This document shows, in pieces, positions 1 to 64,000 of a DNA stretch of 64,000 nucleotides. This DNA comes from Parvibaculaceae bacterium (GTDB lineage: Bacteria; Pseudomonadota; Alphaproteobacteria; Parvibaculales; Parvibaculaceae). Both the position numbers and the translations under genes were made by a program. The stretch is from positions 1,307,001 through 1,371,000 of the forward strand of contig JAPWJY010000008.1 in the NCBI GenBank assembly GCA_028283765.1, read 5' to 3'. A model generated the notes under the pieces. The model saw only the letters and a program-made list of their open reading frames with translations. It did no database searches and was not told the DNA's origin. Position 1 is the first letter of the stretch. Every line of letters starts with the position of its first letter.

Positions 1-2
1 AC

Positions 3-485
3 AGCTTCTCGCTGGCGGCGAAGGCGGCCTATCTGTTCGATCTGGGGCTCCTGCGCGCCGGCCCGCTGGCCGGGTTCACCTACACGCATTCGAAGGTCAA
101 CGGCTACACGGAATCAGGCGACCCGCTCCTGACCTTCAATGTCGGCAGCCAGACGCTTGCAAGCCTGACGGGCAGCGCGGGCGTGCAGGTCAGGCTTCCT
201 TTCGAGGTGGCTGGTCATGCCATCAACCCCTATTTCAACCTCACGGCCGAGCATGATTTCCATGATGGCGATCGCACGCTCGAGATCAGCGAAACCCAGT
301 CGCCGCTATTGCCGATCTTCACCCGTGTCGAGGGCGATGGCACTGACACCTATGGCAGGGCGCAACTGGGTGTGAGCGCCGCGCTCACCGATAGTCTTTC
401 CCTTGTCGCGGATGCGGGAACCACCTTCGGCCGGGACAGCGGCTATGATCTGGCAGGCAACATCGGGTTGAGCTATCGTTTCTGA
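3..485 (+). CDS. Autotransporter beta-barrel domain, C-terminal part (partial)
   Basis: The reading frame is open from the window edge to a stop at 483-485, so only the last 160 residues are present. They show alternating polar/hydrophobic strands and end in Y-R-F, the terminal-aromatic signature of an outer-membrane beta-barrel recognised by the BAM complex. Phrases such as AGFTYTHSKVNGY, NPYFNLTAEHDF and a closing ADAGTTFGRDSGYDLAGNIGLSYRF-type pattern are typical of the type V autotransporter translocator domain. The passenger, and therefore the function (adhesin, esterase or protease), lies outside the window. Autotransporter family is well supported; substrate is unknown. Confidence 0.75.
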   Translation, partial: SFSLAAKAAYLFDLGLLRAGPLAGFTYTHSKVNGYTESGDPLLTFNVGSQTLASLTGSAGVQVRLPFEVAGHAINPYFNLTAEHDFHDGDRTLEISETQSPLLPIFTRVEGDGTDTYGRAQLGVSAALTDSLSLVADAGTTFGRDSGYDLAGNIGLSYRF

Positions 486-506
486 CGGACCAGATGGCAG
501 GAGGCT

Positions 507-540
507 TGCATATATTTGGTCGAATGATCAAATATATGCA
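507..540. promoter_or_regulatory. Perfect 12-bp inverted repeat upstream of the aldolase gene
   Basis: TGCATATATTTG (507-518) is repeated as its exact reverse complement at 529-540. The inner part reads GGTC-GAAT-GATC, so the stem can extend to 15 pairs with one G-T pair and a 4-base loop. It lies 22 bp after the autotransporter stop and 26 bp before the aldolase start. It could be an operator for a dimeric regulator (the GGTC...GATC core resembles GntR-type sites) or a terminator for the upstream gene, although no T-run follows. No regulator gene is adjacent. Confidence 0.5.
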
Positions 541-566
541 GCCTTCACCCGATCCGGAAATGAAAC

Positions 567-1358
567 ATGGTCTCCATCGCCCCGCCTGAACTCGCCACGC
601 CCGCCCTGCTGCGCAACAGCCGGATCGATGGACCGCTCGTCGAGCAGGCGCGGGTGGATCTGGCGGCGTGTTTTCGCATGGCGGCCCGCCTGGGGATGCA
701 GGAAGGTATCTGCAATCATTTCTCTGCGCTGGTGCCGGGTTGTGACGATCTGTTCATGGTCAACAGATATGGCTACGCCTTCAACGAGATTACCGCCTCG
801 AACCTGCTGATCTGCGATTTCAACGGCAATGTTCTGGCCGGGGATGGCGAGCCGGAGGCGACGGCGTTTCATATCCATGCCCAGGTGCACAAGCGGCGTC
901 CCCGGGCGAGAGCCGCTTTCCACACCCATATGCCGAACGCCACGGCGCTCTGCATGATCGAGGGCGATCCGCTGGTCTGGGCCGGGCAGACCGCGCTCAA
1001 GTTCTACGGCCGCACCATCGTCGATGAACACTATAACGGGCTTGCCCTTGATGAGTCGGAAGGTGAGCGCATTGCGGCGGCCATGGGCGAGGCGGATGTG
1101 GTGTTTATGAAGAACCACGGCGTCATGGTGGTCGGGCCGACCATCGCGGAGGCCTGGGACGATCTCTATTATCTGGAACGCGCCGCCGAAGTGCAGTTGA
1201 AGGCCATGAGTTCAGGCCGCAAGCTTGTGCCGGTCGCCCCCGGCGTGGCGCTCAAGACCTATGAGCAGATGCGCAGGAACGACCCTGAGGATGCGCATTT
1301 CCATCTTGAAAGCGTGAAGCGCACGCTCAGCCGCCTCGAACCCGATTTCGCGCAATAG
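567..1358 (+). CDS. Class II aldolase/adducin family protein
   Basis: A 263-residue protein filled by one class II aldolase/adducin domain, the zinc-dependent fold of fuculose-phosphate and ribulose-phosphate enzymes and of several decarboxylases. The metal-binding motif F-H-T-H-M-P is visible (His119, His121), and a third histidine lies in the motif K-N-H-G near His184. The longer N-terminus and the pattern EGICNHFSALVPG resemble the uncharacterised 'class II aldolase/adducin-like' subgroup more than sugar aldolases, so the substrate cannot be named. It stands alone between an autotransporter and a convergent SGNH gene; a 34-bp inverted repeat just upstream may regulate it. Confidence 0.85.
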   Translation: MVSIAPPELATPALLRNSRIDGPLVEQARVDLAACFRMAARLGMQEGICNHFSALVPGCDDLFMVNRYGYAFNEITASNLLICDFNGNVLAGDGEPEATAFHIHAQVHKRRPRARAAFHTHMPNATALCMIEGDPLVWAGQTALKFYGRTIVDEHYNGLALDESEGERIAAAMGEADVVFMKNHGVMVVGPTIAEAWDDLYYLERAAEVQLKAMSSGRKLVPVAPGVALKTYEQMRRNDPEDAHFHLESVKRTLSRLEPDFAQ

Positions 1359-1403
1359 AGCCCAGCCCGATGCGCTTTCCTCCATTGAGGGTGTGTGGTG
1401 AGG

Positions 1404-2093
1404 TTAGTGCTTGATGAAATGGGTCACGCCGTAATTGACGACGGTCATGATGTATTTCGACCAGTGGTCGTAACCGGGGCTGCGCCCGTTCACGGTTGCG
1501 AAATGGGCGCCGTCCTCGGTTTCGAACTCGCCGGGTTTCCCCATCATCAGCGAGGTGACGTAATAGCAGGGCGTCACCACATTCTTCAAAAGCGCGTCGA
1601 GCCGTTCGACCTTGTGAGGCGTTTTGGGGAAGATGCTTTTGTCCTGCCCGTAGGGAGGGCCAACCCAGATGCAGGAGGCTCCGCCACTCTTTATCTGTTC
1701 GGCAATGGTCGAAGCCTGATCCCAGATCCATGAGCGGGGGAAAGTCGCATCATCGTTGGTGTAGCCGCCCATGGCGTCTCCCAGAATGATGACCACCAGG
1801 TTGGGGTGATATTTGGCGAGCAGCGCCTGAATGCTTTCAGACGGTTTGCCATGCGGCACCAGCTTGAAAGCAGGCTTCTCCTTCGGGGTGGCTTCCACGG
1901 AACAGTTGGTCGGTTCGCCCCCTTCAATATAGGAGGACGCATTGTTGCCGCAGGCCGCCTCGATATAAACGGAAGCGCCTTCCGCCGTCATGGTTTCATA
2001 GAGCGGTTCCGACAGACGATGCGGGTGGGCCATGTGGCTGTCGCCCAGAATCAGAACACTCAGGCCAGCCATCAGGAGCGGCGTCGTTGCCAT
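1404..2093 (-). CDS. SGNH-fold hydrolase-like protein, paralogue of the WssF-like protein at 57772
   Basis: A 229-residue protein with the SGNH block I motif L-I-L-G-D-S-H-M (Ser19), a central VVIILGDAMGGY segment (block III-like) and a late D-G-A-H motif (Asp194, His197), so all parts of a Ser-Asp-His hydrolase site are in place. The start at 2093 was preferred over a longer open frame because it aligns with its paralogue: both begin with a short hydrophobic N-terminus running straight into the GDSH motif. Shared landmarks with the 57772 gene include WIWDQ, CYY near residue 176 and KPGE. The paralogue sits in a polysaccharide-acetylation operon, so a role in acetyl transfer or removal on a surface polymer is likely. 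This copy is isolated. Confidence 0.7.
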   Translation of the reverse strand: MATTPLLMAGLSVLILGDSHMAHPHRLSEPLYETMTAEGASVYIEAACGNNASSYIEGGEPTNCSVEATPKEKPAFKLVPHGKPSESIQALLAKYHPNLVVIILGDAMGGYTNDDATFPRSWIWDQASTIAEQIKSGGASCIWVGPPYGQDKSIFPKTPHKVERLDALLKNVVTPCYYVTSLMMGKPGEFETEDGAHFATVNGRSPGYDHWSKYIMTVVNYGVTHFIKH

Positions 2094-2774
2094 TCTCGTT
2101 CCAGTAAATAATGGGTCCGCAGGGTGAGGTGGATGCCGGGTCGCTTGGAGCGGCCATCCAGATAACGCAGGAATTAACTCAATTGTTAAAGGATTTGTCC
2201 CGGGCATGCCAGCTTCGACAAGAGCTGCTCCAGTAACATTTGTTTGTATTCGCCTGATGCGGCATGAGTCCGTTTATTTTTCATGCTCAAGAAAATTCCA
2301 TCTAACTGTCTGTTAAATAGAACACAAATTCGCAGCAGTTCTGGGTGTGGTAAGTGCACCAATTTATTACTTATATTTTAAGGACTTGGGCCCCGTCCTT
2401 CATATCTTGAGAGCGGGTGGGAAGATTGTCGCACCCGCCCAAAACGCCGGTCTTTATTCAAAATCTGCTTTGACAAAATATTCCTCACTCAGTATCCATA
2501 TAAAACAGATAGAGATTTAGATAATAGGGTGTGGGTGTGGATATGAACAAGGGAGCGGAGAGACCGGGTTCTGTCCTTGTCCGTCATGACGCGGAGCGGT
2601 GTCGCTGTTCATCCCGGCGGACACTTTACTCCTCATCCGCGTTGTTTTGAGCCGCACTGGTTCCAGTCGGCTTGTTCGTTCAACAGGCCGGAACCTGCGG
2701 CTTCCGCATCTTCAGGCCGTTATCCATGGACCGGCGCTTCACCAGCGACGGGCGTTTCACTCAGAGGTGTCTTC
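2094..2774. other. AT-rich intergenic region upstream of ssuD
   Basis: This 680-bp stretch is clearly richer in A+T than its surroundings between about 2170 and 2540. It contains two small hairpins (arms 2380-2385/2395-2400 and 2413-2419/2432-2438), neither followed by a T-run, a -35-like TTGACA at 2470-2475 with TATCCA 17 bp downstream (2493-2498), and a 35-codon open frame at 2543-2650. I see no long gene. The region must hold divergent promoters for the SGNH gene and ssuD, with a 5' leader of roughly 270 bases for ssuD if the promoter call is right. Confidence 0.4.
2470..2498 (+). promoter_or_regulatory. Putative promoter for ssuD
   Basis: A consensus -35 hexamer TTGACA (2470-2475) is followed after 17 bp by TATCCA (2493-2498), which matches the -10 consensus only in its first half. 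It lies in the AT-rich part of the gap and points toward ssuD. The weak -10 could indicate an activator-dependent promoter, as known for ssu genes under sulfur limitation, but I see no recognisable activator site. Confidence 0.35.
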
Positions 2775-3884
2775 ATGTCGGCAACTTCCTTTTTCTGGTT
2801 TCTGCCCAGTGGCGGCGATGGCCGCTATCTCGTCTCGCCGGTCGGCCGGCGTCCGATCACGCGCAAGCTCGCCCAGCAGATCGCCACGGCGGTGGATAAT
2901 CTTGGGTATGACGGCATGCTGCTGCCGACGGGCGCGGCCTGCGAGGATGCCTGGATCACGGCGTCCACGCTCATTCCGCTGACGGAGCGCCTCAAGTTTC
3001 TGGTTGCGATCCGGCCTGGTCTGATCACCGCGCCGGTGTCGGCCCAGATGGCGGCGACCTTCGACCGCTTCTCGGATGGCCGCTTGCTGGTCAATGTCGT
3101 CGCGGGCGGCAACACGGAGATGCAGAAGGCCGAAGGTATGTTCCTCGATCATTCACAGCGTTATGCGCAGACGGATGAATATCTGACCGTGTGGCGCAAG
3201 CTGTTGTCCGGCGAGACCGTCAATTTCCATGGCGAGCATGTCCAGGTCGAGAATGCGAGGCTCAATTTCAAGCCGGTGCAAAGGCCGCATCCGCCGGTTT
3301 TCTTCGGTGGATCGTCGGAAGCGGGCATCCGCGTTGCGGCAAAGCACGCCGACACTTATCTGACCTGGGGCGAGCCGCCCGCGATGGTTGAAAAGAAGGT
3401 GGCAGAAGTCCGCAAGGCCGCCGCCGCCGAGGGTCGCACCGTCAAATTCGGCATCCGCCTCCATGTCGTTGTGCGTGATACCGAAGCCAAGGCCTGGGAA
3501 GCAGCGAACGATCTGCTGCGCGACGTCGATGACAACGTCATCGCGAAATATCAGGCGGCGCTCGGTCAGGGTGAATCCGAAGGGCAGAAGCGGATGCTGT
3601 CGCTCCATGGCGGCCGTCGCGACAATCTGGAGATAAGCCCGAACCTGTGGGCAGGTGTCGGTCTGGTGCGCAGCGGTGCGGGCACGGCGCTGGTAGGCGA
3701 CGGCAAGACCGTCGCGGCCCGGATCGCGGAATATCGCGACATCGGCTTCGAGACGTTCGTGCTGTCGGGTTATCCCCATCTTGAGGAAGCCTATCGCTTC
3801 GCCGAGGATGTGATTCCGATTGTCCGCCAGCAGGAAAGCGCGCAAGCGCCGGCACCTCTGTGGCAGACGGCGTCCGCCAGCTAA
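2775..3884 (+). CDS. ssuD: FMNH2-dependent alkanesulfonate monooxygenase SsuD
   Basis: A 369-residue bacterial luciferase-like (LLM) flavin monooxygenase. It uses reduced flavin and O2 to split alkanesulfonates into aldehyde and sulfite, releasing sulfur for growth. The start at 2775 follows a good ribosome site (AGAGGTG) and gives the N-terminus MSATSFFWFLPSGGDG, matching known SsuD proteins; the open frame upstream is not coding. Diagnostic segments are LPTGAACEDAWI, FFGGSSEAG, TYLTWGEPP, KFGIRLHVVVRDT and NLWAGVGLVRSGAGTALVGD. The usual partners (ssuE flavin reductase, ssuABC transporter) are not adjacent. Instead, a TonB-dependent receptor follows. A perfect hairpin just downstream suggests it is transcribed alone. 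Confidence 0.93.
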   Translation: MSATSFFWFLPSGGDGRYLVSPVGRRPITRKLAQQIATAVDNLGYDGMLLPTGAACEDAWITASTLIPLTERLKFLVAIRPGLITAPVSAQMAATFDRFSDGRLLVNVVAGGNTEMQKAEGMFLDHSQRYAQTDEYLTVWRKLLSGETVNFHGEHVQVENARLNFKPVQRPHPPVFFGGSSEAGIRVAAKHADTYLTWGEPPAMVEKKVAEVRKAAAAEGRTVKFGIRLHVVVRDTEAKAWEAANDLLRDVDDNVIAKYQAALGQGESEGQKRMLSLHGGRRDNLEISPNLWAGVGLVRSGAGTALVGDGKTVAARIAEYRDIGFETFVLSGYPHLEEAYRFAEDVIPIVRQQESAQAPAPLWQTASAS

Positions 3885-4230
3885 ACCCCGTACTGTGATG
3901 ATCCGTATCGGCTGTTCTATGAGGGAACAGCCGATATGTCCGCGTCCAGTTACAGACATTGAACAGGTATGTAAGTATGGCTGACAGGCAACAGTGTTGA
4001 GAGATAAATTTCTTTCCGGGTAATCCATATTGAATTAATGGAATTTATTGACAATCTTGCGGCATATCTGCGGGTTATTCTTTAGACGGCATATTTGAAG
4101 AAGCTGACAGGGCGTTCCATGCGAAGCCCGGTCATCCTGATCCGCGATCAGGTCTTCATTGCCGTTTCCGCGAAATGTTTGCACAGCAGCGCGCCGGAAA
4201 CGGACAGCGCTCATCCAAGTGGGGACCAGA
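3885..4230. other. Intergenic region between ssuD and the TonB receptor
   Basis: The first part holds the hairpin at 3907-3935. The rest is AT-rich around 4015-4095 and includes a TTGACA at 4048-4053 with only poor -10 candidates 20-21 bp downstream. I looked for a cobalamin riboswitch, because of the neighbouring cob genes, and found no B12 box. No gene is supported here. Confidence 0.4.
3907..3935 (+). terminator. Perfect 11-bp hairpin after ssuD
   Basis: ATCGGCTGTTC (3907-3917) pairs perfectly with GAACAGCCGAT (3925-3935) around a 7-base loop, 23 bases after the ssuD stop. No T-run follows, so it may be a weak intrinsic terminator or an mRNA 3'-end stabiliser. Confidence 0.5.
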
Positions 4231-6678
4231 ATGAGTGTGATGAACGGGGCAGGCCTGCGAAAGCCGGTATTGCGCCTCAGGGGACAAAAATGGGTTCTGG
4301 GGGCGGTTGCGGGGGCTCTGCTGCTGGGCACTGCGCCTGTGCGCGCGGCGGATGCAGTAGCCCCCGCGCCGGTGGCGCAGGCTGCCGATAGCGGAAAAGA
4401 CGCCGCGCCGGCCTCCGACACCCAGGTGCAGGACGTGGTGGTCACCGCCCGCAAGCGCAAGGAGCGCTCGCAGGACGTGCCGATTTCGATGACCGTCGTC
4501 GGCAAGCAGCAGGTGCAGGATCACCAGATCAGCAATGTCCGCCAGCTCTTCCAGGAAGTGCCGACATTGCAGGTGATCATTCCCAATTCGCGCAACGCCA
4601 GCCTCAACATCCGCGGTATCGGCAGTTCGCTCGCCAATGACGGCCTGACGAGCCCGGTCGGCGTCTTTGTGGATGGCGTCTACTATGCCCGTCCAGGCGC
4701 AGCGACCTTCGACCTGATCGATCTTGACCGCATCGAGGTGCTGCGCGGGCCGCAAGGCACGCTGTTCGGCAAGAACACCATTGCGGGCGCGCTCAACATT
4801 TCCACCCTGCTGCCGAGCTTCAAGCCGGAAACCTCGGTGGAAACCTCGATCGGCAATTACTTCTACAAGCAGTTCCGCGGCACCACCACCGGGCCCATCA
4901 GCGATACGGTCGCCTATCGCGTTTCCGCCGCCTGGACGCGGCGTGACGGCTTTACAAGCAACACCCGCACGGGCCAGAACCTGAACGACTACAAGGACCT
5001 TTCGCTGCGCGGGCAGGTCTATTATGTGCCCAACGATAATTTCAACTTCCGCCTGATCGCCGATTACGACAAGCAGACCCTTAATTGCTGCAACTCATCG
5101 GGGATCAAGGACGTTATTCCCACGACATCGTCAGGCGCGCCCTTCCCGAACGGGTTCCTGCAGCGCGCGGCCAAGCTCGGCTATACGCCCAGGTTCGGCG
5201 CAAGGTCCAACGAGACGGACATCGACTCAGCCCAGAATATCGTGACCCATCAGGACGGCATTTCCGCGACGGCGAACTTGAATGTCTGGGATGGCTATAC
5301 GCTCAGCTCCATCTCGGCCTATCGCCAGTGGGCCTTCGATCCGAACAATGATTTCGACTTTATCGGCCTGCCGGTCCTGACCAACAACGACACCAATTCC
5401 CATCAGGAACAGTTCAGCCAGGAAGTGCGGCTGAGTTCGCCGGTCGGGCGGCGGTTCGACTATGTGGTGGGTCTCTATTATTTCTGGGAGCTGATCCAGA
5501 GCACGAACGACACGAGCCTTGGTTCCTCGGCCTGGGGCTGGGTCTCACAGGGCGCGCCCTCGCTCGCCGCTGCCGGACCTGTGCTGGGCAATGCGGCTCT
5601 CACCGGACTGACGCAGCTTCAGCATGCCGAGCCCAGGACCAGCAGCTATGCCGGATATGCCCAGGGCACATACCATGCGACGGATGCGCTCGATGTGACG
5701 GCGGGTCTGCGCTACACCTATGAGAAGAAGAGCGTCAATCTCATCCAGTACAACGTCAATCCCGCTGTACCGGCGAGCCTGACCAGCCTCACGCCTGTTC
5801 TGCGTCTGATCCAGAGCGGCGTGCTGCCTACCGGGGCATTCTCGCAGAAATATTCGGAAGGCAATCCCTCCGGCACCCTGAGCGTGGGTTACAAGTTCAC
5901 CCCCAACGTGCTGGGTTATGCGTCCTACTCGCGCGGCTATCAGTCGGGTGGCGTGAACGTCGGGCTGGTGTCCTCCGGACTGGACCAGACCGTCGATCCT
6001 GAAACGGCAAATTCTTATGAGGTGGGTCTGAAGTCGGAGTGGTTCGACCGCAAGCTCCAGCTCAACCTGGCCGCCTTCCTGGAGGACATCAAGGACTATC
6101 AGGCCAACTCGGTCGTGAACACGGCGACCACCACCACCAGCTTCATCACCAATGTCGGCAAGGTCAGGACCAAGGGGCTGGAACTGGACGCCAAGGCGCT
6201 GCCTTTCAAGGATCTGCTTCTGACCGCATCGGGTGCCTATACCGACGCCATGCTGCTCAACTACAAGAATGCGCCTTGCCCGCCTGAAACCCTGGCCTCA
6301 AGCTGCGATCTTTCGGGCACGCAGGCGCCGGGTTCCTCGAAGTGGGCGGCCTATACAAGCGCTACCTATTCCCATGCGCTCGACGACTGGGGCCCGCGTG
6401 AACTGATCGGCTACGCCAGCATGGATTACAGCTTCCGTTCCCGGTTCCAGAACGGCTCGAACTCCGCCTATCAGTGGGCCCCGAGCTATGGCATTGCCGA
6501 CCTGACGCTGGGCGTGCGTTTCGACGACAAGTCCTGGGATCTGTCGGTCTGGGGGCACAACCTGTTCGACAAGGTCTATTACACGGCGGTCGGATCGCTG
6601 GCCTTCAATGTCGGCGCCACCACCGCTTTCCGTGGCGACCCGCGCACGATTGGCCTTACGCTCCGCCACACCTTCTGA
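4231..6678 (+). CDS. TonB-dependent outer-membrane receptor
   Basis: An 815-residue receptor. The start at 4231 follows GTGGGGACC and yields a signal peptide ending near VRAADA, then a mature N-terminus with a TonB-box-like QDVVVTARKR segment. The plug domain (about residues 70-190) carries SLNIRGIGSS, VFVDGVYY and IEVLRGPQGTLFGKNTIAGALN; the remainder is a 22-strand barrel ending in the aromatic terminus LRHTF. This is the large 'iron complex' type common in sphingomonads and related bacteria, in which sequence does not reveal the ligand. No cobalamin riboswitch or obvious Fur site precedes it, so BtuB function is not supported despite the cob genes next door. The gene before it, ssuD, raises the possibility of a sulfur-compound ligand. 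Confidence 0.92.
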   Translation: MSVMNGAGLRKPVLRLRGQKWVLGAVAGALLLGTAPVRAADAVAPAPVAQAADSGKDAAPASDTQVQDVVVTARKRKERSQDVPISMTVVGKQQVQDHQISNVRQLFQEVPTLQVIIPNSRNASLNIRGIGSSLANDGLTSPVGVFVDGVYYARPGAATFDLIDLDRIEVLRGPQGTLFGKNTIAGALNISTLLPSFKPETSVETSIGNYFYKQFRGTTTGPISDTVAYRVSAAWTRRDGFTSNTRTGQNLNDYKDLSLRGQVYYVPNDNFNFRLIADYDKQTLNCCNSSGIKDVIPTTSSGAPFPNGFLQRAAKLGYTPRFGARSNETDIDSAQNIVTHQDGISATANLNVWDGYTLSSISAYRQWAFDPNNDFDFIGLPVLTNNDTNSHQEQFSQEVRLSSPVGRRFDYVVGLYYFWELIQSTNDTSLGSSAWGWVSQGAPSLAAAGPVLGNAALTGLTQLQHAEPRTSSYAGYAQGTYHATDALDVTAGLRYTYEKKSVNLIQYNVNPAVPASLTSLTPVLRLIQSGVLPTGAFSQKYSEGNPSGTLSVGYKFTPNVLGYASYSRGYQSGGVNVGLVSSGLDQTVDPETANSYEVGLKSEWFDRKLQLNLAAFLEDIKDYQANSVVNTATTTTSFITNVGKVRTKGLELDAKALPFKDLLLTASGAYTDAMLLNYKNAPCPPETLASSCDLSGTQAPGSSKWAAYTSATYSHALDDWGPRELIGYASMDYSFRSRFQNGSNSAYQWAPSYGIADLTLGVRFDDKSWDLSVWGHNLFDKVYYTAVGSLAFNVGATTAFRGDPRTIGLTLRHTF

Positions 6679-6700
6679 CGGGCGCGAAAACAAAAACAGG

Positions 6701-6734
6701 AGCCCCGGATCCGCAAGGACCCGGGGCTTTTTTT
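6701..6734 (+). terminator. Intrinsic terminator after the TonB receptor gene
   Basis: AGCCCCGG (6701-6708) pairs with CCGGGGCT (6721-6728); an inner TCC-GCAA-GGA forms a GCAA tetraloop cap with one mismatch between. Seven T residues follow (6728-6734). It also separates the receptor from the convergent cobB gene. Confidence 0.9.
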
Positions 6735-6748
6735 ATGCGATCTTCAGG

Positions 6749-8083
6749 TCAGTCGATGATGTGAAAAAACGAGCCGGTCACGCGCCCGCGCCGTCCGCCG
6801 GTTTCCGCCACCCGGTTTCCCCCCGCATCCTCCACGTCGAACAGGGGTACGTCGCTGCCGGTGGTCAGCGTCCGGGCGTAATGGAATTCATGGCCCCGGA
6901 AGGTTCGTCCCTCAGGCCCTATGGCGGCGTCGGCCCTCAGCGTGGCCGAGCGGTAGCCCAGATGGAACTGGCGGTTGGAGAAGTCGGTTTCCAGATCCAG
7001 CAATCCCGCCATGGCGTGGCGCGTGCCGCCCGCGTCGATCAGGCCGCTACCCAGCACCATGTAGCCGCCGCATTCGCCATGGACGGGCACACGCGTCGCG
7101 GCCTCGCGAAGACCATCGAGAAAGTGGAGGTTGGCGGCCAGCCTGCCGCCATGGAGTTCCGGATAGCCGCCGGGCAGCCAGACAAGGTCCGCGCTTGCGT
7201 CCGGGGCCTCATCGGCCAGCGGCGAGAAGGGCAGCAGTTCCGCGCCCGCCGCGCGCCAGCCCTCGGCAAGGTGGGGATAAAGAAACGAAAAGGCCGTGTC
7301 GCGCGCGATGGCGATGCGCTGCGCGGGGGGCGTGATGGGAGCGGCGGGGGCAGGGTCCGCAAACCGGTGGCTTGAGGCCGCGGCCCGGATGGAGCCCAGA
7401 TCGCAGCTTGCGCTCACCTCGTCGGCGAGCCGTTCCAGCAGGCTCTCCAGCTCCGCCGTCTCGCCTGCCTGCACCAGTCCCAGATGGCGCTCGGGCAGGG
7501 CCAGCAGCGTCTGCCGCCGGATCGCGCCCAGTACCGGCAGGCCGATCTTCTCGATGGCCTGCCGGGCCAGCCGGTCATGACGTTCGCTCGCCACCTGATT
7601 GAGGATGACACCCGCGACGGATACGTCCCGGCGCAGCATGGCGCAGCCGAGCGCGGTCGCCGCCGCCGATTGGGCCTGCCCGGAAACATCGAGCACCAGC
7701 AGCACCGGCCAGCCCGCCAGCGCGGCGATGTCGGCCGTCGCGCCGTCACCAGTCGCGCCATCGCGCACCGCGCCGTCGAAAAGCCCCATGGAGCCTTCGG
7801 CAAGGGCGATGTCGCAGCCTTCGCCCCGGGCGATCAGCGCATGGAGCACGCTTTCGCGCATCGCCCAGCTGTCGAGGTTGAAGCTCGGCCTGCCGGTCGC
7901 GGCGGTATGGAAGGCGGGATCGATATAGTCCGGCCCGTTCTTGAAGGGCTGCACCGAAAGTCCGGCCCGGGCGAAGGCCCGCATCAGGCCGAGCGTCACG
8001 GTGGTCTTGCCCGCGCCTGAGCGGGGCGCGGCGATGGTCAGGCCGGGGGGCAGGGCGAGAGGCTGGGCGGGAAGCAGGGTCAT
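6749..8083 (-). CDS. cobB: Cobyrinate a,c-diamide synthase CobB
   Basis: A 444-residue glutamine-dependent amidotransferase that amidates the a and c side chains in corrin synthesis, using ATP (hydrogenobyrinate as substrate in the aerobic route). The N-terminal dethiobiotin-synthetase-like domain carries the P-loop APRSGAGKTTVTLGLM (from about residue 19). The C-terminal class I glutaminase domain carries the nucleophile motif HGECGGYMVLG. Length is normal for CobB/CbiA. It is divergent from cbiD, with their 5' ends less than 50 bp apart, so the two may share a promoter region. It converges on the terminator of the TonB receptor gene. Confidence 0.95.
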   Translation of the reverse strand: MTLLPAQPLALPPGLTIAAPRSGAGKTTVTLGLMRAFARAGLSVQPFKNGPDYIDPAFHTAATGRPSFNLDSWAMRESVLHALIARGEGCDIALAEGSMGLFDGAVRDGATGDGATADIAALAGWPVLLVLDVSGQAQSAAATALGCAMLRRDVSVAGVILNQVASERHDRLARQAIEKIGLPVLGAIRRQTLLALPERHLGLVQAGETAELESLLERLADEVSASCDLGSIRAAASSHRFADPAPAAPITPPAQRIAIARDTAFSFLYPHLAEGWRAAGAELLPFSPLADEAPDASADLVWLPGGYPELHGGRLAANLHFLDGLREAATRVPVHGECGGYMVLGSGLIDAGGTRHAMAGLLDLETDFSNRQFHLGYRSATLRADAAIGPEGRTFRGHEFHYARTLTTGSDVPLFDVEDAGGNRVAETGGRRGRVTGSFFHIID

Positions 8084-8131
8084 GGGGGCTCCGGCATGAC
8101 GGAATCGTCGTCCCCCTGTATAAGCAGGCCC

Positions 8132-9244
8132 ATGAGCAAAGAGAACCCGTCACCGGACGATGGAGACGCCCCGGCTACACCCCTTCGCCGGGGCTGGACC
8201 ACGGGCGCCTGCGCCACGGCGGCGGCCAAAGCAGCCTACAGCGCGCTCCTCGGCGGCGGCGAGTTTCCCGATCCGGTGACGATCCGCCTGCCGGGCGGAC
8301 AGGAACCTGCTTTCGCGCTGGCTATTCACGGAATGGAGGGCGAGCGCGCCTTCGCGGGCATCGTCAAGGATGCGGGCGACGATCCCGATGTCACCCATGG
8401 CGCGCTGGTCGTTGTCCATGTCGGTCATGGCCCTGAAGGCGCGGGTGTGCTGTTCCGTGCGGGCGCGGGCGTCGGCACGGTCACGCGTCCGGGCCTGCCC
8501 ATCCCGCCGGGCGAGCCCGCCATCAATCCCGTGCCGCGCCGCATGATTTCGGAGGCCATCGCCGGAGTGGCGGCCCGGTTCGGCGCAAGCGGCGACGTCA
8601 TCGTCGAGGTCTCGATCGCCGATGGAGCGGAACTTGCGGGCAAGACGCTCAATCCCCGCCTTGGCATTGTCGGCGGCCTCTCGGTGCTCGGCACCACGGG
8701 CATCGTCATCCCCTTTTCCTGTTCGGCCTGGATACATTCGATCCACCGGGGCATCGATGTCGCCCGCGCCTCGGGTCTCACTCACATCGCGGGGTCTACC
8801 GGGTCCACTTCGGAGGCTGCGGTGGCGAAGCTCTATGGCCTGCCTGAAGTCGCCCTCATCGACATGGGGGACTTTGTCGGCGGGATGCTGAAATATGTCC
8901 GCGCCCATCCGGTCGAACGGGTCACCATCGCGGGCGGCTTCGCCAAGATGGTGAAGCTCGGGCAGGGTCTGCTGGATCTCCATTCGGCGCGCGGCGAGGT
9001 TGACCTGAACTGGCTGGCTGATTTGGCAGCAAGGTCCGGCGCGGATCAGACGCTGGCTGACGCCATCCGCAGCGCCAACAGCGCGCTTCATGGGTTGATG
9101 CTGTGCCGTGAAGTAGGTTTCGCCATCGGCGATCATGTCGCCCGGGCGGCACTGGTGACGGCGGCAAAAGCCGTCGCCGGTTCCGGCATCATGCTCGATG
9201 TCGTCGTCTTCGACCGCGAGGGCCAGCCGACGGGGCGGGCCTGA
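8132..9244 (+). CDS. cbiD: Cobalt-precorrin-5B (C1)-methyltransferase CbiD
   Basis: A CbiD-family enzyme (370 residues from 8132; an in-frame ATG at 8096 would add 12) that methylates C-1 of the corrin ring. The diagnostic N-terminus RRGWTTGACATAAAKAAY is present, as are NPVPRRMI, GLSVLGTTGIV and AGSTGSTSEAAV. I preferred 8132 because 8096 is only 12 bp from the divergent cobB start, leaving no room for a promoter. CbiD was first described in the anaerobic pathway, but in many aerobes it stands in for CobF, and no cobF is visible here. Its stop (9242-9244) directly abuts the last codon of the convergent cobM. Confidence 0.93.
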   Translation: MSKENPSPDDGDAPATPLRRGWTTGACATAAAKAAYSALLGGGEFPDPVTIRLPGGQEPAFALAIHGMEGERAFAGIVKDAGDDPDVTHGALVVVHVGHGPEGAGVLFRAGAGVGTVTRPGLPIPPGEPAINPVPRRMISEAIAGVAARFGASGDVIVEVSIADGAELAGKTLNPRLGIVGGLSVLGTTGIVIPFSCSAWIHSIHRGIDVARASGLTHIAGSTGSTSEAAVAKLYGLPEVALIDMGDFVGGMLKYVRAHPVERVTIAGGFAKMVKLGQGLLDLHSARGEVDLNWLADLAARSGADQTLADAIRSANSALHGLMLCREVGFAIGDHVARAALVTAAKAVAGSGIMLDVVVFDREGQPTGRA

Positions 9245-10005
9245 TTACTCGCCCCGGCCCCGGAAACGGCGCTGATAGGCCGCGTCATAGAGCGCGCTGG
9301 TGCGAAAATCCTCCGATCCCAGCGACGGCCCGACCAGAATGAGCGCGGTGCGTTCGATCGGATTGCGGGCAACCTCCTCGGCGATGGTGCCGAGCGTGGC
9401 GCGGATGATCCGCTCCTCGGGCCAGCTCACCCGGTAGAGCACGGCGACAGGGCACTCCGCGCCATAATGGGGGACAAGTTCCCGCACGATGTTGTCGAGC
9501 ACATGGATCGAGAGATGGAGCGCCAGCGTCGCGCCGGTGGCGGCGAAGCTGCGAGTTTTTCCTTTTCCGGCATGGCCGATGCCCGGCCCGAGGTACGTGT
9601 CAGCACCAGCGATTGCGCCACTTCCGGCAGTGTCAGTTCCCGGCGCAGGGCGGCGGCGGCGGCGGCGAAGGAGGGCACCCCCGGCGTCACCGTATAATCG
9701 AGACCCAGCGCATCGAGCGCGCGCAACTGCTCGCCCATCGCGCTCCAGACCGAGAGATCGCCGGAATGGAGCCGGGCCACATCCTCGCCAGCGGCGTCTG
9801 CGCGCACGAATTCGGCCACGATTTCCTCAAGGCTCAGGGGCGCGCTGTCGATGATGCGCGCGCCGGGCGGGCAATGGCCGAGGATCGCCTCATGCACCAG
9901 CGATCCGGCATAGAGGCAGACCGGCGAGCGCGCGATCAGGTCGCGGCCCCGCAATGTGATGAGGTCGGGCGCGCCGGGACCGGCGCCGATGAAATGAACG
10001 GTCAT
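9245..10005 (-). pseudogene. cobM: Precorrin-4 C11-methyltransferase CobM, frameshifted
   Basis: CobM transfers a methyl group from S-adenosylmethionine to C-11 of precorrin-4. The N-terminal three fifths are intact ([45 protein letters not shown]). After [10 protein letters not shown] the frame is lost near 9546-9552. The continuation, [20 protein letters not shown]... to LILVGPSLG and the stop at 9245, lies in another frame. The total span, 761 bp, is one base short of 254 codons, the usual CobM length, so a single net one-base loss explains it. Unrepaired translation would stop at 9427. It overlaps cobE by ATGA at its start. It may be a true mutation or an assembly error beside a run of five A. 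Confidence 0.85.
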
Positions 10006-10406
10006 GATATGATTTCCAGGCTATGGGCCAGGGCAGGAGCGGCAAGGGCACAGGAAGCATGTGCGGAACTGCGGCGTGGCCCCAGCAGCATCGCGTCGGG
10101 CCCCGCCAGCGCCAGCGCCGAGGCTTCGCAGATCGAGCCGACGCCGGCCATGGCCTGCACCGTTTCCGAATGGCTGAGGCAGCGCGGTGCGGCCTCTTTC
10201 AGCAGGGCTTCATCGGCGAAGGCAAGCGCCACGCCCAGCTCGTCTGCCGCCTGAAGAAGACCCGCCTCATGGCGCTTGCGGGTTGAACTGGCGATCAGGC
10301 CGAGGCTGGAAAGATCGAGACCGGCGAGCGCAAGCACCTCGCGGACGAGGGCGCTGATTTCCTCCGCCCCGCAGCCCTTCCGGCAGCCTATGCCAGCGAC
10401 GATCAT
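10002..10406 (-). CDS. cobE: CobE / CbiG C-terminal-domain protein
   Basis: A 134-residue protein matching the CobE/CbiG-C family, a small corrin-pathway domain. In anaerobes the CbiG fusion opens the lactone ring; in aerobes CobE is separate, and a carrier or stabilising role for pathway intermediates has been proposed. Visible features are the N-terminal [12 protein letters not shown] and the motif [15 protein letters not shown], close to the family pattern. The start at 10406 overlaps the cobL stop by ATGA, and the end overlaps the cobM start by ATGA, so cobL-cobE-cobM form a translationally coupled trio. Confidence 0.88.
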
Positions 10407-11608
10407 GGTTTCACCGCCTGCCACTGGGTCACCGTCATGGCGGGGCGGAAGCCGTGCAGCGTGCCGATCTTGTCCAGCCGCTCGATGGAAATGCGTGTCA
10501 GCGTGCCGCCGAAGCGCTGCATTGCCTGCGTCAGCGCGGCGTCGGTTTCAATCGTCACGCTGTTCGCCACGATCCGCCCGCCGGGCCGCAGCGCCATCCA
10601 CGCGCCCCCGATCACGCCATTGCCCGTCGTGCCGCCGCCGATGAAGATGGCGTCCGGCGTGGGCAATCCGTCGAAAGCTTCAGGGGCCTTGCCAGTGCGC
10701 ACGTCGAGATGCGGCACGCCGAGGCTGACGGCATTGCGCGCGGCGCGGGCGGCGCGTTCAGCTTTCGGCTCGATGGCAATGGCGCGGTTACGGCTATCGC
10801 GCAACAGCCATTCGATGGAAATGGAGCCTGAGCCCCCGCCAATGTCCCAGAGCAGTTCGCCCACGCGCGGAGCCAGCGCCGAAAGGGTGACGGCGCGGAT
10901 TTCGCGCTTGGTGATCTGGCCGTCATGCTCGAACATATCATCGTCGAGACCGCTGGCGAGCGGAATGATCCGGGCATCGGGTCCGGCCACAACTTCCAGC
11001 GCCAGCATGTTGAGTGGACCGGCATCGGTGATGTCGAAATCGTCCGCCGTCATGCTTCTCAGCCGCTCATCGGGGCCTCCGAGCGCCTCCAGAACATGAA
11101 TGCGCGTGGGACCGAAGCCATGCTGGCGCAGATAGGCCGCGACCTTGCCCGGGGTCGTCGCGTCGGCGCTGAGCGCGAAAATTCTTGTCCCCGGTTGCAG
11201 CAGCGGAGCCAGCGGCTCGATCGGCCGCCCGCAGAAGGAGATCGTGCGGACCGCCTGCAAGGCCCAGCCGAGCCTTGCCGCCGCGAGGGAGAAAGCGGAA
11301 GGAGCCGGGATCACCAGCATGTCATCGGCGGGGACATGAGCGGCGATCAGGCTGCCAATGCCGTAGCAGAACGGATCGCCGGAGGCGAGCACCACCGTGG
11401 GCGTGCCCGCCCGCGCCCTGAGGCCGTTGAGGGCGTCCGTCATCGGGCTCGGCCAGGCCAGCGCCTCGCCCTTGATGAGCGTGCCTGCAAGCGCGATATG
11501 GCGCGCGCCGCCAATCACCTGCGACGCGCCGGAAATGAGCGCGCGGGCAGCGGGGGAGAGCCCCTCTATGCCATCCTCGCCGATGCCTATGATGGAAAGC
11601 CAGCGCAT
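10403..11608 (-). CDS. cobL: Precorrin-6Y C5,15-methyltransferase (decarboxylating) CobL
   Basis: A 401-residue two-domain enzyme that methylates C-5 and C-15 and decarboxylates the acetate chain at C-12. The N-terminal tetrapyrrole methylase (CbiE-like) domain begins WLSIIGIGEDGIEGL and has VVLASGDPFCYGIG. The C-terminal Rossmann methyltransferase (CbiT-like) domain shows LLWDIGGGSGSISIEWL and DAIFIGGGT. The start at 11608 places the first strand at the N-terminus; the open frame further upstream is not coding. It heads cobL-cobE-cobM and is divergent from cobK with about 49 bp between starts. Confidence 0.95.
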   Translation of the reverse strand: MRWLSIIGIGEDGIEGLSPAARALISGASQVIGGARHIALAGTLIKGEALAWPSPMTDALNGLRARAGTPTVVLASGDPFCYGIGSLIAAHVPADDMLVIPAPSAFSLAAARLGWALQAVRTISFCGRPIEPLAPLLQPGTRIFALSADATTPGKVAAYLRQHGFGPTRIHVLEALGGPDERLRSMTADDFDITDAGPLNMLALEVVAGPDARIIPLASGLDDDMFEHDGQITKREIRAVTLSALAPRVGELLWDIGGGSGSISIEWLLRDSRNRAIAIEPKAERAARAARNAVSLGVPHLDVRTGKAPEAFDGLPTPDAIFIGGGTTGNGVIGGAWMALRPGGRIVANSVTIETDAALTQAMQRFGGTLTRISIERLDKIGTLHGFRPAMTVTQWQAVKP

Positions 11609-11657
11609 GTTATGCCGGACCTCCACAAGCGGCCGGATCCCTGTAGGTGACAAGACC

Positions 11658-12434
11658 ATGAGCCTCAACATACTCATTCTCGGCGGCACCACGGAAGCCT
11701 CGGCACTGGCCCGCGCGCTCAAGGACGACGTAAGGTTCGCGCCCATGCTCTCGCTCGCGGGCGTCACGAAATCCCCGGTTCTGCCGCCCATTCCCCATCG
11801 TATCGGCGGTTTTGGCGGCATCGAGGGGCTTGCGGACCATCTTCGCCGTGAAAAGATTGCTCTGATGGTCGACGCCACCCACCCCTTTGCCGCCCGCATG
11901 TCGTTCAATGCCGCCGGGGCCGCCGCTCTTGCGAACGTCCCGCTCCTCGCCGTCGCGCGCGCGCCATGGCTGCCTGTTGCCGGGGATCAATGGATCATGA
12001 CGCCCGGCATGGAAAGCGCAGCCGATGCCCTCGGCGATGTGCCGAAGCGGGTGTTCCTCACCATCGGCCAGAAGGATCTGGCTCCATTCAGGCGGGCAAG
12101 GCAGCATCATTATCTGCTGCGCAGCGTCGATGCGCCGGAAGCGGATCATCTGCCGCCTTCCGTCACGCTGATCAGCGCGCGCGGCCCCTTCGCCGAGGCG
12201 GACGAGCGGGTGCTGCTGGCCGGACATCGCATCGATGTGATCGTGACCAAGAATTCCGGCGGCACGGCGACCATGGCCAAGCTCGCCGCCGCCCGCGCCC
12301 TGTCGCTGCCCGTCGTCATGGTGGAGCGGCCCGCGCGCCCGCAGGGCGTCGAGACGGTCGGGACGGCGGACGAGGCCATGGCATGGCTGGCGCGGCATCA
12401 CGGGGCCTATCTCTCGGCCCGGCGCGGCGTGTAG
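11658..12434 (+). CDS. cobK: Precorrin-6A reductase CobK
   Basis: A 258-residue NADPH-dependent reductase of the macrocycle of precorrin-6A, giving precorrin-6B. The start at 11658, after AGGTGACAAGACC, gives the nucleotide-binding N-terminus LNILILGGTTEASALA. Other family marks are VDATHPFAARMS, the TIGQKDL segment and VTKNSGGTATMAKL near the C-terminus. It is the only plus-strand gene between cobL and cobJ. Its last 28 bp overlap the 3' end of cobJ on the opposite strand. Confidence 0.94.
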   Translation: MSLNILILGGTTEASALARALKDDVRFAPMLSLAGVTKSPVLPPIPHRIGGFGGIEGLADHLRREKIALMVDATHPFAARMSFNAAGAAALANVPLLAVARAPWLPVAGDQWIMTPGMESAADALGDVPKRVFLTIGQKDLAPFRRARQHHYLLRSVDAPEADHLPPSVTLISARGPFAEADERVLLAGHRIDVIVTKNSGGTATMAKLAAARALSLPVVMVERPARPQGVETVGTADEAMAWLARHHGAYLSARRGV

Positions 12435-13177
12435 AGCCATTGCGCGCCGCCGGGACGTTCGATGGCGCGGGTGGCGCTGGAGCCGATCATCACCAGCGTG
12501 CGCATGTCGGCCCGTTCCGGGTCCGCATCCTTCAGCGGCTCGATGACGATATTTTCATCCGCGCGGCTGACCGCGGTGGCGAACACCACCGGCGTTTCCG
12601 GCGATTTCACCTCGCGCAGAATGTCGAACGCCGCCCCCAGTTGCCAGGGACGCGCCTTCGAGATCGGGTTGTAGAGCGAAATCACGAAATCGGCCTCGGC
12701 GGCCTTGCGCAGGCGATGGGTGATAAGGTCCCAGGGCTTGAGGTTGTCCGAGAGCGAAATGGCGCAGAAATCATGGCCGAGCGGCGCGCCGAGCCGTGCC
12801 GCCACGGCGAACATGGCGGAAATGCCGGGCAGCACCTCCACATCGAGCGCGCGCCATTCGTCCGGCCCTGTCTCGATGGCCTCGAAAATGGCGCTTGCCA
12901 TGGCGAACACGCCCGCGTCGCCGGATGAGACGACGCAGACCCTGCGGCCCTGCTGCGCCAGTTCAAGGGCGTTGCGGGCGCGGGCGATTTCCTCGCGATT
13001 GTCCGAGGCGTGGCGGTTCTGGTCGGCGCGCAGCGGCACCCGGGCCACATAGGTCTGATAGCCGATGATGTCGCTCGCCTGCGCCACGATTTCGGCGACC
13101 TGCGGCGTCATCAGCATTGGATCGCCGGGGCCGAGACCCACGACATGAAGTTTTCCGGTCAGCGGTTTTCCTGTCAT
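12407..13177 (-). CDS. cobJ: Precorrin-3B C17-methyltransferase CobJ
   Basis: A 256-residue S-adenosylmethionine-dependent methylase that contracts the macrocycle while methylating C-17. The tetrapyrrole methylase fold is visible as LHVVGLGPGDPMLMTPQ at the N-terminus, VCVVSSGDAGVFAMA (about residues 80-95), VEVLPGISAMFAVAARLGAPLGHDFCAISLSD and FVISLYNPISKARPWQ. It is the last gene of the riboswitch-led minus-strand operon and overlaps cobI by ATGA. The 3' end overlaps the convergent cobK by 28 bp, so the two mRNAs would be complementary there. Confidence 0.95.
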   Translation of the reverse strand: MTGKPLTGKLHVVGLGPGDPMLMTPQVAEIVAQASDIIGYQTYVARVPLRADQNRHASDNREEIARARNALELAQQGRRVCVVSSGDAGVFAMASAIFEAIETGPDEWRALDVEVLPGISAMFAVAARLGAPLGHDFCAISLSDNLKPWDLITHRLRKAAEADFVISLYNPISKARPWQLGAAFDILREVKSPETPVVFATAVSRADENIVIEPLKDADPERADMRTLVMIGSSATRAIERPGGAQWLYTPRRAER

Positions 13178-13902
13178 CTGGGCCTCTGCCTTCCGGGAAC
13201 GAGCACGATGGAGAAATAGGGGGCCGGCTCATCGCGCTTGTCGGCCAGCCGCTCGATATGCTGGTCGTCCATGGTGCCGCGCTCGACATAGAGCGCGCGC
13301 TCCATCAGCCCGGCGCGGGCGAGCGCCCGGCGTATCTTGGGCAGGTTGCGCCCGACCTTCATGATCACGGCGGCGTCGCACTGGGCAAGGCGCAGGGCAA
13401 GGCCATCCTCGTCCAGCGTGCCGGGCAGCACGCTCAGCACATCGTCGCCGTGGGTCATGGGCGCGCCCGCGCTCGTCCAGCATCCGGCCATGCCGGTAAC
13501 ACCGGGGATAACTTCGTGCGTATAATGATCTTTCAGCCGGTCGAACAGATACATGAACGAGCCGTAGAAGAACGGATCGCCCTCGCACAGCACCGCCACG
13601 TCGCGGCCTTCATCGAGATGCGCCGCAAGATCGCGCGCGCAAGCCTCGTAGAACACGCCCATGTCGGCCAGATAGGCCGGATCGGCGACGGAAATTTCCG
13701 TGGTGAAAGGATATTCGAGCCGCAGTTCCAGCACTTCGGCATGGAGCCTGCCCTCGACGATGCGCCGGGCATGGCCGGTGCGGCCTTTTTTCGCGAAAAA
13801 GGCGATGACGGGCGCCGCCGCGATCAGGCGTGCGGCCTTCAGGGTCATCAGTTCGGGATCGCCGGGGCCGATGCCGACGCCATAAAGGGTGCCCTTGCTC
13901 AT
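13174..13902 (-). CDS. cobI: Precorrin-2 C20-methyltransferase CobI
   Basis: A 242-residue methylase that commits precorrin-2 to corrin synthesis by methylating C-20. Motifs: LYGVGIGPGDPELMTLKAAR at the N-terminus, VAVLCEGDPFFYGSFMYL, the VIPGVTGMAGCW segment and VGRNLPKIRRAL. It lies in the operon as cobH-cobI-cobJ with ATGA overlaps on both sides. Length and motif set are ordinary. Confidence 0.95.
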   Translation of the reverse strand: MSKGTLYGVGIGPGDPELMTLKAARLIAAAPVIAFFAKKGRTGHARRIVEGRLHAEVLELRLEYPFTTEISVADPAYLADMGVFYEACARDLAAHLDEGRDVAVLCEGDPFFYGSFMYLFDRLKDHYTHEVIPGVTGMAGCWTSAGAPMTHGDDVLSVLPGTLDEDGLALRLAQCDAAVIMKVGRNLPKIRRALARAGLMERALYVERGTMDDQHIERLADKRDEPAPYFSIVLVPGRQRPR

Positions 13903-14531
13903 TCGGCCTCGCTTGCGAGCGCGTTGACGGCGGCGACCGCCATGGCGCTGCCGCCCTTGCGGCCCCTGACGATCAGGAAGGGAATGTCGGTGCGCGCCGC
14001 CAGCGCCTCCTTTGATTCCGCCGCGCCGACGAAGCCGACCGGCAGGCCGATGATGGCGGCGGGCCGGGGCGCGCCCGCATCGATCAGTTCCAGCAGATGG
14101 AAGAGCGCCGTCGGGGCATTGCCGATGGCGACGAGAGCGCCCTCAAGCCTGTCGCCCCACAGGTCCAGCGCGGCGGCGGAGCGCGTATTGCCGATGGCGC
14201 GGGCAAGCTCCGGCACCTGCGGCGCGTCGAGCAGGCAGATGATCTCGTTGCTGGCAGGGAGCCTTGGCCGGGTAATGCCGTTCGACACCATCTTCGCGTC
14301 GCACAGCACGGGCCTCCCCGCCAGCAGCGCGCCTCGCGCCGCGCTGGTGAAATCCGGCGAGAACTGGATCTCGGAAACAATATCGACCATCCCGCAGGCA
14401 TGGACGATGCGCACCGCCACCCGCGCCTCGTCGGGCGTGAAGCGCGACAGGTCCGTTTCGGCGCGAATGGTGGCAAAGGACTGGCGGTAGATCGCCGCGC
14501 CGTCGCGGATATAGTCGTATCGGGACGTCAT
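13899..14531 (-). CDS. cobH: Precorrin-8X methylmutase CobH
   Basis: A 210-residue isomerase moving the methyl group from C-11 to C-12 to give hydrogenobyrinate. The N-terminus YDYIRDGAAIYRQSFATIRAE and the motif RIVHACGM are family signatures; His44 in the latter corresponds to the catalytic histidine of CobH. Later segments include GLPVGFVGAAESKEAL and VRGRKGGSAMAVAAVNAL. It overlaps the end of the frameshifted cobG by ATGA, so its translation may suffer if ribosomes leave cobG early. Confidence 0.94.
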   Translation of the reverse strand: MTSRYDYIRDGAAIYRQSFATIRAETDLSRFTPDEARVAVRIVHACGMVDIVSEIQFSPDFTSAARGALLAGRPVLCDAKMVSNGITRPRLPASNEIICLLDAPQVPELARAIGNTRSAAALDLWGDRLEGALVAIGNAPTALFHLLELIDAGAPRPAAIIGLPVGFVGAAESKEALAARTDIPFLIVRGRKGGSAMAVAAVNALASEAE

Positions 14532-15797
14532 CGTTTCTTCTGCATGGTGGGAGAGGCAAGGAACTGGCTCGCCTCCCGGATCGTCAGGCCCCGGAGCCGG
14601 GGTGTCGCGTCCGCGCGGCCATCAAGCACGATGTCATAGCCATCGGGCTGGCCGACGAAGGTGACCGGAGCGGCGCGCGGGTGCGCGCACCCTTTGGCAC
14701 AACCCGCGATATGGAGCAAGGCGGGAAGCGGCAGATCGCTCGCGGCGAGGAAGGCCGCATCCGTCCTTGTGGCCGCTGCCGCGCTCGTGCAGGCGGGGCT
14801 CCCCGGGCAGGTGGTGATGGCGAGCCGGCGGTCTGAAGCATCGGTGATGAAGCCCAGTTCCTGCCCGAGGCGGGCCAGTTCCGCCATCTCTTGCAGCGTA
14901 ACATTCACGATCATCAGGCTGCGCCAGGGCGTCAGGCGCAGCGTGCCGTCGCCGAAACGTTCCGCAAGGGCCGCCGCCCCGGCGAAGGCCCCGGTTTCCA
15001 TCTGCCCGAACGGCAGCGTCAGCGTGAAACAGCCTCTGTCCCCGCCGGGAAAGGGAAGAGCGCCAATGGGCGCGGCCTGCGCTGTGATTTGGGGGGTGGA
15101 AGGGAGCGCCGGCCAGGCCCGCTTTCGCGAACAGGGCCGCCGCGCCCACTTCCTTCACCAGCGCCTTCATCCGGCGCGGCGGCTCCCGGCATTCGGCGCG
15201 CAAGGCCATAAACGCCAGTGCCAGCGCGCGCCCGGTGTCCGCGATCTCATCAGGGGTGACGGGGAGGGCATGGCCGCCCGCGACCGCCATCAGCGCGCCA
15301 CCCTGCACCCGGAAGGCGATGTCGCCTTCCATGTCGCCAAGGCCCAGTATTCCGCCTGCATCGACCAGAAAGCCGAATTTCGCGGGCAGGGCATGGAGCG
15401 CGGGGGTATCGGCCAGCATCCGTTCAAGGCTGAGGGCGGCTGCTTCGGCATCGAACAGGGCGGCGGGATCGTCGCGCCCAAGCGGCGACAGAGTGATGTT
15501 GCGGATCTGTTCAAGAGCGGGATCGGGGGCAGCAAGCCCCATGGCGAGAACAAGTTTGGCGAAAGGCTCGACGCCCCCGGCTTTCAGTCCCCGAATTTGC
15601 AGATTGCCGCGATTGGTGATGTCGAGAAGCCCGTTGCCATGGCATTGGGCCCCCTCCGCGATGGCGCGGACCTGACCGGCCGTGAGACGCCCGCCGCGCG
15701 GCTTGACCCGCACGATCAGCCCGTCGCCCGATTCCATCGGCGTCAGCAGGCCCGGGCACCAGCCCTTGACCGTAATATCTGTCCGGGGCGCGCTCAT
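14528..15797 (-). pseudogene. cobG: Precorrin-3B synthase CobG, frameshifted
   Basis: CobG is the iron-sulfur and iron-dependent monooxygenase of the aerobic pathway, related to nitrite/sulfite reductases. The N-terminal frame (VKGWCPGLLTPMESGDGLIVRVKP; ITNRGNLQIRGL) is sound to about residue 235. It then shifts at a run of six G on the plus strand (15091-15096). The rest continues in another frame: LPFPGGDRGCFTLTLPFG, LRLTPWRSL, ITTCPGSPACTSAAA and the cysteine pair in HIAGCAKGCAHP. With one base removed from the run, the gene would have 423 codons, a normal length. Unrepaired translation would end at 14634. The homopolymer makes sequencing error, phase variation and real decay all plausible. 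Confidence 0.87.
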
Positions 15798-18700
15798 GAC
15801 TGCCTCTCCAGCATCGCGCCCACGGCGTTGCGCCGGGGCCGCCACAGATCGCGGCGCAGCGCCTCGGCGAAGCGCGCGGCCATGGCGTCGCGGGCGCTGC
15901 GGTTGGCGCTGGCGAGGAAGCGCTCAACCTCTTCCTCGCCCAGCGTGGCGTCGAACAGCAGGTCGAACTGGGTGTCGAAGCGCTCGGGCAGGGTGGCGGC
16001 GAAGGCGAACAGCGCCTCGACCGTGCGCGCCACTTCCGCAGCCCCGCGATAGCCATGGGGTTTCAGCGCCTCGATCCAGTCCGGGTTGGCGGCCCGGCCT
16101 CTCACCACCCGTCGCACCTCTTCCGCCACGGTCCGGGCTTTCGGGTTTTCCGGGTTTGAGGTATCGGCATGATAGAGGGCGGGGCTTGAGCCCAGCACAT
16201 CCGCGGCGGCGGCAAAGCCGCCCTCGGCGGCGGCGAAATCGAGGCTCTCGAACAGATCGAGTTCGCGATGGTCCTGCTGGTGCACGAAGGCCTCGCTCGC
16301 CTTCACCCGGGCGGCGAAACCCGGTGCGTCGGTTACACCGTCGAGCCCCGCGCCATAGGCGCTGGCGGAGGCGTCTAGATAATCACGGCCCAGATCCTTT
16401 TTGTCGGTCCATGCGCCGCGCTCCACCCGCTCGGTGACGCCCGCGCCGAACTGGCCGGGGGCCGCGCCATAGATGCGGGCCGTCGCCCGGCGGAAGGCGT
16501 CGCCGTCAAGATCGCGGGCGGCGGCGAGCGGGTTCCAGTCCAGCGGCTCGTCGCGGCGGGCGAGCGTCCTCACGGCCTCGTCGAAGAGGGCGATCTGGGC
16601 CTCGAACGTGTCGCGGAACAGGCCCGAAATGCGCAGGGTCACATCGATGCGGGGGCGGTCGAGCTTCGCCAGTGAGGTGATCTCGATGCCGGTCACCCGG
16701 TTGGAGCCATGGTCCCACAAGGGCTCCACCCCCATCAGGATGAAGGCGAGCGCGAGGTCTTCGCCGCCAGTCCTCATGCTGGCGCTGCCCCACAGGTCGA
16801 TCATCAGCGCGCGCGGCCAGTCGCCATGATCCTGCATATGGCGGCGCAGAAGCTCGTCGGCGGCCTTGCGCGCCAGCCGCATGGCGGAGCGGGTCGGCAC
16901 CGCGCGCGGGTCGATGGAAAAGAGATTGCGCCCCGTCGGCAGAACATCGGGACGGCCCCGGGTCGGCGCACCGGAGGGGCCGGGCTCGATGAAGCGTCCG
17001 TCCAGCGCATCGAGCAGGGCGGCGGCCTCCATGGCGGCGCACCCGTCCAGCCGCGCGGCGAGTTCACCCGCCTCTATGGCGGGGCAGGCCCTGACGAGAT
17101 TGTCGAGCAGCATCGCCCGTCTCTCCGGCGACAGCGCCGCGCCGAAGACATGCAGGCCCTCGCGGATCTGGAGGTCCTTCACATCGCAGAGATAGGCGTC
17201 GAGCCGGGCCAGCGCATCGTCCTCGCCCATGTCCTGCGTCACGCCGCTTTCCGCCAGCAGGCCTTGCGAGGCGGCTTCATCGAGGATTTCACGGCGCAGG
17301 AGCTGCGTGCGGCGGCGGTCGAGCCCGTCGGCGGCGGCGAACTCGTCGACCAGCTTTTCAAGCTCGGCGGCGGCTCCGTGCATCCCGGCCGATTTCAGCG
17401 GCGGCGTCAGATGCCCGATCATGACCGCGCCGAGGCGGCGCTTGGCGGCGGCGGCTTCGCCCGGATTGTTGACGATGAAGGGATAGATCACCGGCAATCC
17501 CCGGGTCAGCAGGGCGGGCCAGCACAGGCCTGAAAGGGCGGCGGCCTTGCCCGGCAGCCATTCCAGCGTGCCGTGGGTGCCCAGATGAATGAGGGCGTGG
17601 ATATGTTGACGCGCCGTCAGCCACAGATAGAAGGCGAGATAGGCATGGCGCGGCGGCAGATCGGGATCATGATAGGAAGCCTTGCGGTCCAGCGCCGCGC
17701 CCCGGTCCGGCTGGATGGCGAGGATGATGTTGCCGCGCGTCAGATGGCGCTGGGTGAAGAACCCGTCCCGGATGGCGCTGTCGGCGTCCGCCTCGCCCCA
17801 TGCGTCGCGCACCTGCGTTTGCAGCGCCTCCGGCAGCGTCGCGAACAGCGCCCGGTAATCCTCAAGGCTCAGGAACGGCGAGGGTTCGGCCTCGCACAAG
17901 GCGCGCGCCAGATCGTCAGAAGAGGGGACAAGTCCGGTGTCATAATCCGCGCCCGCCAGCAGCTTCAGGATTTCATGCGTGCTCGTCACCGCATCGAGGC
18001 CGACCGCGTGGGCAGCCTGTCCCGCAGCGCCGGGATAATCGGAGAGCACCAGCGCCAGCTTGCGGGTTTCGGAGGCGGTGGCTGCAAGCCGCGTCCAGCC
18101 CGCGGCCTGCGCCGCGACGCGTGCAATGCCTTCCCTGTCCGGCTGATGGATCTGACGGGTGAACTGGAGAGCGGGGATTGTTTCCTCTCCGGTCTTGAAC
18201 GAGATGGCGGACGAAAGCAGCCGCCCGTCCAGTTCCGGCAGCACCACCTGCATGGCGAGGTCGCCGGGTGACAGGCCGCGCCTCGATTGCGACCAGGCCT
18301 CGCGCGAGGAACTGGCGTGGACAAGCTGGAGCACCGGCGCATTCGCGGCATCGAGCGGCGAGCCGCCATCGCCGAGCCGGGCGGAAAAGCCGGTCGCGTT
18401 CAACACCACGGCGGGCCGCCACAGGCCCATCATCCCGGCGACAAGCGCGGCGGATTGGGCTTCCTTGAGGCTGGTGACATAGAGCCCGCGCACATTGAGG
18501 CCTTCTGCATGAAGGGAGCGGGCGAGCGCGTCGAGCGGGGCCATGTCGCCCGCCAGCAGATAGGAGCGATAGAAGACGAGCGCCGCCGTCCGCGCGCCTT
18601 CATGGTCAGCCAGCCCGAAATCATGCAGACCGGCGGAGGGGATGGGCAGGGGCGCGCAGGCCTCATCAGGGCCCAGACCCGCCAGATGGGCGGCGAAGCG

Positions 18701-19162
18701 CAAGGCGATGGCGAGATTGGCGGGGCCGCCTTCCGAAATCAGCGCATCGAGCCGGTCATAGGCGTCCGCGCCGACGGTGGACATATCCCGCAACAGGGGA
18801 TCTTCCCGGCCATCGCCCGGCAGCAGCGCCAGCGCGATGCCGCGCGCGCGGGCGAGGCGCGCCAGTTCCTCCGCTCCATAGCGCCAGTAATCGAGCCCGC
18901 CCAGCAGGCGCACCACGACGCAGCGCGCGCCGGAAATCACCTTTTCCGTATAGAGATCGATGGAGAGGGGATGGCGCAGGCTCGCCAGCGTGGCGAGGCG
19001 CAGGGAGGGGAGGTTTATCCCCTCTTTCTGCCATGCCGCCGCCGCCGCGCCCAGATCGCTGTCGGAGAAGGACAGGAACACGAGGTCCGCAGCCGATTGC
19101 TCCAGATCGACGGCTTCGTCAATCTCGTCGAGCGAGCGGGTTTCGCGGAACAGCAGGTGCAT
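15794..19162 (-). CDS. cobN: Cobaltochelatase subunit CobN
   Basis: A 1122-residue large subunit of the ATP-dependent aerobic cobalt chelatase, which inserts cobalt into hydrogenobyrinate a,c-diamide with CobS and CobT. CobN/magnesium-chelatase-H features include LIHLGTHGTLEWLPGKAAAL, IYPFIVNNPGEAAAAKRR, DLWGSASMRTGGEDLALA, PLWDHGSNRVTGIEI and the late TDKKDLGRDYLDASASAYGAG. It is somewhat shorter than the roughly 1270-residue Pseudomonas protein, with the N-terminal part most reduced. The start overlaps the cobW stop (TGATG) and the end overlaps cobG by ATGA. The AAA+ partner subunits cobS and cobT are not in the window. Confidence 0.95.
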   Translation of the reverse strand: MHLLFRETRSLDEIDEAVDLEQSAADLVFLSFSDSDLGAAAAAWQKEGINLPSLRLATLASLRHPLSIDLYTEKVISGARCVVVRLLGGLDYWRYGAEELARLARARGIALALLPGDGREDPLLRDMSTVGADAYDRLDALISEGGPANLAIALRFAAHLAGLGPDEACAPLPIPSAGLHDFGLADHEGARTAALVFYRSYLLAGDMAPLDALARSLHAEGLNVRGLYVTSLKEAQSAALVAGMMGLWRPAVVLNATGFSARLGDGGSPLDAANAPVLQLVHASSSREAWSQSRRGLSPGDLAMQVVLPELDGRLLSSAISFKTGEETIPALQFTRQIHQPDREGIARVAAQAAGWTRLAATASETRKLALVLSDYPGAAGQAAHAVGLDAVTSTHEILKLLAGADYDTGLVPSSDDLARALCEAEPSPFLSLEDYRALFATLPEALQTQVRDAWGEADADSAIRDGFFTQRHLTRGNIILAIQPDRGAALDRKASYHDPDLPPRHAYLAFYLWLTARQHIHALIHLGTHGTLEWLPGKAAALSGLCWPALLTRGLPVIYPFIVNNPGEAAAAKRRLGAVMIGHLTPPLKSAGMHGAAAELEKLVDEFAAADGLDRRRTQLLRREILDEAASQGLLAESGVTQDMGEDDALARLDAYLCDVKDLQIREGLHVFGAALSPERRAMLLDNLVRACPAIEAGELAARLDGCAAMEAAALLDALDGRFIEPGPSGAPTRGRPDVLPTGRNLFSIDPRAVPTRSAMRLARKAADELLRRHMQDHGDWPRALMIDLWGSASMRTGGEDLALAFILMGVEPLWDHGSNRVTGIEITSLAKLDRPRIDVTLRISGLFRDTFEAQIALFDEAVRTLARRDEPLDWNPLAAARDLDGDAFRRATARIYGAAPGQFGAGVTERVERGAWTDKKDLGRDYLDASASAYGAGLDGVTDAPGFAARVKASEAFVHQQDHRELDLFESLDFAAAEGGFAAAADVLGSSPALYHADTSNPENPKARTVAEEVRRVVRGRAANPDWIEALKPHGYRGAAEVARTVEALFAFAATLPERFDTQFDLLFDATLGEEEVERFLASANRSARDAMAARFAEALRRDLWRPRRNAVGAMLERQS

Positions 19163-20259
19163 CAGGCATCCTGACTTTCTGGCTGACTTTCCGGCTGTTT
19201 TTCGGGGATAATTCTGCCCGAGACATTCTTTTCGACTGCCGCGCGATCAAGTCCGGTCTGGCCGATCACGACGAGATGACCGTCGCGGGCTTCGTCCGGG
19301 GCCCACGGACGGTCGTAATAATGGCGGAAGCGCGCGCCGACGCCCTGAATCATCAGCCGCATCGGCTTGCCTTCAATCGAGACATAGCCCTTCATCCGCA
19401 AAATGCCATGAGCCTCCGCCGCCTCGCGCAGGCGTTCGACGATGGCCTGCGGGCTTGAGGAGGCGGGCAGGGCGACGATGAAGCTCTCGAAATCATCGTG
19501 CTCGTGGGCGCCGTCCACCGCGTCATGGTGCGAGGGCCGGGCGGCGAGGTCGTCTTCCGCCGAGGCGGCGAGGCCCAGCAGCACATCCGGGGATATCTTG
19601 CCCTCATAGGCCGTCACGATCTTGACGGCGCGGGGAATGGCATTGGCGATTTCGGCCTTCAGCCGTTCGATTTCGGCGGGCTCCAGCAGATCGGTCTTGT
19701 TGAGGATCACGAGATCGGCGGCGCGGATCTGGTCTTCGTAGACTTCCGCCAGCGGATTGTCATGGTCGAGCGAGGGATCGAGCGCGCGCTGGCGGGCGAC
19801 TTCTTCAGGGTCATCGGCGAAACGGCCGGTGGCGATGGCGGGGCCGTCGACCACGGCGATCACCCCATCGACGGTCACGCGCGAGCGGATCGCGGGCCAG
19901 TCAAAGGCCTTGAGCAGGGGCTTGGGGAGGGCAAGGCCGGAGGTTTCGATCAATATATGCTCAGGCGGGTTGGGCCGGTTGATCAGCGCCTCGATGGTCG
20001 GCAGGAAATCGTCCGCCACGGTGCAGCACAGGCAGCCGTTGGAGAGTTCCACAATGTCGTCCTCGGTGCAGTTTTCATTGCCGCAGCCCTTGAGGATGTC
20101 CCCGTCGATGCCGAGCGTGCCGAATTCATTGACGATGATGGCAAGGCGGCGTCCGCCCGCATAGGCGATGATGTGGCGTACCAGCGTGGTTTTGCCCGCG
20201 CCCAGAAACCCGGTGATGATGGTGGCGGGGATTTTCGTGGTTACGGCGGGAAAGCTCAT
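19162..20259 (-). CDS. cobW: CobW-family metallochaperone GTPase
   Basis: A 365-residue G3E GTPase. CobW is thought to deliver cobalt to the cobaltochelatase. The P-loop TGFLGAGKTTLVRH lies near residue 16, the metal site GCLCCTV near residue 75, a Walker-B-like segment ILIETSGLA near 100 and NKTDLLE near 165; the C-terminal CobW domain contains a short HDAVDGAHEHDDFES histidine-rich stretch. It is the second gene of the riboswitch operon, overlapping DUF1636 by ATGA and leading into cobN, which supports cobalt loading as its job rather than zinc. Confidence 0.93.
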   Translation of the reverse strand: MSFPAVTTKIPATIITGFLGAGKTTLVRHIIAYAGGRRLAIIVNEFGTLGIDGDILKGCGNENCTEDDIVELSNGCLCCTVADDFLPTIEALINRPNPPEHILIETSGLALPKPLLKAFDWPAIRSRVTVDGVIAVVDGPAIATGRFADDPEEVARQRALDPSLDHDNPLAEVYEDQIRAADLVILNKTDLLEPAEIERLKAEIANAIPRAVKIVTAYEGKISPDVLLGLAASAEDDLAARPSHHDAVDGAHEHDDFESFIVALPASSSPQAIVERLREAAEAHGILRMKGYVSIEGKPMRLMIQGVGARFRHYYDRPWAPDEARDGHLVVIGQTGLDRAAVEKNVSGRIIPEKQPESQPESQDA

Positions 20260-20675
20260 TCTGCGGCATCCTTGAGTGAAACAGGGGCAGGAAAGCGGGC
20301 GATGATGGCCTGATGGAGCGATGCCGGCCGGCCCGAGCGCAGCACGACGCCGGTTGTCGAGGTCCGGTAGGCGGCGGCATAGGCCATGAGGTCATCGGCA
20401 TGGCCGGGGTCGAGGTCTCCGGCGAGATAGGCCCACTTGCCGGGCGCGGACAGCGAGGCGACGCAGCCCCGCTCGCAGGCGGCAAAGCAGACGGTGGGGA
20501 GAACATGGGCGGGCGCATCCTCGCCCATGGCGGCGGCGCGGTCCATCAACGCCTCGAACAACTGCTTGCCGGGCGTGGGCGCGCCATCGTCGGCCGGGGC
20601 ATTTTCGGCGCCGGCCTTGCGGCAGGTGATGCAGACGTGGAGGGTCGGGCGCGGCGCAGGACGTTCATCGCTCAT
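20256..20675 (-). CDS. DUF1636 family cysteine-rich protein
   Basis: A 139-residue protein with a thioredoxin-like ferredoxin look: Cys15 and Cys18 in HVCITCRK, then Cys63, Cys67 and Cys71 in VCFAACERGCVASL, a spacing suited to a 2Fe-2S cluster or another metal site. The start at 20675 was chosen because the open frame upstream is the riboswitch. It is the first gene of the B12-controlled operon and overlaps cobW by ATGA. DUF1636 genes often accompany cobW, so a role in cobalt handling or as an electron donor (for example to CobG) is a reasonable inference; its biochemistry is not known to me. Confidence 0.85.
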   Translation of the reverse strand: MSDERPAPRPTLHVCITCRKAGAENAPADDGAPTPGKQLFEALMDRAAAMGEDAPAHVLPTVCFAACERGCVASLSAPGKWAYLAGDLDPGHADDLMAYAAAYRTSTTGVVLRSGRPASLHQAIIARFPAPVSLKDAAE

Positions 20676-20729
20676 CGTGGTCGCATTCCCTGTAAAGCCG
20701 GAGCACCCCGCCCGGCATCGGTTCCTTCG

Positions 20730-20926
20730 CGTGACGGCAGGTCTCCTGGCTCGCGGATCGAACGCCGGACGACGCCTTCCCGGTTCCCGGGGCTTGCGCC
20801 CACCTGACCAGTGGCTGTCATCGACCGGCTTTCCGCCTACAGTTGCGGGGGCAGCCACGGCATGGGACCCGCCACTTGCGAGCCCGCACCGCATTCCCTA
20901 TTCACCTTCCCTTGGAAGGACCGTCA
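20730..20926 (-). ncRNA. Cobalamin riboswitch controlling DUF1636-cobW-cobN-cobGHIJ
   Basis: Read on the minus strand, the region contains the conserved core CCCCGCAACTGTAGGCGG, the segment GCCACTGG, and the B12 box GAGCCAGGAGACCTGCC (20736-20752), preceded by GGGAATGCGGTGCGGG. These are the hallmarks of the class I AdoCbl aptamer. The B12 box lies about 60 bases before the start codon at 20675, which suits occlusion of the ribosome site when cobalamin is bound. It should repress the whole corrin operon when the vitamin is plentiful. Confidence 0.96.
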
Positions 20927-20931
20927 TGAAT

Positions 20932-20960
20932 TGAGTATTACCTCGCAGGGGCCAAGTCAA
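20932..20960 (-). promoter_or_regulatory. Putative promoter of the riboswitch-led cob operon
   Basis: On the minus strand, TTGACT (20955-20960) is followed after 17 bp by TACTCA (20932-20937). It ends six bases before the riboswitch begins, which is where transcription must start. The -35 is close to consensus and the -10 is weak. Confidence 0.5.
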
Positions 20961-21020
20961 TGAAAGGGCCCGGGAAGGAACCGAGCCCATGAGATGTCCG
21001 ATTCGCCGGAAGGAAGCCCG

Positions 21021-21542
21021 ATGAGCCTGCCGCGACTGACCCTCGTGCTGGGCGGCGCGCGCTCGGGCAAGAGCCGCTTCGCCGAGGACATGCTGGCGGG
21101 GGAGCCGGCGCCATGGGTCTATGTCGCGACCGCGCAGGCCTTCGACAGCGAGATGGAAAGCCGGATCGGCGAGCACCGGGCGCGCCGCGGCCCGGACTGG
21201 CGGACGCTGGAAGCTCCTCTCGATCTGGCGGGAGCCTTGCGGCAGGCCCCCGGCGGCGCGCCGGTGCTGGTCGACTGCCTGACGATCTGGCTCACGAACC
21301 TGATGCTGGGCGAACATGACGCGGAAAAGGCTATAACCGCTTTCGAGGATGCGCTGGCGGCAAGGGCCGCCCCGGTTGTCCTCGTTTCCAACGAGGTCGG
21401 GCTTGGCATCGTGCCCGACAATGAACTCGCCCGGCGCTTCCGCGACGAGGCGGGCCGTCTCAACCAGCGCATGGCCCGGCAGGCCGATCGGGTGGTTTTC
21501 ATGGTTTCGGGCCTGCCCATGTATGTGAAGGGAGCGCCATGA
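21021..21542 (+). CDS. cobU: Adenosylcobinamide kinase / guanylyltransferase CobU (CobP)
   Basis: A 173-residue bifunctional enzyme that phosphorylates adenosylcobinamide and transfers GMP to give adenosylcobinamide-GDP. The P-loop LVLGGARSGKSRFAE is near the N-terminus; other marks are YVATAQAFDSEMESRI, HRARRGPDW, LVDCLTIWLTN and VSNEVGLGIVPDN. The start at 21021 follows GGAAGG; an ATG at 20994 is less well placed and would add nine residues. It heads cobU-cobO-cobQ (4-bp overlaps), divergent from the riboswitch operon. Confidence 0.94.
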   Translation: MSLPRLTLVLGGARSGKSRFAEDMLAGEPAPWVYVATAQAFDSEMESRIGEHRARRGPDWRTLEAPLDLAGALRQAPGGAPVLVDCLTIWLTNLMLGEHDAEKAITAFEDALAARAAPVVLVSNEVGLGIVPDNELARRFRDEAGRLNQRMARQADRVVFMVSGLPMYVKGAP

Positions 21543-22150
21543 CCGGCATCGACGAGGGTGAGCGCCACAAGGCCAGGATGGCGAAACGCAAGGCCGTGCA
21601 GGATGCGGAGGTTGCCTCCAAAAGCATCGAGAAAAAGGGCCTGCTGATCGTCAATACCGGCCCCGGCAAGGGCAAGTCGACAGCCGCTTTCGGCCTGCTG
21701 TTGCGCATGGCCGGCTATGGCCGCAAGACCGCCGTGGTCCAGTTCATCAAGGGCGCGTGGGCCACCGGCGAGCGCAAGGTGCTGGAGCAGTTTGGCGATC
21801 TGGTCCAGTGGCACACCATGGGCGAGGGCTTCACCTGGGAAACGCAGGACAAGGCCCGCGACGTGGCGGCGGCCGGGGCCGCATGGGAGGTCGCGAAAAA
21901 GCTGATGGCGCAGGAGGATCTGTCGCTGCTGGTGCTCGACGAGCTCAATATCGCGCTGCGCTACGATTATCTGCCGCTGGGTGAGGTGGTGGCGGCGCTG
22001 AAGGCCCGCAGGCCCGATCTGCACATCGTCGTCACCGGGCGCAACGCCAAGCCCGAACTGATCGAGGCGGCCGACCTCGTGACCGAAATGACATTGGTGA
22101 AACATCATTTCGCGGCAGGGGTGAAGGCGCAGGAAGGCATCGAGTTTTGA
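21539..22150 (+). CDS. cobO: Cob(I)yrinic acid a,c-diamide adenosyltransferase CobO
   Basis: A 203-residue ATP:corrinoid adenosyltransferase of the CobA/CobO/BtuR family, which attaches the 5'-deoxyadenosyl group to Co(I). The P-loop [15 protein letters not shown] starts near residue 38. [24 protein letters not shown] and [11 protein letters not shown] are conserved family segments. The N-terminal basic helix [11 protein letters not shown] is typical. It overlaps cobU and cobQ by four bases each. Confidence 0.96.
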
Positions 22151-23604
22151 AGGCCATCATGTTTCAGGGCACGGGCTCGAACGTGGGCAAGTCGCTGATG
22201 GTGGCCGGGCTTGCCCGGGCGCTGACCCTGCGCGGGCTCGCCGTGCGCCCGTTCAAGCCGCAGAACATGTCGAACAATGCCGCCGTTACCATCGAAAAGG
22301 GCGAGATCGGCCGGGCGCAGGCGTTGCAGGCCCGCGCCGCCCGCGTCGCCCCCTCCATCCACATGAACCCGGTGCTGCTGAAGCCGCAGAGCGACGTGGG
22401 CGCGCAGATCATCGTGCAGGGGCGCATTCATGGCAGCGCGAAGGCGCGCGATTATCAGGCGCTGAAGCCCGGATTGATGGCGCATGTGCTCGACAGTTTC
22501 GCCCGAATGAAGCGGGACGCCGACATTGTGCTGGTGGAAGGGGCGGGGAGCGCGTCCGAAGTCAATCTGAGGGCCAACGACATCGCCAACATGGGTTTTG
22601 CCCGCGCCGCCGATGTGCCGGTGATCCTGATCGGCGACATCGACCGGGGCGGGGTGATCGCGAGCCTCGTCGGCACGAAAGCGGTGATAGACCCGGACGA
22701 CGCCGCCCTGATCGAGGGCTTCATCGTCAACAGGATGCGCGGCGACGCGACGCTGTTCGCGGACGGGATGCGATTCATCTCGGCGCGCACCGGCTGGCCC
22801 GCCATCGGGCTTGTCCCGCATTTCGACGAGGCGGCGCGGCTGCCCGCCGAGGACGCCTATGAACTGGCCGAGCGCAGCGTTAAAGGACGAAAAGACACCC
22901 GGATCAGGATTGCCGTGCCGATGCTGCCCTGGATCGCCAATTTCGACGATCTCGACCCGCTGGCCGCCGAGCCTGAGGTGGATCTGGTCATGGTCAAACG
23001 GGGCGAGCCCCTGCCAGTTTGCGATCTGGTCATTCTGGCGGGCTCGAAGGCCACCATCGCCGATCTGGCGGCGCTAGGGACGGCGGGCTGGGACATCGAT
23101 CTCAAGGCCCATTATCGCCGGGGCGGGCACATTCTCGGCATTTGCGGCGGTTACCAGATGCTGGGCGCGTCCATCGCCGATCCCGGCGGCATCGAGGGAG
23201 CGGCGGGCGAGGTCGAGGGGCTTGGCCTGCTCGACATGGCCACGGTGCTGACCGGGGACAAGTCGCTCACCGAAGTCACCGGCGTCAGCGTCGCCGATGA
23301 GGTGCCGGTGCGCGGCTATGAAATGCACGTCGGGCGCAGCGAGGGACCCGACTGCGCACGGCCCTTTCTGCGTTTCCAGAATGGCCGCCCTGACGGAGCC
23401 GTCTCGGCGGATGGCCGCGTCATGGGCACCTATCTGCATGGCCTGTTCATGGATGATCGCCAGCGTGGCGCGTGGCTTGCCCGGCTGGGGGGTGCGGCGG
23501 TCCCGCGCGATCATGAGGCGGAGATTGACGCCGTGCTGGACCGGCTTGCCGCTCATCTCGAAGCCCATGTCGATATAGAGGCGCTTCTCAGAATAGCGCG
23601 ATGA
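22147..23604 (+). CDS. cobQ: Cobyric acid synthase CobQ
   Basis: A 485-residue ATP- and glutamine-dependent amidotransferase that amidates the b, d, e and g side chains of adenosylcobyrinate diamide. The N-terminal domain has [17 protein letters not shown] and [37 protein letters not shown] and [10 protein letters not shown] follow. The C-terminal glutaminase domain has [12 protein letters not shown] and GTYLHGLF. Translation probably starts at the TTG at 22147 overlapping the cobO stop. Its last 17 bp overlap the convergent cobD. Confidence 0.96.
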
Positions 23605-24567
23605 GCAGCGCCACCGCGCCAATCTGGAGCGCGCAGGCGCGCCGGTAGAGCGAGAGCGCCCGGCGGATGTCGTTCGCGGTGAGGCCCGCCCGCCCGTCGC
23701 CCTGCCAGTGATCGTTGACCGGCGTATTGCCATAGACGCGGGGGCCCGCGATGCGGATGCCGAGCGCGCCCGCCATCGCCGCTTCCGGCCAGCCCGCATT
23801 GGGCGAGCGGTGAAATCTGGCGTCCCGGCGCACGGCGCGGATCGCGGCTTTGGCGTCGGCGTCCGGGGTGAGGCAGGCGGCAAGGACGATCCAGAACGCG
23901 CTCAGGCGCGAGGCGGGCAGGTTGATCAGATCGTCCAGCCGCGCCGAGGCCCAGCCGAACGAGCCAGATAGCGCTCGTTCTTGTGGCCGATCATGCTGTC
24001 GGCGGTGTTGACCGCCTTGTAGAAGGCCATGCCGGGCAGGCCGGCCAGCACGCCCCAGAACACCGGTGCGGTAACGCCGTCCGAAAAATTCTCGGCCAGA
24101 CTCTCGATGGCGGCGCGCGCCACGCCCGCCTCGTCCAGCGCCTCGGGGTTGCGCCCGACGATCCGCGACACGGCGGCGCGGCCGCCCGTCAGCCCGCCCG
24201 ATTCAAGACCGGCGGCAACCGCCTCGACATGCGTCCACAGGCTGCGCTGGGCGATGAGGGAGGAGGCTGCAAGGCCCGTGATCAGCAGGGCCGGAAAGCG
24301 CGGCAGGAGGGCGAAAACCAGCGACTGCGCTGCCCAGGCCGTACCAACGCTGGCCATGATGAGAGCAAGGAGCGTCACCACGCCATTGAGCCTGCGGGTC
24401 CGCTCGGGCATGGTGGCCGCGTTGAGTCGGGCTTCGAGACGGCCGATCAGCGCGCCGATCCAGACCACCGGATGGCGGATACGCGCATAGAGCGCATCCG
24501 GGTAGCCGAAGGCGGCGTCGCACAGAAGCGCGATCAGGATGAGGGGGAGAAGTGGGGCGGTGGACAT
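23588..24567 (-). pseudogene. cobD: Adenosylcobinamide-phosphate synthase CobD/CbiB, frameshifted
   Basis: CobD/CbiB is the inner-membrane enzyme that joins an aminopropanol unit to adenosylcobyrate. The first frame (LIALLCDAAFGYPDALYARIRHPVVWIG; RSLWTHVEAVAAGLESG; ESLAENFSDGVTAPVFWG; NTADSMIGHKNERYLA) is intact to about residue 200. The frame then shifts at about 23957-23962. The other frame continues with FGWASARLDDLINLPASRL, HRSPNAGWPEAAMAGALG and IRRALSLYRRA to the stop at 23588. The span of 980 bp is one base short of 327 codons, so one net lost base (or two gained) accounts for it. The untreated frame ends at 23926. Confidence 0.87.
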
Positions 24568-24585
24568 GGCGGAGGTCTGGCTAGC

Positions 24586-25599
24586 ATGAACGGGGCTGTC
24601 TTGTCAGTGCGTAAAGCGCCGATGGCCCATGGCGGCCGCCTGAACGAGGCGAAGCGTCTGTTTCCGGGCGCGCCTGAGCCTTTCATCGATCTTTCGACGG
24701 GGATCAATCCGGTCCCCTGGCCCGTGCCGCCGATCAGCGCCGAGGGCTGGGCGAGATTGCCGGAGCAGGATCAGGCGCTCGCCCTGGAGGAAGCCGCCGC
24801 CCGCGCCTATGGGGTTCGCGACGCGGGGATGGTCGTGGCCGCTCCCGGCACGCAATTGCTGATCAGCGCCCTGCCGAGGATTTTCCCGCTCGCCTCGCTT
24901 GCCGTGCTGGGGCCGACCTATGGCGAACATGCCGCCGCATGGCGCGCGTCCGGGGCCCTTGTCGCCGAAACCGGGGATTTCTCGGCACTGGAGCGATGCG
25001 AAGGTGCGGTGGTGGTCAACCCCAACAATCCCGATGGCAGACGCCATGATGCTCAGGCTCTGCTCGCCCTTGCCACCCGGCTTCACGGCAAGGGGGGCCT
25101 CCTGATCGTGGATGAAGCCTTCGCCGATCTGGAGGAAGGGGTGACGATCGCACCCCTTCTGCCGCAACCGGGCGTGGTGGTGCTGCGTTCCTTCGGCAAG
25201 ACCTATGGACTTGCCGGATTGCGGCTGGGCTTTGCCCTTGGCGATACGTCTTATGTGGAGCGGATACGCACGGCGCTGGGGCCCTGGGCGGTTTCAGGAC
25301 CCGCGCTTGAGATTGGCCGCGCCGCGCTGATGGATACGGACTGGAAAGAGGCGGCGCGGACGCGCCTTGCCCGAGACGTGTCCCGGCTCGGCGGGCTGCT
25401 GACGCGCGCCGGGTTCACGCTGGCTGGCGGCACGCACCTGTTTCAGCTTGCCGAAAGCCCTGAGGCTCCCCGATGGTTTGACCGGCTGGGCCGGGCGGGC
25501 ATTCTGGTGCGGGCTTTCGAATCGCACCCGGAGCGGCTGCGCTTCGGCCTGCCCGGCAATGAGGCGGCATGGAGCCGTCTCGAAGAGGTTTTGACATGA
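24586..25599 (+). CDS. cobC: L-threonine-O-3-phosphate decarboxylase / CobC aminotransferase-fold protein
   Basis: A 337-residue PLP enzyme of fold type I, related to histidinol-phosphate aminotransferase; in cobalamin synthesis this family supplies the aminopropanol linker. The N-terminus APMAHGGRLNEAKRLFP and FIDLSTGINPVPWP are characteristic of CobC/CobD-type proteins. VVNPNNPDGR and LLIVDEAFADLE lie before the PLP-binding lysine in RSFGKTYGLAGLRLGF. The start at 24586 has GGAGGT nine bases upstream. It is divergent from cobD with 18 bp between starts, so its promoter must lie within cobD. It overlaps bluB by ATGA. Confidence 0.92.
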   Translation: MNGAVLSVRKAPMAHGGRLNEAKRLFPGAPEPFIDLSTGINPVPWPVPPISAEGWARLPEQDQALALEEAAARAYGVRDAGMVVAAPGTQLLISALPRIFPLASLAVLGPTYGEHAAAWRASGALVAETGDFSALERCEGAVVVNPNNPDGRRHDAQALLALATRLHGKGGLLIVDEAFADLEEGVTIAPLLPQPGVVVLRSFGKTYGLAGLRLGFALGDTSYVERIRTALGPWAVSGPALEIGRAALMDTDWKEAARTRLARDVSRLGGLLTRAGFTLAGGTHLFQLAESPEAPRWFDRLGRAGILVRAFESHPERLRFGLPGNEAAWSRLEEVLT

Positions 25600-26249
25600 A
25601 CGATCTGGATGAAGCGCCTCCGAAGTTCGATGCGGCGTTTCAGGACAAGCTTGAGCATCTGATCGTCTGGCGGCGCGACGTGCGCCGCTTCCGCACCGAT
25701 CCCGTCGACCCTGAACTGGTGCACAAGCTGCTGGCGCTGGCGGATCATGCGCCTTCGGTCGGCAACAGCCAGCCATGGCGCTTCGTGCTGGTCGAAAACG
25801 CGGAAAAGCGCGAGGGCGTCCGGGCGCTGTTCGAGAAAGCCAACAATGAGGCGCTGGCGGATTATGAGGGCGGCAAGGCCGCGCTCTATGCCCGGCTCAA
25901 GCTCGCGGGCCTGAAGGAAGCGCCGGTGCATCTGGCGGTGTTCACCGACATCGAGACCGCGCAGGGCTCGGGCCTCGGGCGGCGCACCATGCCGGAGACG
26001 CTGGATTATTCCGCGGTCACCGCGGTCTACACGCTCTGGCTGGCCGCGCGGGCGTGGGATCTGGGCGTGGGCTGGGTCTCGATCATCGACCCGGTCGAGG
26101 TCCGGACCCTGCTGGAAGTGCCCGCCTGCTGGCATCTGGTCGCCTATCTGTGCATCGGCTATCCACAGGAGGAGCATCTGGACCCGGAACTTGAACGGCG
26201 CGGCTGGCAGGCCCGCACCGATTTCGACAAGCGGGTGACAATTCTTTAG
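25596..26249 (+). CDS. bluB: 5,6-dimethylbenzimidazole synthase BluB
   Basis: A 217-residue nitroreductase-fold flavoenzyme that breaks down FMNH2 with O2 to make 5,6-dimethylbenzimidazole, the lower ligand of B12. Family segments: LIVWRRDVRRFRTDPVD near the N-terminus, ADHAPSVGNSQPWRFVLVE, TMPETLDYSAVTAVYTLWLAAR, GVGWVSIIDP and LCIGYPQEEH. It overlaps cobC by ATGA. Its presence means the organism can make its own lower ligand, given oxygen. Confidence 0.95.
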   Translation: MNDLDEAPPKFDAAFQDKLEHLIVWRRDVRRFRTDPVDPELVHKLLALADHAPSVGNSQPWRFVLVENAEKREGVRALFEKANNEALADYEGGKAALYARLKLAGLKEAPVHLAVFTDIETAQGSGLGRRTMPETLDYSAVTAVYTLWLAARAWDLGVGWVSIIDPVEVRTLLEVPACWHLVAYLCIGYPQEEHLDPELERRGWQARTDFDKRVTIL

Positions 26250-26295
26250 CCGGATACTCGACCTTACGGGAAAATATGCTGTAAGTTGCCCTCTG

Positions 26296-26462
26296 GATCG
26301 GTCCCGTTTGGGGTAATTGGGAATGCGGTTACGTCCTTTCGGGCGAATGCCGCGGCTGTCCCCGCAACTGTAGGCGTCGAGCTTTACGTCCATATCCACT
26401 GGCCCCGGGCCGGGAAGGGGGACGGAAGCGTTTGAGGCGCAAGCCAGGAGACCTGCCGATCC
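26296..26462 (+). ncRNA. Cobalamin riboswitch controlling cbtBA
   Basis: The region shows GGGAATGCGGTT (from about 26329), the core GTCCCCGCAACTGTAGGCG (26358-26376), CCACTGG, and the B12 box AAGCCAGGAGACCTGCC (26441-26457). All belong to the AdoCbl riboswitch consensus and match the first riboswitch at 20730. It ends about 70 bases before the cbtB start, so it should regulate cobalt import in response to B12. Confidence 0.96.
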
Positions 26463-26531
26463 CGGCGCGGATATCCGTTCGCTTCGTCAACAGCAAAGGC
26501 GCCGCCGGTGGAGCGGCAGAGAGGTTCAGAT

Positions 26532-26732
26532 ATGACGACGCAGGTTTCTTCGCAGCTATCTTCAAGGGGCGCCATCGCCGGATCTTCGCTCCAGGCCGAG
26601 CGGCTCAAGGTTGCGCTTCCCGTGTTTCTGATGGGTGCTGCGCTGATCTTCGTGGTCGGCTTCGCTCATCCGCAGGCATTGCATGACGCTGCGCACGACA
26701 CGCGCCATGCGCTGTCCTTCCCCTGCCACTGA
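26532..26732 (+). CDS. cbtB: Cobalt transporter subunit CbtB
   Basis: A 66-residue protein with one predicted membrane helix (about residues 24-42, VALPVFLMGAALIFVVGFA) followed by a histidine-rich tail HPQALHDAAHDTRHALSFPCH, the hallmark of CbtB. The tail is expected to bind cobalt before handing it to CbtA. The start at 26532 was chosen over a longer frame because it fits the family length and follows GAGAGG. It sits directly behind a cobalamin riboswitch and 21 bp before cbtA. Confidence 0.93.
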   Translation: MTTQVSSQLSSRGAIAGSSLQAERLKVALPVFLMGAALIFVVGFAHPQALHDAAHDTRHALSFPCH

Positions 26733-26753
26733 TCGCAACCGGCGAGCACAATC

Positions 26754-27494
26754 ATGTTTACGAAAATTCTGGCCGGCGGTCTCATTGGAGGGATCGTCGG
26801 GGGCATTCTTGTTGCCGCAATCCAGACGGTGACCACAACGCCGCTCATTCTTCATGCCGAGGTTTATGAGAACGCCGCCAATGCCGAAGCCACTGAAAAG
26901 GCTCCTGCTGATGCGACTGCTCCTGCTGACCATGACGCCATGGCGGTGGAAGAGCACCACCATGCCGCTCCGGCAGGTGAGGAGGAGGGCTCGTCCCGCC
27001 TGATCCTTGCCTCCATCGCAACGATCGGCGCGGCTACGGGCTATGCCTGGATCGTTCTGGCGGCCATGTTTCTCAAGGGTGAAACCATTACCGCGCGGCG
27101 CGTGATTCCATGGGCCATTGCCGGGTTCTTCGCGACGGGCCTTGTGCCCGCCCTTGGCCTTGCGCCGGAACTGCCGGGAGCGGCGCCCATCGACCTTGTT
27201 GCCCGTCAGCTCTGGTGGCTCGGCACGGCTGTGGCCGCGGCGGCGGGCATGGCCTCGATCTGGTTCGGGCGTGGTGTCGTGTGGACGGGGCTTGGCATTG
27301 TGCTGTTTGTGGCGCCGTTCATCATCGGGGCTCCGGAAGCCGCGGGCTTTGTCAGTCAGGCTCCCGCTGAACTGGCCTCGGAATTTTCTGCGCGGTCGCT
27401 CGTGGTTCAGGCGCTGATCTGGATCATTCCGGCAGCCATCGCCGGGCTGGTGCTGGCAAAATGGAACGGAAGCGACCGTCAGGTTGCGGCCTGA
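26754..27494 (+). CDS. cbtA: Cobalt transporter subunit CbtA
   Basis: A 246-residue inner-membrane protein with about five to six hydrophobic helices (residues 5-25, 85-110, 118-140, 150-172, 180-200 and 218-238). An acidic/histidine loop between the first and second helices contains EEHHHAA, suited to binding cobalt. The CbtA N-terminus KILAGGLIGGIVGGILVAAIQ is typical. CbtAB is predicted from genome context to import cobalt in many proteobacteria; direct biochemistry is limited. A strong terminator at 27541 ends the unit. Confidence 0.92.
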   Translation: MFTKILAGGLIGGIVGGILVAAIQTVTTTPLILHAEVYENAANAEATEKAPADATAPADHDAMAVEEHHHAAPAGEEEGSSRLILASIATIGAATGYAWIVLAAMFLKGETITARRVIPWAIAGFFATGLVPALGLAPELPGAAPIDLVARQLWWLGTAVAAAAGMASIWFGRGVVWTGLGIVLFVAPFIIGAPEAAGFVSQAPAELASEFSARSLVVQALIWIIPAAIAGLVLAKWNGSDRQVAA

Positions 27495-27540
27495 TCGTCG
27501 TTGACCCTGCAACGGCAAGAGGCATACTGATCGTCAGGCG

Positions 27541-27576
27541 GGACGCGGGCTCTGGAGCCTGCGTCCTTTATTTTTT
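27541..27576 (+). terminator. Intrinsic terminator after cbtA
   Basis: GGACGC-GGGCT (27541-27551) pairs with AGCCT-GCGTCC (27556-27566), with one G-T pair and a CTGG loop, followed by a T-rich tract to 27576. Confidence 0.9.
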
Positions 27577-27614
27577 CCCGCCTTTATAGTGTTAAAACAT
27601 AATGGAGGGGCGAT

Positions 27615-28097
27615 ATGGCGACGATCTATGATTTCGAGCTTCCGGGCCTTACCGGCAAGCCGCTTTCTCTCGCGGAATTCCGGGGGCGGCCGATCCTGCT
27701 GGTCAATACCGCGTCGAAATGCGGCTTTACTCCGCAATATGCGGGCCTTCAGGCGCTGTGGGAGGCGCACAAGGACGAGGGGCTGGTCGTTCTGGGGGTG
27801 CCCTCCAACGATTTCGCCAGTCAGGAACCGGGCAGCGCCGATGAGATCGCCAGCTTCTGCGAGATCAATTATGGCGTCGGCTTTCCCATGGCGGGCAAGC
27901 AGCATGTGAAAGGCGCGGCGGCCCATCCCCTGTTCAAATGGGTGGCTGGGGAGGGCGGTTTCCTGTCCCGGCCCCGCTGGAATTTCTACAAATACCTGAT
28001 CGGCACGGATGGCCATCTGGCGAACTGGTTTTCAAGCCTGACCAAGCCGGATTCCGACCGCTTCAAAAAGGCCGTGGACGCGATCATTCCCGGCTGA
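27615..28097 (+). CDS. Glutathione peroxidase family protein
   Basis: A 160-residue thioredoxin-fold peroxidase that reduces hydrogen peroxide or lipid peroxides. The peroxidatic cysteine is Cys36 in VNTASKCGFTPQY. The second motif appears as GVPSNDFASQEPGS, with Asp in place of the usual Gln, a substitution I associate with bacterial members. The late WNFYKYLI motif supplies the active-site Trp/Asn. Such enzymes often use thioredoxin rather than glutathione. It is monocistronic, after the cbt terminator; the ribosome site GGAGGGG lies seven bases before the start. Confidence 0.92.
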   Translation: MATIYDFELPGLTGKPLSLAEFRGRPILLVNTASKCGFTPQYAGLQALWEAHKDEGLVVLGVPSNDFASQEPGSADEIASFCEINYGVGFPMAGKQHVKGAAAHPLFKWVAGEGGFLSRPRWNFYKYLIGTDGHLANWFSSLTKPDSDRFKKAVDAIIPG

Positions 28098-28285
28098 CAA
28101 CCCGCCGCGTGACGGCATTTCCGTGCGCGCGGTCCTCCCGGCCTCCGGTTGCTTCCCGGCTGACGCAACGTCGCCAAGGCCTGTAAAACCGCCCGTGGCG
28201 GGCCGGTTGACGCGGCACGCCTGGCAACCCAATGTCGCTCCCAACAAGTAAAATCCGCAAACGAGATGAGCAGATTGGGGGAGGC

Positions 28286-29398
28286 ATGAACTTCGATTTT
28301 TCCGAAGATCAGAAACAACTCAAGGATCAGGCGCGCCGCTTCCTTGAAAACAAATCATCGTCAAAGGCCGTCCGGCGCATTCTGGAGACGCCCGAGCCGT
28401 TCGACCGGGAGCTCTGGAAGGGGCTGGCCGAGATGGGCTTCATGGGAACGGTGATTCCGGAAGAATATGGCGGGCTTGGCGCGGGTTATCTGGAGCTCTG
28501 CGTGATCGCGGAGGAACTGGGCCGCTCCGTCGCCGCCGTGCCGTTTTCCTCGACCGTCTATCTGACGGCGGAATTCCTGCTGGCTGCCGGTTCGGAGGCG
28601 CAGAAACAGAAATATCTGCCGAAGATCGCCGCAGGCGAACTGATCGGCGCTTTCGCCTATGCCGAGGGCGTGGGCAATGCCTCGGCGCGCAACGTCCACG
28701 CCAGCGTTTCAGGCGGCAAGCTTTCGGGCGTGAAGCTGCCAGTGCTGGATGGCGACGTCGCCGACATCGCCATTGTCGCGGTCAAGGCGGGCAAGGGCCT
28801 CTCGCTCCATATCGTCGAACTGGACGCGCCGGGTGTTGCCCGCACCGTGCTGGAGACGATCGATCCGACCCGCAGCCAGGCGAAGATCGAATTCACGGGC
28901 GCTGCCGCCGAACTGCTCGGCGCGGAAGGGGCAGGCGAGGAAATCATCGAGCGCGTGCTCGACCGGGCCGCCGTGCTGACGGCGTTCGAGCAACTGGGCG
29001 GGGCCGACAGGGCGCTTGAGATGGCGCGGGACTATGCGTTGGGCCGTATGGCCTTCGGGCGTCCGATCGGGTCGTTTCAGGCGATCAAGCATATTCTGGC
29101 GGACATGTATGTCTCGGCCACGCTGGCGCGTTCCAACTGCTATTACGGGGCATGGGCGCTTTCCACCGAAGCGGGGGAACTGCCGCAGGCGGCCGCCACC
29201 GCCCGGGTCAGCGCCACGCAGGCCTATCAGCACTGCTCGAAAAACAACATTCAGGTCCATGGCGGCATGGGCTTCACCTGGGAATTCGACTGCCACCTTT
29301 ATTACCGGCGCTCGAACCTGCTGGCGCTCACGCTCGGCAGCCTCTCCCAGTGGGAAGACACGCTGATCGACCGGCTTGCCAAGCGCAACGCGGCCTGA
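28286..29398 (+). CDS. Acyl-CoA dehydrogenase, smaller partner
   Basis: A 370-residue FAD-dependent acyl-CoA dehydrogenase. The start at 28286 follows GGGGGAGG. The N-terminal helical domain begins NFDFSEDQKQLKDQARRFLE; GTVIPEEYGGLG and FGRPIGSFQAIKHILADMYV are family segments, as is the C-terminal VHGGMGFTWEFDCHLYYRR. It lacks the usual GGTDEI catalytic loop near the C-terminus, which its downstream partner has. Such paired genes often make a heteromeric enzyme in which only one subunit carries the base. The pair is separated by 23 bp. Substrate is unknown. Confidence 0.9.
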   Translation: MNFDFSEDQKQLKDQARRFLENKSSSKAVRRILETPEPFDRELWKGLAEMGFMGTVIPEEYGGLGAGYLELCVIAEELGRSVAAVPFSSTVYLTAEFLLAAGSEAQKQKYLPKIAAGELIGAFAYAEGVGNASARNVHASVSGGKLSGVKLPVLDGDVADIAIVAVKAGKGLSLHIVELDAPGVARTVLETIDPTRSQAKIEFTGAAAELLGAEGAGEEIIERVLDRAAVLTAFEQLGGADRALEMARDYALGRMAFGRPIGSFQAIKHILADMYVSATLARSNCYYGAWALSTEAGELPQAAATARVSATQAYQHCSKNNIQVHGGMGFTWEFDCHLYYRRSNLLALTLGSLSQWEDTLIDRLAKRNAA

Positions 29399-29421
29399 CC
29401 CCGGACTGAAGGAGTGGAAAA

Positions 29422-30669
29422 ATGAATTTCGACGATACCCCCGAAGAGGCCGCCTTCCGCAAAGAAGTCCGCGCCTGGCTCGACGCCAATGCGCCGAAGG
29501 AATATGCGGCGGAACTGAAGAACTCGGGCTTCGGCCACACCGCCCTCAAGAGCGTGGATGTCGGCGTGGCCTCGAAAGCCTGGCAGAAGAAGAAATTCGA
29601 CGCGGGCTGGGCCTGCCTGCACTGGCCCAGGGAATATGGCGGGCGCGGCGCGACCCCTATCGAACGGGTGATCTGGCAGCAGGAAGAGGGCATCTATGCC
29701 GCGCTTTCGAGCCTGTTCATCATCGGCCACGGCATGTGCGGTCCGACCATGATGACCTATGCCACCGAGGAGCAGAAACGAACCTATCTGCCGCCGCTGG
29801 CGGCCGGGGAACATATCTGGTGCCAGCTCTTTTCCGAACCCGCCGGCGGCTCGGATCTTGCCGGTCTTCGCACGAAGGCGGAAAAGGACGGGGACGGCTG
29901 GGTCATCAATGGCCAGAAAATATGGACCAGCGGCGCGCATTATTCCGACTATGGCATCGTGATCACCCGGACCGATCCCAATGTGCCCAAGCACAAGGGC
30001 CTGACCATGTTCTTTCTGGACATGCATACGCCCGGCATCGAGGTGCGGCCGATCAAGCAGGTCAACGGCCAGTCGGGCTTCAACGAGGTCTATTTCACCG
30101 ATGTCCGCATCCCCGACAGCCAGCGGCTCGGCAAGGTGGGCGAGGGCTGGTCGGTGTCGCTGACCACGCTGATGAACGAGCGCCTGTCGATCGGCTCGGG
30201 CATGCCGACGGGCTTTCCGGACCTGCTGGATTTCGTGGCGACGCTTGAAACGCCAGATGGTCCCGCCATCAATGACAGGAACGTCCGCTCCCGGCTGGCA
30301 AGCTGGGCGGTGAAGACGAGCGGGCTCAAATATACGGCCTTCCGCTCCATCTCGGCGCTGTCTCGCGGTGAGATGCCGGGACCTGAAAACTCCATCGGCA
30401 AGCTGGTTGCAGGCGCGACCATGCAGGAAATCGCCACCTTCGCGCTCGATCTGCAAGGGCAGGCGGGTGCTCTGGTGAACCCGGAACAGGCGGCTGCCGC
30501 AGCCCGCTTTCAGGCGATGCTGCTGCGCTCGCCCGCGACCCGCATCGAGGGGGGAACGGACGAAATCCTGCGCAATATCATCGCGGAGCGGGTGCTGGGG
30601 CTGCCCGCGGACATCAGGGTCGACAAGGACGTGCCGTTCAACAAGATCCCGACCAGCGCGAAGGCGTGA
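29422..30669 (+). CDS. Acyl-CoA dehydrogenase, larger partner
   Basis: A 415-residue acyl-CoA dehydrogenase. Key segments: HWPREYGGRGATPIERVIWQQE, CQLFSEPAGGSDLAGLRT (FAD/substrate region), WVINGQKIWTSGAHYSD and RIEGGTDEILRNIIAERVLGLP near the C-terminus, where the Glu of GGTDEI is the expected catalytic base. It follows the smaller partner with a good ribosome site (AAGGAG). The pair is likely to act on a CoA thioester too bulky for ordinary FadE (for example a branched, cyclic or steroid side-chain substrate), but this is inference from pairing only. A strong hairpin follows. Confidence 0.92.
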   Translation: MNFDDTPEEAAFRKEVRAWLDANAPKEYAAELKNSGFGHTALKSVDVGVASKAWQKKKFDAGWACLHWPREYGGRGATPIERVIWQQEEGIYAALSSLFIIGHGMCGPTMMTYATEEQKRTYLPPLAAGEHIWCQLFSEPAGGSDLAGLRTKAEKDGDGWVINGQKIWTSGAHYSDYGIVITRTDPNVPKHKGLTMFFLDMHTPGIEVRPIKQVNGQSGFNEVYFTDVRIPDSQRLGKVGEGWSVSLTTLMNERLSIGSGMPTGFPDLLDFVATLETPDGPAINDRNVRSRLASWAVKTSGLKYTAFRSISALSRGEMPGPENSIGKLVAGATMQEIATFALDLQGQAGALVNPEQAAAAARFQAMLLRSPATRIEGGTDEILRNIIAERVLGLPADIRVDKDVPFNKIPTSAKA

Positions 30670-30676
30670 AGCAATC

Positions 30677-30704
30677 AGGGCCGGTGAGATCGCTCACCGG
30701 CCCT
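30677..30704. terminator. Bidirectional hairpin terminator
   Basis: AGGGCCGGTGAG (30677-30688) and CTCACCGGCCCT (30693-30704) form a perfect 12-bp stem with an ATCG loop. It lies between the end of the acyl-CoA dehydrogenase pair and the end of a small convergent gene, so it probably serves both. The flanking T-runs are short on both strands. Confidence 0.75.
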
Positions 30705-30710
30705 TTGACG

Positions 30711-30788
30711 TTAGTGGAAGAAAATCAGCAGAAGAATGATGATGGGGATCGGTATGCCGATCAGCCATAACAGAATGCCTTTTCCCAC
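30711..30788 (-). CDS. 25-residue single-helix membrane peptide
   Basis: On the minus strand, a GTG at 30786-30788 opens a 26-codon frame with the full ribosome site AGAGGAGG six bases upstream. The product begins MGKGILLWLIGIP and continues as IPIIILLLIFFH: a short basic start, Trp, a proline pair, then an unbroken hydrophobic helix. Similar tiny proteins (basic start, LLWLIGIP-like core) occur in many proteobacteria as uncharacterised membrane peptides. The excellent ribosome site, the helix and the hairpin just beyond the stop make this more than a chance frame. Function unknown. Confidence 0.7.
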   Translation of the reverse strand: MGKGILLWLIGIPIPIIILLLIFFH

Positions 30789-30890
30789 GGGCGACCTCCT
30801 CTTTCCGGTTTGTTCACCAGAAACGGCCAGCGGGGGCAGCAGGTTCCATTATTCTGGAAAATATAGACGCCGCCGTGGTGTGCGGAGGGG

Positions 30891-31484
30891 CTACTCGCCC
30901 TTGCCGAGCAGGCCGAGCTTGACGTCCTGTGACGGCGGTTTGGGGCCGATGAAGGTGGCGAGCATCGCGTAGACGAGATCGGGGTTTTTCGTGTCGTGTA
31001 CGCGCTTGCCGTTCATGTCCACCTCGACCCCGGCGTCAGGGGTGAAAATCAGGGTGCTGCTGTCGCCTTCGTCGAGCTTCGTCACATTGGCGAGAAAGGC
31101 GTTCAATTCTCCCGGGTTGATATGGCAGGGCGCGAGGCAGTTCCCCGAGAACCCCTGTTTCCAGGCGTTGCGCGCCTGATCCAGAGTGATGTCGCGCAGA
31201 AAGTGAACGACCAGCACCTTCTTTTCCGGGGAGTTGAGAATGGTATCGGCGTCCCCGGCCGGGTTTTCAAGATAGAGCCCCGCGACATAGATCTTGATGC
31301 CGAGCCATGAATAAGTGCGCAGCGCCATGCCGTTGAGCTTCAGCGTGGCGCCACCAACCTCGATGCTGTCAGGCATCTGCACGCCTTCAAGTGTGGCGGC
31401 GCGGGGTGTGGACGGGTTGAGCAGCAGGACCGGAAGCGCGGACAGGAGGAAGAGGCGCCTCAGATAATCGCCGGATATTCTCAT
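30891..31484 (-). CDS. Chalcone isomerase-like periplasmic protein
   Basis: A 197-residue protein with an N-terminal signal peptide (MRISGDYLRRLFLLSALPVL...PRAATLEG) and a chalcone-isomerase-like domain: GVQMPDSIEVGGATLKLNGM, RTYSWLGIKIYVAGLYLENP, VVHFLRDITLDQARNAWKQGF and a late DMNGKRVHD. The bacterial branch of this fold is exported and generally lacks flavonoid chemistry; fatty-acid binding has been suggested for some relatives. The start at 31484 was preferred because it places the basic residues just before the hydrophobic core and follows GGGGA. It stands alone. Confidence 0.85.
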   Translation of the reverse strand: MRISGDYLRRLFLLSALPVLLLNPSTPRAATLEGVQMPDSIEVGGATLKLNGMALRTYSWLGIKIYVAGLYLENPAGDADTILNSPEKKVLVVHFLRDITLDQARNAWKQGFSGNCLAPCHINPGELNAFLANVTKLDEGDSSTLIFTPDAGVEVDMNGKRVHDTKNPDLVYAMLATFIGPKPPSQDVKLGLLGKGE

Positions 31485-31635
31485 ATCCCCATTCTCCCTG
31501 AAATGGATGCAGCGCAATCATAGCACCGTTTGCGCGCCGTGACCCGTCTGACAATACCCGGGGATAACGGGTTTGATGGCCTCCCGGTTCCCGCGAGGAT
31601 CAAAGCGCCAGCTCACGAAAACGGGTGGCTGAAAC

Positions 31636-31676
31636 AAAAATCACGGGCGAGGGGGAAATCCCCCGCGCACCGTGAT
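31636..31676 (-). terminator. Intrinsic terminator after the HU gene
   Basis: On the minus strand, ATCACGG (31670-31676) pairs with CCGTGAT (31640-31646), with an inner GGGGGA/CCCCC helix, followed by TTTTTG (31640 downward). It is 29 bases past the HU stop. Confidence 0.75.
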
Positions 31677-31704
31677 CATTTTTCCGCCGTGTAACGGATG
31701 AAAA

Positions 31705-32217
31705 TCAGATCGCTTCCTTTAGCTCCTTGGCGGCGCGGAAGGCAATCTTCTTGCTGGCCTTGATCTTGATCGCTTCCCCGGTGGCGGGGTTGCGGCCCAT
31801 CCGTGCCGCGCGGGCGCGGACCTGAAGGATGCCGATACCGGTGAATCGGACCTTGTCGCCCTTCTTGAGATGCTTGACGGTGAGCGCAACGAGATCGTTG
31901 AGCACCGTCTCCGCCTGCTTCTTGGGCAGTTCATGCCCCTCGGCCAGCGCGGCGGCAATCTGCTTCAGGGTGATGGTGACCGGACCAGCTTTCGCACCGG
32001 CCTTTGCCGGAATAGCGATCTTTTTAGCCGCGGCAACGGGCTTCGCCGCCGCCTTGGCTGCAACCGGTTTCGCCGCAGGCTTGGCAGCGGAAGCCACCTT
32101 CTTGGCCGCGACGGGTTTCTTCGCTGCGGCAGCTACCGGCTTTTTGACGGCCGCGGGTTTCGCGGCAGGCTTTTTGGCTACGGCGGCAGGCTTAGCAGGC
32201 GTCTTCTTGAGTGCCAT
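31705..32217 (-). CDS. HU-family DNA-binding protein with histone-H1-like N-terminal tail
   Basis: A 170-residue protein in two parts. Residues 1-78 are almost entirely Lys, Ala, Pro and Val in repeats such as AAKKPVAAKK and KPAAKP, resembling the tail of histone H1. Residues 79-170 are an HU/IHF domain: LKQIAAALAEGHELPKKQAE, KGDKVRFTGIGILQVRARAARMGRNPATGE (the DNA-binding arm) and KIKASKKIAFRAAKELKEAI. The start at 32217 follows GGGGGGACG. The tail should add non-specific DNA binding and compaction. It is transcribed alone, with a terminator downstream. Confidence 0.92.
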   Translation of the reverse strand: MALKKTPAKPAAVAKKPAAKPAAVKKPVAAAAKKPVAAKKVASAAKPAAKPVAAKAAAKPVAAAKKIAIPAKAGAKAGPVTITLKQIAAALAEGHELPKKQAETVLNDLVALTVKHLKKGDKVRFTGIGILQVRARAARMGRNPATGEAIKIKASKKIAFRAAKELKEAI

Positions 32218-32879
32218 AAGAGTCGTCCCCCCATTGGTTGGCAGAACATGAGTAGTACCCAACAACTTCGAGCGTTGCCAGCCCTCGAAGTCAATAGGAG
32301 TTCTGTTCGGGAGTATTTATGAAACAGGGGCCGCAGGCCGTGAAAAGGCAGGAAAAACAGGTGTTTTCTGCACCTGAGCGGCTCGAGGACGGCGGCGGAT
32401 GATGCACATGGGCCGCAGGAATGCCTGAAAATAAAGGGTTTCCTGTGAATACTAATCCCTGTACAGATCGGTTTTCAGTGAGGCGGAGCAGTGCGGACAG
32501 GCCTTGAATCAGGGTCCGGGCAGGCGCGGAGCGGAGCTGTTTCCGGTCTTTACTTTCCGAGAGGACCGGGCGGTTTCCGGGGGCTTTTCTGCGGATCGAA
32601 TCGCATGAACCGACAAGAGGAGCCTTCTCCCGCAGTGATTCTTTGCGCTTGGTGCCACAGGAAGGGCGGGGATCGGGACATTGCGAAGAGGTGAGTCCGG
32701 GGGGCAGGGGCCGGTTATGGGGACGGATCTGGCACGGCCGCGGATCAGGATTTCCGGCCGATACCGGTTTGCGGCTCCGGCTGCATATGTCCCGCAACTC
32801 GCCGGGCTGAGCTTGCCACCGGATTTCCCTCCTTTTCATGCTGTATGAATTATCCTCGTCTTCATCGCCGGTCTGTCGC
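32218..32879. other. Gene-poor region between the HU gene and tRNA-Asp
   Basis: No convincing gene is present in these 660 bp. A long minus-strand open frame (32291-32908) has low-complexity, charged composition and no ribosome site and is rejected. The part next to 32217 must hold the HU promoter. Sequence near 32330-32380 contains a short repeated GGAAAAACAGG/TGTTTTCTGCACCTG pattern of unknown meaning. Confidence 0.35.
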
Positions 32880-32908
32880 TTGACACACCCATGAGGGTGC
32901 CGTATCAA
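32880..32908 (+). promoter_or_regulatory. Promoter of tRNA-Asp
   Basis: A perfect TTGACA (32880-32885), a 17-bp spacer and TATCAA (32903-32908). It lies about 31 bp upstream of the mature tRNA; a GGCGC-GA-GCGCC hairpin (32923-32934) falls in the 5' leader that RNase P would remove. Confidence 0.65.
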
Positions 32909-32939
32909 CCGGCCACCTTGAAGGCGCGAGCGCCTCTTT

Positions 32940-33016
<77 letters not shown>

Positions 33017-33328
33017 TTTATCCCCGCATTTCGTCTCTCCACCATACTGTCCGGACGCTGGCGGCGGCGGCTTGCCGCATGTGTCCATCTGGTTTGAGAT
33101 TGAGAGCTAGTTGCGAGCTTTTCTCAACAAAATCAGCAATTTATAACTCTGCGGCAGTGCAATAGGGTCTTTGAAACTTGCGGCGGGCAGGGTTATACTC
33201 GCGCCGTTCCGGAGAGGTTCCCACCCATGTTGCGGCTGGACATACTGAAACCGGAATTTAACTCTGTGACGTGACGGCACTCGTTCGGTCTGATAGAAGG
33301 CCCGCGAAACGAGGTCGAGAGGTTGGCG
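33017..33328. other. Spacer and nuo leader between tRNA-Asp and nuoA
   Basis: No gene is seen. It contains the nuo promoter at 33171-33199 and an untranslated leader of about 120 bases before nuoA. An AT-rich patch lies at 33110-33150. Confidence 0.45.
33171..33199 (+). promoter_or_regulatory. Promoter of the nuo operon
   Basis: TTGAAA (33171-33176), a 17-bp spacer and TATACT (33194-33199): a good sigma-70 type promoter, five of six and four of six matches. It is the only strong candidate between the tRNA and nuoA. Confidence 0.65.
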
Positions 33329-33694
33329 ATGGAAGATCTTCTGCACGAGTATCTGCCGATCCTGATCTTCATCGGTTTGTCGATGGTGATCGGTCTGGCA
33401 TTGCTCATCGCGCCCTTCGTGGTGGCCCCCTCCAAGCCCGATCCGGAAAAATTGTCGGCCTATGAATGCGGTTTCAATGCGTTTGACGACGCCCGCATGA
33501 AATTCGACGTCAAATATTACCTGGTCGCCATCCTGTTCATCATCTTCGACCTTGAGGTCGCGTTCCTGTTCCCATGGGCGATTTCGCTCGGGCATGTGGG
33601 CATGTTCGGCTTCTGGTCCATGATCGTTTTCCTGGCGGTGCTGACCATCGGCTTCACCTATGAATGGAAGAAGGGTGCGCTCGAATGGGAGTAA
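33329..33694 (+). CDS. nuoA: NADH-quinone oxidoreductase subunit A
   Basis: A 121-residue membrane subunit of respiratory complex I, at the junction of the peripheral and membrane arms. Three helices are visible (about residues 8-30, 62-84 and 92-112). The loop between the first two carries [40 protein letters not shown], in which the Cys-Gly and acidic positions near the quinone site are conserved. The ATG at 33329, after GAGAGG, was chosen over a TTG two codons upstream. First gene of the 14-gene nuo operon; it overlaps nuoB by 10 bp. Confidence 0.96.
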
Positions 33695-34272
33695 GCGAAG
33701 CTCAGAGCGGCGGGACTGTGGTGACGCAGGCGCCGCGCGGTATTATCGATCCGCGCACCGGCGCCCCCGCAGGGGCTGACGACACCTATTTCCGGCAGAT
33801 CTCGGACCAGTTGTCCGACAAGGGCTTTCTGGTCACCTCCGTGGACAGCCTGGTTACCTGGGCTCGCACCGGCTCGCTGATGTGGATGACCTTCGGTCTG
33901 GCCTGCTGCGCCGTCGAGATGATGCAGACCTCGATGCCGCGTTATGACGCCGAGCGCTTCGGCATCGCGCCCCGCGCCAGCCCGCGCCAGAGCGACGTGA
34001 TGATCGTGGCCGGCACCCTGACCAACAAGATGGCCCCCGCCCTGCGCAAGGTCTATGACCAGATGCCGGAGCCCCGCTACGTGATCTCCATGGGATCGTG
34101 CGCCAACGGGGGCGGCTACTATCACTATTCCTATTCGGTGGTGCGCGGCTGCGACCGCATCGTGCCTGTCGATATCTATGTGCCGGGCTGCCCGCCGACC
34201 GCCGAAGCGCTGCTCTACGGGATACTGGCGCTGGCCAAGAAAATCCGGCGGACCGGAACGATAGAGCGCTAA
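33685..34272 (+). CDS. nuoB: NADH-quinone oxidoreductase subunit B
   Basis: A 195-residue peripheral subunit carrying cluster N2, the last iron-sulfur centre before quinone. Its ligands are seen in [29 protein letters not shown] and [14 protein letters not shown]. The start at 33685 lies inside the nuoA 3' end. The N-terminal 35 residues before the [10 protein letters not shown] segment are variable, as usual. A 77-bp gap follows before nuoC. Confidence 0.97.
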
Positions 34273-34349
34273 AGCCCGCCGGGCGCGCGCTATACCGGAA
34301 CGGTCCGCTCTGACGAGACTGCGTTGTCGAGACAACACCGAGTGAGCTT

Positions 34350-34967
34350 ATGGACGAGAGTTTGAAGGAACTGGGCGAGCACATCACCGCACAATTCGCG
34401 GATTGTGTGCTTGAGTCCGAAGTCGCATATGGGGAACTCTGTCTGGTCGTTCAAGCGGCGAAGATTGCAAAAATCCTCAAGTTTCTGCGCGACGACAGCG
34501 CGTGTCAGTTCACCTCGCTGATCGATATATGCGGGGTCGATTATCCCCAGCGGCTCCAGCGTTTCGATGTCGTCTATCACCTGCTTTCCATGCGCCAGAA
34601 TCACCGTATCCGGGTGAAGGTGCGCACCGACGAGGAAACCGCCGTTCCGAGCGTCGTTTCCATCTATCCCGCCGCCAACTGGTTCGAGCGCGAAGCCTTC
34701 GATCTCTACGGCATCATCTTTTCCGGCCACCCGGACCTGCGGCGCATCCTCACCGACTACGGTTTCCACGGCCATCCGCTGCGCAAGGACTTCCCCATGA
34801 CCGGCTATGTGGAAGTGCGCTACGACGACATCGAGAAGCGCGTCGTCTATGAGCCGGTGAAGCTGACGCAGGAATTCCGTAATTTCGACTTTCTCAGCCC
34901 CTGGGAAGGCACCGACTATGTGCTGCCTGGCGATGAAAAGGCCGGACCCGCCGGGGGAGCGAAATAA
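34350..34967 (+). CDS. nuoC: NADH-quinone oxidoreductase subunit C
   Basis: A 205-residue 30-kDa subunit of the complex I connecting module, not fused to NuoD here. Conserved segments: [59 protein letters not shown] and [18 protein letters not shown]. It ends two bases before nuoD. The 77-bp spacer upstream is the longest within the operon. Confidence 0.97.
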
Positions 34968-34969
34968 TC

Positions 34970-36148
34970 ATGGCCGAAGCGGAACTGCGCAATTTCAACC
35001 TGAATTTCGGTCCCCAGCATCCGGCCGCCCATGGCGTGCTGCGCATGGTGCTGGAACTGGACGGTGAAATCGTCGAGCGCGTCGATCCCCATATCGGGCT
35101 GCTGCATCGCGGCACCGAGAAACTGATCGAGGCGAAAACCTATCTTCAGGCGCTGCCTTATTTCGACCGGCTCGACTATGTGGCGCCGATGAATCAGGAG
35201 CACGCCTATTCGATCGCCGTCGAGCGGCTGCTGAAGCTTGAGGTGCCGCGCCGCGCCCAGTTCATCCGCGTGCTCTATGCGGAGATCGGCCGCATTCTTT
35301 CCCATATGCTGAACGTGACCACGCAGGCCATGGACGTCGGCGCGCTGACTCCGCCGCTTTGGGGCTTTGAAGAACGCGAGAAGCTGATGATCTTCTATGA
35401 GCGGGCCTGCGGCGCGCGCATGCACGCGGCCTATGTGCGCCCGGGCGGCGTGCATCAGGATCTGCCGCCGCAACTGCTGGAAGACATTTACCATTTCTGC
35501 GATCCCTGCGCGAAGGTGCTCGACGATCTGGAAGGCCTGCTGACCGAGAACCGCATCTTCAAGCAGCGCAACGTCGATATCGGCGTTGTCAGCCGGGAGG
35601 AGGCCATGGAATGGGGCTTCTCCGGCGTGATGGTGCGGGGTTCCGGCATGGCCTGGGACCTGCGCCGTTCGCAGCCCTATGAGGTCTACTCCGAACTCGA
35701 CTTCAATATTCCCATCGGCAAGAACGGCGACTGTTTCGACCGCTATCTCATCCGCATGGAGGAGATGCGCGAGTCGCTGAAGATCATGAAGCAGTGCGTG
35801 GAGATGATGCCGTCCGGTCCCGTCCACACCACCGACGGCAAGGCCTTCCCGCCGAAGCGCTCGGAAATGAAGCGCTCGATGGAAGCGCTGATCCATCATT
35901 TCAAGCTCTATACCGAAGGCTATCACGTGCCCGCGGGCGAGGTTTATGCCGCTGTCGAAGCGCCCAAAGGCGAGTTCGGCGTCTATCTCGTCGCCGACGG
36001 CACCAACAAGCCTTATCGCTGCAAGATCCGCGCGCCGGGCTTCGCGCATCTGCAGGCCATGGATTATTTTTCGAGAGGCCACATGCTGGCGGACGTGTCC
36101 GCGCTGCTCGGCTCCCTCGACATCGTGTTCGGTGAGGTCGACAGATGA
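34970..36148 (+). CDS. nuoD: NADH-quinone oxidoreductase subunit D
   Basis: A 392-residue 49-kDa subunit that forms the quinone pocket with NuoB. The N-terminal [25 protein letters not shown] holds the conserved His of the quinone site; [29 protein letters not shown] and FGEVDR at the C-terminus are family landmarks. It descends from NiFe-hydrogenase large subunits but lacks the metal-binding cysteines. It overlaps nuoE by ATGA. Confidence 0.97.
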
Positions 36149-36762
36149 GTGTGCGCCGTCTCAGCCCCAACCAGCCGGCAAGCTTCGCGTTCACGCCGGA
36201 GAATCTGGCGTGGGCGAAAAAGGAGATTGCAAAATATCCCGCAGGCCGCGAGGCCTCCGCGATCATTTCCCTGCTCTGGCAGGCGCAGAAGCAGGAAGGC
36301 TGGGTTTCAGAGCCGGCCATCCGCGTGATCGGCGACATGCTCGACATGCCTTATATCCGGGCGCTGGAGATCGCGACCTTCTACACCATGTTCAACCTCG
36401 CGCCGGTGGGTGAGCATTATGTGCAGCTTTGCGGCACCACGCCCTGCTGGCTGCGCGGCGCGGACGAGTTGAAGGAAGTCTGCCGCAAGCACATCGGCCC
36501 CGAAGGCCATGTGAGCGCGGACGGCAAGCTCTCCTGGCTCGAGGTGGAATGCCTCGGTGCCTGCGTGAACGCGCCGATGGTGCAGATTGGCGACGATTTC
36601 TACGAGGATCTGGACGCCTCGAAACTGGAAACGATCCTGACAAAGCTGCGCAACGGCGAACAGGTTGAGCCGGGCCCGCAAAGCGCGCGTCATTCGTCGG
36701 AGCCGCTGGGCGGGCTGACCAGCCTGACCGGCACGCTGCAACCCGCCGCCGGAGACAAGTGA
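36145..36762 (+). CDS. nuoE: NADH-quinone oxidoreductase subunit E
   Basis: A 205-residue 24-kDa subunit holding the 2Fe-2S cluster N1a in a thioredoxin-like domain. Ligands are in [16 protein letters not shown] and [22 protein letters not shown]. The C-terminal 30 residues after the ferredoxin domain are variable. Its stop overlaps the nuoF start (TGATG). Confidence 0.97.
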
Positions 36763-38060
36763 TGCTGGACGACAAGGATCGCATTTTCACCAATCTCTAC
36801 GGGCTCGACGACTGGCGGCTTGCGGGCGCACGGCGCCGCGGCGACTGGGACGGCACGGCGGAGCTGATCGCCAGGGGACGCGACTGGATCATCGACGAGA
36901 TGAAGAAGTCGGGCTTGCGCGGGCGCGGCGGCGCGGGCTTTCCCACCGGCCTCAAATGGTCGTTCATGCCCAAGGACGACCGCCAGCATTATCTGGTGGT
37001 CAATGCGGATGAATCCGAGCCCGGCACCTGCAAGGACCGGGAGATCATGCGCCATGATCCGCACAAGCTGATCGAGGGCTGCCTGCTTGCCAGCGTCGCG
37101 ATGGGCGCGAGCGCCTGTTACATCTATGTGCGCGGCGAGTTCATCCGCGAGCGCGAGCAGTTGCAGGCCGCCGTGGACGAAGCCTATGACGCCGGGCTGA
37201 TAGGCAAGAACGCCTGCGGCTCGGGATATGATTTTGACCTTTATGTCCATCACGGGGCAGGGGCCTATATCTGCGGCGAGGAAACCGCGCTGCTCGAAAG
37301 CCTTGAAGGCAAGAAGGGCATGCCGCGCATGAAGCCGCCGTTCCCGGCGAACTGCGGGCTTTATGGCGCGCCGACGACCGTGGCCAACGTGGAGTCGGTT
37401 TCAGTCGCGCCGACCATTCTGCGCCGGGGGGCTTCGTGGTTCGCGGGCCTCGGCCGGCCGAACAACACCGGCACCAAGCTCTTCTGCATCTCTGGGCATG
37501 TGAACAATCCGTGCAACGTCGAAGAGGAGATGGGCATTCCGCTGCGCGAGCTGATCGAGCGCCATGCCGGCGGCGTGCGCGGGGGCTGGGACAATCTGCT
37601 GGCTGTCATTCCCGGCGGCTCGTCAGTGCATTGTCTGCCTAAATACATCTGCGACGACATGCTGATGGATTTCGACTCGCTGCGCGCGGTGCAGTCGGGC
37701 CTTGGCACGGCGGCGGTGATCGTGATGGACAAGTCTACCGACATCATCAAGGCGATTGCGCGCATCTCCTATTTCTACAAGCATGAATCCTGTGGCCAGT
37801 GCACCCCTTGCCGTGAAGGCACGGGCTGGATGTGGCGGGTGATGGAGCGGCTTGCCAAAGGCGAAGCCGAAGTGGAAGAAATCGACATGCTGCTCGATGT
37901 GACCAAGCGCGTGGAAGGGCACACCATCTGCGCGCTGGGTGATGCGGCCGCCTGGCCGATCCAGGGTCTGATCAAGCATTTCCGTCCGGTAATCGAGGAG
38001 CGCATCGCGATGCAGAAGCGCGGTGCCACGGTTGCCGTCGGCGCAGTCGCGGCGGAGTAG
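36762..38060 (+). CDS. nuoF: NADH-quinone oxidoreductase subunit F
   Basis: A 432-residue 51-kDa subunit, where NADH is oxidised by FMN and the first 4Fe-4S cluster (N3) sits. The NADH/FMN site is [20 protein letters not shown] (from about residue 51) and [15 protein letters not shown]. The cluster motif is [18 protein letters not shown] near residue 345, with a later cysteine in [15 protein letters not shown] 36762 was preferred to the GTG one codon earlier. Confidence 0.97.
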
Positions 38061-38065
38061 AGCCC

Positions 38066-40135
38066 ATGCCCAAGCTAGTTGTTGATGGTGTTGAAGTTGA
38101 GGTGGAGCCCGGGACGACCCTGATCCAGGCCTGCGAAGCCGCGGGCTCGGAAATTCCCCGCTTCTGCTATCACGAGCGTTTGTCGATCGCGGGCAACTGC
38201 CGCATGTGTCTGGTCGAGGTCGAGAAATCGCCCAAGCCGGTCGCGTCCTGCGCCATGCCGGCAGGCGAGGGCATGGTGGTTCACACCAATTCCCCGCTGG
38301 TGAAGCGCGCGCGCGAAGGCGTGATGGAGTTTCTCCTGATCAACCATCCGCTCGATTGCCCGATTTGCGATCAGGGCGGCGAATGCGACCTGCAGGACCA
38401 GTCGATGGCCTATGGCGTCGACGGTTCGCGCTTCCACGAGAACAAGCGCGCGGTCGAAGAAAAATATATGGGTCCGCTGGTCAAGACGGTGATGACGCGC
38501 TGCATCCACTGCACGCGCTGCATCCGCTTCACCACCGAAGTGGCGGGCATTTCCGAACTCGGCGCCATCGGGCGCGGCGAGGATATGGAAATCACCACCT
38601 ATCTGGAAAAGGCGCTCTCCTCGGAGCTTTCGGCCAATGTGGTCGATCTCTGCCCCGTCGGCGCACTGACCTTCCGGCCGACAGCCTTCTCGGCGCGGCC
38701 ATGGGAATACAAGAAGACCGAATCCATCGACGTGATGGACGCCGTCGGTTCCAACATCCGGGTCGATTCACGCGGCGCAGAAGTGATGCGCATCCTGCCG
38801 CGCACCAACGACGACGTGAACGAGGAATGGATTTCCGACAAGACGCGCTTCGTCGTCGACGGCCTCAAGACCCAGCGCCTCGACACGCCCTATGTCCGCG
38901 AAAACGGCAAGCTGCGCGCCGCCACATGGGATGAGGCTTTCGCCGCCATCGCCGCAAAGGTGAAGGCGGCCAAGCCCGAGCGGATGGCCGCCATCGCGGG
39001 CGATCTGGCCTGCGCTGAATCGATGAAGGCATTGAAGGATCTTTTCGACAAGCTCGGCTCCGCCAACATCGATTGCCGTCAGGACGGCGCGAAGATCGGC
39101 GGCAAGGGGCGCGCCGCCTATCTCTTCAATTCCACCATCGCGGGCATCGAGAGTGCCGACGCTCTGCTGATCGTCGGCTCCGATCCGCGCAAGGAAGCGC
39201 CGGTGCTGAACGCGCGCATTCTCAAGCGCTGGAATCAGGGCCATTTCCGCGTTGGTCTCGTCGGCGAAAAGCGGGACCTGACCTATCCATATGATTATCT
39301 GGGAGCGGGCGCCTCGACGCTGGGCGATCTCGTTGCCGGCAAGCATGATTTCCTCGAGGTGCTCAAGGGCGCGAAGAACCCGATGATCATCGTGGGGCAG
39401 GGCGCGCTGACGCAGAAGAACGGCGCCGCCATTCTGGCCGCCGCGCTGAAGATCGCGGAACTGGCGAATGCGGTGCGCGAGGACTGGAACGGCTTCAATG
39501 TTCTGCACACGGCGGCGTCCCGCGTCGCCGGTCTCGATCTCGGCTTCCTGCCGGGCGAAGGCGGACGCGATGTCGAGGCCATTCTGGAAGGGGCTTCCAA
39601 AGGCGATGTCGATTTCGTCTATCTGCTCGGAGCCGATGAAATCGACACGGCCCGGCTCGGCTCGGCCTTCGTCGTCTATCAGGGCAGCCATGGCGACATG
39701 GGCGCGCACCGCGCCGATGTGATCTTGCCGGGGGCCGCCTATACGGAAAAGAACGGCACGTACGTCAACACGGAAGGCCGCGTGCAGTTCGGCCGCCGCG
39801 CCATCTTCCCGATGGGCGAGGCGCGCGAGGACTGGACCATCATCCGCGCGCTTTCAGCCGTGCTGGGACAGACGCTGCCTTATGACTCGCTCAATGCGCT
39901 GCGCGACGCGATGGCGGCGGCGCTGCCGCACTTCGATGCGGTCGACATGATCGTGCCCGCGCATGATCTGCCGTCCGTCAGCGATGCCGATCTTGCCGCG
40001 CTCGGCGACGATACTTCGCCCTTTGCCGTGCCGGTGAAGGATTTCTATCTGACCAACCCTGTTGCCCGCGCAAGCCGGGTGATGGCTCTGTGTTCGGCCG
40101 AATTCGGCGCGGCCCCCGCACAGGCGGCTGAATGA
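38066..40135 (+). CDS. nuoG: NADH-quinone oxidoreductase subunit G
   Basis: A 689-residue 75-kDa subunit. The N-terminal 2Fe-2S domain has RFCYHERLSIAGNCRMCLVEV; the next 4Fe-4S sites are in HPLDCPICDQGGECDLQDQ and TRCIHCTRCIRF, then VDLCPVGALTF. The molybdopterin-oxidoreductase-like C-terminal domain (about residues 220-680) has no cofactor-binding function in complex I. GAAYTEKNGTYVNTEGRVQ is a conserved landmark. It follows nuoF by five bases. Confidence 0.97.
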   Translation: MPKLVVDGVEVEVEPGTTLIQACEAAGSEIPRFCYHERLSIAGNCRMCLVEVEKSPKPVASCAMPAGEGMVVHTNSPLVKRAREGVMEFLLINHPLDCPICDQGGECDLQDQSMAYGVDGSRFHENKRAVEEKYMGPLVKTVMTRCIHCTRCIRFTTEVAGISELGAIGRGEDMEITTYLEKALSSELSANVVDLCPVGALTFRPTAFSARPWEYKKTESIDVMDAVGSNIRVDSRGAEVMRILPRTNDDVNEEWISDKTRFVVDGLKTQRLDTPYVRENGKLRAATWDEAFAAIAAKVKAAKPERMAAIAGDLACAESMKALKDLFDKLGSANIDCRQDGAKIGGKGRAAYLFNSTIAGIESADALLIVGSDPRKEAPVLNARILKRWNQGHFRVGLVGEKRDLTYPYDYLGAGASTLGDLVAGKHDFLEVLKGAKNPMIIVGQGALTQKNGAAILAAALKIAELANAVREDWNGFNVLHTAASRVAGLDLGFLPGEGGRDVEAILEGASKGDVDFVYLLGADEIDTARLGSAFVVYQGSHGDMGAHRADVILPGAAYTEKNGTYVNTEGRVQFGRRAIFPMGEAREDWTIIRALSAVLGQTLPYDSLNALRDAMAAALPHFDAVDMIVPAHDLPSVSDADLAALGDDTSPFAVPVKDFYLTNPVARASRVMALCSAEFGAAPAQAAE

Positions 40136-40165
40136 TGGTGAGCAGGAAACGGACCGGAAAACAAG

Positions 40166-41176
40166 ATGGCTGAGTTCTGGACAAATTACGGTATTCCGTT
40201 CGCGATCATTCTCGGGGAGTCGCTTGCCCTGCTGGTGGCGCTGCTGATTGTGACAGCCTATGTGCTGCTCGCCGACCGCAAGGTCTGGGCGGCGGTGCAG
40301 TTGCGGCGCGGTCCCAATGTGGTCGGCGCCTTCGGTCTGCTGCAATCCTTCGCCGACCTGCTCAAGTTCATCTTCAAGGAAGTGATCGTTCCGGCCAGCT
40401 CGAACAAGGGCGTGTTCCTGCTCGCCCCGCTGGTCACCGTGACGCTGGCGCTTTCGGCCTGGGCCGTGGTGCCGCTGGCCGACGGGCTGGTCGTTTCCAA
40501 CATCAATGTCGGCGTGCTTTATATCCTCGCGATTTCCTCGCTCGGGGTTTACGGCATCATCATGGGAGGCTGGGCCTCCAACTCCAAATACCCGTTCCTC
40601 TCGGCGCTGCGCTCCGCGGCCCAGATGGTCTCCTATGAAGTCTCCATCGGCTTCGTGCTGGTGACGATCCTGATGACGGCTGGTTCGCTCAATCTCACAG
40701 ACATCGTGAACGCCCAGCACACGGTCTGGTTCTTCATTCCGCACTTTCCGATGTTCATCATCTTCTTCATCTCGGCGCTTGCCGAAACGAACCGTCCGCC
40801 CTTCGACCTCGTGGAAGCGGAATCGGAACTCGTGGCGGGCTTCATGGTGGAGTATTCATCCTCGCCCTACATGATGTTCATGCTGGGCGAATATGTCAGC
40901 ATTCTGCTGATGTGCGCGATGACGACGATCCTGTTCCTCGGGGGCTGGCTGCCGCCGTTCAATTTCGTGCCGTTCACCTGGGTGCCGGGGCTGGTCTGGT
41001 TCCTCATCAAGCTGCTGGCCGTGTTCTTCATGTTCGCGATGGTCAAGGCCATGGTGCCCCGCTATCGCTATGACCAGCTCATGCGGCTCGGCTGGAAGGT
41101 GTTTCTGCCTTTCTCGCTGTTCTGGGTAGTGCTGACGGCAGGCGTGCTCACCTTCTTCGACATCGCGCCAAAGTGA
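40166..41176 (+). CDS. nuoH: NADH-quinone oxidoreductase subunit H
   Basis: A 336-residue membrane subunit with eight helices, forming the quinone channel entrance. Conserved segments: [50 protein letters not shown] and [26 protein letters not shown], whose acidic residues belong to the proton/quinone coupling region. It begins 30 bp after nuoG. Confidence 0.97.
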
Positions 41177-41194
41177 TCAGGGAGTAGACATATC

Positions 41195-41686
41195 ATGGCA
41201 TCTCTGGCTCAGACGGCACGCTCGCTTTTCCTTGCGGAATTCGCCTCCAGCTTCGTGCTGACGATGAAATATTTCTTCAAGCCGAAGGCGACGCTCAACT
41301 ATCCCTTCGAGAAGGGGCCGCTTTCCCCGCGCTTTCGCGGCGAACACGCGCTGCGCCGCTATCCCAGCGGCGAGGAGCGGTGCATCGCCTGCAAGCTGTG
41401 CGAGGCGATCTGCCCGGCACAGGCCATCACCATCGAGGCGGGCCCACGCCGCAACGACGGCACGCGGCGCACCGTGCGCTACGACATCGACATGACCAAG
41501 TGCATCTATTGCGGCTTCTGCCAGGAAGCCTGCCCGGTGGACGCCATTGTCGAGGGACCGAACTTCGAGTTCTCCGCCGAGACGCGCGAGGAGCTGATGT
41601 ACAACAAGGAACGTCTGCTCTCGAACGGCGACCGCTGGGAACGCGAGATTTCAACCAACATCGCGCTCGACGCGCCTTATCGCTGA
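41195..41686 (+). CDS. nuoI: NADH-quinone oxidoreductase subunit I
   Basis: A 163-residue subunit with two 4Fe-4S clusters (N6a and N6b). The eight ligands lie in [16 protein letters not shown] and [20 protein letters not shown]. An N-terminal amphipathic helix anchors it near NuoH. Ends 12 bp before nuoJ. Confidence 0.98.
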
Positions 41687-41698
41687 GAGGGGCGCGCA

Positions 41699-42313
41699 AT
41701 GATCGTTACCACTGTGGCCTTCTACCTGTTCGCCGCCATCACGGTGGCCTCGGGCTTTATGGTCATATCCGCGAAGAACCCGGTTCACTCCGTGCTGTTC
41801 CTCATTCTTGCCTTCTTCAATGCCGCCGCGCTGTTCCTGCTGCTCGGCGCGGAATTCGTGGCGCTCATTCTCGTCATCGTCTATGTCGGCGCGGTGGCGG
41901 TGCTGTTCCTTTTCGTCGTCATGATGCTCGACATCGATTTCTCGGAGTTGCGCGAAGGCTTCCTGCAATATCTGCCGGTCGGCGCGCTGGTCGGGCTCAT
42001 CCTGCTGGTCGAACTCGCGCTTGTGTTCGGCGGCTGGGTGATCGCGCCCGGCGCGGCGCATGCGGGCGCTGAACCGGTCGCGGCGTTCGGGGCGCTTTCC
42101 AACACCAGGATGATCGGTTTCGTGCTCTATACGAAATATGTCTATCTGTTCCAGGCGGCAGGCATGATCCTGCTCGTCGCCATGATCGGCGCCATCGTGC
42201 TGACGCTGCGCCATCGCCAGGACATCAAGCGGCAGGTCATCGCCAATCAGGTGGGCCGCCGCCGCGAGGACGCGGTGGAAATGAAGAATGTGGAGCCCGG
42301 TCAGGGTATTTGA
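41699..42313 (+). CDS. nuoJ: NADH-quinone oxidoreductase subunit J
   Basis: A 204-residue membrane subunit with five helices. The conserved third helix reads [24 protein letters not shown], containing the pi-bulge region. The long loop after the fourth helix is alanine- and proline-rich. Its end precedes nuoK by 10 bp, within which lies the nuoK ribosome site. Confidence 0.96.
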
Positions 42314-42323
42314 GGAAAACAGC

Positions 42324-42632
42324 ATGGCAATCGGCCTTGGACATTATCTGACCGTCGCGGCGATCCTGTTCACGCTCGGCATCTTCGGCATCTTCCTCAA
42401 CCGGAAGAACGTCATCATCATCCTGATGTCGGTCGAACTCATGCTGCTGGCGGTGAATATCAATCTTGTCGCCTTCTCGTCCTTTCTCGGTGATCTTGTC
42501 GGCCAGATCTTCGCGCTTTTCGTATTGACCGTGGCGGCGGGCGAAGCCGCCATCGGCCTTGCCATTCTGGTCGTCTATTTCCGCAACCGCGGTTCCATCG
42601 CGGTTGAGGACATCAACATGATGAAGGGCTAA
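42324..42632 (+). CDS. nuoK: NADH-quinone oxidoreductase subunit K
   Basis: A 102-residue membrane subunit of three helices related to MrpC. The conserved glutamates are present in [22 protein letters not shown] and [22 protein letters not shown]. The start at 42324 was chosen because it fits the family N-terminus [16 protein letters not shown]; a frame opening inside nuoJ is rejected. Confidence 0.97.
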
Positions 42633-42640
42633 GGGGACCC

Positions 42641-44569
42641 ATGTATTCCGCCATTGTCTTCCTGCCGCTTCTCGGCGCCCTTGTTGCGGGCCTGTTCGGC
42701 CGTGTCATCGGCGTGCGCGCCGCGCAACTCATCACCTCAAGTTTTCTGGTGATCTCGGCGCTCCTCTCATGGGTCGCCTTCATTCAGGTCGGACTTCACA
42801 GCCACGCGACGCTGGTGCCCTTGTTCACCTGGATCGATTCCGGCACGTTCGAGGTTGACTGGAGTCTGCGCATCGACACGCTGACCGCCGTGATGCTGGT
42901 GGTGGTGACGAGCGTTTCCTCGCTCGTCCATATCTACTCCATCGGCTACATGAGCCATGATCCCCACCAGCAGCGCTTCTTCGCCTATCTCTCTCTCTTT
43001 ACCTTCGCGATGCTGACGCTGGTGACGGCAAACAATTTCGTGCAGCTCTTTTTCGGCTGGGAAGGGGTGGGGCTCGCGTCCTATCTGCTGATCGGCTTCT
43101 GGTATGAAAAGCCGAGCGCCTGCGCCGCGGCGATCAAGGCCTTCGTGGTCAACCGCGTCGGCGACTTCGGCCTGATCCTCGGCATCGCCACCATCTTCCT
43201 GATGTTCGGCTCGGTCGATTTCGACACGGTGTTCAAGGCCGTGCCGGCCATGGCCGGCAAGAACTTCATCTTCCTCGGCCATGAAGTATCGGTCATCACC
43301 ACCATCTGCCTGCTGCTCTTCATGGGCGCCATGGGCAAGTCCGCCCAGTTCCTGCTGCACACCTGGCTGCCGGACGCGATGGAGGGGCCGACGCCTGTTT
43401 CGGCCCTGATCCACGCCGCCACCATGGTGACGGCGGGCGTGTTCCTTGTCGCGCGTATGTCGCCGATTTTCGATCACTCTCAGGCGGCGCTCACCTTCGT
43501 CACCATCATCGGTGCAACCACGGCGATCTTCGCGGCGACCGTGGGGCTTGTGCAGAACGACATCAAGCGGGTCATTGCCTATTCGACCTGTTCGCAGCTC
43601 GGCTACATGTTCGTCGCGCTCGGCGTGGGCGCTTATGAAGCGGCGATGTTCCACCTGTTCACTCATGCCTTCTTCAAGGCGCTGCTGTTCCTTGGCTCGG
43701 GTTCGGTCATCCACGCCATGGATGGCGAGCAGGACATGCGCAAGATGGGCGGAATCGCGCGCCTCATCCCCTTCACCTGGGTGATGATGACGATCGGCAC
43801 GCTGGCGCTGACCGGGTTCCCGTTCACGGCGGGCTATTTCTCCAAGGACGCGATCATCGCCTCGGCGCTGGTGGGCACCAACCCCGCGCACATGTATGGC
43901 TATGCGATGACGCTGATCGCGGCGCTGCTGACCAGCTTCTACTCCTGGCGTCTGATGTTCCTGACCTTCCATGGCAAGCCGCGGGCAAGCCATGAGGTGA
44001 TGCACCATGTCCATGAATCGCCGCTGGTCATGCTGGTGCCGCTCGCCATTCTGGCGGTGGGGGCGCTGGCCGCCGGCATCGTGTTCGAGCACTGGTTCAT
44101 CGGCGAGGGCCGTCAGGCGTTCTGGATGGGCGCGATCTTCCACGGCGGCGACGACATCCTCCACAAGATCCATCATCTGCCGGCCGCCATCGAATATCTG
44201 CCGACCCTGATGATGGCGATCGGCTTTGTGGTGTCGTGGATCTTCTATATCCGCCGTCCCGATCTGCCCAAGGCGCTCGCCGCCTCGCAGGAGCCGATTT
44301 ACCTGTTCCTGCTCAACAAATGGTATTTCGACGAGCTTTATAACTTCCTCTTCGTCCGGCCGGCGTTCTGGATCGGGCGGCTGCTCTGGAAGGGCGGCGA
44401 CGGGCGGATCATCGACGGCTTCGGGCCGGATGGCGTTTCGGCCCGCGTGCTCGATCTCAGCCGTGGCATCGTCAAGCTCCAGTCCGGCTACCTTTATCAC
44501 TACGCCTTCGCCATGCTGCTCGGCGTGGCGGGCCTCGTGACCTACTTTATGTTCCTCGGGGTGCACTGA
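42641..44569 (+). CDS. nuoL: NADH-quinone oxidoreductase subunit L
   Basis: A 642-residue antiporter-like proton-pumping subunit at the distal end of the membrane arm. Conserved parts: [49 protein letters not shown] and the lysine/histidine-bearing [25 protein letters not shown]-terminal lateral helix and final membrane helix follow. Its stop overlaps the nuoM start (TGATG). Confidence 0.98.
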
Positions 44570-46113
44570 TGAACGACGGCTCCATTCTTTCGCTCGTCAC
44601 GTTCCTGCCGATGGCGGGTGCGCTGCTCATCCTGTTCATCCGGGGTTCTGAAGATGTGGTTGCACGCAACGCCAAGCGCGTGGCGCTGTGGACGACGCTC
44701 TTCAACTTTCTGCTTTCGCTCTATCTCTGGGTGAACTTCGATCCCACCTCGGCCGGGTTCCAGTTCGAGCAGAAGAGTGAATGGCTGGGCGGTTCGATCA
44801 GCTACCACATGGGCGTTGACGGCATTTCCATGCTGTTCGTGATCCTGACCACGTTCCTGATGCCCGCCTGCATTCTCGCGGGCTGGGATTCGATCAAGGT
44901 GCGGGTCAAGGAATACATGATCGCCTTCCTGATCCTCGAAGCGCTGATGATCGGCGTGTTCTGTTCGCTCGATCTGGTGCTCTTCTACCTGTTCTTCGAG
45001 GCTGGCCTGATTCCGATGTTCCTGATCATCGGCGTCTGGGGCGGGCCCCGGCGCATCTATGCGAGCTTCAAGTTCTTTCTCTATACGTTCCTCGGTTCCG
45101 TGCTGATGCTGCTCGCCATCATGGCGATGTACTGGCAGGCGGGCACGATGGACATCCCCACCTTGCTGACGCACCAGTTCCCGCCCGCGATGCAGACCTG
45201 GCTGTGGCTCGCCTTCTTCGCCTCGTTCGCGGTGAAGATGCCGATGTGGCCGGTCCATACATGGTTGCCGGACGCCCACGTGGAGGCGCCGACGGCGGGT
45301 TCGGTGGTGCTGGCAGGCATCATGCTCAAGATGGGCGGCTACGGTTTCCTGCGCTTCTCGCTGCCGATGTTCCCGGTCGCCTCCGACTTCTTCGGGCCGA
45401 TGGTGATGGTGTTGAGCGTGATCGCCATCGTCTACACCTCGTTGGTGGCGCTGGTGCAGACCGACATGAAAAAGCTCATTGCCTATTCATCGGTCGCGCA
45501 CATGGGCTTCGTCACCATGGGTCTTTTCGCCATGACGCAGCAGGGCGTCCAGGGCGGCATCTTCCAGATGCTGAGCCATGGCTGGGTTTCCGGCGCACTC
45601 TTCTTTTGCATCGGCGTCATCTATGACCGCATCCACACCCGCGAGATCTCCGCCTATGGCGGGCTGGTGAAGCGGATGCCGGTCTATGCCGTCGTCTTCA
45701 TGATCTTCACCATGGCGAATGTCGGTCTGCCCGGCACCAGCGGCTTCATCGGTGAATTCCTGACGATCATCGGCGTCTATCAGGTCAATACGGGGATTGC
45801 ACTGGTCGCGGCCACCGGCGTCATCCTGTCGGCGGGCTACGCGCTTTATCTTTACCGGCGCATCATTTTCGGCGTGCTCGACAAGGACAAGCTGAAGAAC
45901 ATTCTCGATCTCGACCGGCGGGAGATTTTCGCGCTCGCGCCCCTGATCGCGGCAACCCTTTTCTTCGGTATCTACCCGACGCCGATCTTCGATGTCACGG
46001 CCGTCTCCGTCGAGCATCTGGTGTCGAATTATCATGCTGCGGTTGAGGCGCACCGGCTGGCGGAAATCACGAAGCCGCTTGGCGATCTTGTTCAGCTTGT
46101 GTCGGCGCGCTAG
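44569..46113 (+). CDS. nuoM: NADH-quinone oxidoreductase subunit M
   Basis: A 514-residue antiporter-like subunit with about 14 helices. Key segments: [36 protein letters not shown] (the conserved Glu), [31 protein letters not shown] and [14 protein letters not shown]. Ordinary length. A 19-bp gap leads to nuoN. Confidence 0.98.
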
Positions 46114-46132
46114 GGCCTGAGGGAAACGAAAG

Positions 46133-47584
46133 ATGGAATATAAATTGGCCACCCTCCCGGCACTGGGCCCTGCATTCCCGGAAATCATTCTGGCCGTCGG
46201 CTCGCTGGCGCTGCTGATGTATGGCGCCTTCAACAAATCGAACACGGCGCGGCAGGTTTCCATTGGCGCGGTGATCCTGCAGATGATCGCGCTGGTTGTC
46301 GTCGCCGTTCAGCCGCTGGGCCGGATGGAAACATTTGGCGGCATGTTCGTCAGCGACGATTTCAGCCGCCTGATCAAGATTCTCATCCTGCTGGGCTCCT
46401 CCACAGCGATCATCATGTCCATCGGCTATATCCGCCATGAGAAGATGGAGCGCTTCGAGTTTCCGGTGCTGATCACGCTCGCCACGCTCGGCATGCTGAT
46501 GATGGTGTCCGCGAACGGGCTGATCTCGCTCTATATGGGGCTCGAACTGCAAAGTCTGGCGCTTTACGTCATTGCCGCCTTCAACCGGGACAATGTGCGC
46601 TCCAGCGAAGCGGGCCTTAAATATTTCGTTCTGGGCGCGCTTTCCTCGGGCATGCTGCTCTATGGCATGTCGATGGTTTACGGCTTCACCGGCTCGACCG
46701 AGTTCGACGCGATCGCGCATGTGCTGGGGCAGGGGCGTCCCTCGCTCGGCGTCATCTTCGGGCTCGTCTTCATCATGGCGGGCCTTGCCTTCAAGGTTTC
46801 AGCCGTCCCGTTCCATATGTGGACGCCTGACGTTTATGAAGGTTCGCCCACGCCTGTGACGGCGCTTTTTGCCGGTGCGCCGAAGGTGGCGGCGATGGCG
46901 CTGATCCTGCGTGTCCTGTTCGGGGCCTTCCCGGCGATCGAGCCCGAGTGGCAGCAGATCGTGGTCTTCATTTCCATCGCCTCGATGGTGCTTGGCGCGT
47001 TTGCTGCTATCGGCCAGACCAATATCAAGCGGCTGATGGCCTACAGCTCGATCGGCCATATGGGCTTCGCGCTGGTCGGGCTTGCGGCCGGATCGGCGGA
47101 CGGGATCAAGGGCGTCATCATCTATATGACGATCTATCTGGTTACCAATGTCGGCGTCTTCTGCTGCATTCTGTCGATGCGCCGCAACGACCGCAGCGTG
47201 GAGAGCATCAGTGATCTGGCCGGCCTGTCGCGCTCGCAGCCGGTCACGGCTTTCCTCTTTGCGATGATCATGTTCTCGCTGGCGGGCGTGCCGCCGCTCG
47301 CGGGTTTCTTTGGCAAGCTCTATGTGTTCCTGGCCGCCATCCATTCGGGTCTCTACACGCTGGCCGTCATCGGCGTCGTGTCGAGCGTGGTTGGCGCCTT
47401 TTATTATCTTCGCGTCGTCAAGGTGATGTATTTTGACGAGCCCGCGGAGCCGTTCGACCAGCCGATGCGGACGGAGCTGGGCATCCTCCTTGGCATCTCG
47501 GGCCTGTTCACCATCTTCTTCTTCGCCTGGCCCGGGCCGGTCGTGAGGGCTGCTGAACTGGCCGCCGCCGCCTTGTTGCACTGA
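46133..47584 (+). CDS. nuoN: NADH-quinone oxidoreductase subunit N
   Basis: A 483-residue antiporter-like subunit with about 14 helices, the last of the complex I set. Segments: YMGLELQSLALYVIAAFNRD, SSEAGLKYFVLGALSSGMLLYG, PFHMWTPDVYEGSPTPVTALFAG and KRLMAYSSIGHMGFALVG. The stop overlaps the birA start (TGATG), so birA is translated with the nuo operon. Confidence 0.97.
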   Translation: MEYKLATLPALGPAFPEIILAVGSLALLMYGAFNKSNTARQVSIGAVILQMIALVVVAVQPLGRMETFGGMFVSDDFSRLIKILILLGSSTAIIMSIGYIRHEKMERFEFPVLITLATLGMLMMVSANGLISLYMGLELQSLALYVIAAFNRDNVRSSEAGLKYFVLGALSSGMLLYGMSMVYGFTGSTEFDAIAHVLGQGRPSLGVIFGLVFIMAGLAFKVSAVPFHMWTPDVYEGSPTPVTALFAGAPKVAAMALILRVLFGAFPAIEPEWQQIVVFISIASMVLGAFAAIGQTNIKRLMAYSSIGHMGFALVGLAAGSADGIKGVIIYMTIYLVTNVGVFCCILSMRRNDRSVESISDLAGLSRSQPVTAFLFAMIMFSLAGVPPLAGFFGKLYVFLAAIHSGLYTLAVIGVVSSVVGAFYYLRVVKVMYFDEPAEPFDQPMRTELGILLGISGLFTIFFFAWPGPVVRAAELAAAALLH

Positions 47585-48357
47585 TGGGCTTTACCGCGTC
47601 GCTTCCTCAGGGGGTTGAGCTTCGGCATTTCGCCGAGATCGACAGCACGAACGAGGAGGCGCGCCGTCTGGCGGATGCGGGCGTTGCAGGGCCGGTATGG
47701 ATCGTTGCGGACCGGCAGACGGCAGGCCGGGGACGGCGGGGCCGCGAGTGGCAATCGCCCACCGGCAATTTCAGCGGCACGCTTTTCCTGCGCCCCCGGT
47801 GCAGCCTGAAAAAGGCGGCCGAACTGTCCTTCGTCGCCGGGCTTGCGGTCCATGAGGCCGTATCGAGTCTGATTGGCCCGGGCCATGCGGCACAACTGAC
47901 GCTCAAATGGCCCAACGACGTGCTGCTCGACGGGCAGAAGCTCGCGGGCATCCTGCTGGAATCGGCAAGCGCCGGATCCGGCGATGTCGGCTGGCTTGCC
48001 ATCGGCATGGGGATCAACCTTGCCGTCTTTCCCGATAATCCCGCCTATCCGGCAACCGCCTTGCGGGCGCTGGGTCTGAATATCACCCCTGCTGAAATGC
48101 TTGAGGCGCTGGCGCGCGCATTCGAGACATGGCTTGCCATCTGGCGGCGGGAGCAGGATTTCGGCCTGATCCGCGAGGCCTGGCTCGTCCGGGCGCAGGG
48201 CGTGGGCGGCCCGATCACCGTGCGTCTCGCCGATGAAACCTTCGCGGGCATCTTCATGGGGCTCGCCGGTGACGGGGCCCTTCAGGTGAAGATGGCCGAT
48301 GGGACGTTGCGCGCGGTTTCGGCGGGTGACGTCTTCTTTCCCGGCCATGGCGCTTGA
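47584..48357 (+). CDS. birA: Biotin--[acetyl-CoA-carboxylase] ligase BirA
   Basis: A 257-residue biotin protein ligase that attaches biotin to the carboxyl-carrier protein of acetyl-CoA carboxylase. The biotinyl-AMP loop is ADRQTAGRGRRGREWQSP; FSGTLFLRP, LKWPNDVLLDGQKLAGIL and a C-terminal SH3-like domain follow. There is no N-terminal helix-turn-helix, so it is a monofunctional ligase and not a biotin repressor. Placement directly behind nuoN is common in alphaproteobacteria. Confidence 0.95.
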   Translation: MGFTASLPQGVELRHFAEIDSTNEEARRLADAGVAGPVWIVADRQTAGRGRRGREWQSPTGNFSGTLFLRPRCSLKKAAELSFVAGLAVHEAVSSLIGPGHAAQLTLKWPNDVLLDGQKLAGILLESASAGSGDVGWLAIGMGINLAVFPDNPAYPATALRALGLNITPAEMLEALARAFETWLAIWRREQDFGLIREAWLVRAQGVGGPITVRLADETFAGIFMGLAGDGALQVKMADGTLRAVSAGDVFFPGHGA

Positions 48358-48428
48358 GCCCGGCGCCTCTTTTCATTGTTGCCTCGATACTGCTTACACT
48401 TTTCTCCCTCGCGGACTAAATTCCCTTC

Positions 48429-50111
48429 ATGAAGAAATCAAAACCCTCCACCGAGGATGAGCTTGTTTTCCTGCCGCTGGGCGGATCGGGTGAAATCGGC
48501 ATGAACCTGAACCTTTACGGGTTCGGTCCTGCCAGGGCGCGTAAATGGATCATGGTCGATCTGGGCGTGACCTTCGGCGACGAGCGCACGCCGGGCATCG
48601 ATCTGATCATGCCCGATCCGCTCTTCATCGAGGAGCATGTCGAGGACCTGCTGGCCATCGTGCTCACGCATGCGCATGAGGATCACATCGGCGCCGTCGC
48701 GCATCTGTGGCCGCGTCTGCGCTGCCCGATTTATGCGACGCCGTTCACCGCGCTGCTGGTGCGGGGCAAGCTGGTCGAGGCGGGAATCGAAAATCAGGTG
48801 GAACTGAACATCATTCCGCTTGGCGCGCGCTTCACGCTCGGGCCGTTCGATATTGAATATGTTTCGCTCACCCATTCCATCCCCGAGCCCAATGCGCTTG
48901 CCATCCGCACCTCGCTCGGCACGGTGCTGCATACCGGCGACTGGAAGATCGATCCCGATCCCGTCGTCGGGGTGGGCATGGACGAGGCGCGCCTCTCGGC
49001 GATCGGGGACGAGGGCGTCCGGGTGATCGTGTGCGATTCCACCAATGTGTTCTCGCCCGGCCAGTCCGGTTCGGAAGGGGACGTCGCTGAAAGCCTGACC
49101 GGACTGCTGGGCTCGTGCAAAGGCCGGGTGGCGGTGACGACGTTCGCCTCCAACGTGGCCCGCGTGGCGAGCATCGCGCGCGCCGCGCATCATCATGACC
49201 GGCATCCCGTTCTGGTCGGCCGGGCCATGATCCGGATCGTTGCGGCGGCGAAGGAGGTCGGCTATCTCAAGGATCTGCCGCCCTTCGTCTCGGAAGACGA
49301 TGCGGGCCATCTGCCGCCAGACAAGGTCCTGTTCATCTGCACCGGCAGCCAGGGAGAACCCAGGGCGGCGCTCGCCCGCATGGCCGACGACACGCACCCG
49401 AGCGTGGTGCTGGAGCAGGGCGATACGGTGATTTTCTCGTCGCGCGTCATTCCCGGCAACGAGACATCCATCTTCGACATGCAGAACAGGCTTGCCGAGC
49501 GCGGCATCCGCATCATCACGGAGAAGGATCATTTCATCCATGTCTCGGGCCATCCCTGCCGGGATGAGCTGACCCGCATGTATGAATGGGTGCGGCCGCA
49601 GATCGCCGTGCCGGTGCATGGCGAGGCGCGCCATCTGGCCGAGCACGCCGCGCTCGCCCGCGAACTGAAGGTGCCGGTCGCCATCGTCACGCGCAACGGC
49701 CTGATGACGCGCCTTGCCCCCGGCGATCCCGTGGTGCTGGGGGAAGTGCCTTCGGGCCGTCTTTATCTTGATGGCGAGGTGCTGATCGAGGATGAGGAGG
49801 GCGCGGTGCAGGAGCGCCGCCGCCTGAGCTTTGCCGGTTCCGTATTCGTGGCGCTGGTGCTCGATGCGGCGGGCAAGGTGCGTGCCACGCCGCAGGTGAG
49901 CATCTGCGGCCTGCCGATCGAAAACAGCCGGGGCCGCTCCTTCAGCGACGTTGCGCGCGATGCGGCCTCCGCATCGCTTGAACGGCTCTCGGCGAAGCAG
50001 CGGCAGGACGATGATGGCGTGGCCGAGCTGGTGCGCCGCGCCGTGCGGGGGGAAATCCGCAAAAGCTGGGGCAAGAAAGCGCAAGTGTCCGTCGTGGTAA
50101 GCCGGATCTGA
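48429..50111 (+). CDS. rnj: Ribonuclease J
   Basis: A 560-residue metallo-beta-lactamase/beta-CASP ribonuclease for mRNA decay and RNA maturation. The metal site motif is THAHEDHIGAV (His81, His83, Asp85, His86). VSLTHSIPEPNALAIRT, HTGDWKIDPDP, CDSTNVFSPGQSGSEGD, CTGSQGEPRAAL and the HVSGHPCRDEL segment are all RNase J features. A C-terminal domain (about residues 460-560) completes it. It starts 71 bp after birA without a clear ribosome site. RNase J is widespread in alphaproteobacteria. Confidence 0.94.
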   Translation: MKKSKPSTEDELVFLPLGGSGEIGMNLNLYGFGPARARKWIMVDLGVTFGDERTPGIDLIMPDPLFIEEHVEDLLAIVLTHAHEDHIGAVAHLWPRLRCPIYATPFTALLVRGKLVEAGIENQVELNIIPLGARFTLGPFDIEYVSLTHSIPEPNALAIRTSLGTVLHTGDWKIDPDPVVGVGMDEARLSAIGDEGVRVIVCDSTNVFSPGQSGSEGDVAESLTGLLGSCKGRVAVTTFASNVARVASIARAAHHHDRHPVLVGRAMIRIVAAAKEVGYLKDLPPFVSEDDAGHLPPDKVLFICTGSQGEPRAALARMADDTHPSVVLEQGDTVIFSSRVIPGNETSIFDMQNRLAERGIRIITEKDHFIHVSGHPCRDELTRMYEWVRPQIAVPVHGEARHLAEHAALARELKVPVAIVTRNGLMTRLAPGDPVVLGEVPSGRLYLDGEVLIEDEEGAVQERRRLSFAGSVFVALVLDAAGKVRATPQVSICGLPIENSRGRSFSDVARDAASASLERLSAKQRQDDDGVAELVRRAVRGEIRKSWGKKAQVSVVVSRI

Positions 50112-50141
50112 ATCCGGTAGCGGTTATCGAAGGAGAAGGGC

Positions 50142-50444
50142 TTGATCAATATCGTTGGCGGCGCCGCGATCTATCTCATCGTCTGGGCGCTGGTGCTGTT
50201 CGTGGTCCTGCCATGGGGCACGCACAGCCATGCGGAAACGGGTGATACCGTTGAGCGCGGCACGGAGCCCGGTGCGCCGGTGCGGCCGATGATGTGGCGC
50301 AAGGCTTTCATCACCACCATCATCGCGGCGGTGATCACGACCGGAATCATGTATCTGCTGATTACCCGCCCGTTTACGATGTCAGGCGTGCCGGGGCTGC
50401 CGACATTCGACGCGAATTACTGCAACAACCAGAAGGGATGCTGA
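50142..50444 (+). CDS. DUF1467 family membrane protein
   Basis: A 100-residue inner-membrane protein, from a TTG start at 50142 preceded by the strong ribosome site AAGGAG. Two helices (about residues 5-25 and 55-75) flank a loop with LPWGTHSHAETGDTVERGTEPGAP; the pattern FVVLPWG...GAPVRP is the DUF1467 signature, nearly confined to Alphaproteobacteria. The C-terminal NYCNNQKGC tail is unusual. It often lies next to proS, as here. Function unknown. Confidence 0.9.
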   Translation: MINIVGGAAIYLIVWALVLFVVLPWGTHSHAETGDTVERGTEPGAPVRPMMWRKAFITTIIAAVITTGIMYLLITRPFTMSGVPGLPTFDANYCNNQKGC

Positions 50445-50494
50445 GAGCCGGGAACGGGAAATTTCCCGAGAAAAACCGGCTCCGGAAAAGAAAA

Positions 50495-50521
50495 AGCAAG
50501 GTCCACTCTCGTGGCCTTGCT
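50495..50521 (+). terminator. Intrinsic terminator after DUF1467
   Basis: AGCAAGG-T-CCAC (50495-50506) pairs with GTGG-CCTTGCT (50511-50521) with one bulged T, followed after a short linker by two T-runs (50528-50541). A second palindrome, CGGGAAATTTCCCG, precedes it near 50456-50469. Confidence 0.8.
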
Positions 50522-50940
50522 GACAGTCTTTTTTGTTTTTTTCGCCCCACCTCATCCAGCCTTGCTGAAGGGTCGACGTTTCCTCCCTAAACCCGGGCCA
50601 CGAACGCTTTGTGCGTCCTGAAGCCTCATGAATATAAAAAACATATTCGGCTTTGTCACGTCATTTTGCCGCACTTTGCCGCAAATAAACGAAATTTTGA
50701 GCAAGTTTTCGCCATGACCAGGACATCTTCGCAAAGGCACATAAATAAACGTTTTCGCTGCGATGCACTCTTGCAAAACCTCTCCGGCGATCTTCAATTC
50801 TGCATGAATTTTATGCAGCCGCTGCCGCACCTCTTTCCGGCTTGGCAGGGCATGCGGGCCGCGTTGCCAAGGCGTGGCTGAAACCCTATACCTTGAGGCG
50901 CCGGGCCGGTGTTCGGCCCGATATGGAATCCGGATTTCAG
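50522..50940. other. Long leader upstream of proS
   Basis: No gene is seen. The sequence is richer in A+T than its surroundings and includes a tandem TTTGCCGCA-C-TTTGCCGCA (about 50667-50685), two copies of AAATAAACG, and an inverted repeat CTGCAT/ATGCAG (50800-50805, 50813-50818). A promoter for proS must lie here; candidates are weak (TTGCAA at 50771 with TCAATT 17 bp on). Confidence 0.4.
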
Positions 50941-52263
50941 ATGCGCCTTTCCCAATATTTCCTGCCTGTTCTGAAAGAGACGCCCGCCGAGGCGCAGATC
51001 GCCTCGCACCGGCTGATGCTGCGCGCGGGCATGGTGCGCCAGACGAGCGCCGGCATCTATGCCTGGTTGCCGCTCGGCCTTGCGGTGCTGCGCAACATAG
51101 AAGCCATCGTGCGCGAGGAACAGAACCGTGCGGGCGCGCAGGAACTGCTGATGCCGACGCTGCAATCCGCCGACCTCTGGCGGAAATCCGGCCGCTACGA
51201 CAGCTATGGCAAGGAGATGCTGCGGATCACGGACCGTCATGAGCGTGAAATGCTTTACGGGCCGACCAATGAGGAAATGATCACCGACATCTTCGCCGGT
51301 TCGGTGCGCAGCTATCGTGATCTTCCGCGCAATCTCTATCATATCCAGTGGAAATTCCGCGACGAGATCCGGCCGCGCTTCGGCGTGATGCGGGGGCGCG
51401 AATTCCTGATGAAGGACGCCTATTCGTTCGATCTGGATGTGGAGGGCGCGCGGCGCTCCTATAACAGGATGTTCGTCTCCTACCTTCGCACCTATGCGCG
51501 GCTTGGCCTGCGCGCCATTCCGATGGCCGCCGACACCGGCCCCATCGGCGGCGACATGAGCCATGAATTCCTCATTCTGGCCGAGACGGGCGAAAGCGGC
51601 GTGTTCCTGCATCGCGACCTCATCGACATGGCGGTGCCGGGCGACGACCTTAATTTCGAAACGGACGATCTGGCCGCGATCCAGCAGCAATGGACCGGGC
51701 TTTATGCGGCTACCGACGAGAAGCATGACGAAGCGCGCTTCAACGCCGAGGTGCCTGAGGAGAAGCGCGTTGCGGCGCGTGGCATCGAGGTCGGGCACAT
51801 CTTCTTCTTCGGCACGAAATATTCGGAAGCCATGGCCTGTCAGGTCACAGGGCCGGATGGCGCGCTCGTGCCCGTGCAGATGGGCTCCTATGGTATCGGC
51901 GTATCGCGGCTGGTCGGCGCGATCATCGAGGCGAGCCATGATGAGAACGGCATCATCTGGCCCGAGTCGGTTGCGCCGTTCCGGGTCGGGCTGATCAATC
52001 TGAAGACAGGCGATGCCGAAACGGACGCGGCCTGCGCCGATATTTACCAAAAGCTCATGAACGCGGGCGTCACGGTGCTCTATGATGACACCGATGAGCG
52101 CGCGGGCGCGAAGTTCTCGACCATGGATCTGATCGGTCTGCCCTGGCAGCTGATCGTGGGGCCGCGTGGCCTCAAGAACGGCGTGGTCGAACTGAAAAAC
52201 CGCGCAAGCGGCGAGCGCGCCGAAATTTCCGCCGAGGCCGCTCTGGCCCGGATCATTGGCTGA
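50941..52263 (+). CDS. proS: Prolyl-tRNA synthetase (alphaproteobacterial short form)
   Basis: A 440-residue class II aminoacyl-tRNA synthetase charging tRNA-Pro. It lacks the large editing insertion of the E. coli type, as expected for alphaproteobacteria. The start at 50941 gives [19 protein letters not shown], the usual N-terminus. Class II motifs: [11 protein letters not shown] (motif 1), [31 protein letters not shown] (motif 2) and [18 protein letters not shown] (motif 3). The anticodon-binding domain occupies about residues 345-440. It is followed by lolC. Confidence 0.97.
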
Positions 52264-52293
52264 GCTTTCTATTTCAGAAACGGCGAGCATTTC

Positions 52294-53580
52294 GTGACAC
52301 AGACTGAAACAAGGCAGAGCCGGTCGCCCGCAAGGGCCTTCGGTGCTTTCGAGTGGCTCGTTTCCATGCGCTATCTGCGCGCCCGCCGCCGGGAAGGCTT
52401 CATCTCGGTGATCGCGGGGTTTTCATTTCTCGGGATCATGCTGGGTGTTGCCACCCTCATCATCGTCATGTCGGTGATGAACGGGTTTCGCACCGAACTT
52501 CTCTCGCGGATTCTCGGCCTGAATGGCCATGTGGTGGTGCGCTCGCAGGAAGGGTTCATCCGTAATTACGATACGCTGGCGGCCAGCCTGATGAAGATTC
52601 CCGGCGTCGTCAGCGCCGCGCCGCTTGTCGACGGGCAGGCCATGATCACGGTGAACGGTCTTTCCGGCGGCGCGCTGGTGCGCGGCATCCGGGGGGCTGA
52701 TCTGGACAAGCTCAAGGCCGTCTCGGATCATGTGCTGATGGGGTCGCTCGATGATTTCGACGCCCGTGAAGGTGTCGCCATCGGTTCGCGCCTCGCCGCC
52801 AATTTCCATCTGCGCGTCGGCGATCAACTGACGCTGCTCAGCCCGCGGGGCCCTGCGACGCCCTTTGGCACCGCGCCCCGGGTCAAGGCGTTCGAGATCG
52901 TGTCGATCTTCGAGATCGGCATGTCGGAATATGACAGCTCCATCGTTTTCATGCCGCTTGCCGCGGCGCAGAAATTCTTTGGCGCGGGCACCACGGCGGC
53001 CTCGATCGAACTGATGACGAAAAACCCCGATGAGGTGGACGCCATCGCGCCCCGGGTGGCGGACAGGGTCGGCGATTGCTGTTCGGTGCAGACCTGGCAG
53101 GAAACCAACCAGAGCTTCTTTTCCGCCCTTCAGGTCGAGCGCAATGTGATGTTCCTGATCCTGACGCTCATTTTGCTGGTCGCCTCGCTCAACATCATTT
53201 CCGGCCTGATCATGCTGGTGAAGGACAAGGGGCGCGACATTGCCGTGCTGCGCACCATGGGCGCGTCGCGCGGCTCGATCATGCGCATCTTCTTTATCGC
53301 AGGCTCAAGCATCGGCGCGGTCGGCACGCTCGCGGGCTTTACGCTCGGGGTGGTGTTCTGTGAAAACATCGAAGGCATAAGGCAATTCCTGTCGGCGCTC
53401 TCCGGCACGCAACTGTTCTCGCCGGAAGTCTATTTCCTGAGCCATATGCCCGCCGAGATCGATCCGGGCGAAGTCATATCGGTGGTCGGCATGGCGCTTG
53501 GCCTTTCATTTGTCGCCACGCTCTATCCTGCCTGGCGGGCGGCATCGCTCGATCCGGTCGAGGCGCTGCGCTATGAGTGA
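52294..53580 (+). CDS. lolC: Lipoprotein-releasing ABC transporter permease (LolC/LolE family)
   Basis: A 428-residue inner-membrane permease that, with LolD, extracts mature lipoproteins for transfer to the outer membrane. The first helix region reads [29 protein letters not shown] large periplasmic domain (about residues 50-270) and three further helices of the FtsX type follow, with the coupling pattern [23 protein letters not shown]. The GTG start at 52294 gives the usual [18 protein letters not shown] segment. Only one such permease is in the window, so it may act as a homodimer (LolF-like) or pair with a copy elsewhere. Confidence 0.93.
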
Positions 53581-54274
53581 GGACAAGATGGCCTATCCCG
53601 TTCTCTCCCTGCGCGGCATCAAGCGCGTCTATGCGCAGGGCGACCAGAAGCTGCATATTTTCGACGGTATCGATCTCGATATTCAGAGCGGCGAGATCAT
53701 CGCGCTGGTCGGTCCTTCAGGGGCCGGCAAATCATCGCTGCTGCATATCGCCGGGCTGCTTGAGCGGCCGACGGCGGGTGAAGTATTCATCGCCGGGCGT
53801 GATTGCGTGAAGCTTTCCGAAACGGACCGCACGGCCGTCCGGCGCAACGAACTGGGTTTCGTCTATCAGTCGCACAATCTGCTGGCGGAGTTCTCGGCGC
53901 TGGAAAATGTGGTTCTGCCACAGATGATCGCAGGCGTGCCCCGCAAGGAGGCTGGCGTCGTTGCCCAGCGTCTGCTGGAACAGATGGGCCTTGGCGCGCG
54001 GGCAAGCCATCGTCCTGCCGAGCTTTCAGGCGGCGAGCAGCAACGCGTGGCCATAGCGCGGGCGCTGGCCAACAGCCCCGGCATTCTGCTGGCGGATGAG
54101 CCGACCGGCAATCTCGATCCGCGCACCTCGGGGCATGTGTTCGAGGAACTGATCGGCATGTGCCGCAGCAAGGGCGTCGCGACCCTGATCGCCACCCATA
54201 ATTTTGAGCTGGCCCAGAGCATGGACCGCATTGTCCGCCTCGATCAGGGCCAACTGGTCGAAGGGCTGGAGTGA
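53573..54274 (+). CDS. lolD: Lipoprotein-releasing ABC transporter ATP-binding protein LolD
   Basis: A 233-residue ATPase. Walker A is [14 protein letters not shown], the Q-loop is [10 protein letters not shown] (the LolD/MacB pattern), the signature is [16 protein letters not shown], and Walker B is [13 protein letters not shown]. The start at 53573 overlaps the lolC stop. The gene ends only 8 bp from the end of the convergent TPR gene with no terminator between. In many relatives dnaE would come next; here about 7.9 kb intervene. Confidence 0.95.
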
Positions 54275-54282
54275 TTGCAGGC

Positions 54283-57200
54283 CTAGCTTGCGAACGGGCT
54301 TAGCTGCATCGGCAGTCCCTGACCGGGCCAGTTCGAGGCGGGTGGCGGCGCGGGCATCACGGGCACGGACGGGATATTGACGGGCACACTCGGCGTTGAG
54401 GCGGGCATACCTTGCGAGGCCGGGATGACGGCCGGCAGACTGGCGGGCTGTGAAGATGCCGGCACTGAAGCTGTCGCTGGCGTCGAGACGGGCGGCAGCG
54501 TGACGGTCGGTGCAACTCTCGTTGGCGGGATCAGTGGTTCGCGCGGCTGCTGGAGTTCCTGCTGGGGCGCCTGAGCCGGAAAGAAATTGCCCGGAAGCGC
54601 AGGAAGCTGTTTCTGTATCGGTTTCGCCGTTTCAGTCGCCGGGAAGCCGGGCAGGGCGGCTTTCACGGCGGGGGCCGTCACTTGTGGCGTCAGCTGCGCC
54701 GTCCGCAGTTCCCTGGCCTTTTCAAAGGCCTTCAACGCCGAATTGAGATTGCCGTCCGCGCGGTACATCTGGCCCCGGAGCAGGTAGAGACGCGGATCAT
54801 TCGGCGTCCGCTCGATAGCCTGCGAGAGATAGCCCTGCGCCTGACCGTAATTGCCCGCACTCATCTGGTTGAGGGCAGCCCCTTGCAGCACATTGGGGTC
54901 GTCCGGCGTGCGGGCGAGCAGATAATCATAGATCCGCTGGGCATCGCCGGTCTGCTTGTTGGATTGATAGACGCGGGCAAGCGCGGCGAGCAGTTGCGGG
55001 CTGTTCTGCGAGGCCGGATAGGCCGCCGCAATCGTGTTGTAGGCCCCGCCTATGTCGCCCGCATCCCGCAAGGCGTCGGCGCGCCGGGAGGCCACGCCCG
55101 CATTCAGCTCGGCCATCGCCTTGCGGTCGGCCGGGGTACGCACATTGGCGTTGAGCTGGCTGATCAGGCGGTCGGCATCGGCCTGATAGCCGGACTGGAG
55201 CAGCACATAGATATAGCCGCCATAATCGGCGGGGCTCGTCTTGGGAGATGTTGCCGCGGCCGTGCGGGCCATGGAAATCGCCTGGGCCTTTTCACCGCAA
55301 TTGTAGAGCAACTGGGCGATATAGCTTCTGTCGCCATTGGCAAGGGTGCTGCGGCTGGCAAGCACGTTGCGCAGCGAAGCGACGGATGAGGGAGAAACGG
55401 TGCCGGCCGTGCCGCAGGTCTGCTGAGCCCCCGCCATGCTGCGGTTGAGCGCCAGATCGCTTGCGAACCTCGACATGGCTGCCGTCCGCGACTTCGCCGG
55501 AATGCGGTTCATCAGTTCATTGGCGCGCGCGGTGTCGCCCTGCGTCGAATAATAGATGGCGGCGGCAAAAAGGCTGCTTGGCGTTGCGACCGCGGGATCG
55601 GTCACCGGGTCCACCAGACGGCCTGCATCCTCGCTGTTGCCGCGCGCCGCAAGGAAATTGGCATACTCAACCCGGAGCCAGGGATCGGACGGCGCCTTCG
55701 CCAGCGCACTGGAATAGGCCGCGTTTGCGCCATTGACGTCACCTGAATCCGCAAGATTTTTTGCGCGCGCCAGATCGGCCTGCGCCTGGGCCGAGACTAA
55801 TCCCGGCGCCAGTTGATCGCGCTGGGCCGCCGTCAGCCGCGACATCAGGGATTGCGCTTCGCTCACCTTGTTCTGCCGCATCAGCACGCCAGCAAGACCG
55901 GCCAGCGCGTTCTGGTTGCGAGGATCGAGCGAGAGGGCCTTCCTGAAATAGCGCTCAGCCTCGACAGGCCGGTTTTCTTCCGCGAGCACGCTGCCCAGCG
56001 CCGAGGAGGCAAGCGCGATGTTCGAGCGCTCGCCGCCATAGCTTCCATTGGCGAGCGGGCGCAGCAATGTTTCGGCGCGGGCATTCTGGTTGGCGTCGAT
56101 GGCCGCCTGCGCCTGCTTCATGTTGTTGAAGAAATGGATGGTGTTGAGCGCGGAGGCCCAGTCCTTGCGCTTGCTCGGATCGGCCCTGATGGCGCGATTG
56201 AAATAGTTTTCGGCGGTCTCATAGTTTTTCTGGCGCATATAGGCCATGCCCATGCCGCCAAGCGCCGCGGCGTCATTGGGGTTCTTGTTGATCTGTTCAC
56301 GAAAGAACGAAATGGCTTCAGCGGTATTGCCAGCCTTCAGCGCGGTGTAGCCACGCATCTGCCGTGCAACGTTCTTCTGAACGGTTTCAATAATCTGACG
56401 CTGGCCGTCGCGCTGAATCTTGACATAGTCGTCCAGCATGGCGCGGACCTGGGTGTCCTTCGGATGCTGCGCATAGTAGGCGTCATAAAGTGCCTGGTTT
56501 TCGGCGGATAGCTGGAATGGCGGCCTTGGCGTACTGGCGAAACCATTCTGGGGAATAAGCCAGATGAGAGCGGTGCGCCATGCCTCGTCTGCGTCCGCAT
56601 AGTTACTTGCATATTTCTGGAGGAGGCGAATGCCGTCCCGGCGCGTCTCGCCGCGATAGGTCAGGACCTTGGCATAGGCGATACCCAGACTCGCGTCCGT
56701 GGGACGCCGTTCATAAAGCTTGCCAAGCCCGGCTTGCGCCTCTTTCCAGCCGCCCGGCATGCCAGCGAGGGAGACATAGAACTCCACGGCATAGGCATCC
56801 GGCGGAGGCTGATTATTGAAAGCCCGGCGATAGGCGGCGATGCCATCACGGAATTTGCCCTTGGCGAAGAGATCCCGGGCCTGCTGGATGGCAGCGCTTG
56901 GCACGGGCTTGCGCACCATGGCCTCGCGAAGGTCCGGGATACGGGGATCGTTCGGGGACAGGGCGACGAACTGGTTGAAATAGTTTTTCGCGGAAACGAT
57001 GTCGCCCTGGTTCGCCGTGGCGATGGCCATGCCATAGATAGCCGACAGATTGTGTGAATCGACGGCCAGAACGCGCCTGAGCGCGTCTATCGCCTTGTCA
57101 GGCTGACCCCTGGAGTTCCAGAAATCCGCCTGCTTCAGCAGGGTGGCGATGGCATCCGAGCCGTTCGCTGGCGGGGTATCGGCCGCAGCGGGTGCAGGTG

Positions 57201-57378
57201 CGCCAGCCTGTGCCGGCGGAGTCCCCGGGCTGATGGAGGGCATGCCTGAAAGAACAGGAGCGGATGGCACGGTCGCTGGCGCGGGCAATTCAGCCCGTGC
57301 AACCGAAGACAGGAGAACTGTGGCACTTCCGGCGACAAGCAAGGTGCGGCAGATGCTGAGGCTGGACATCCGGCGCAT
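54283..57378 (-). CDS. TPR-rich exported protein, BcsC-like but without an outer-membrane barrel
   Basis: A protein of about 1031 residues. The start at 57378 gives a signal peptide (MRRMSSLSICRTLLVAG...SSVARA|ELPAP); a longer frame upstream has no export signal. The body is a chain of tetratricopeptide repeats (for example AISFFREQINKNPNDAAALGGMG and AERYFRKALSLDPRNQNALAGLAG) arranged like the periplasmic part of the cellulose-export protein BcsC/WssE. Unlike BcsC, it ends in a proline/alanine/valine-rich tail (PPTRVAPTVTLPPVSTP...) with no beta-barrel. It diverges from an acetylation operon, so a periplasmic scaffold for polymer export is likely; no synthase gene is present here. Confidence 0.8.
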   Translation of the reverse strand: MRRMSSLSICRTLLVAGSATVLLSSVARAELPAPATVPSAPVLSGMPSISPGTPPAQAGAPAPAAADTPPANGSDAIATLLKQADFWNSRGQPDKAIDALRRVLAVDSHNLSAIYGMAIATANQGDIVSAKNYFNQFVALSPNDPRIPDLREAMVRKPVPSAAIQQARDLFAKGKFRDGIAAYRRAFNNQPPPDAYAVEFYVSLAGMPGGWKEAQAGLGKLYERRPTDASLGIAYAKVLTYRGETRRDGIRLLQKYASNYADADEAWRTALIWLIPQNGFASTPRPPFQLSAENQALYDAYYAQHPKDTQVRAMLDDYVKIQRDGQRQIIETVQKNVARQMRGYTALKAGNTAEAISFFREQINKNPNDAAALGGMGMAYMRQKNYETAENYFNRAIRADPSKRKDWASALNTIHFFNNMKQAQAAIDANQNARAETLLRPLANGSYGGERSNIALASSALGSVLAEENRPVEAERYFRKALSLDPRNQNALAGLAGVLMRQNKVSEAQSLMSRLTAAQRDQLAPGLVSAQAQADLARAKNLADSGDVNGANAAYSSALAKAPSDPWLRVEYANFLAARGNSEDAGRLVDPVTDPAVATPSSLFAAAIYYSTQGDTARANELMNRIPAKSRTAAMSRFASDLALNRSMAGAQQTCGTAGTVSPSSVASLRNVLASRSTLANGDRSYIAQLLYNCGEKAQAISMARTAAATSPKTSPADYGGYIYVLLQSGYQADADRLISQLNANVRTPADRKAMAELNAGVASRRADALRDAGDIGGAYNTIAAAYPASQNSPQLLAALARVYQSNKQTGDAQRIYDYLLARTPDDPNVLQGAALNQMSAGNYGQAQGYLSQAIERTPNDPRLYLLRGQMYRADGNLNSALKAFEKARELRTAQLTPQVTAPAVKAALPGFPATETAKPIQKQLPALPGNFFPAQAPQQELQQPREPLIPPTRVAPTVTLPPVSTPATASVPASSQPASLPAVIPASQGMPASTPSVPVNIPSVPVMPAPPPASNWPGQGLPMQLSPFAS

Positions 57379-57771
57379 GTCAAAAAAGGATGTTATCCCC
57401 GCCACAAAAAATTCGTACCTTGATGACACGTTCCGGCGCTCCGTATACTGAGACACGCTGTCACGAAGACTTGCATCTGCCAGTCCGTCCGGCCTGTGCG
57501 TGGAGCTATGCAGACTCTTCTTCCCGCCGTCATTTGCCATTGCAGCAGCCAAGACCCGAAATTTGCCGATTCCCACCGAAAAGATTATCCGCCAGCTATC
57601 TAACCGGGGATAAGATTGTTCGCCCGTCCGATCGGGTTCGATAACCGGTTAGCCCATTACTTATCTCTTCACACCTATAGCGTGTGTTCAAGTGAAGCAA
57701 GGCAAAGCTTGTGCATTTGTATCAATTTGTAATAATATCCGGCGCAAGCTGGTAACTCAAGGTAGAAACCG
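57379..57771. other. Divergent control region between the TPR gene and the acetylation operon
   Basis: This 390-bp gap holds no gene I can support. The AT-rich right part carries the promoter candidate at 57709-57738. The left part must hold the promoter of the TPR gene, but I could not assign it. Confidence 0.4.
57709..57738 (+). promoter_or_regulatory. Putative promoter of the acetylation operon
   Basis: TTGTGC (57709-57714), an 18-bp spacer and TAATAT (57733-57738), 34 bp before the first gene. An AAGGTAG ribosome site follows at about 57759. Confidence 0.45.
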
Positions 57772-58437
57772 ATGAAAGCGCTTCTGGCCGGCATGGTCAT
57801 CCTGATGATCGGCGACAGTCACATGACAACTCCCGGTTATCTGATCACCACGCTGCATGATGACCTTATGAAGCAGGGCGCGGTTGTCTATTCGTTCGGG
57901 GCTTGCGGCGCGAATGCAGGGGAATGGGCGACGGAAGGGGAGGCCCCTTGCGGCAGCGCGAGCCGGATCAAGGGTGGCCCGGTCAAGACGGATCGTTCTC
58001 CCAGCGCCTCCACGCATCCCCTCTCGCAGCTCATTTCCACCTACAAGCCCAATCTGGTGGTGATCGTGCTGGGCGACACGATGGCGGGCTACACCTCGCC
58101 GCAACTCGCCAGGGCATGGATATGGGATCAGGTCTCCGCGCTTACGGACGAAGTGAAGTCCAGCGGCACGGCCTGCGCCTGGGTCGGTCCCGGCTGGGGT
58201 ACGGAAGGCGGCTCCTTTGGCAAGACCTTCGTGCGGGTGAAGGAGGCTTCGGACTATCTCTCGACCATCACGGCCCCTTGCTATTACATCAATTCACTCG
58301 TGTTCTCGAAGCCCGGCGAATGGGGCACGATCGATGGTCAGCATTACAATTCGGCCGGTTACAAGAACTGGGGCGCGGACATCGCCAGCGTGATCGATGT
58401 CCTGCCGCCCGTTAAGGCCCTATCCGGACAACAGTGA
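57772..58437 (+). CDS. SGNH-fold protein, WssF-like, first gene of a polymer-acetylation operon
   Basis: A 221-residue protein with a short hydrophobic N-terminus running into MIGDSHM (nucleophile Ser16), a VVIVLGDTMAGY block and a late D-G-Q-H motif (Asp188, His191), a full SGNH catalytic set. It precedes AlgF-, AlgI- and AlgJ-like genes, the order of wssF-G-H-I in the acetylated-cellulose operon of Pseudomonas fluorescens as I recall it. It may transfer or remove acetyl groups in the periplasm. A paralogue lies at 1404-2093. Its stop overlaps the next start (GTGA). Confidence 0.78.
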   Translation: MKALLAGMVILMIGDSHMTTPGYLITTLHDDLMKQGAVVYSFGACGANAGEWATEGEAPCGSASRIKGGPVKTDRSPSASTHPLSQLISTYKPNLVVIVLGDTMAGYTSPQLARAWIWDQVSALTDEVKSSGTACAWVGPGWGTEGGSFGKTFVRVKEASDYLSTITAPCYYINSLVFSKPGEWGTIDGQHYNSAGYKNWGADIASVIDVLPPVKALSGQQ

Positions 58438-59156
58438 ATAACATCGGGAAATCATCGACCATGTTTCTTAAAGTTTTGCGGTCTGCCGCCCTTCTGCTTA
58501 CCGGAATGGCGGCACTGCCTGCGGGCGCGTACGCAGACGATGCTCTTTACGATACGGGGCCGTCCCAGGACTCGTCCTATGTGCGCTTCGTCAATGCAAC
58601 CGACGCCACGGTGACGATCACGGGGCAGGCAGGCGCGAAGATCGATCTTCCGGCGGGGGACAATGCGCGCGCCACCAGATTTCAGCCGGTCAAGGCTGGC
58701 AAGGCGCTGGCTGCGGCGGTGACAGCGGCGGGCGGCACAGAAAATGTGACGGTGACGGTTGCCTCCGGCGAGTTCGCGACGGTTGTGGTGACCGGCGGCG
58801 CAGCGGCAAAGCCCGCCGTCACCGTTCTCAAGGAACAACCCTCGGATTTCAACGCGCTCAAGTCCTCGCTGGCTTTCTACAACATGGATGGCGCCTGCCC
58901 GTCGGCAGGGCTTGTGGCGGGTGCGAACAATACGCCGGTCTTCACCGGGCAGGCGCTGGGCACCTTCGCGCGCCGTGAAGTGAACCCCATCGCCATCGGC
59001 GTTGCCGCGCTATGCGGTGCTGCGCCTGCCGGCAATGCAGTCGATCTGGGACAGCTCGCAGCCGGGGGCCGCTACAGCATCTTTCTCGTCGCAACGGGCG
59101 TGAACGGCCATCATCTCTTCTCCGTAAAGGATGCGACCTCGACGTTTAAGAAATAA
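58434..59156 (+). CDS. AlgF-like periplasmic acetylation protein (WssG-like)
   Basis: A 240-residue exported protein from the GTG at 58434 (231 residues from the ATG at 58461). The signal peptide is LRSAALLLTGMAALPAGAYA. The mature start ALYDTGPSQDSSYVRFVNAT resembles AlgF (ALY-G...S-VR--NA), which helps pass acetyl groups to alginate or cellulose. Two Ig-like beta domains seem likely from the strand pattern. The GTGA overlap with the upstream gene favours the GTG start by translational coupling. Confidence 0.78.
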   Translation: MNNIGKSSTMFLKVLRSAALLLTGMAALPAGAYADDALYDTGPSQDSSYVRFVNATDATVTITGQAGAKIDLPAGDNARATRFQPVKAGKALAAAVTAAGGTENVTVTVASGEFATVVVTGGAAAKPAVTVLKEQPSDFNALKSSLAFYNMDGACPSAGLVAGANNTPVFTGQALGTFARREVNPIAIGVAALCGAAPAGNAVDLGQLAAGGRYSIFLVATGVNGHHLFSVKDATSTFKK

Positions 59157-59232
59157 GGCCAGACGGGGGAAGGGTTAAGCGGGATCTCAGCCAATCGTCT
59201 GACCGTTCAATGGGGGGCGTTCGCGCCAGAAC

Positions 59233-60642
59233 ATGGTTTTCGTATCCGTCGAGTTTCTGGCGCTCTTCCTGCCAGTCTTTTTCATTGCCTATGTGCTGAC
59301 GCCCAGGCCATGGCGCAACCTGACACTGCTGGCCGCAAGCTGGATCTTCTATGCGTGGTGGAAGCCGGTCTTCCTGACGCTGCTGGTGGCGGTGACGATC
59401 CTTGCATGGGCCTTCGGCCTGTTCATTGCCCATTCGATGGCGCGCGGCGATCTGAAAAAGGCGAACCGGCAGCTTACGTGGAGCATCATCCTCAATGTCG
59501 GCTGCCTCGCCTGGTTCAAATACGCCAATCTGCTGGTCGGCACGCTGAACAGCGGTCTTGAGATGGCGCACACGCAGCCGGTGATCTGGGATGACATCAT
59601 CCTGCCCATCGGGCTTTCCTTCTTCGTCATGCACTCCATGTCCTATCTCATCGACGTGCGCCGGGGCGTGGTGCAGGCCCAGCCGAGCTTTGTCGCCTTT
59701 GGCGCCTATATCGCCATGTTCGGCCAGCTGATCGCCGGTCCCATCGTGCGGTACAGCTGGGTGGACAAGGCCATCACCGAGCGCAGCCTGACCGTGGACG
59801 GGATGGTGCTGGGCGGACGGCGCTTCATGATCGGTTTCGCCATGAAGGTGCTGATCGCGGATTCGCTTTCTCCGCTGGTCGAGGTCGCCTTCAAGCTCCC
59901 CCATCCAAGCCTTGCGGACGCATGGCTTGGCTGTCTGGCCTATACGCTGCAGCTCTATTTCGATTTCGCGGGCTACAGCGCCATGGCTATCGGCATCGGG
60001 CTGATGCTCGGCTTCAATATCCACGAGAACTTCAACAACCCCTACCTGTCGGTCAGCATTCAGGATTTCTGGCGGCGCTGGCATATCAGCCTGTCCACAT
60101 GGCTGCGCGACTACCTCTACATCCCGCTGGGCGGCAACCGGCAGGGCGTGGTGCGGACCTATTTCAACCTGATCGCAACCATGGCCATCGGTGGCCTGTG
60201 GCATGGCGCAAGCTGGACCTTCATGGTCTGGGGCATGATCCATGGCCTGTCCTTGGCCGTTGACCGCTGGTGGACCCGCAGCGGGCGCAGCCTGCCGGGC
60301 TTCGTCTCCTATCCCCTGACCATGCTGGTCGTCATGCTGGCCTGGACATTGTTTCGCGCCAATGACTGGGGCACCGCCATCGCCATGCTCTCGGGCCAGA
60401 TCGGCCTTCATGGCGTGCCGCTGGGAGACCAGCTTCGCGTCGCGCTACGCCCGACCGAGAGTTTCTTCCTGATCGCCGGACTTGTCTGCGTCTGGTATCC
60501 GGCTCTGGCGGAGCGGCTGCCGCAGCGGCTTCAGGTGCCCCCCGGCTGGTGGAACGTGCTCTGGCCCGTGCTGCTGTTTCTCTATTCGCTGGCTGTGCTG
60601 AAGGGGCGGGAAACCGTTCCCTTCCTCTATTTTCAGTTTTAG
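59233..60642 (+). CDS. MBOAT O-acyltransferase, AlgI/WssH-like
   Basis: A 469-residue polytopic inner-membrane protein, the family that moves acetyl groups across the membrane for alginate, cellulose or other polymers. The MBOAT signature includes IQDFWRRWHISLSTWLRDYLYIPLGGNR (His284) and IGGLWHGASWTFMVWG with the catalytic His324. LYFDFAGYSAMAIGIGLMLGF is characteristic of AlgI. It follows the AlgF-like gene by 76 bp and precedes an AlgJ-like gene by 12 bp. Confidence 0.92.
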   Translation: MVFVSVEFLALFLPVFFIAYVLTPRPWRNLTLLAASWIFYAWWKPVFLTLLVAVTILAWAFGLFIAHSMARGDLKKANRQLTWSIILNVGCLAWFKYANLLVGTLNSGLEMAHTQPVIWDDIILPIGLSFFVMHSMSYLIDVRRGVVQAQPSFVAFGAYIAMFGQLIAGPIVRYSWVDKAITERSLTVDGMVLGGRRFMIGFAMKVLIADSLSPLVEVAFKLPHPSLADAWLGCLAYTLQLYFDFAGYSAMAIGIGLMLGFNIHENFNNPYLSVSIQDFWRRWHISLSTWLRDYLYIPLGGNRQGVVRTYFNLIATMAIGGLWHGASWTFMVWGMIHGLSLAVDRWWTRSGRSLPGFVSYPLTMLVVMLAWTLFRANDWGTAIAMLSGQIGLHGVPLGDQLRVALRPTESFFLIAGLVCVWYPALAERLPQRLQVPPGWWNVLWPVLLFLYSLAVLKGRETVPFLYFQF

Positions 60643-60654
60643 GGAGGAGGGACG

Positions 60655-61776
60655 ATGCACCGCAATTCGACGAAGCTCTTCTTTCTGCCCGGTCTCGTGC
60701 TGACCGCCGTTCTGGTTGCCGGACTTGTCACCAGCGTCATGACGCTCCTGTCCGACAAGGGAGCCGACTGGTGGGACGATGTGAGCTGGGGCAAGCTTGA
60801 GAGCGGCGAGACCACAGCCGCGCTCGCGGCGACATTGAAGGACAATCTGCCCGGTGGCCATTATCTCGTCACCGCCGACAGGGTCTCGGCCTATCTGCTG
60901 TTCCATGATCTGGGAACGCGGGTAAGGCCCGGATGCGACAACTGGCTGTTTCTGGCGGACGAACTCATGGTCTATCCCGACGCGGAAGCCCATCTGATGG
61001 TCCGCGCCAGAATGGTCGGGCAGGTTGAACAGGCGCTGAAGGAAAAGGGCGTCAATCTTGTTGTCGCCGTCGTGCCCGACAAGAGCCGGGTTTCGGGTGA
61101 GCATCTTTGCGGCGTCGACCGTCCTGCCCGGTTCGAGAGCCGTCTGGGTGATTTTGTGACGGCTCTGCGAGCGCAGAAAATATCGACTGTCAATCTGCTG
61201 GATGTGCTCTCCCTGCCCGGCGGGGAACATTATTACCGCACGGATACGCACTGGAACCAGCCAGGCGCCCGCCTGGCCGCGGAAGCCGTTGCCGGGCAAT
61301 TGCGAGATGCCGGCCTCGCGCCCCCACCGGGCGCGCTCTGGAAGATCAGCATGGGCGCTTCACAGGAGCGCGTGGGCGATCTGATCCGGCTTGCCGGTCT
61401 TTCGGATGTTGCCGTTCCCTACCGGCCCAAAGGGGACATGGTGGCGCTCCAGACCCTTGAGGCGCCCGCAGCGGAAGGCGGCAGCGACCTCTTCGGCGAC
61501 ACCCGGTTGCCGGGCATCGTCGATATCGGCACGTCCTACTCCAACAACTCGAACTTCGTGGATTATATCTCGGCTGCGCTTTCCTCTCCCGTCGCCAATA
61601 TGGCCCGGGACGGGGGCGACTTCTCGGGCTCGGCGGTCGCCTATTTCACCAACCCGGCCTTCCTCCAGACCCCGCCCAAGGTGGTCATCTGGGAAATCCC
61701 CGAGCGCGTCCTTGAACAGCCGCTGACGCAACAGGAGAAGGATTGGCGGGAGAAGCTGGCGGCGGGAAAACTCTAG
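60655..61776 (+). CDS. AlgJ/AlgX-like acetyltransferase (WssI-like)
   Basis: A 373-residue protein with an N-terminal membrane anchor (about residues 8-30) and a periplasmic SGNH-type domain. The AlgJ/AlgX catalytic marks are present: DTHWN (Asp197, His199) and GTSYS (Ser294 or Ser296), matching the acetyl-transferring Ser-His-Asp set. It probably takes acetyl from the MBOAT partner and places it on the exported polymer. Last gene of the operon; a strong terminator follows. Confidence 0.9.
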   Translation: MHRNSTKLFFLPGLVLTAVLVAGLVTSVMTLLSDKGADWWDDVSWGKLESGETTAALAATLKDNLPGGHYLVTADRVSAYLLFHDLGTRVRPGCDNWLFLADELMVYPDAEAHLMVRARMVGQVEQALKEKGVNLVVAVVPDKSRVSGEHLCGVDRPARFESRLGDFVTALRAQKISTVNLLDVLSLPGGEHYYRTDTHWNQPGARLAAEAVAGQLRDAGLAPPPGALWKISMGASQERVGDLIRLAGLSDVAVPYRPKGDMVALQTLEAPAAEGGSDLFGDTRLPGIVDIGTSYSNNSNFVDYISAALSSPVANMARDGGDFSGSAVAYFTNPAFLQTPPKVVIWEIPERVLEQPLTQQEKDWREKLAAGKL

Positions 61777-61805
61777 ACAGCCAGCATTCCATGACATGAC
61801 GAATC

Positions 61806-61839
61806 GCCCCCGGCCGGAATATTGCCGGGGGCTTTTTTT
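61806..61839 (+). terminator. Intrinsic terminator of the acetylation operon
   Basis: GCCCCCGGC (61806-61814) pairs perfectly with GCCGGGGGC (61824-61832), followed by seven T (61833-61839). It insulates the LexA-controlled promoter immediately downstream from the operon. Confidence 0.95.
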
Positions 61840-61850
61840 GAAAATTCCCC

Positions 61851-61903
61851 TTGACGACACAAGAACAAATAAGGAACATTCAAAAACAGAACATTTCATG
61901 AAC
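61851..61903 (+). promoter_or_regulatory. SOS promoter with two exact tandem LexA boxes
   Basis: A near-consensus -35 TTGACG (61851-61856) is followed by two exact copies of the alphaproteobacterial LexA site GAAC-N7-GAAC: 61863-61877 and 61889-61903, 26 bp apart centre to centre. The first sits in the spacer and -10 region (candidate -10 GAACAT or AACATT), the second near the expected start of transcription. This layout should repress tightly and release on DNA damage. The downstream gene starts at 61921. Confidence 0.85.
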
Positions 61904-61920
61904 TTTACCGGAGAAAAGCC

Positions 61921-62076
61921 ATGAGCAAGAGTCAGATCATCACGGTCAAGGCGCACAAAAGTCACCAGATCCGGGCGGGAGAATGGGTGCGCGACAGCGC
62001 GGCGCTATTGGCGCTGACCGGATTTCTGGGCGTGGCCAGCATGTGGGCCAGCATCATGGGCGGCATTGCAGGCTGA
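61921..62076 (+). CDS. 51-residue single-pass membrane protein, probable SOS-induced division inhibitor (SidA-like)
   Basis: An ATG at 61921 with GGAGAAAAG upstream opens a 52-codon frame. The product has a charged N-terminal half (MSKSQIITVKAHKSHQIRAG) and a hydrophobic segment from about residue 27 to 50 (SAALLALTGFLGVASMW... to GGIAG), so one membrane helix. Two LexA boxes sit directly upstream, and dnaE follows. In Caulobacter, SidA is a 29-residue SOS-induced membrane peptide that blocks division through FtsW; size, topology and control fit, but I cannot show homology. It might instead be an SOS-linked membrane toxin or stress peptide. Confidence 0.72.
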   Translation: MSKSQIITVKAHKSHQIRAGEWVRDSAALLALTGFLGVASMWASIMGGIAG

Positions 62077-62166
62077 AACATGGGGATAAGTTTCCTCGCC
62101 GCGTGACAGGGCGGTCGCCGCACGCGAAACTGCCATGGTTCCGGCAAAAGGGGAGTATGAAGCAGG

Positions 62167-64000
62167 ATGAGCGCGCCAAAGTTTGTCCACCTGAGGCTTC
62201 ATTCCGCCTATTCGCTGCTGGAAGGCGCGATCAAGATAAAGGCGCTGCCCGATCTCTGCCGGGCAGACGCCATGCCGGCACTGGCGATCACCGACAGTTG
62301 CAACATGTTCGGTGCGCTCGAATTCTCCGAGACCATGGCCGATGCAGGCATCCAGCCGATTATCGGCTGCACGCTCCCGGTGCGTCTGGAAGAGACCGGA
62401 GAAGGCTTTTTTGCCACCGGTCAGCGCCGCGAACCCGACGGCAATCTGGTCCTTCTGGCCAAAAGCGCCGAGGGCTACAGCAATCTGATGAAGCTCTCCA
62501 GCCAGGCCTTTCTCGATCCCCAAGCCGGAGAAGCGCCCCAGATCGGGATGGATCAGGTGAAGCGCCATGCGAATGGCCTGATCTGCCTGACGGGCGGTCC
62601 TTCCGGCCTCATCGACAAGCTTCTCCTTGGCGGGCAGAAGCCTGCGGCCGAACAGTTGCTGGCCGAATTGAAGGGCCTGTTCGGCGACCGGCTTTACGTG
62701 GAACTGCAACGCCACGGCATGGCCGATGAGCAGCAGGTCGAGCCCGATCTGGTCGAACTGGCCTATGCCCATGAACTGCCGCTCGTTGCGACCAATGAGC
62801 CCTATTTCGCCCGTCCCGATGAATATGAAGCGCATGATGCCATGATCTGCATCGCGGCCAGCGCTTTCGTTTCCCAGAGCGACCGGCGCAGATTGACGCC
62901 GGAACATCATTTCAGAAGCCAGGCGGAGATGGTGGCTCTCTTCGCCGATCTGCCGGAGGCCATTGCGAACACCATTGAGATCGCGCGCCGCTGCGCCTTC
63001 CGCCCCCGCACGCACAAGCCGATCCTGCCGAAATTCCGCGCGGCCGGCGAAGAGGCGGGCGACGTCAGCGAGGCCGACGAATTGCGCGCCCAGGCGCAGG
63101 AGGGGTTGCGCCAGCGTCTGGCCGTCATAGAGCATGCCGCCACGCGCGAGGAATATGAGGCAAGGCTGGCGTTCGAGCTCGATGTCATCATCAAGATGGA
63201 CTTTTCCGGCTACTTCCTGATCGTGGCGGATTTCATCAAATGGGCCAAGAATGAAGGCATACCGGTCGGTCCGGGCCGCGGGTCGGGCGCGGGCTCGGTT
63301 GTCGCCTGGGCGCTCACCATCACCGACCTCGATCCGTTGCGCTTCGGGCTGCTGTTCGAGCGCTTTTTGAACCCGGAACGCGTCTCGATGCCTGACTTCG
63401 ACATCGACTTCTGTCAGGACCGGCGCGATGAGGTGATCAGCTATGTGCAGGGGCGCTACGGCTTCGAGCAGGTCGCCCAGATCATCACTTTTGGAAAATT
63501 GCAGGCCCGCGCGGTCCTGCGCGACGTCGGCCGCGTTCTGCAAATCCCCTATGGTCAGGTGGACCGTCTCTCCAAGATGGTCCCCAATAACCCGGCCAAC
63601 CCGGTGACCCTGCGCGAGGCCATTCTGGGGGAACCGCGCCTGCGCCACGAGCGGGACACGGACGAGAATGTCGCCCGGCTGCTGGAAATCGGCCAGCGCC
63701 TCGAAGGGCTCTACCGCCATGCCTCGACCCATGCGGCCGGCGTGGTGATCGGCGACCGCCCCCTTGATGAGCTTGTGCCGCTTTACCGCGATCCGCGCTC
63801 CGAGATGCCGGTGACCCAGTTCAACATGAAATGGGTTGAGCCCGCCGGTCTGGTCAAGTTCGACTTTCTGGGCCTGAAGACGCTGACGGTGCTCGATCAG
63901 GCGGTCAAGCTGATCGCCCGGCGGGGGATCAGTGTCGATCTGCTGGACCTGCCGCTTCAGGATGAAGAAACCTTCGCCATGCTCGGGCGCGGTGAAACGG
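62167..64000 (+). CDS. dnaE: DNA polymerase III subunit alpha (partial, 3' end outside window)
   Basis: The first 611 codons of the replicative polymerase. The PHP domain starts [19 protein letters not shown] (about residues 6-210). The palm region carries [23 protein letters not shown] and [16 protein letters not shown], whose Asp pair binds the catalytic metals; [16 protein letters not shown] follows. The [15 protein letters not shown]-terminus marks DnaE1 and not the SOS polymerase DnaE2/ImuC. The start at 62167 is 90 bp after the LexA-controlled small gene, with only a weak hairpin between, so some SOS-dependent read-through is possible. Confidence 0.96.

Follow-up and report, generated by a model that had tools for sequence, protein, structure and literature searches.

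A barrel-less BcsC-like gene and its neighbours

The window, i.e. the whole stretch of 64,000 nucleotides analysed here, carries on its reverse strand a gene for a BcsC-like TPR protein without an outer-membrane barrel, hereafter TPRshort. A predicted cellulose acetylation cassette of the WssF-G-H-I type (57772-61776, forward strand) is located divergently from it, 393 bp apart. The features of the locus are as follows.

54283-57378, reverse strand: TPRshort, barrel-less BcsC-like TPR protein, 1031 aa, translated without internal stop
57292-57378, reverse strand: predicted N-terminal Sec signal peptide of TPRshort, residues 1-29, ending in SSVARA before ELPA (read by eye)
54691-57162, reverse strand: helical TPR solenoid of TPRshort, residues 73-896, 44 predicted helices (Pfam/NCBIfam matches, AlphaFold2, dN/dS)
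54283-54690, reverse strand: Pro/Ala/Ser/Val-rich tail of TPRshort, residues 897-1031, predicted to be disordered (Pfam, tblastn, AlphaFold2)
57379-57771, no strand: intergenic region between the divergent genes, conserved with the sister genome G001 at 91% mean column identity
57772-58437, forward strand: WssF/BcsX-type SGNH protein, 221 aa, with GDSH and DGQH motifs and no space for a signal peptide
58434-59156, forward strand: WssG/AlgF-like protein, 240 aa (PF11182, E 4.8e-7, 29.9 bits, under the cut-off of 34.4)
59233-60642, forward strand: WssH/AlgI-like MBOAT acyltransferase, 469 aa (PF03062, E 3.7e-27)
60655-61776, forward strand: WssI/AlgJ/AlgX-like SGNH acetyltransferase, 373 aa (PF16822, E 3e-69), with an N-terminal hydrophobic segment and DTHW and GTSYS motifs

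The initial annotation likened the periplasmic TPR array to BcsC/WssE, and profile searches bear out this similarity. The top whole-chain named family of NCBIfam is BcsC (NF008520, E 6.7e-57), with residues 76-815 of TPRshort aligned to positions 27-732 of the 1157 in the model, i.e. to the TPR part only. The score of 193.1 bits is below the curated cut-off of 858, which is harsh for this class, because the true BcsC of the genome, searched in pieces, also falls below it. The structure of E. coli BcsC (PDB chain 9b8a) aligns to residues 79-633 with E 2.6e-28. Among the best 25 of 28 Pfam matches, only TPR-type families appear and Sel1 is absent.

The Pro/Ala-rich tail does stand in place of the barrel, as had been proposed from the sequence. 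A Pfam search of its last 132 residues gave no family at E<=10, the C-terminal barrel PF05420 being absent, and in length (127-135 residues) and make-up the tail resembles the linker between TPRs and barrel in the genome's own BcsC. A barrel hidden by a frameshift near 54283 was ruled out by the Pfam search of the tail and by tblastn, in which the three BcsC barrels of the own genome, G378 and E. coli served as queries. Scores stayed at or below 24 bits throughout the window and the overlapping stretch L022, which reaches 9 kb further, against 127-769 bits for the positive control. There is also no space for a barrel past the end of TPRshort, since a lolD-like neighbour ends at 54274, 8 bp away.

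Full-chain prediction with AlphaFold2 (two sequences) models residues 73-896 as 44 helices, leaves both ends disordered and contains no strands; its confidence is low (mean pLDDT 57). In a Foldseek search of the PDB with this model, the best matches are generic eukaryotic TPR/HAT solenoids at TM-scores of at most 0.2, which are unspecific. By eye, no Cys is found at position +1 after the signal peptide, implying that TPRshort is not an AlgK-like lipoprotein. At the seven E. coli TPR1 positions that contact BcsB according to PMC11379886, Gln34 and Arg53 are identical in TPRshort of the window and Leu37/Ile57 are replaced by F/V, whereas Gln30, Gln49 and Leu56 are not retained. The Arg53 position is Q in all four aligned TPRshorts of the family f42 described below. 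Trp766 of E. coli, which stacks on cellulose, has no reliable counterpart in the linkers of these proteins.

The four gene types of the cassette, SGNH (WssF), AlgF-like (WssG), MBOAT (WssH) and AlgX/J-like SGNH (WssI), stand in the same order F-G-H-I as in wssFGHI of P. fluorescens SBW25 and in the bcsII operon of Komagataeibacter with bcsX/bcsY. The cassette of the window differs from both in standing apart from bcsABCDZ and in having a TPR-only paralogue of BcsC beside it. We scored motifs of WssF, WssH and WssI that we take to be the catalytic ones. GDSH is present in 9/9 WssF sequences; in WssI, DTHW is found in 9/9 and G-S/T-S-Y/F-S in 8/9, the pattern having missed G206. The MBOAT pattern that we used matched none of four WssH sequences.

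In seven of eight WssF-type proteins, compared between the window and six other species, the start lies only 14-16 residues before the catalytic GDSH, with an in-frame stop shortly upstream. In the eighth, a lone WssF-type gene at 1404-2207 of the window, GDSH is preceded by about 50 N-terminal residues. The short N-terminus of WssF in these systems cannot accommodate a signal peptide, and hence WssF may not reach a periplasmic scaffold. As far as its starts can be read from the sequences, this does not fit the published scheme, which gives WssF as a possible terminal periplasmic transferase. The location of BcsX, a WssF relative, has already been doubted in PMC9318390.

The separate bcs operon and its pore

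The genome comprises 3.24 Mb in 9 contigs with a completeness of 100. Profile searches found one match to the BCSC_C barrel (333.9 bits) and one BcsA above the cut-off in the whole genome; by BLAST and by eye, the barrelled BcsC and BcsA are located together in a bcsQ-A-B-C-D locus on contig C7. The cassette of the window is therefore unlinked to the cellulose synthase operon, which is on another contig, and bcsA, bcsB, bcsD and bcsZ are absent from the TPRshort locus. Both loci are also present in G001, the sister genome of the same genus, where bcsZ comes next in the bcs locus. The one relative that bears a name, Hyphomicrobiales bacterium bin_243, is a MAG.

One barrelled BcsC in a complete bcs operon implies that cellulose has its own pore. 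The initial annotation had called for either a different pore or a scaffold role and had drawn the comparison with AlgK/AlgE; the scaffold idea and the comparison hold up, but no unknown pore is needed for cellulose. The adjoining cassette and the separate barrelled BcsC had gone unnoticed in that reading. Because of these two, TPRshort seems to be an extra TPR module beside the export pore, tied to polymer modification, rather than a defective exporter.

Type III Bcs systems offer a precedent for another explanation, since they use BcsK, described as "periplasmic scaffolding only", instead of BcsC (PMC11470070, PMC6559018). TPRshort could likewise be an export scaffold with an unrecognised outer-membrane porin, which would give two cellulose export routes. 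We consider this unlikely: a barrelled BcsC is present along with only one BcsA above the cut-off, no synthase gene stands beside TPRshort, and TPRshort groups in trees with BcsC of wss operons. The likeness to BcsK, i.e. a BcsC-type scaffold without the outer-membrane barrel, thus goes only so far, and we set the two apart by description. BcsK replaces BcsC inside the synthase operon, whereas TPRshort is in an acetylation locus and BcsC is kept.

Distribution, descent and selection

TPRshort is intact in the second genome of the genus (89% identical) and was matched in 2/40 genomes of its own family, both of this genus; a search at the level of the order gave the same 40 genomes. Across 289 genomes of the class, with two candidates scored per genome, nine genomes have a match at E<=1e-25. 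Outside the own genus, the barrel-less matches are those of G080, G206 and G302, all of genus g46 in family f42, and each is directly upstream of wssFGHI. Barrelled BcsCs with no wss genes within the fetched DNA are the second copy of G302 and those of G242, G133, G316, G232 (on a contig of just 9 kb) and G118 (BcsC in two frames). In this search wssFGHI adjoins 4/4 barrel-less matches and 0/7 full BcsC matches within the fetched DNA (Fisher p 0.003, three of the four barrel-less cases being from one genus). The window TPRshort is about 34% identical to those of f42, which is not especially close.

Searches with WssF returned 6/385 genomes of the class, among them a weak match in G043 without any other part, 5/398 of the phylum and 7/7 of family f42. 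In five of these seven f42 genomes a TPR gene without a barrel immediately precedes wssF, and four of the five (G080, G206, G302 and G421) have the full wssFGHI; in G422, TPRshort lies in two frames and is followed by wssF and the contig end. The other two combine TPRs and barrel in a joint bcs-wss locus: bcsA/B-C-D-Z-wssF-G up to the contig end in G378, and bcsB-C-D-Z-wssFGHI in G420, where the fetched DNA begins at bcsB and BcsC is in three frames. A barrelled BcsC is found elsewhere in every TPRshort genome with a readable second BcsC, namely G000 (the genome of the window), G001, G080, G206, G302 and G421.

Further afield, wss-type genes occur near a barrelled BcsC on plasmids of Roseomonas haemaphysalidis, R. 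marmotae and Methylobacterium aquaticum, and wssF, H and I without a barrelled BcsC in the fetched stretch of Pseudoroseomonas cervicalis. The gammaproteobacterial genomes G533, G657 and G756 have the classical single locus. A plasmid search with TPRshort gave 38 records, the annotated ones mostly BcsC, and no barrel-less one was recognised from the listing.

The joint loci of f42 bear on whether the polymer is cellulose at all. The cassette of the window is unlinked to the bcs operon, and two BcsA-like GT2 matches below the cut-off, on C4 (122.6 bits, in a 937-aa frame) and C3 (44.9 bits), could represent another synthase; the module might then acetylate a different polymer, such as the product of this enzyme, with TPRshort as its scaffold. 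However, the cassette proteins of the window are closest to those of G378 and G420, whose related wss genes share a locus with bcsB-C-D-Z (and with bcsA in G378) as far as the contigs or fetched stretches extend. A polymer other than cellulose is accordingly improbable in our estimation.

In the maximum-likelihood tree of 21 TPR regions, the TPRshorts of f42 form one clade (100/100), whose sisters are barrelled, wss-linked BcsCs of the same family (100/99; joint node 100/100). The window pair, TPRshort of G000 and of G001, joins this wss-linked group of f42 with moderate support (86/81). A tree of WssH and WssI from 13 genomes gives the same order. For the seven TPR-only proteins, a set defined by barrel absence before the tree was drawn, the AU test rejects a single clade (p-AU 5.6e-6), and a single origin of all of them was dropped. 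Since the TPR-only proteins are not one clade, these sequences suggest that the barrel was probably lost twice, each time beside the same cassette.

Two losses and one loss with one regain are equal in number of changes on the tree, and the barrel tree leaves the position of G378 and G420 unresolved. The barrel might therefore have been lost just once, after which the TPRshort-wss module spread horizontally and the G378/G420 lineage regained a barrel by refusion, the function being that of the scaffold model below. This history also seems unlikely to us, because losing a barrel is easier than fusing one back on by a suitable linker, all outgroups are barrelled, and the AU test rejects one clade of TPR-only proteins.

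Between G000 and G001, the dN/dS of the TPR part of TPRshort (residues 76-905) is 0.077, with 228 synonymous and 73 non-synonymous differences. Its tail gives 0.153, the TPR part of BcsC gives 0.113, and the wss genes fall within 0.05-0.14. The TPR region of TPRshort is under purifying selection, with a ratio as low as that of the BcsC TPRs. On the dN/dS together with the recurrence, we rejected the reading of TPRshort as a BcsC pseudogene. A related proposal is that a duplicated bcs-wss operon is decaying and has shed bcsA, B, D, Z and the barrel, leaving a functionless TPR remnant. The TPR fragment does stop in the former linker, the four genes are missing from the locus, and the G422 copy is in two frames. 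Nevertheless, the frames are intact in G000, G001, G080, G206, G302 and G421, the arrangement recurs in two families, and the dN/dS of the TPR part is low; we regard decay as very unlikely.

A putative periplasmic scaffold for cellulose acetylation

TPRshort is most probably a paralogue derived from a wss-linked BcsC, in which the barrel is gone and the whole periplasmic TPR solenoid is kept. On the basis of gene content and analogy, we consider that it probably acts as a dedicated periplasmic scaffold of the WssFGHI machinery, on which the acetylation enzymes would be docked to cellulose leaving through the separate BcsC. The recurrence of the TPRshort-wss arrangement in a distant family suggests that the periplasmic arm became an acetylation docking platform. 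TPRshort would be exported to the periplasm and would lie along the path of the cellulose chain from the one BcsA/BcsB synthase of the genome. There, on the stretch from BcsB to BcsC, it may keep the periplasmic WssI and WssG close to the polymer, which would then be passed to the pore-bearing BcsC encoded in the separate bcs operon. That TPRshort binds WssI/WssG, cellulose and BcsB, and that the polymer is cellulose, is our inference.

Precedents come from published work on related systems. TPRs 9-10 of AlgK, its last repeats, bind the acetyltransferase AlgX, a contact needed for alginate production (PMC9734138). AlgF joins AlgJ, AlgX and AlgK, and a complex of AlgI, J, F and X is tied to AlgK (PMC10641220). 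The TPR part of PgaA binds PNAG and PgaB and alters PgaB activity (PMC9384988), and WssI moves acetyl groups onto cello-oligomers (PMC10302187).

Several observations stand against the scaffold model. TPRshort of the window is divergent from the cassette and outside its operon, and it is only about 34% identical to the f42 TPRshorts. WssF lacks space for a signal peptide, the TPR1 contacts to BcsB are only partly retained, and the AlphaFold2 model is poor, with generic solenoids as its best PDB matches.

In G206, G080 and G421, the BcsC encoded in the bcs operon is missing its central TPRs and retains the repeats at either end of the array as well as the barrel; the barrels were confirmed by Pfam for G206 and G421 and by a barrel match for G080. 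The residues before the barrel number 591, 603 and 707 in this set, counts that are inflated by a barrel insertion, against a minimum of 729 in the baseline. The latter, selected for the barrel, consists of E. coli BcsC and 12 plasmid BcsCs hand-picked for different genera from 179 records, two of which had been opened earlier as wssF matches. Of the six TPRshort genomes whose second BcsC is complete, these three show the loss, and G000, G001 and G302 do not. A general effect of having TPRshort as partner was rejected on this count, the window genome being unaffected. The second BcsC of G422 is cut by the contig end, yet its TPR part is long.

In E. coli, according to PMC11379886, the first repeat of BcsC makes the contact to BcsB, and a putative cello-oligosaccharide sits in the last repeats and the linker. 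In G206, G080 and G421 the pore protein thus keeps both ends for which partners are known, and TPRshort alone has a complete middle. Since the sample is small and related, we treat the shortening as a lead. A tentative and more doubtful extension of the scaffold model is that the BcsC TPR solenoid is itself a docking platform for cellulose acetylation, twice split from the pore to give a two-protein system like AlgK/AlgE. In these three genomes the pore BcsC would then have lost its middle TPRs, dividing the work between a protein for the acetylation enzymes and one with the BcsB and pore ends.

Compared with BcsC/WssE, in which TPRs are followed by a 16-strand barrel, TPRshort is homologous across nearly the whole TPR array, has the same exported topology and a P-rich, linker-like end, and adjoins wss genes as in the P. 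fluorescens wss operon. It differs in the missing barrel, in coexisting with a second, barrelled BcsC and in scoring 193 against 858 bits. The likeness to AlgK/AlgE/AlgX consists in a separate periplasmic repeat protein by AlgI/J/F/X-type acetylation genes, with the pore on another chain. AlgK, however, is a lipoprotein with about 9.5 Sel1-like repeats, whereas TPRshort has about 20 TPR-like hairpins, no lipobox and BcsC descent.

A poreless export scaffold is not new, because BcsK and the split AlgK/AlgE are known. What is new, as far as we have seen, is a BcsC paralogue without the pore, present alongside BcsC itself and linked to an acetylation cassette; we found no description of such a protein in the open-access literature. 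An operon survey (PMC7112194) gives only four acetylated cellulose operons, from Pseudomonas and Bordetella. The assembly of the Wss machinery and the role of WssG are called open in PMC10302187 and PMC10641220.

The finding may be of use for these questions. After two pore losses the TPR part of BcsC would have been kept only with wssFGHI, and it is thus a likely docking site of the Wss proteins; TPRshort would be a soluble, barrel-free protein with which such docking can be tested. It would also provide a natural model of the step between one-piece export proteins (BcsC, PelB and PgaA) and split ones (AlgK/AlgE). For the bacteria that carry them, TPRshort and wssFGHI may constitute a portable five-gene module for acetylating cellulose made by a separate operon.

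Divergent promoter region and window edge

The divergent promoter region between the TPR gene and wssF (window 57379-57771) contains conserved blocks, in which two palindromic elements are placed as follows:

within 57379-57771, upstream of wssF: imperfect palindrome CACAC-CTATAGC-GTGTG, read off the alignment
within 57379-57771, close to the TPR gene: GTATAC palindrome

At window 3-485 (+), the end of a frame resembles, as read by eye, the C-terminus of an autotransporter beta-domain.

Additional wssF-like genes and related loci

A lone second WssF-like SGNH gene is located in the window at 1404-2207 (-), 56 kb from the cassette, and its product shares 40% identity with the cassette WssF. Two gammaproteobacterial wss operons each carry a tandem wssF pair (L075, 9700-11065; L076, 9452-10913), and the identity of these tandem WssFs to the window WssF is about 56% and 43%.

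Contig C4 of the window genome (L011) encodes a second BcsA-like glycosyltransferase, a 937-aa frame scoring 122.6 bits, under the BcsA cut-off. The BcsCs of genus g46 in family f42 (L077, L078, L091, L037) bear an insertion of roughly 100 residues within the barrel domain, composed of two halves resembling each other (TxVTxxNxxxLAxIVxxN... and ...FVxxNxTIxxxLTxAQ...).

The bcsA-B-C-D locus of Methylobacterium aquaticum plasmid pMaq22A_2p (L050) comprises MBOAT, AlgJ-like, WssF and DUF4397 genes, together with an additional AlgF-like gene and two GH8 genes. It is a rearranged acetylation locus, and the plasmid is mobilizable.

N-terminus and location of WssF

In WssF-type proteins (window 57772-58437 (+); homologues in L034, L035, L036, L072, L075 and L050), just 14-16 residues separate the start from the catalytic GDSH, and in-frame stops lie 2-21 codons 5' of the starts. 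Since the stretch preceding GDSH is so short and is bounded by these upstream stops, a classical signal peptide is impossible in these proteins. The assignment of WssF as a periplasmic acetyltransferase fits poorly with this absence of room for a signal peptide.
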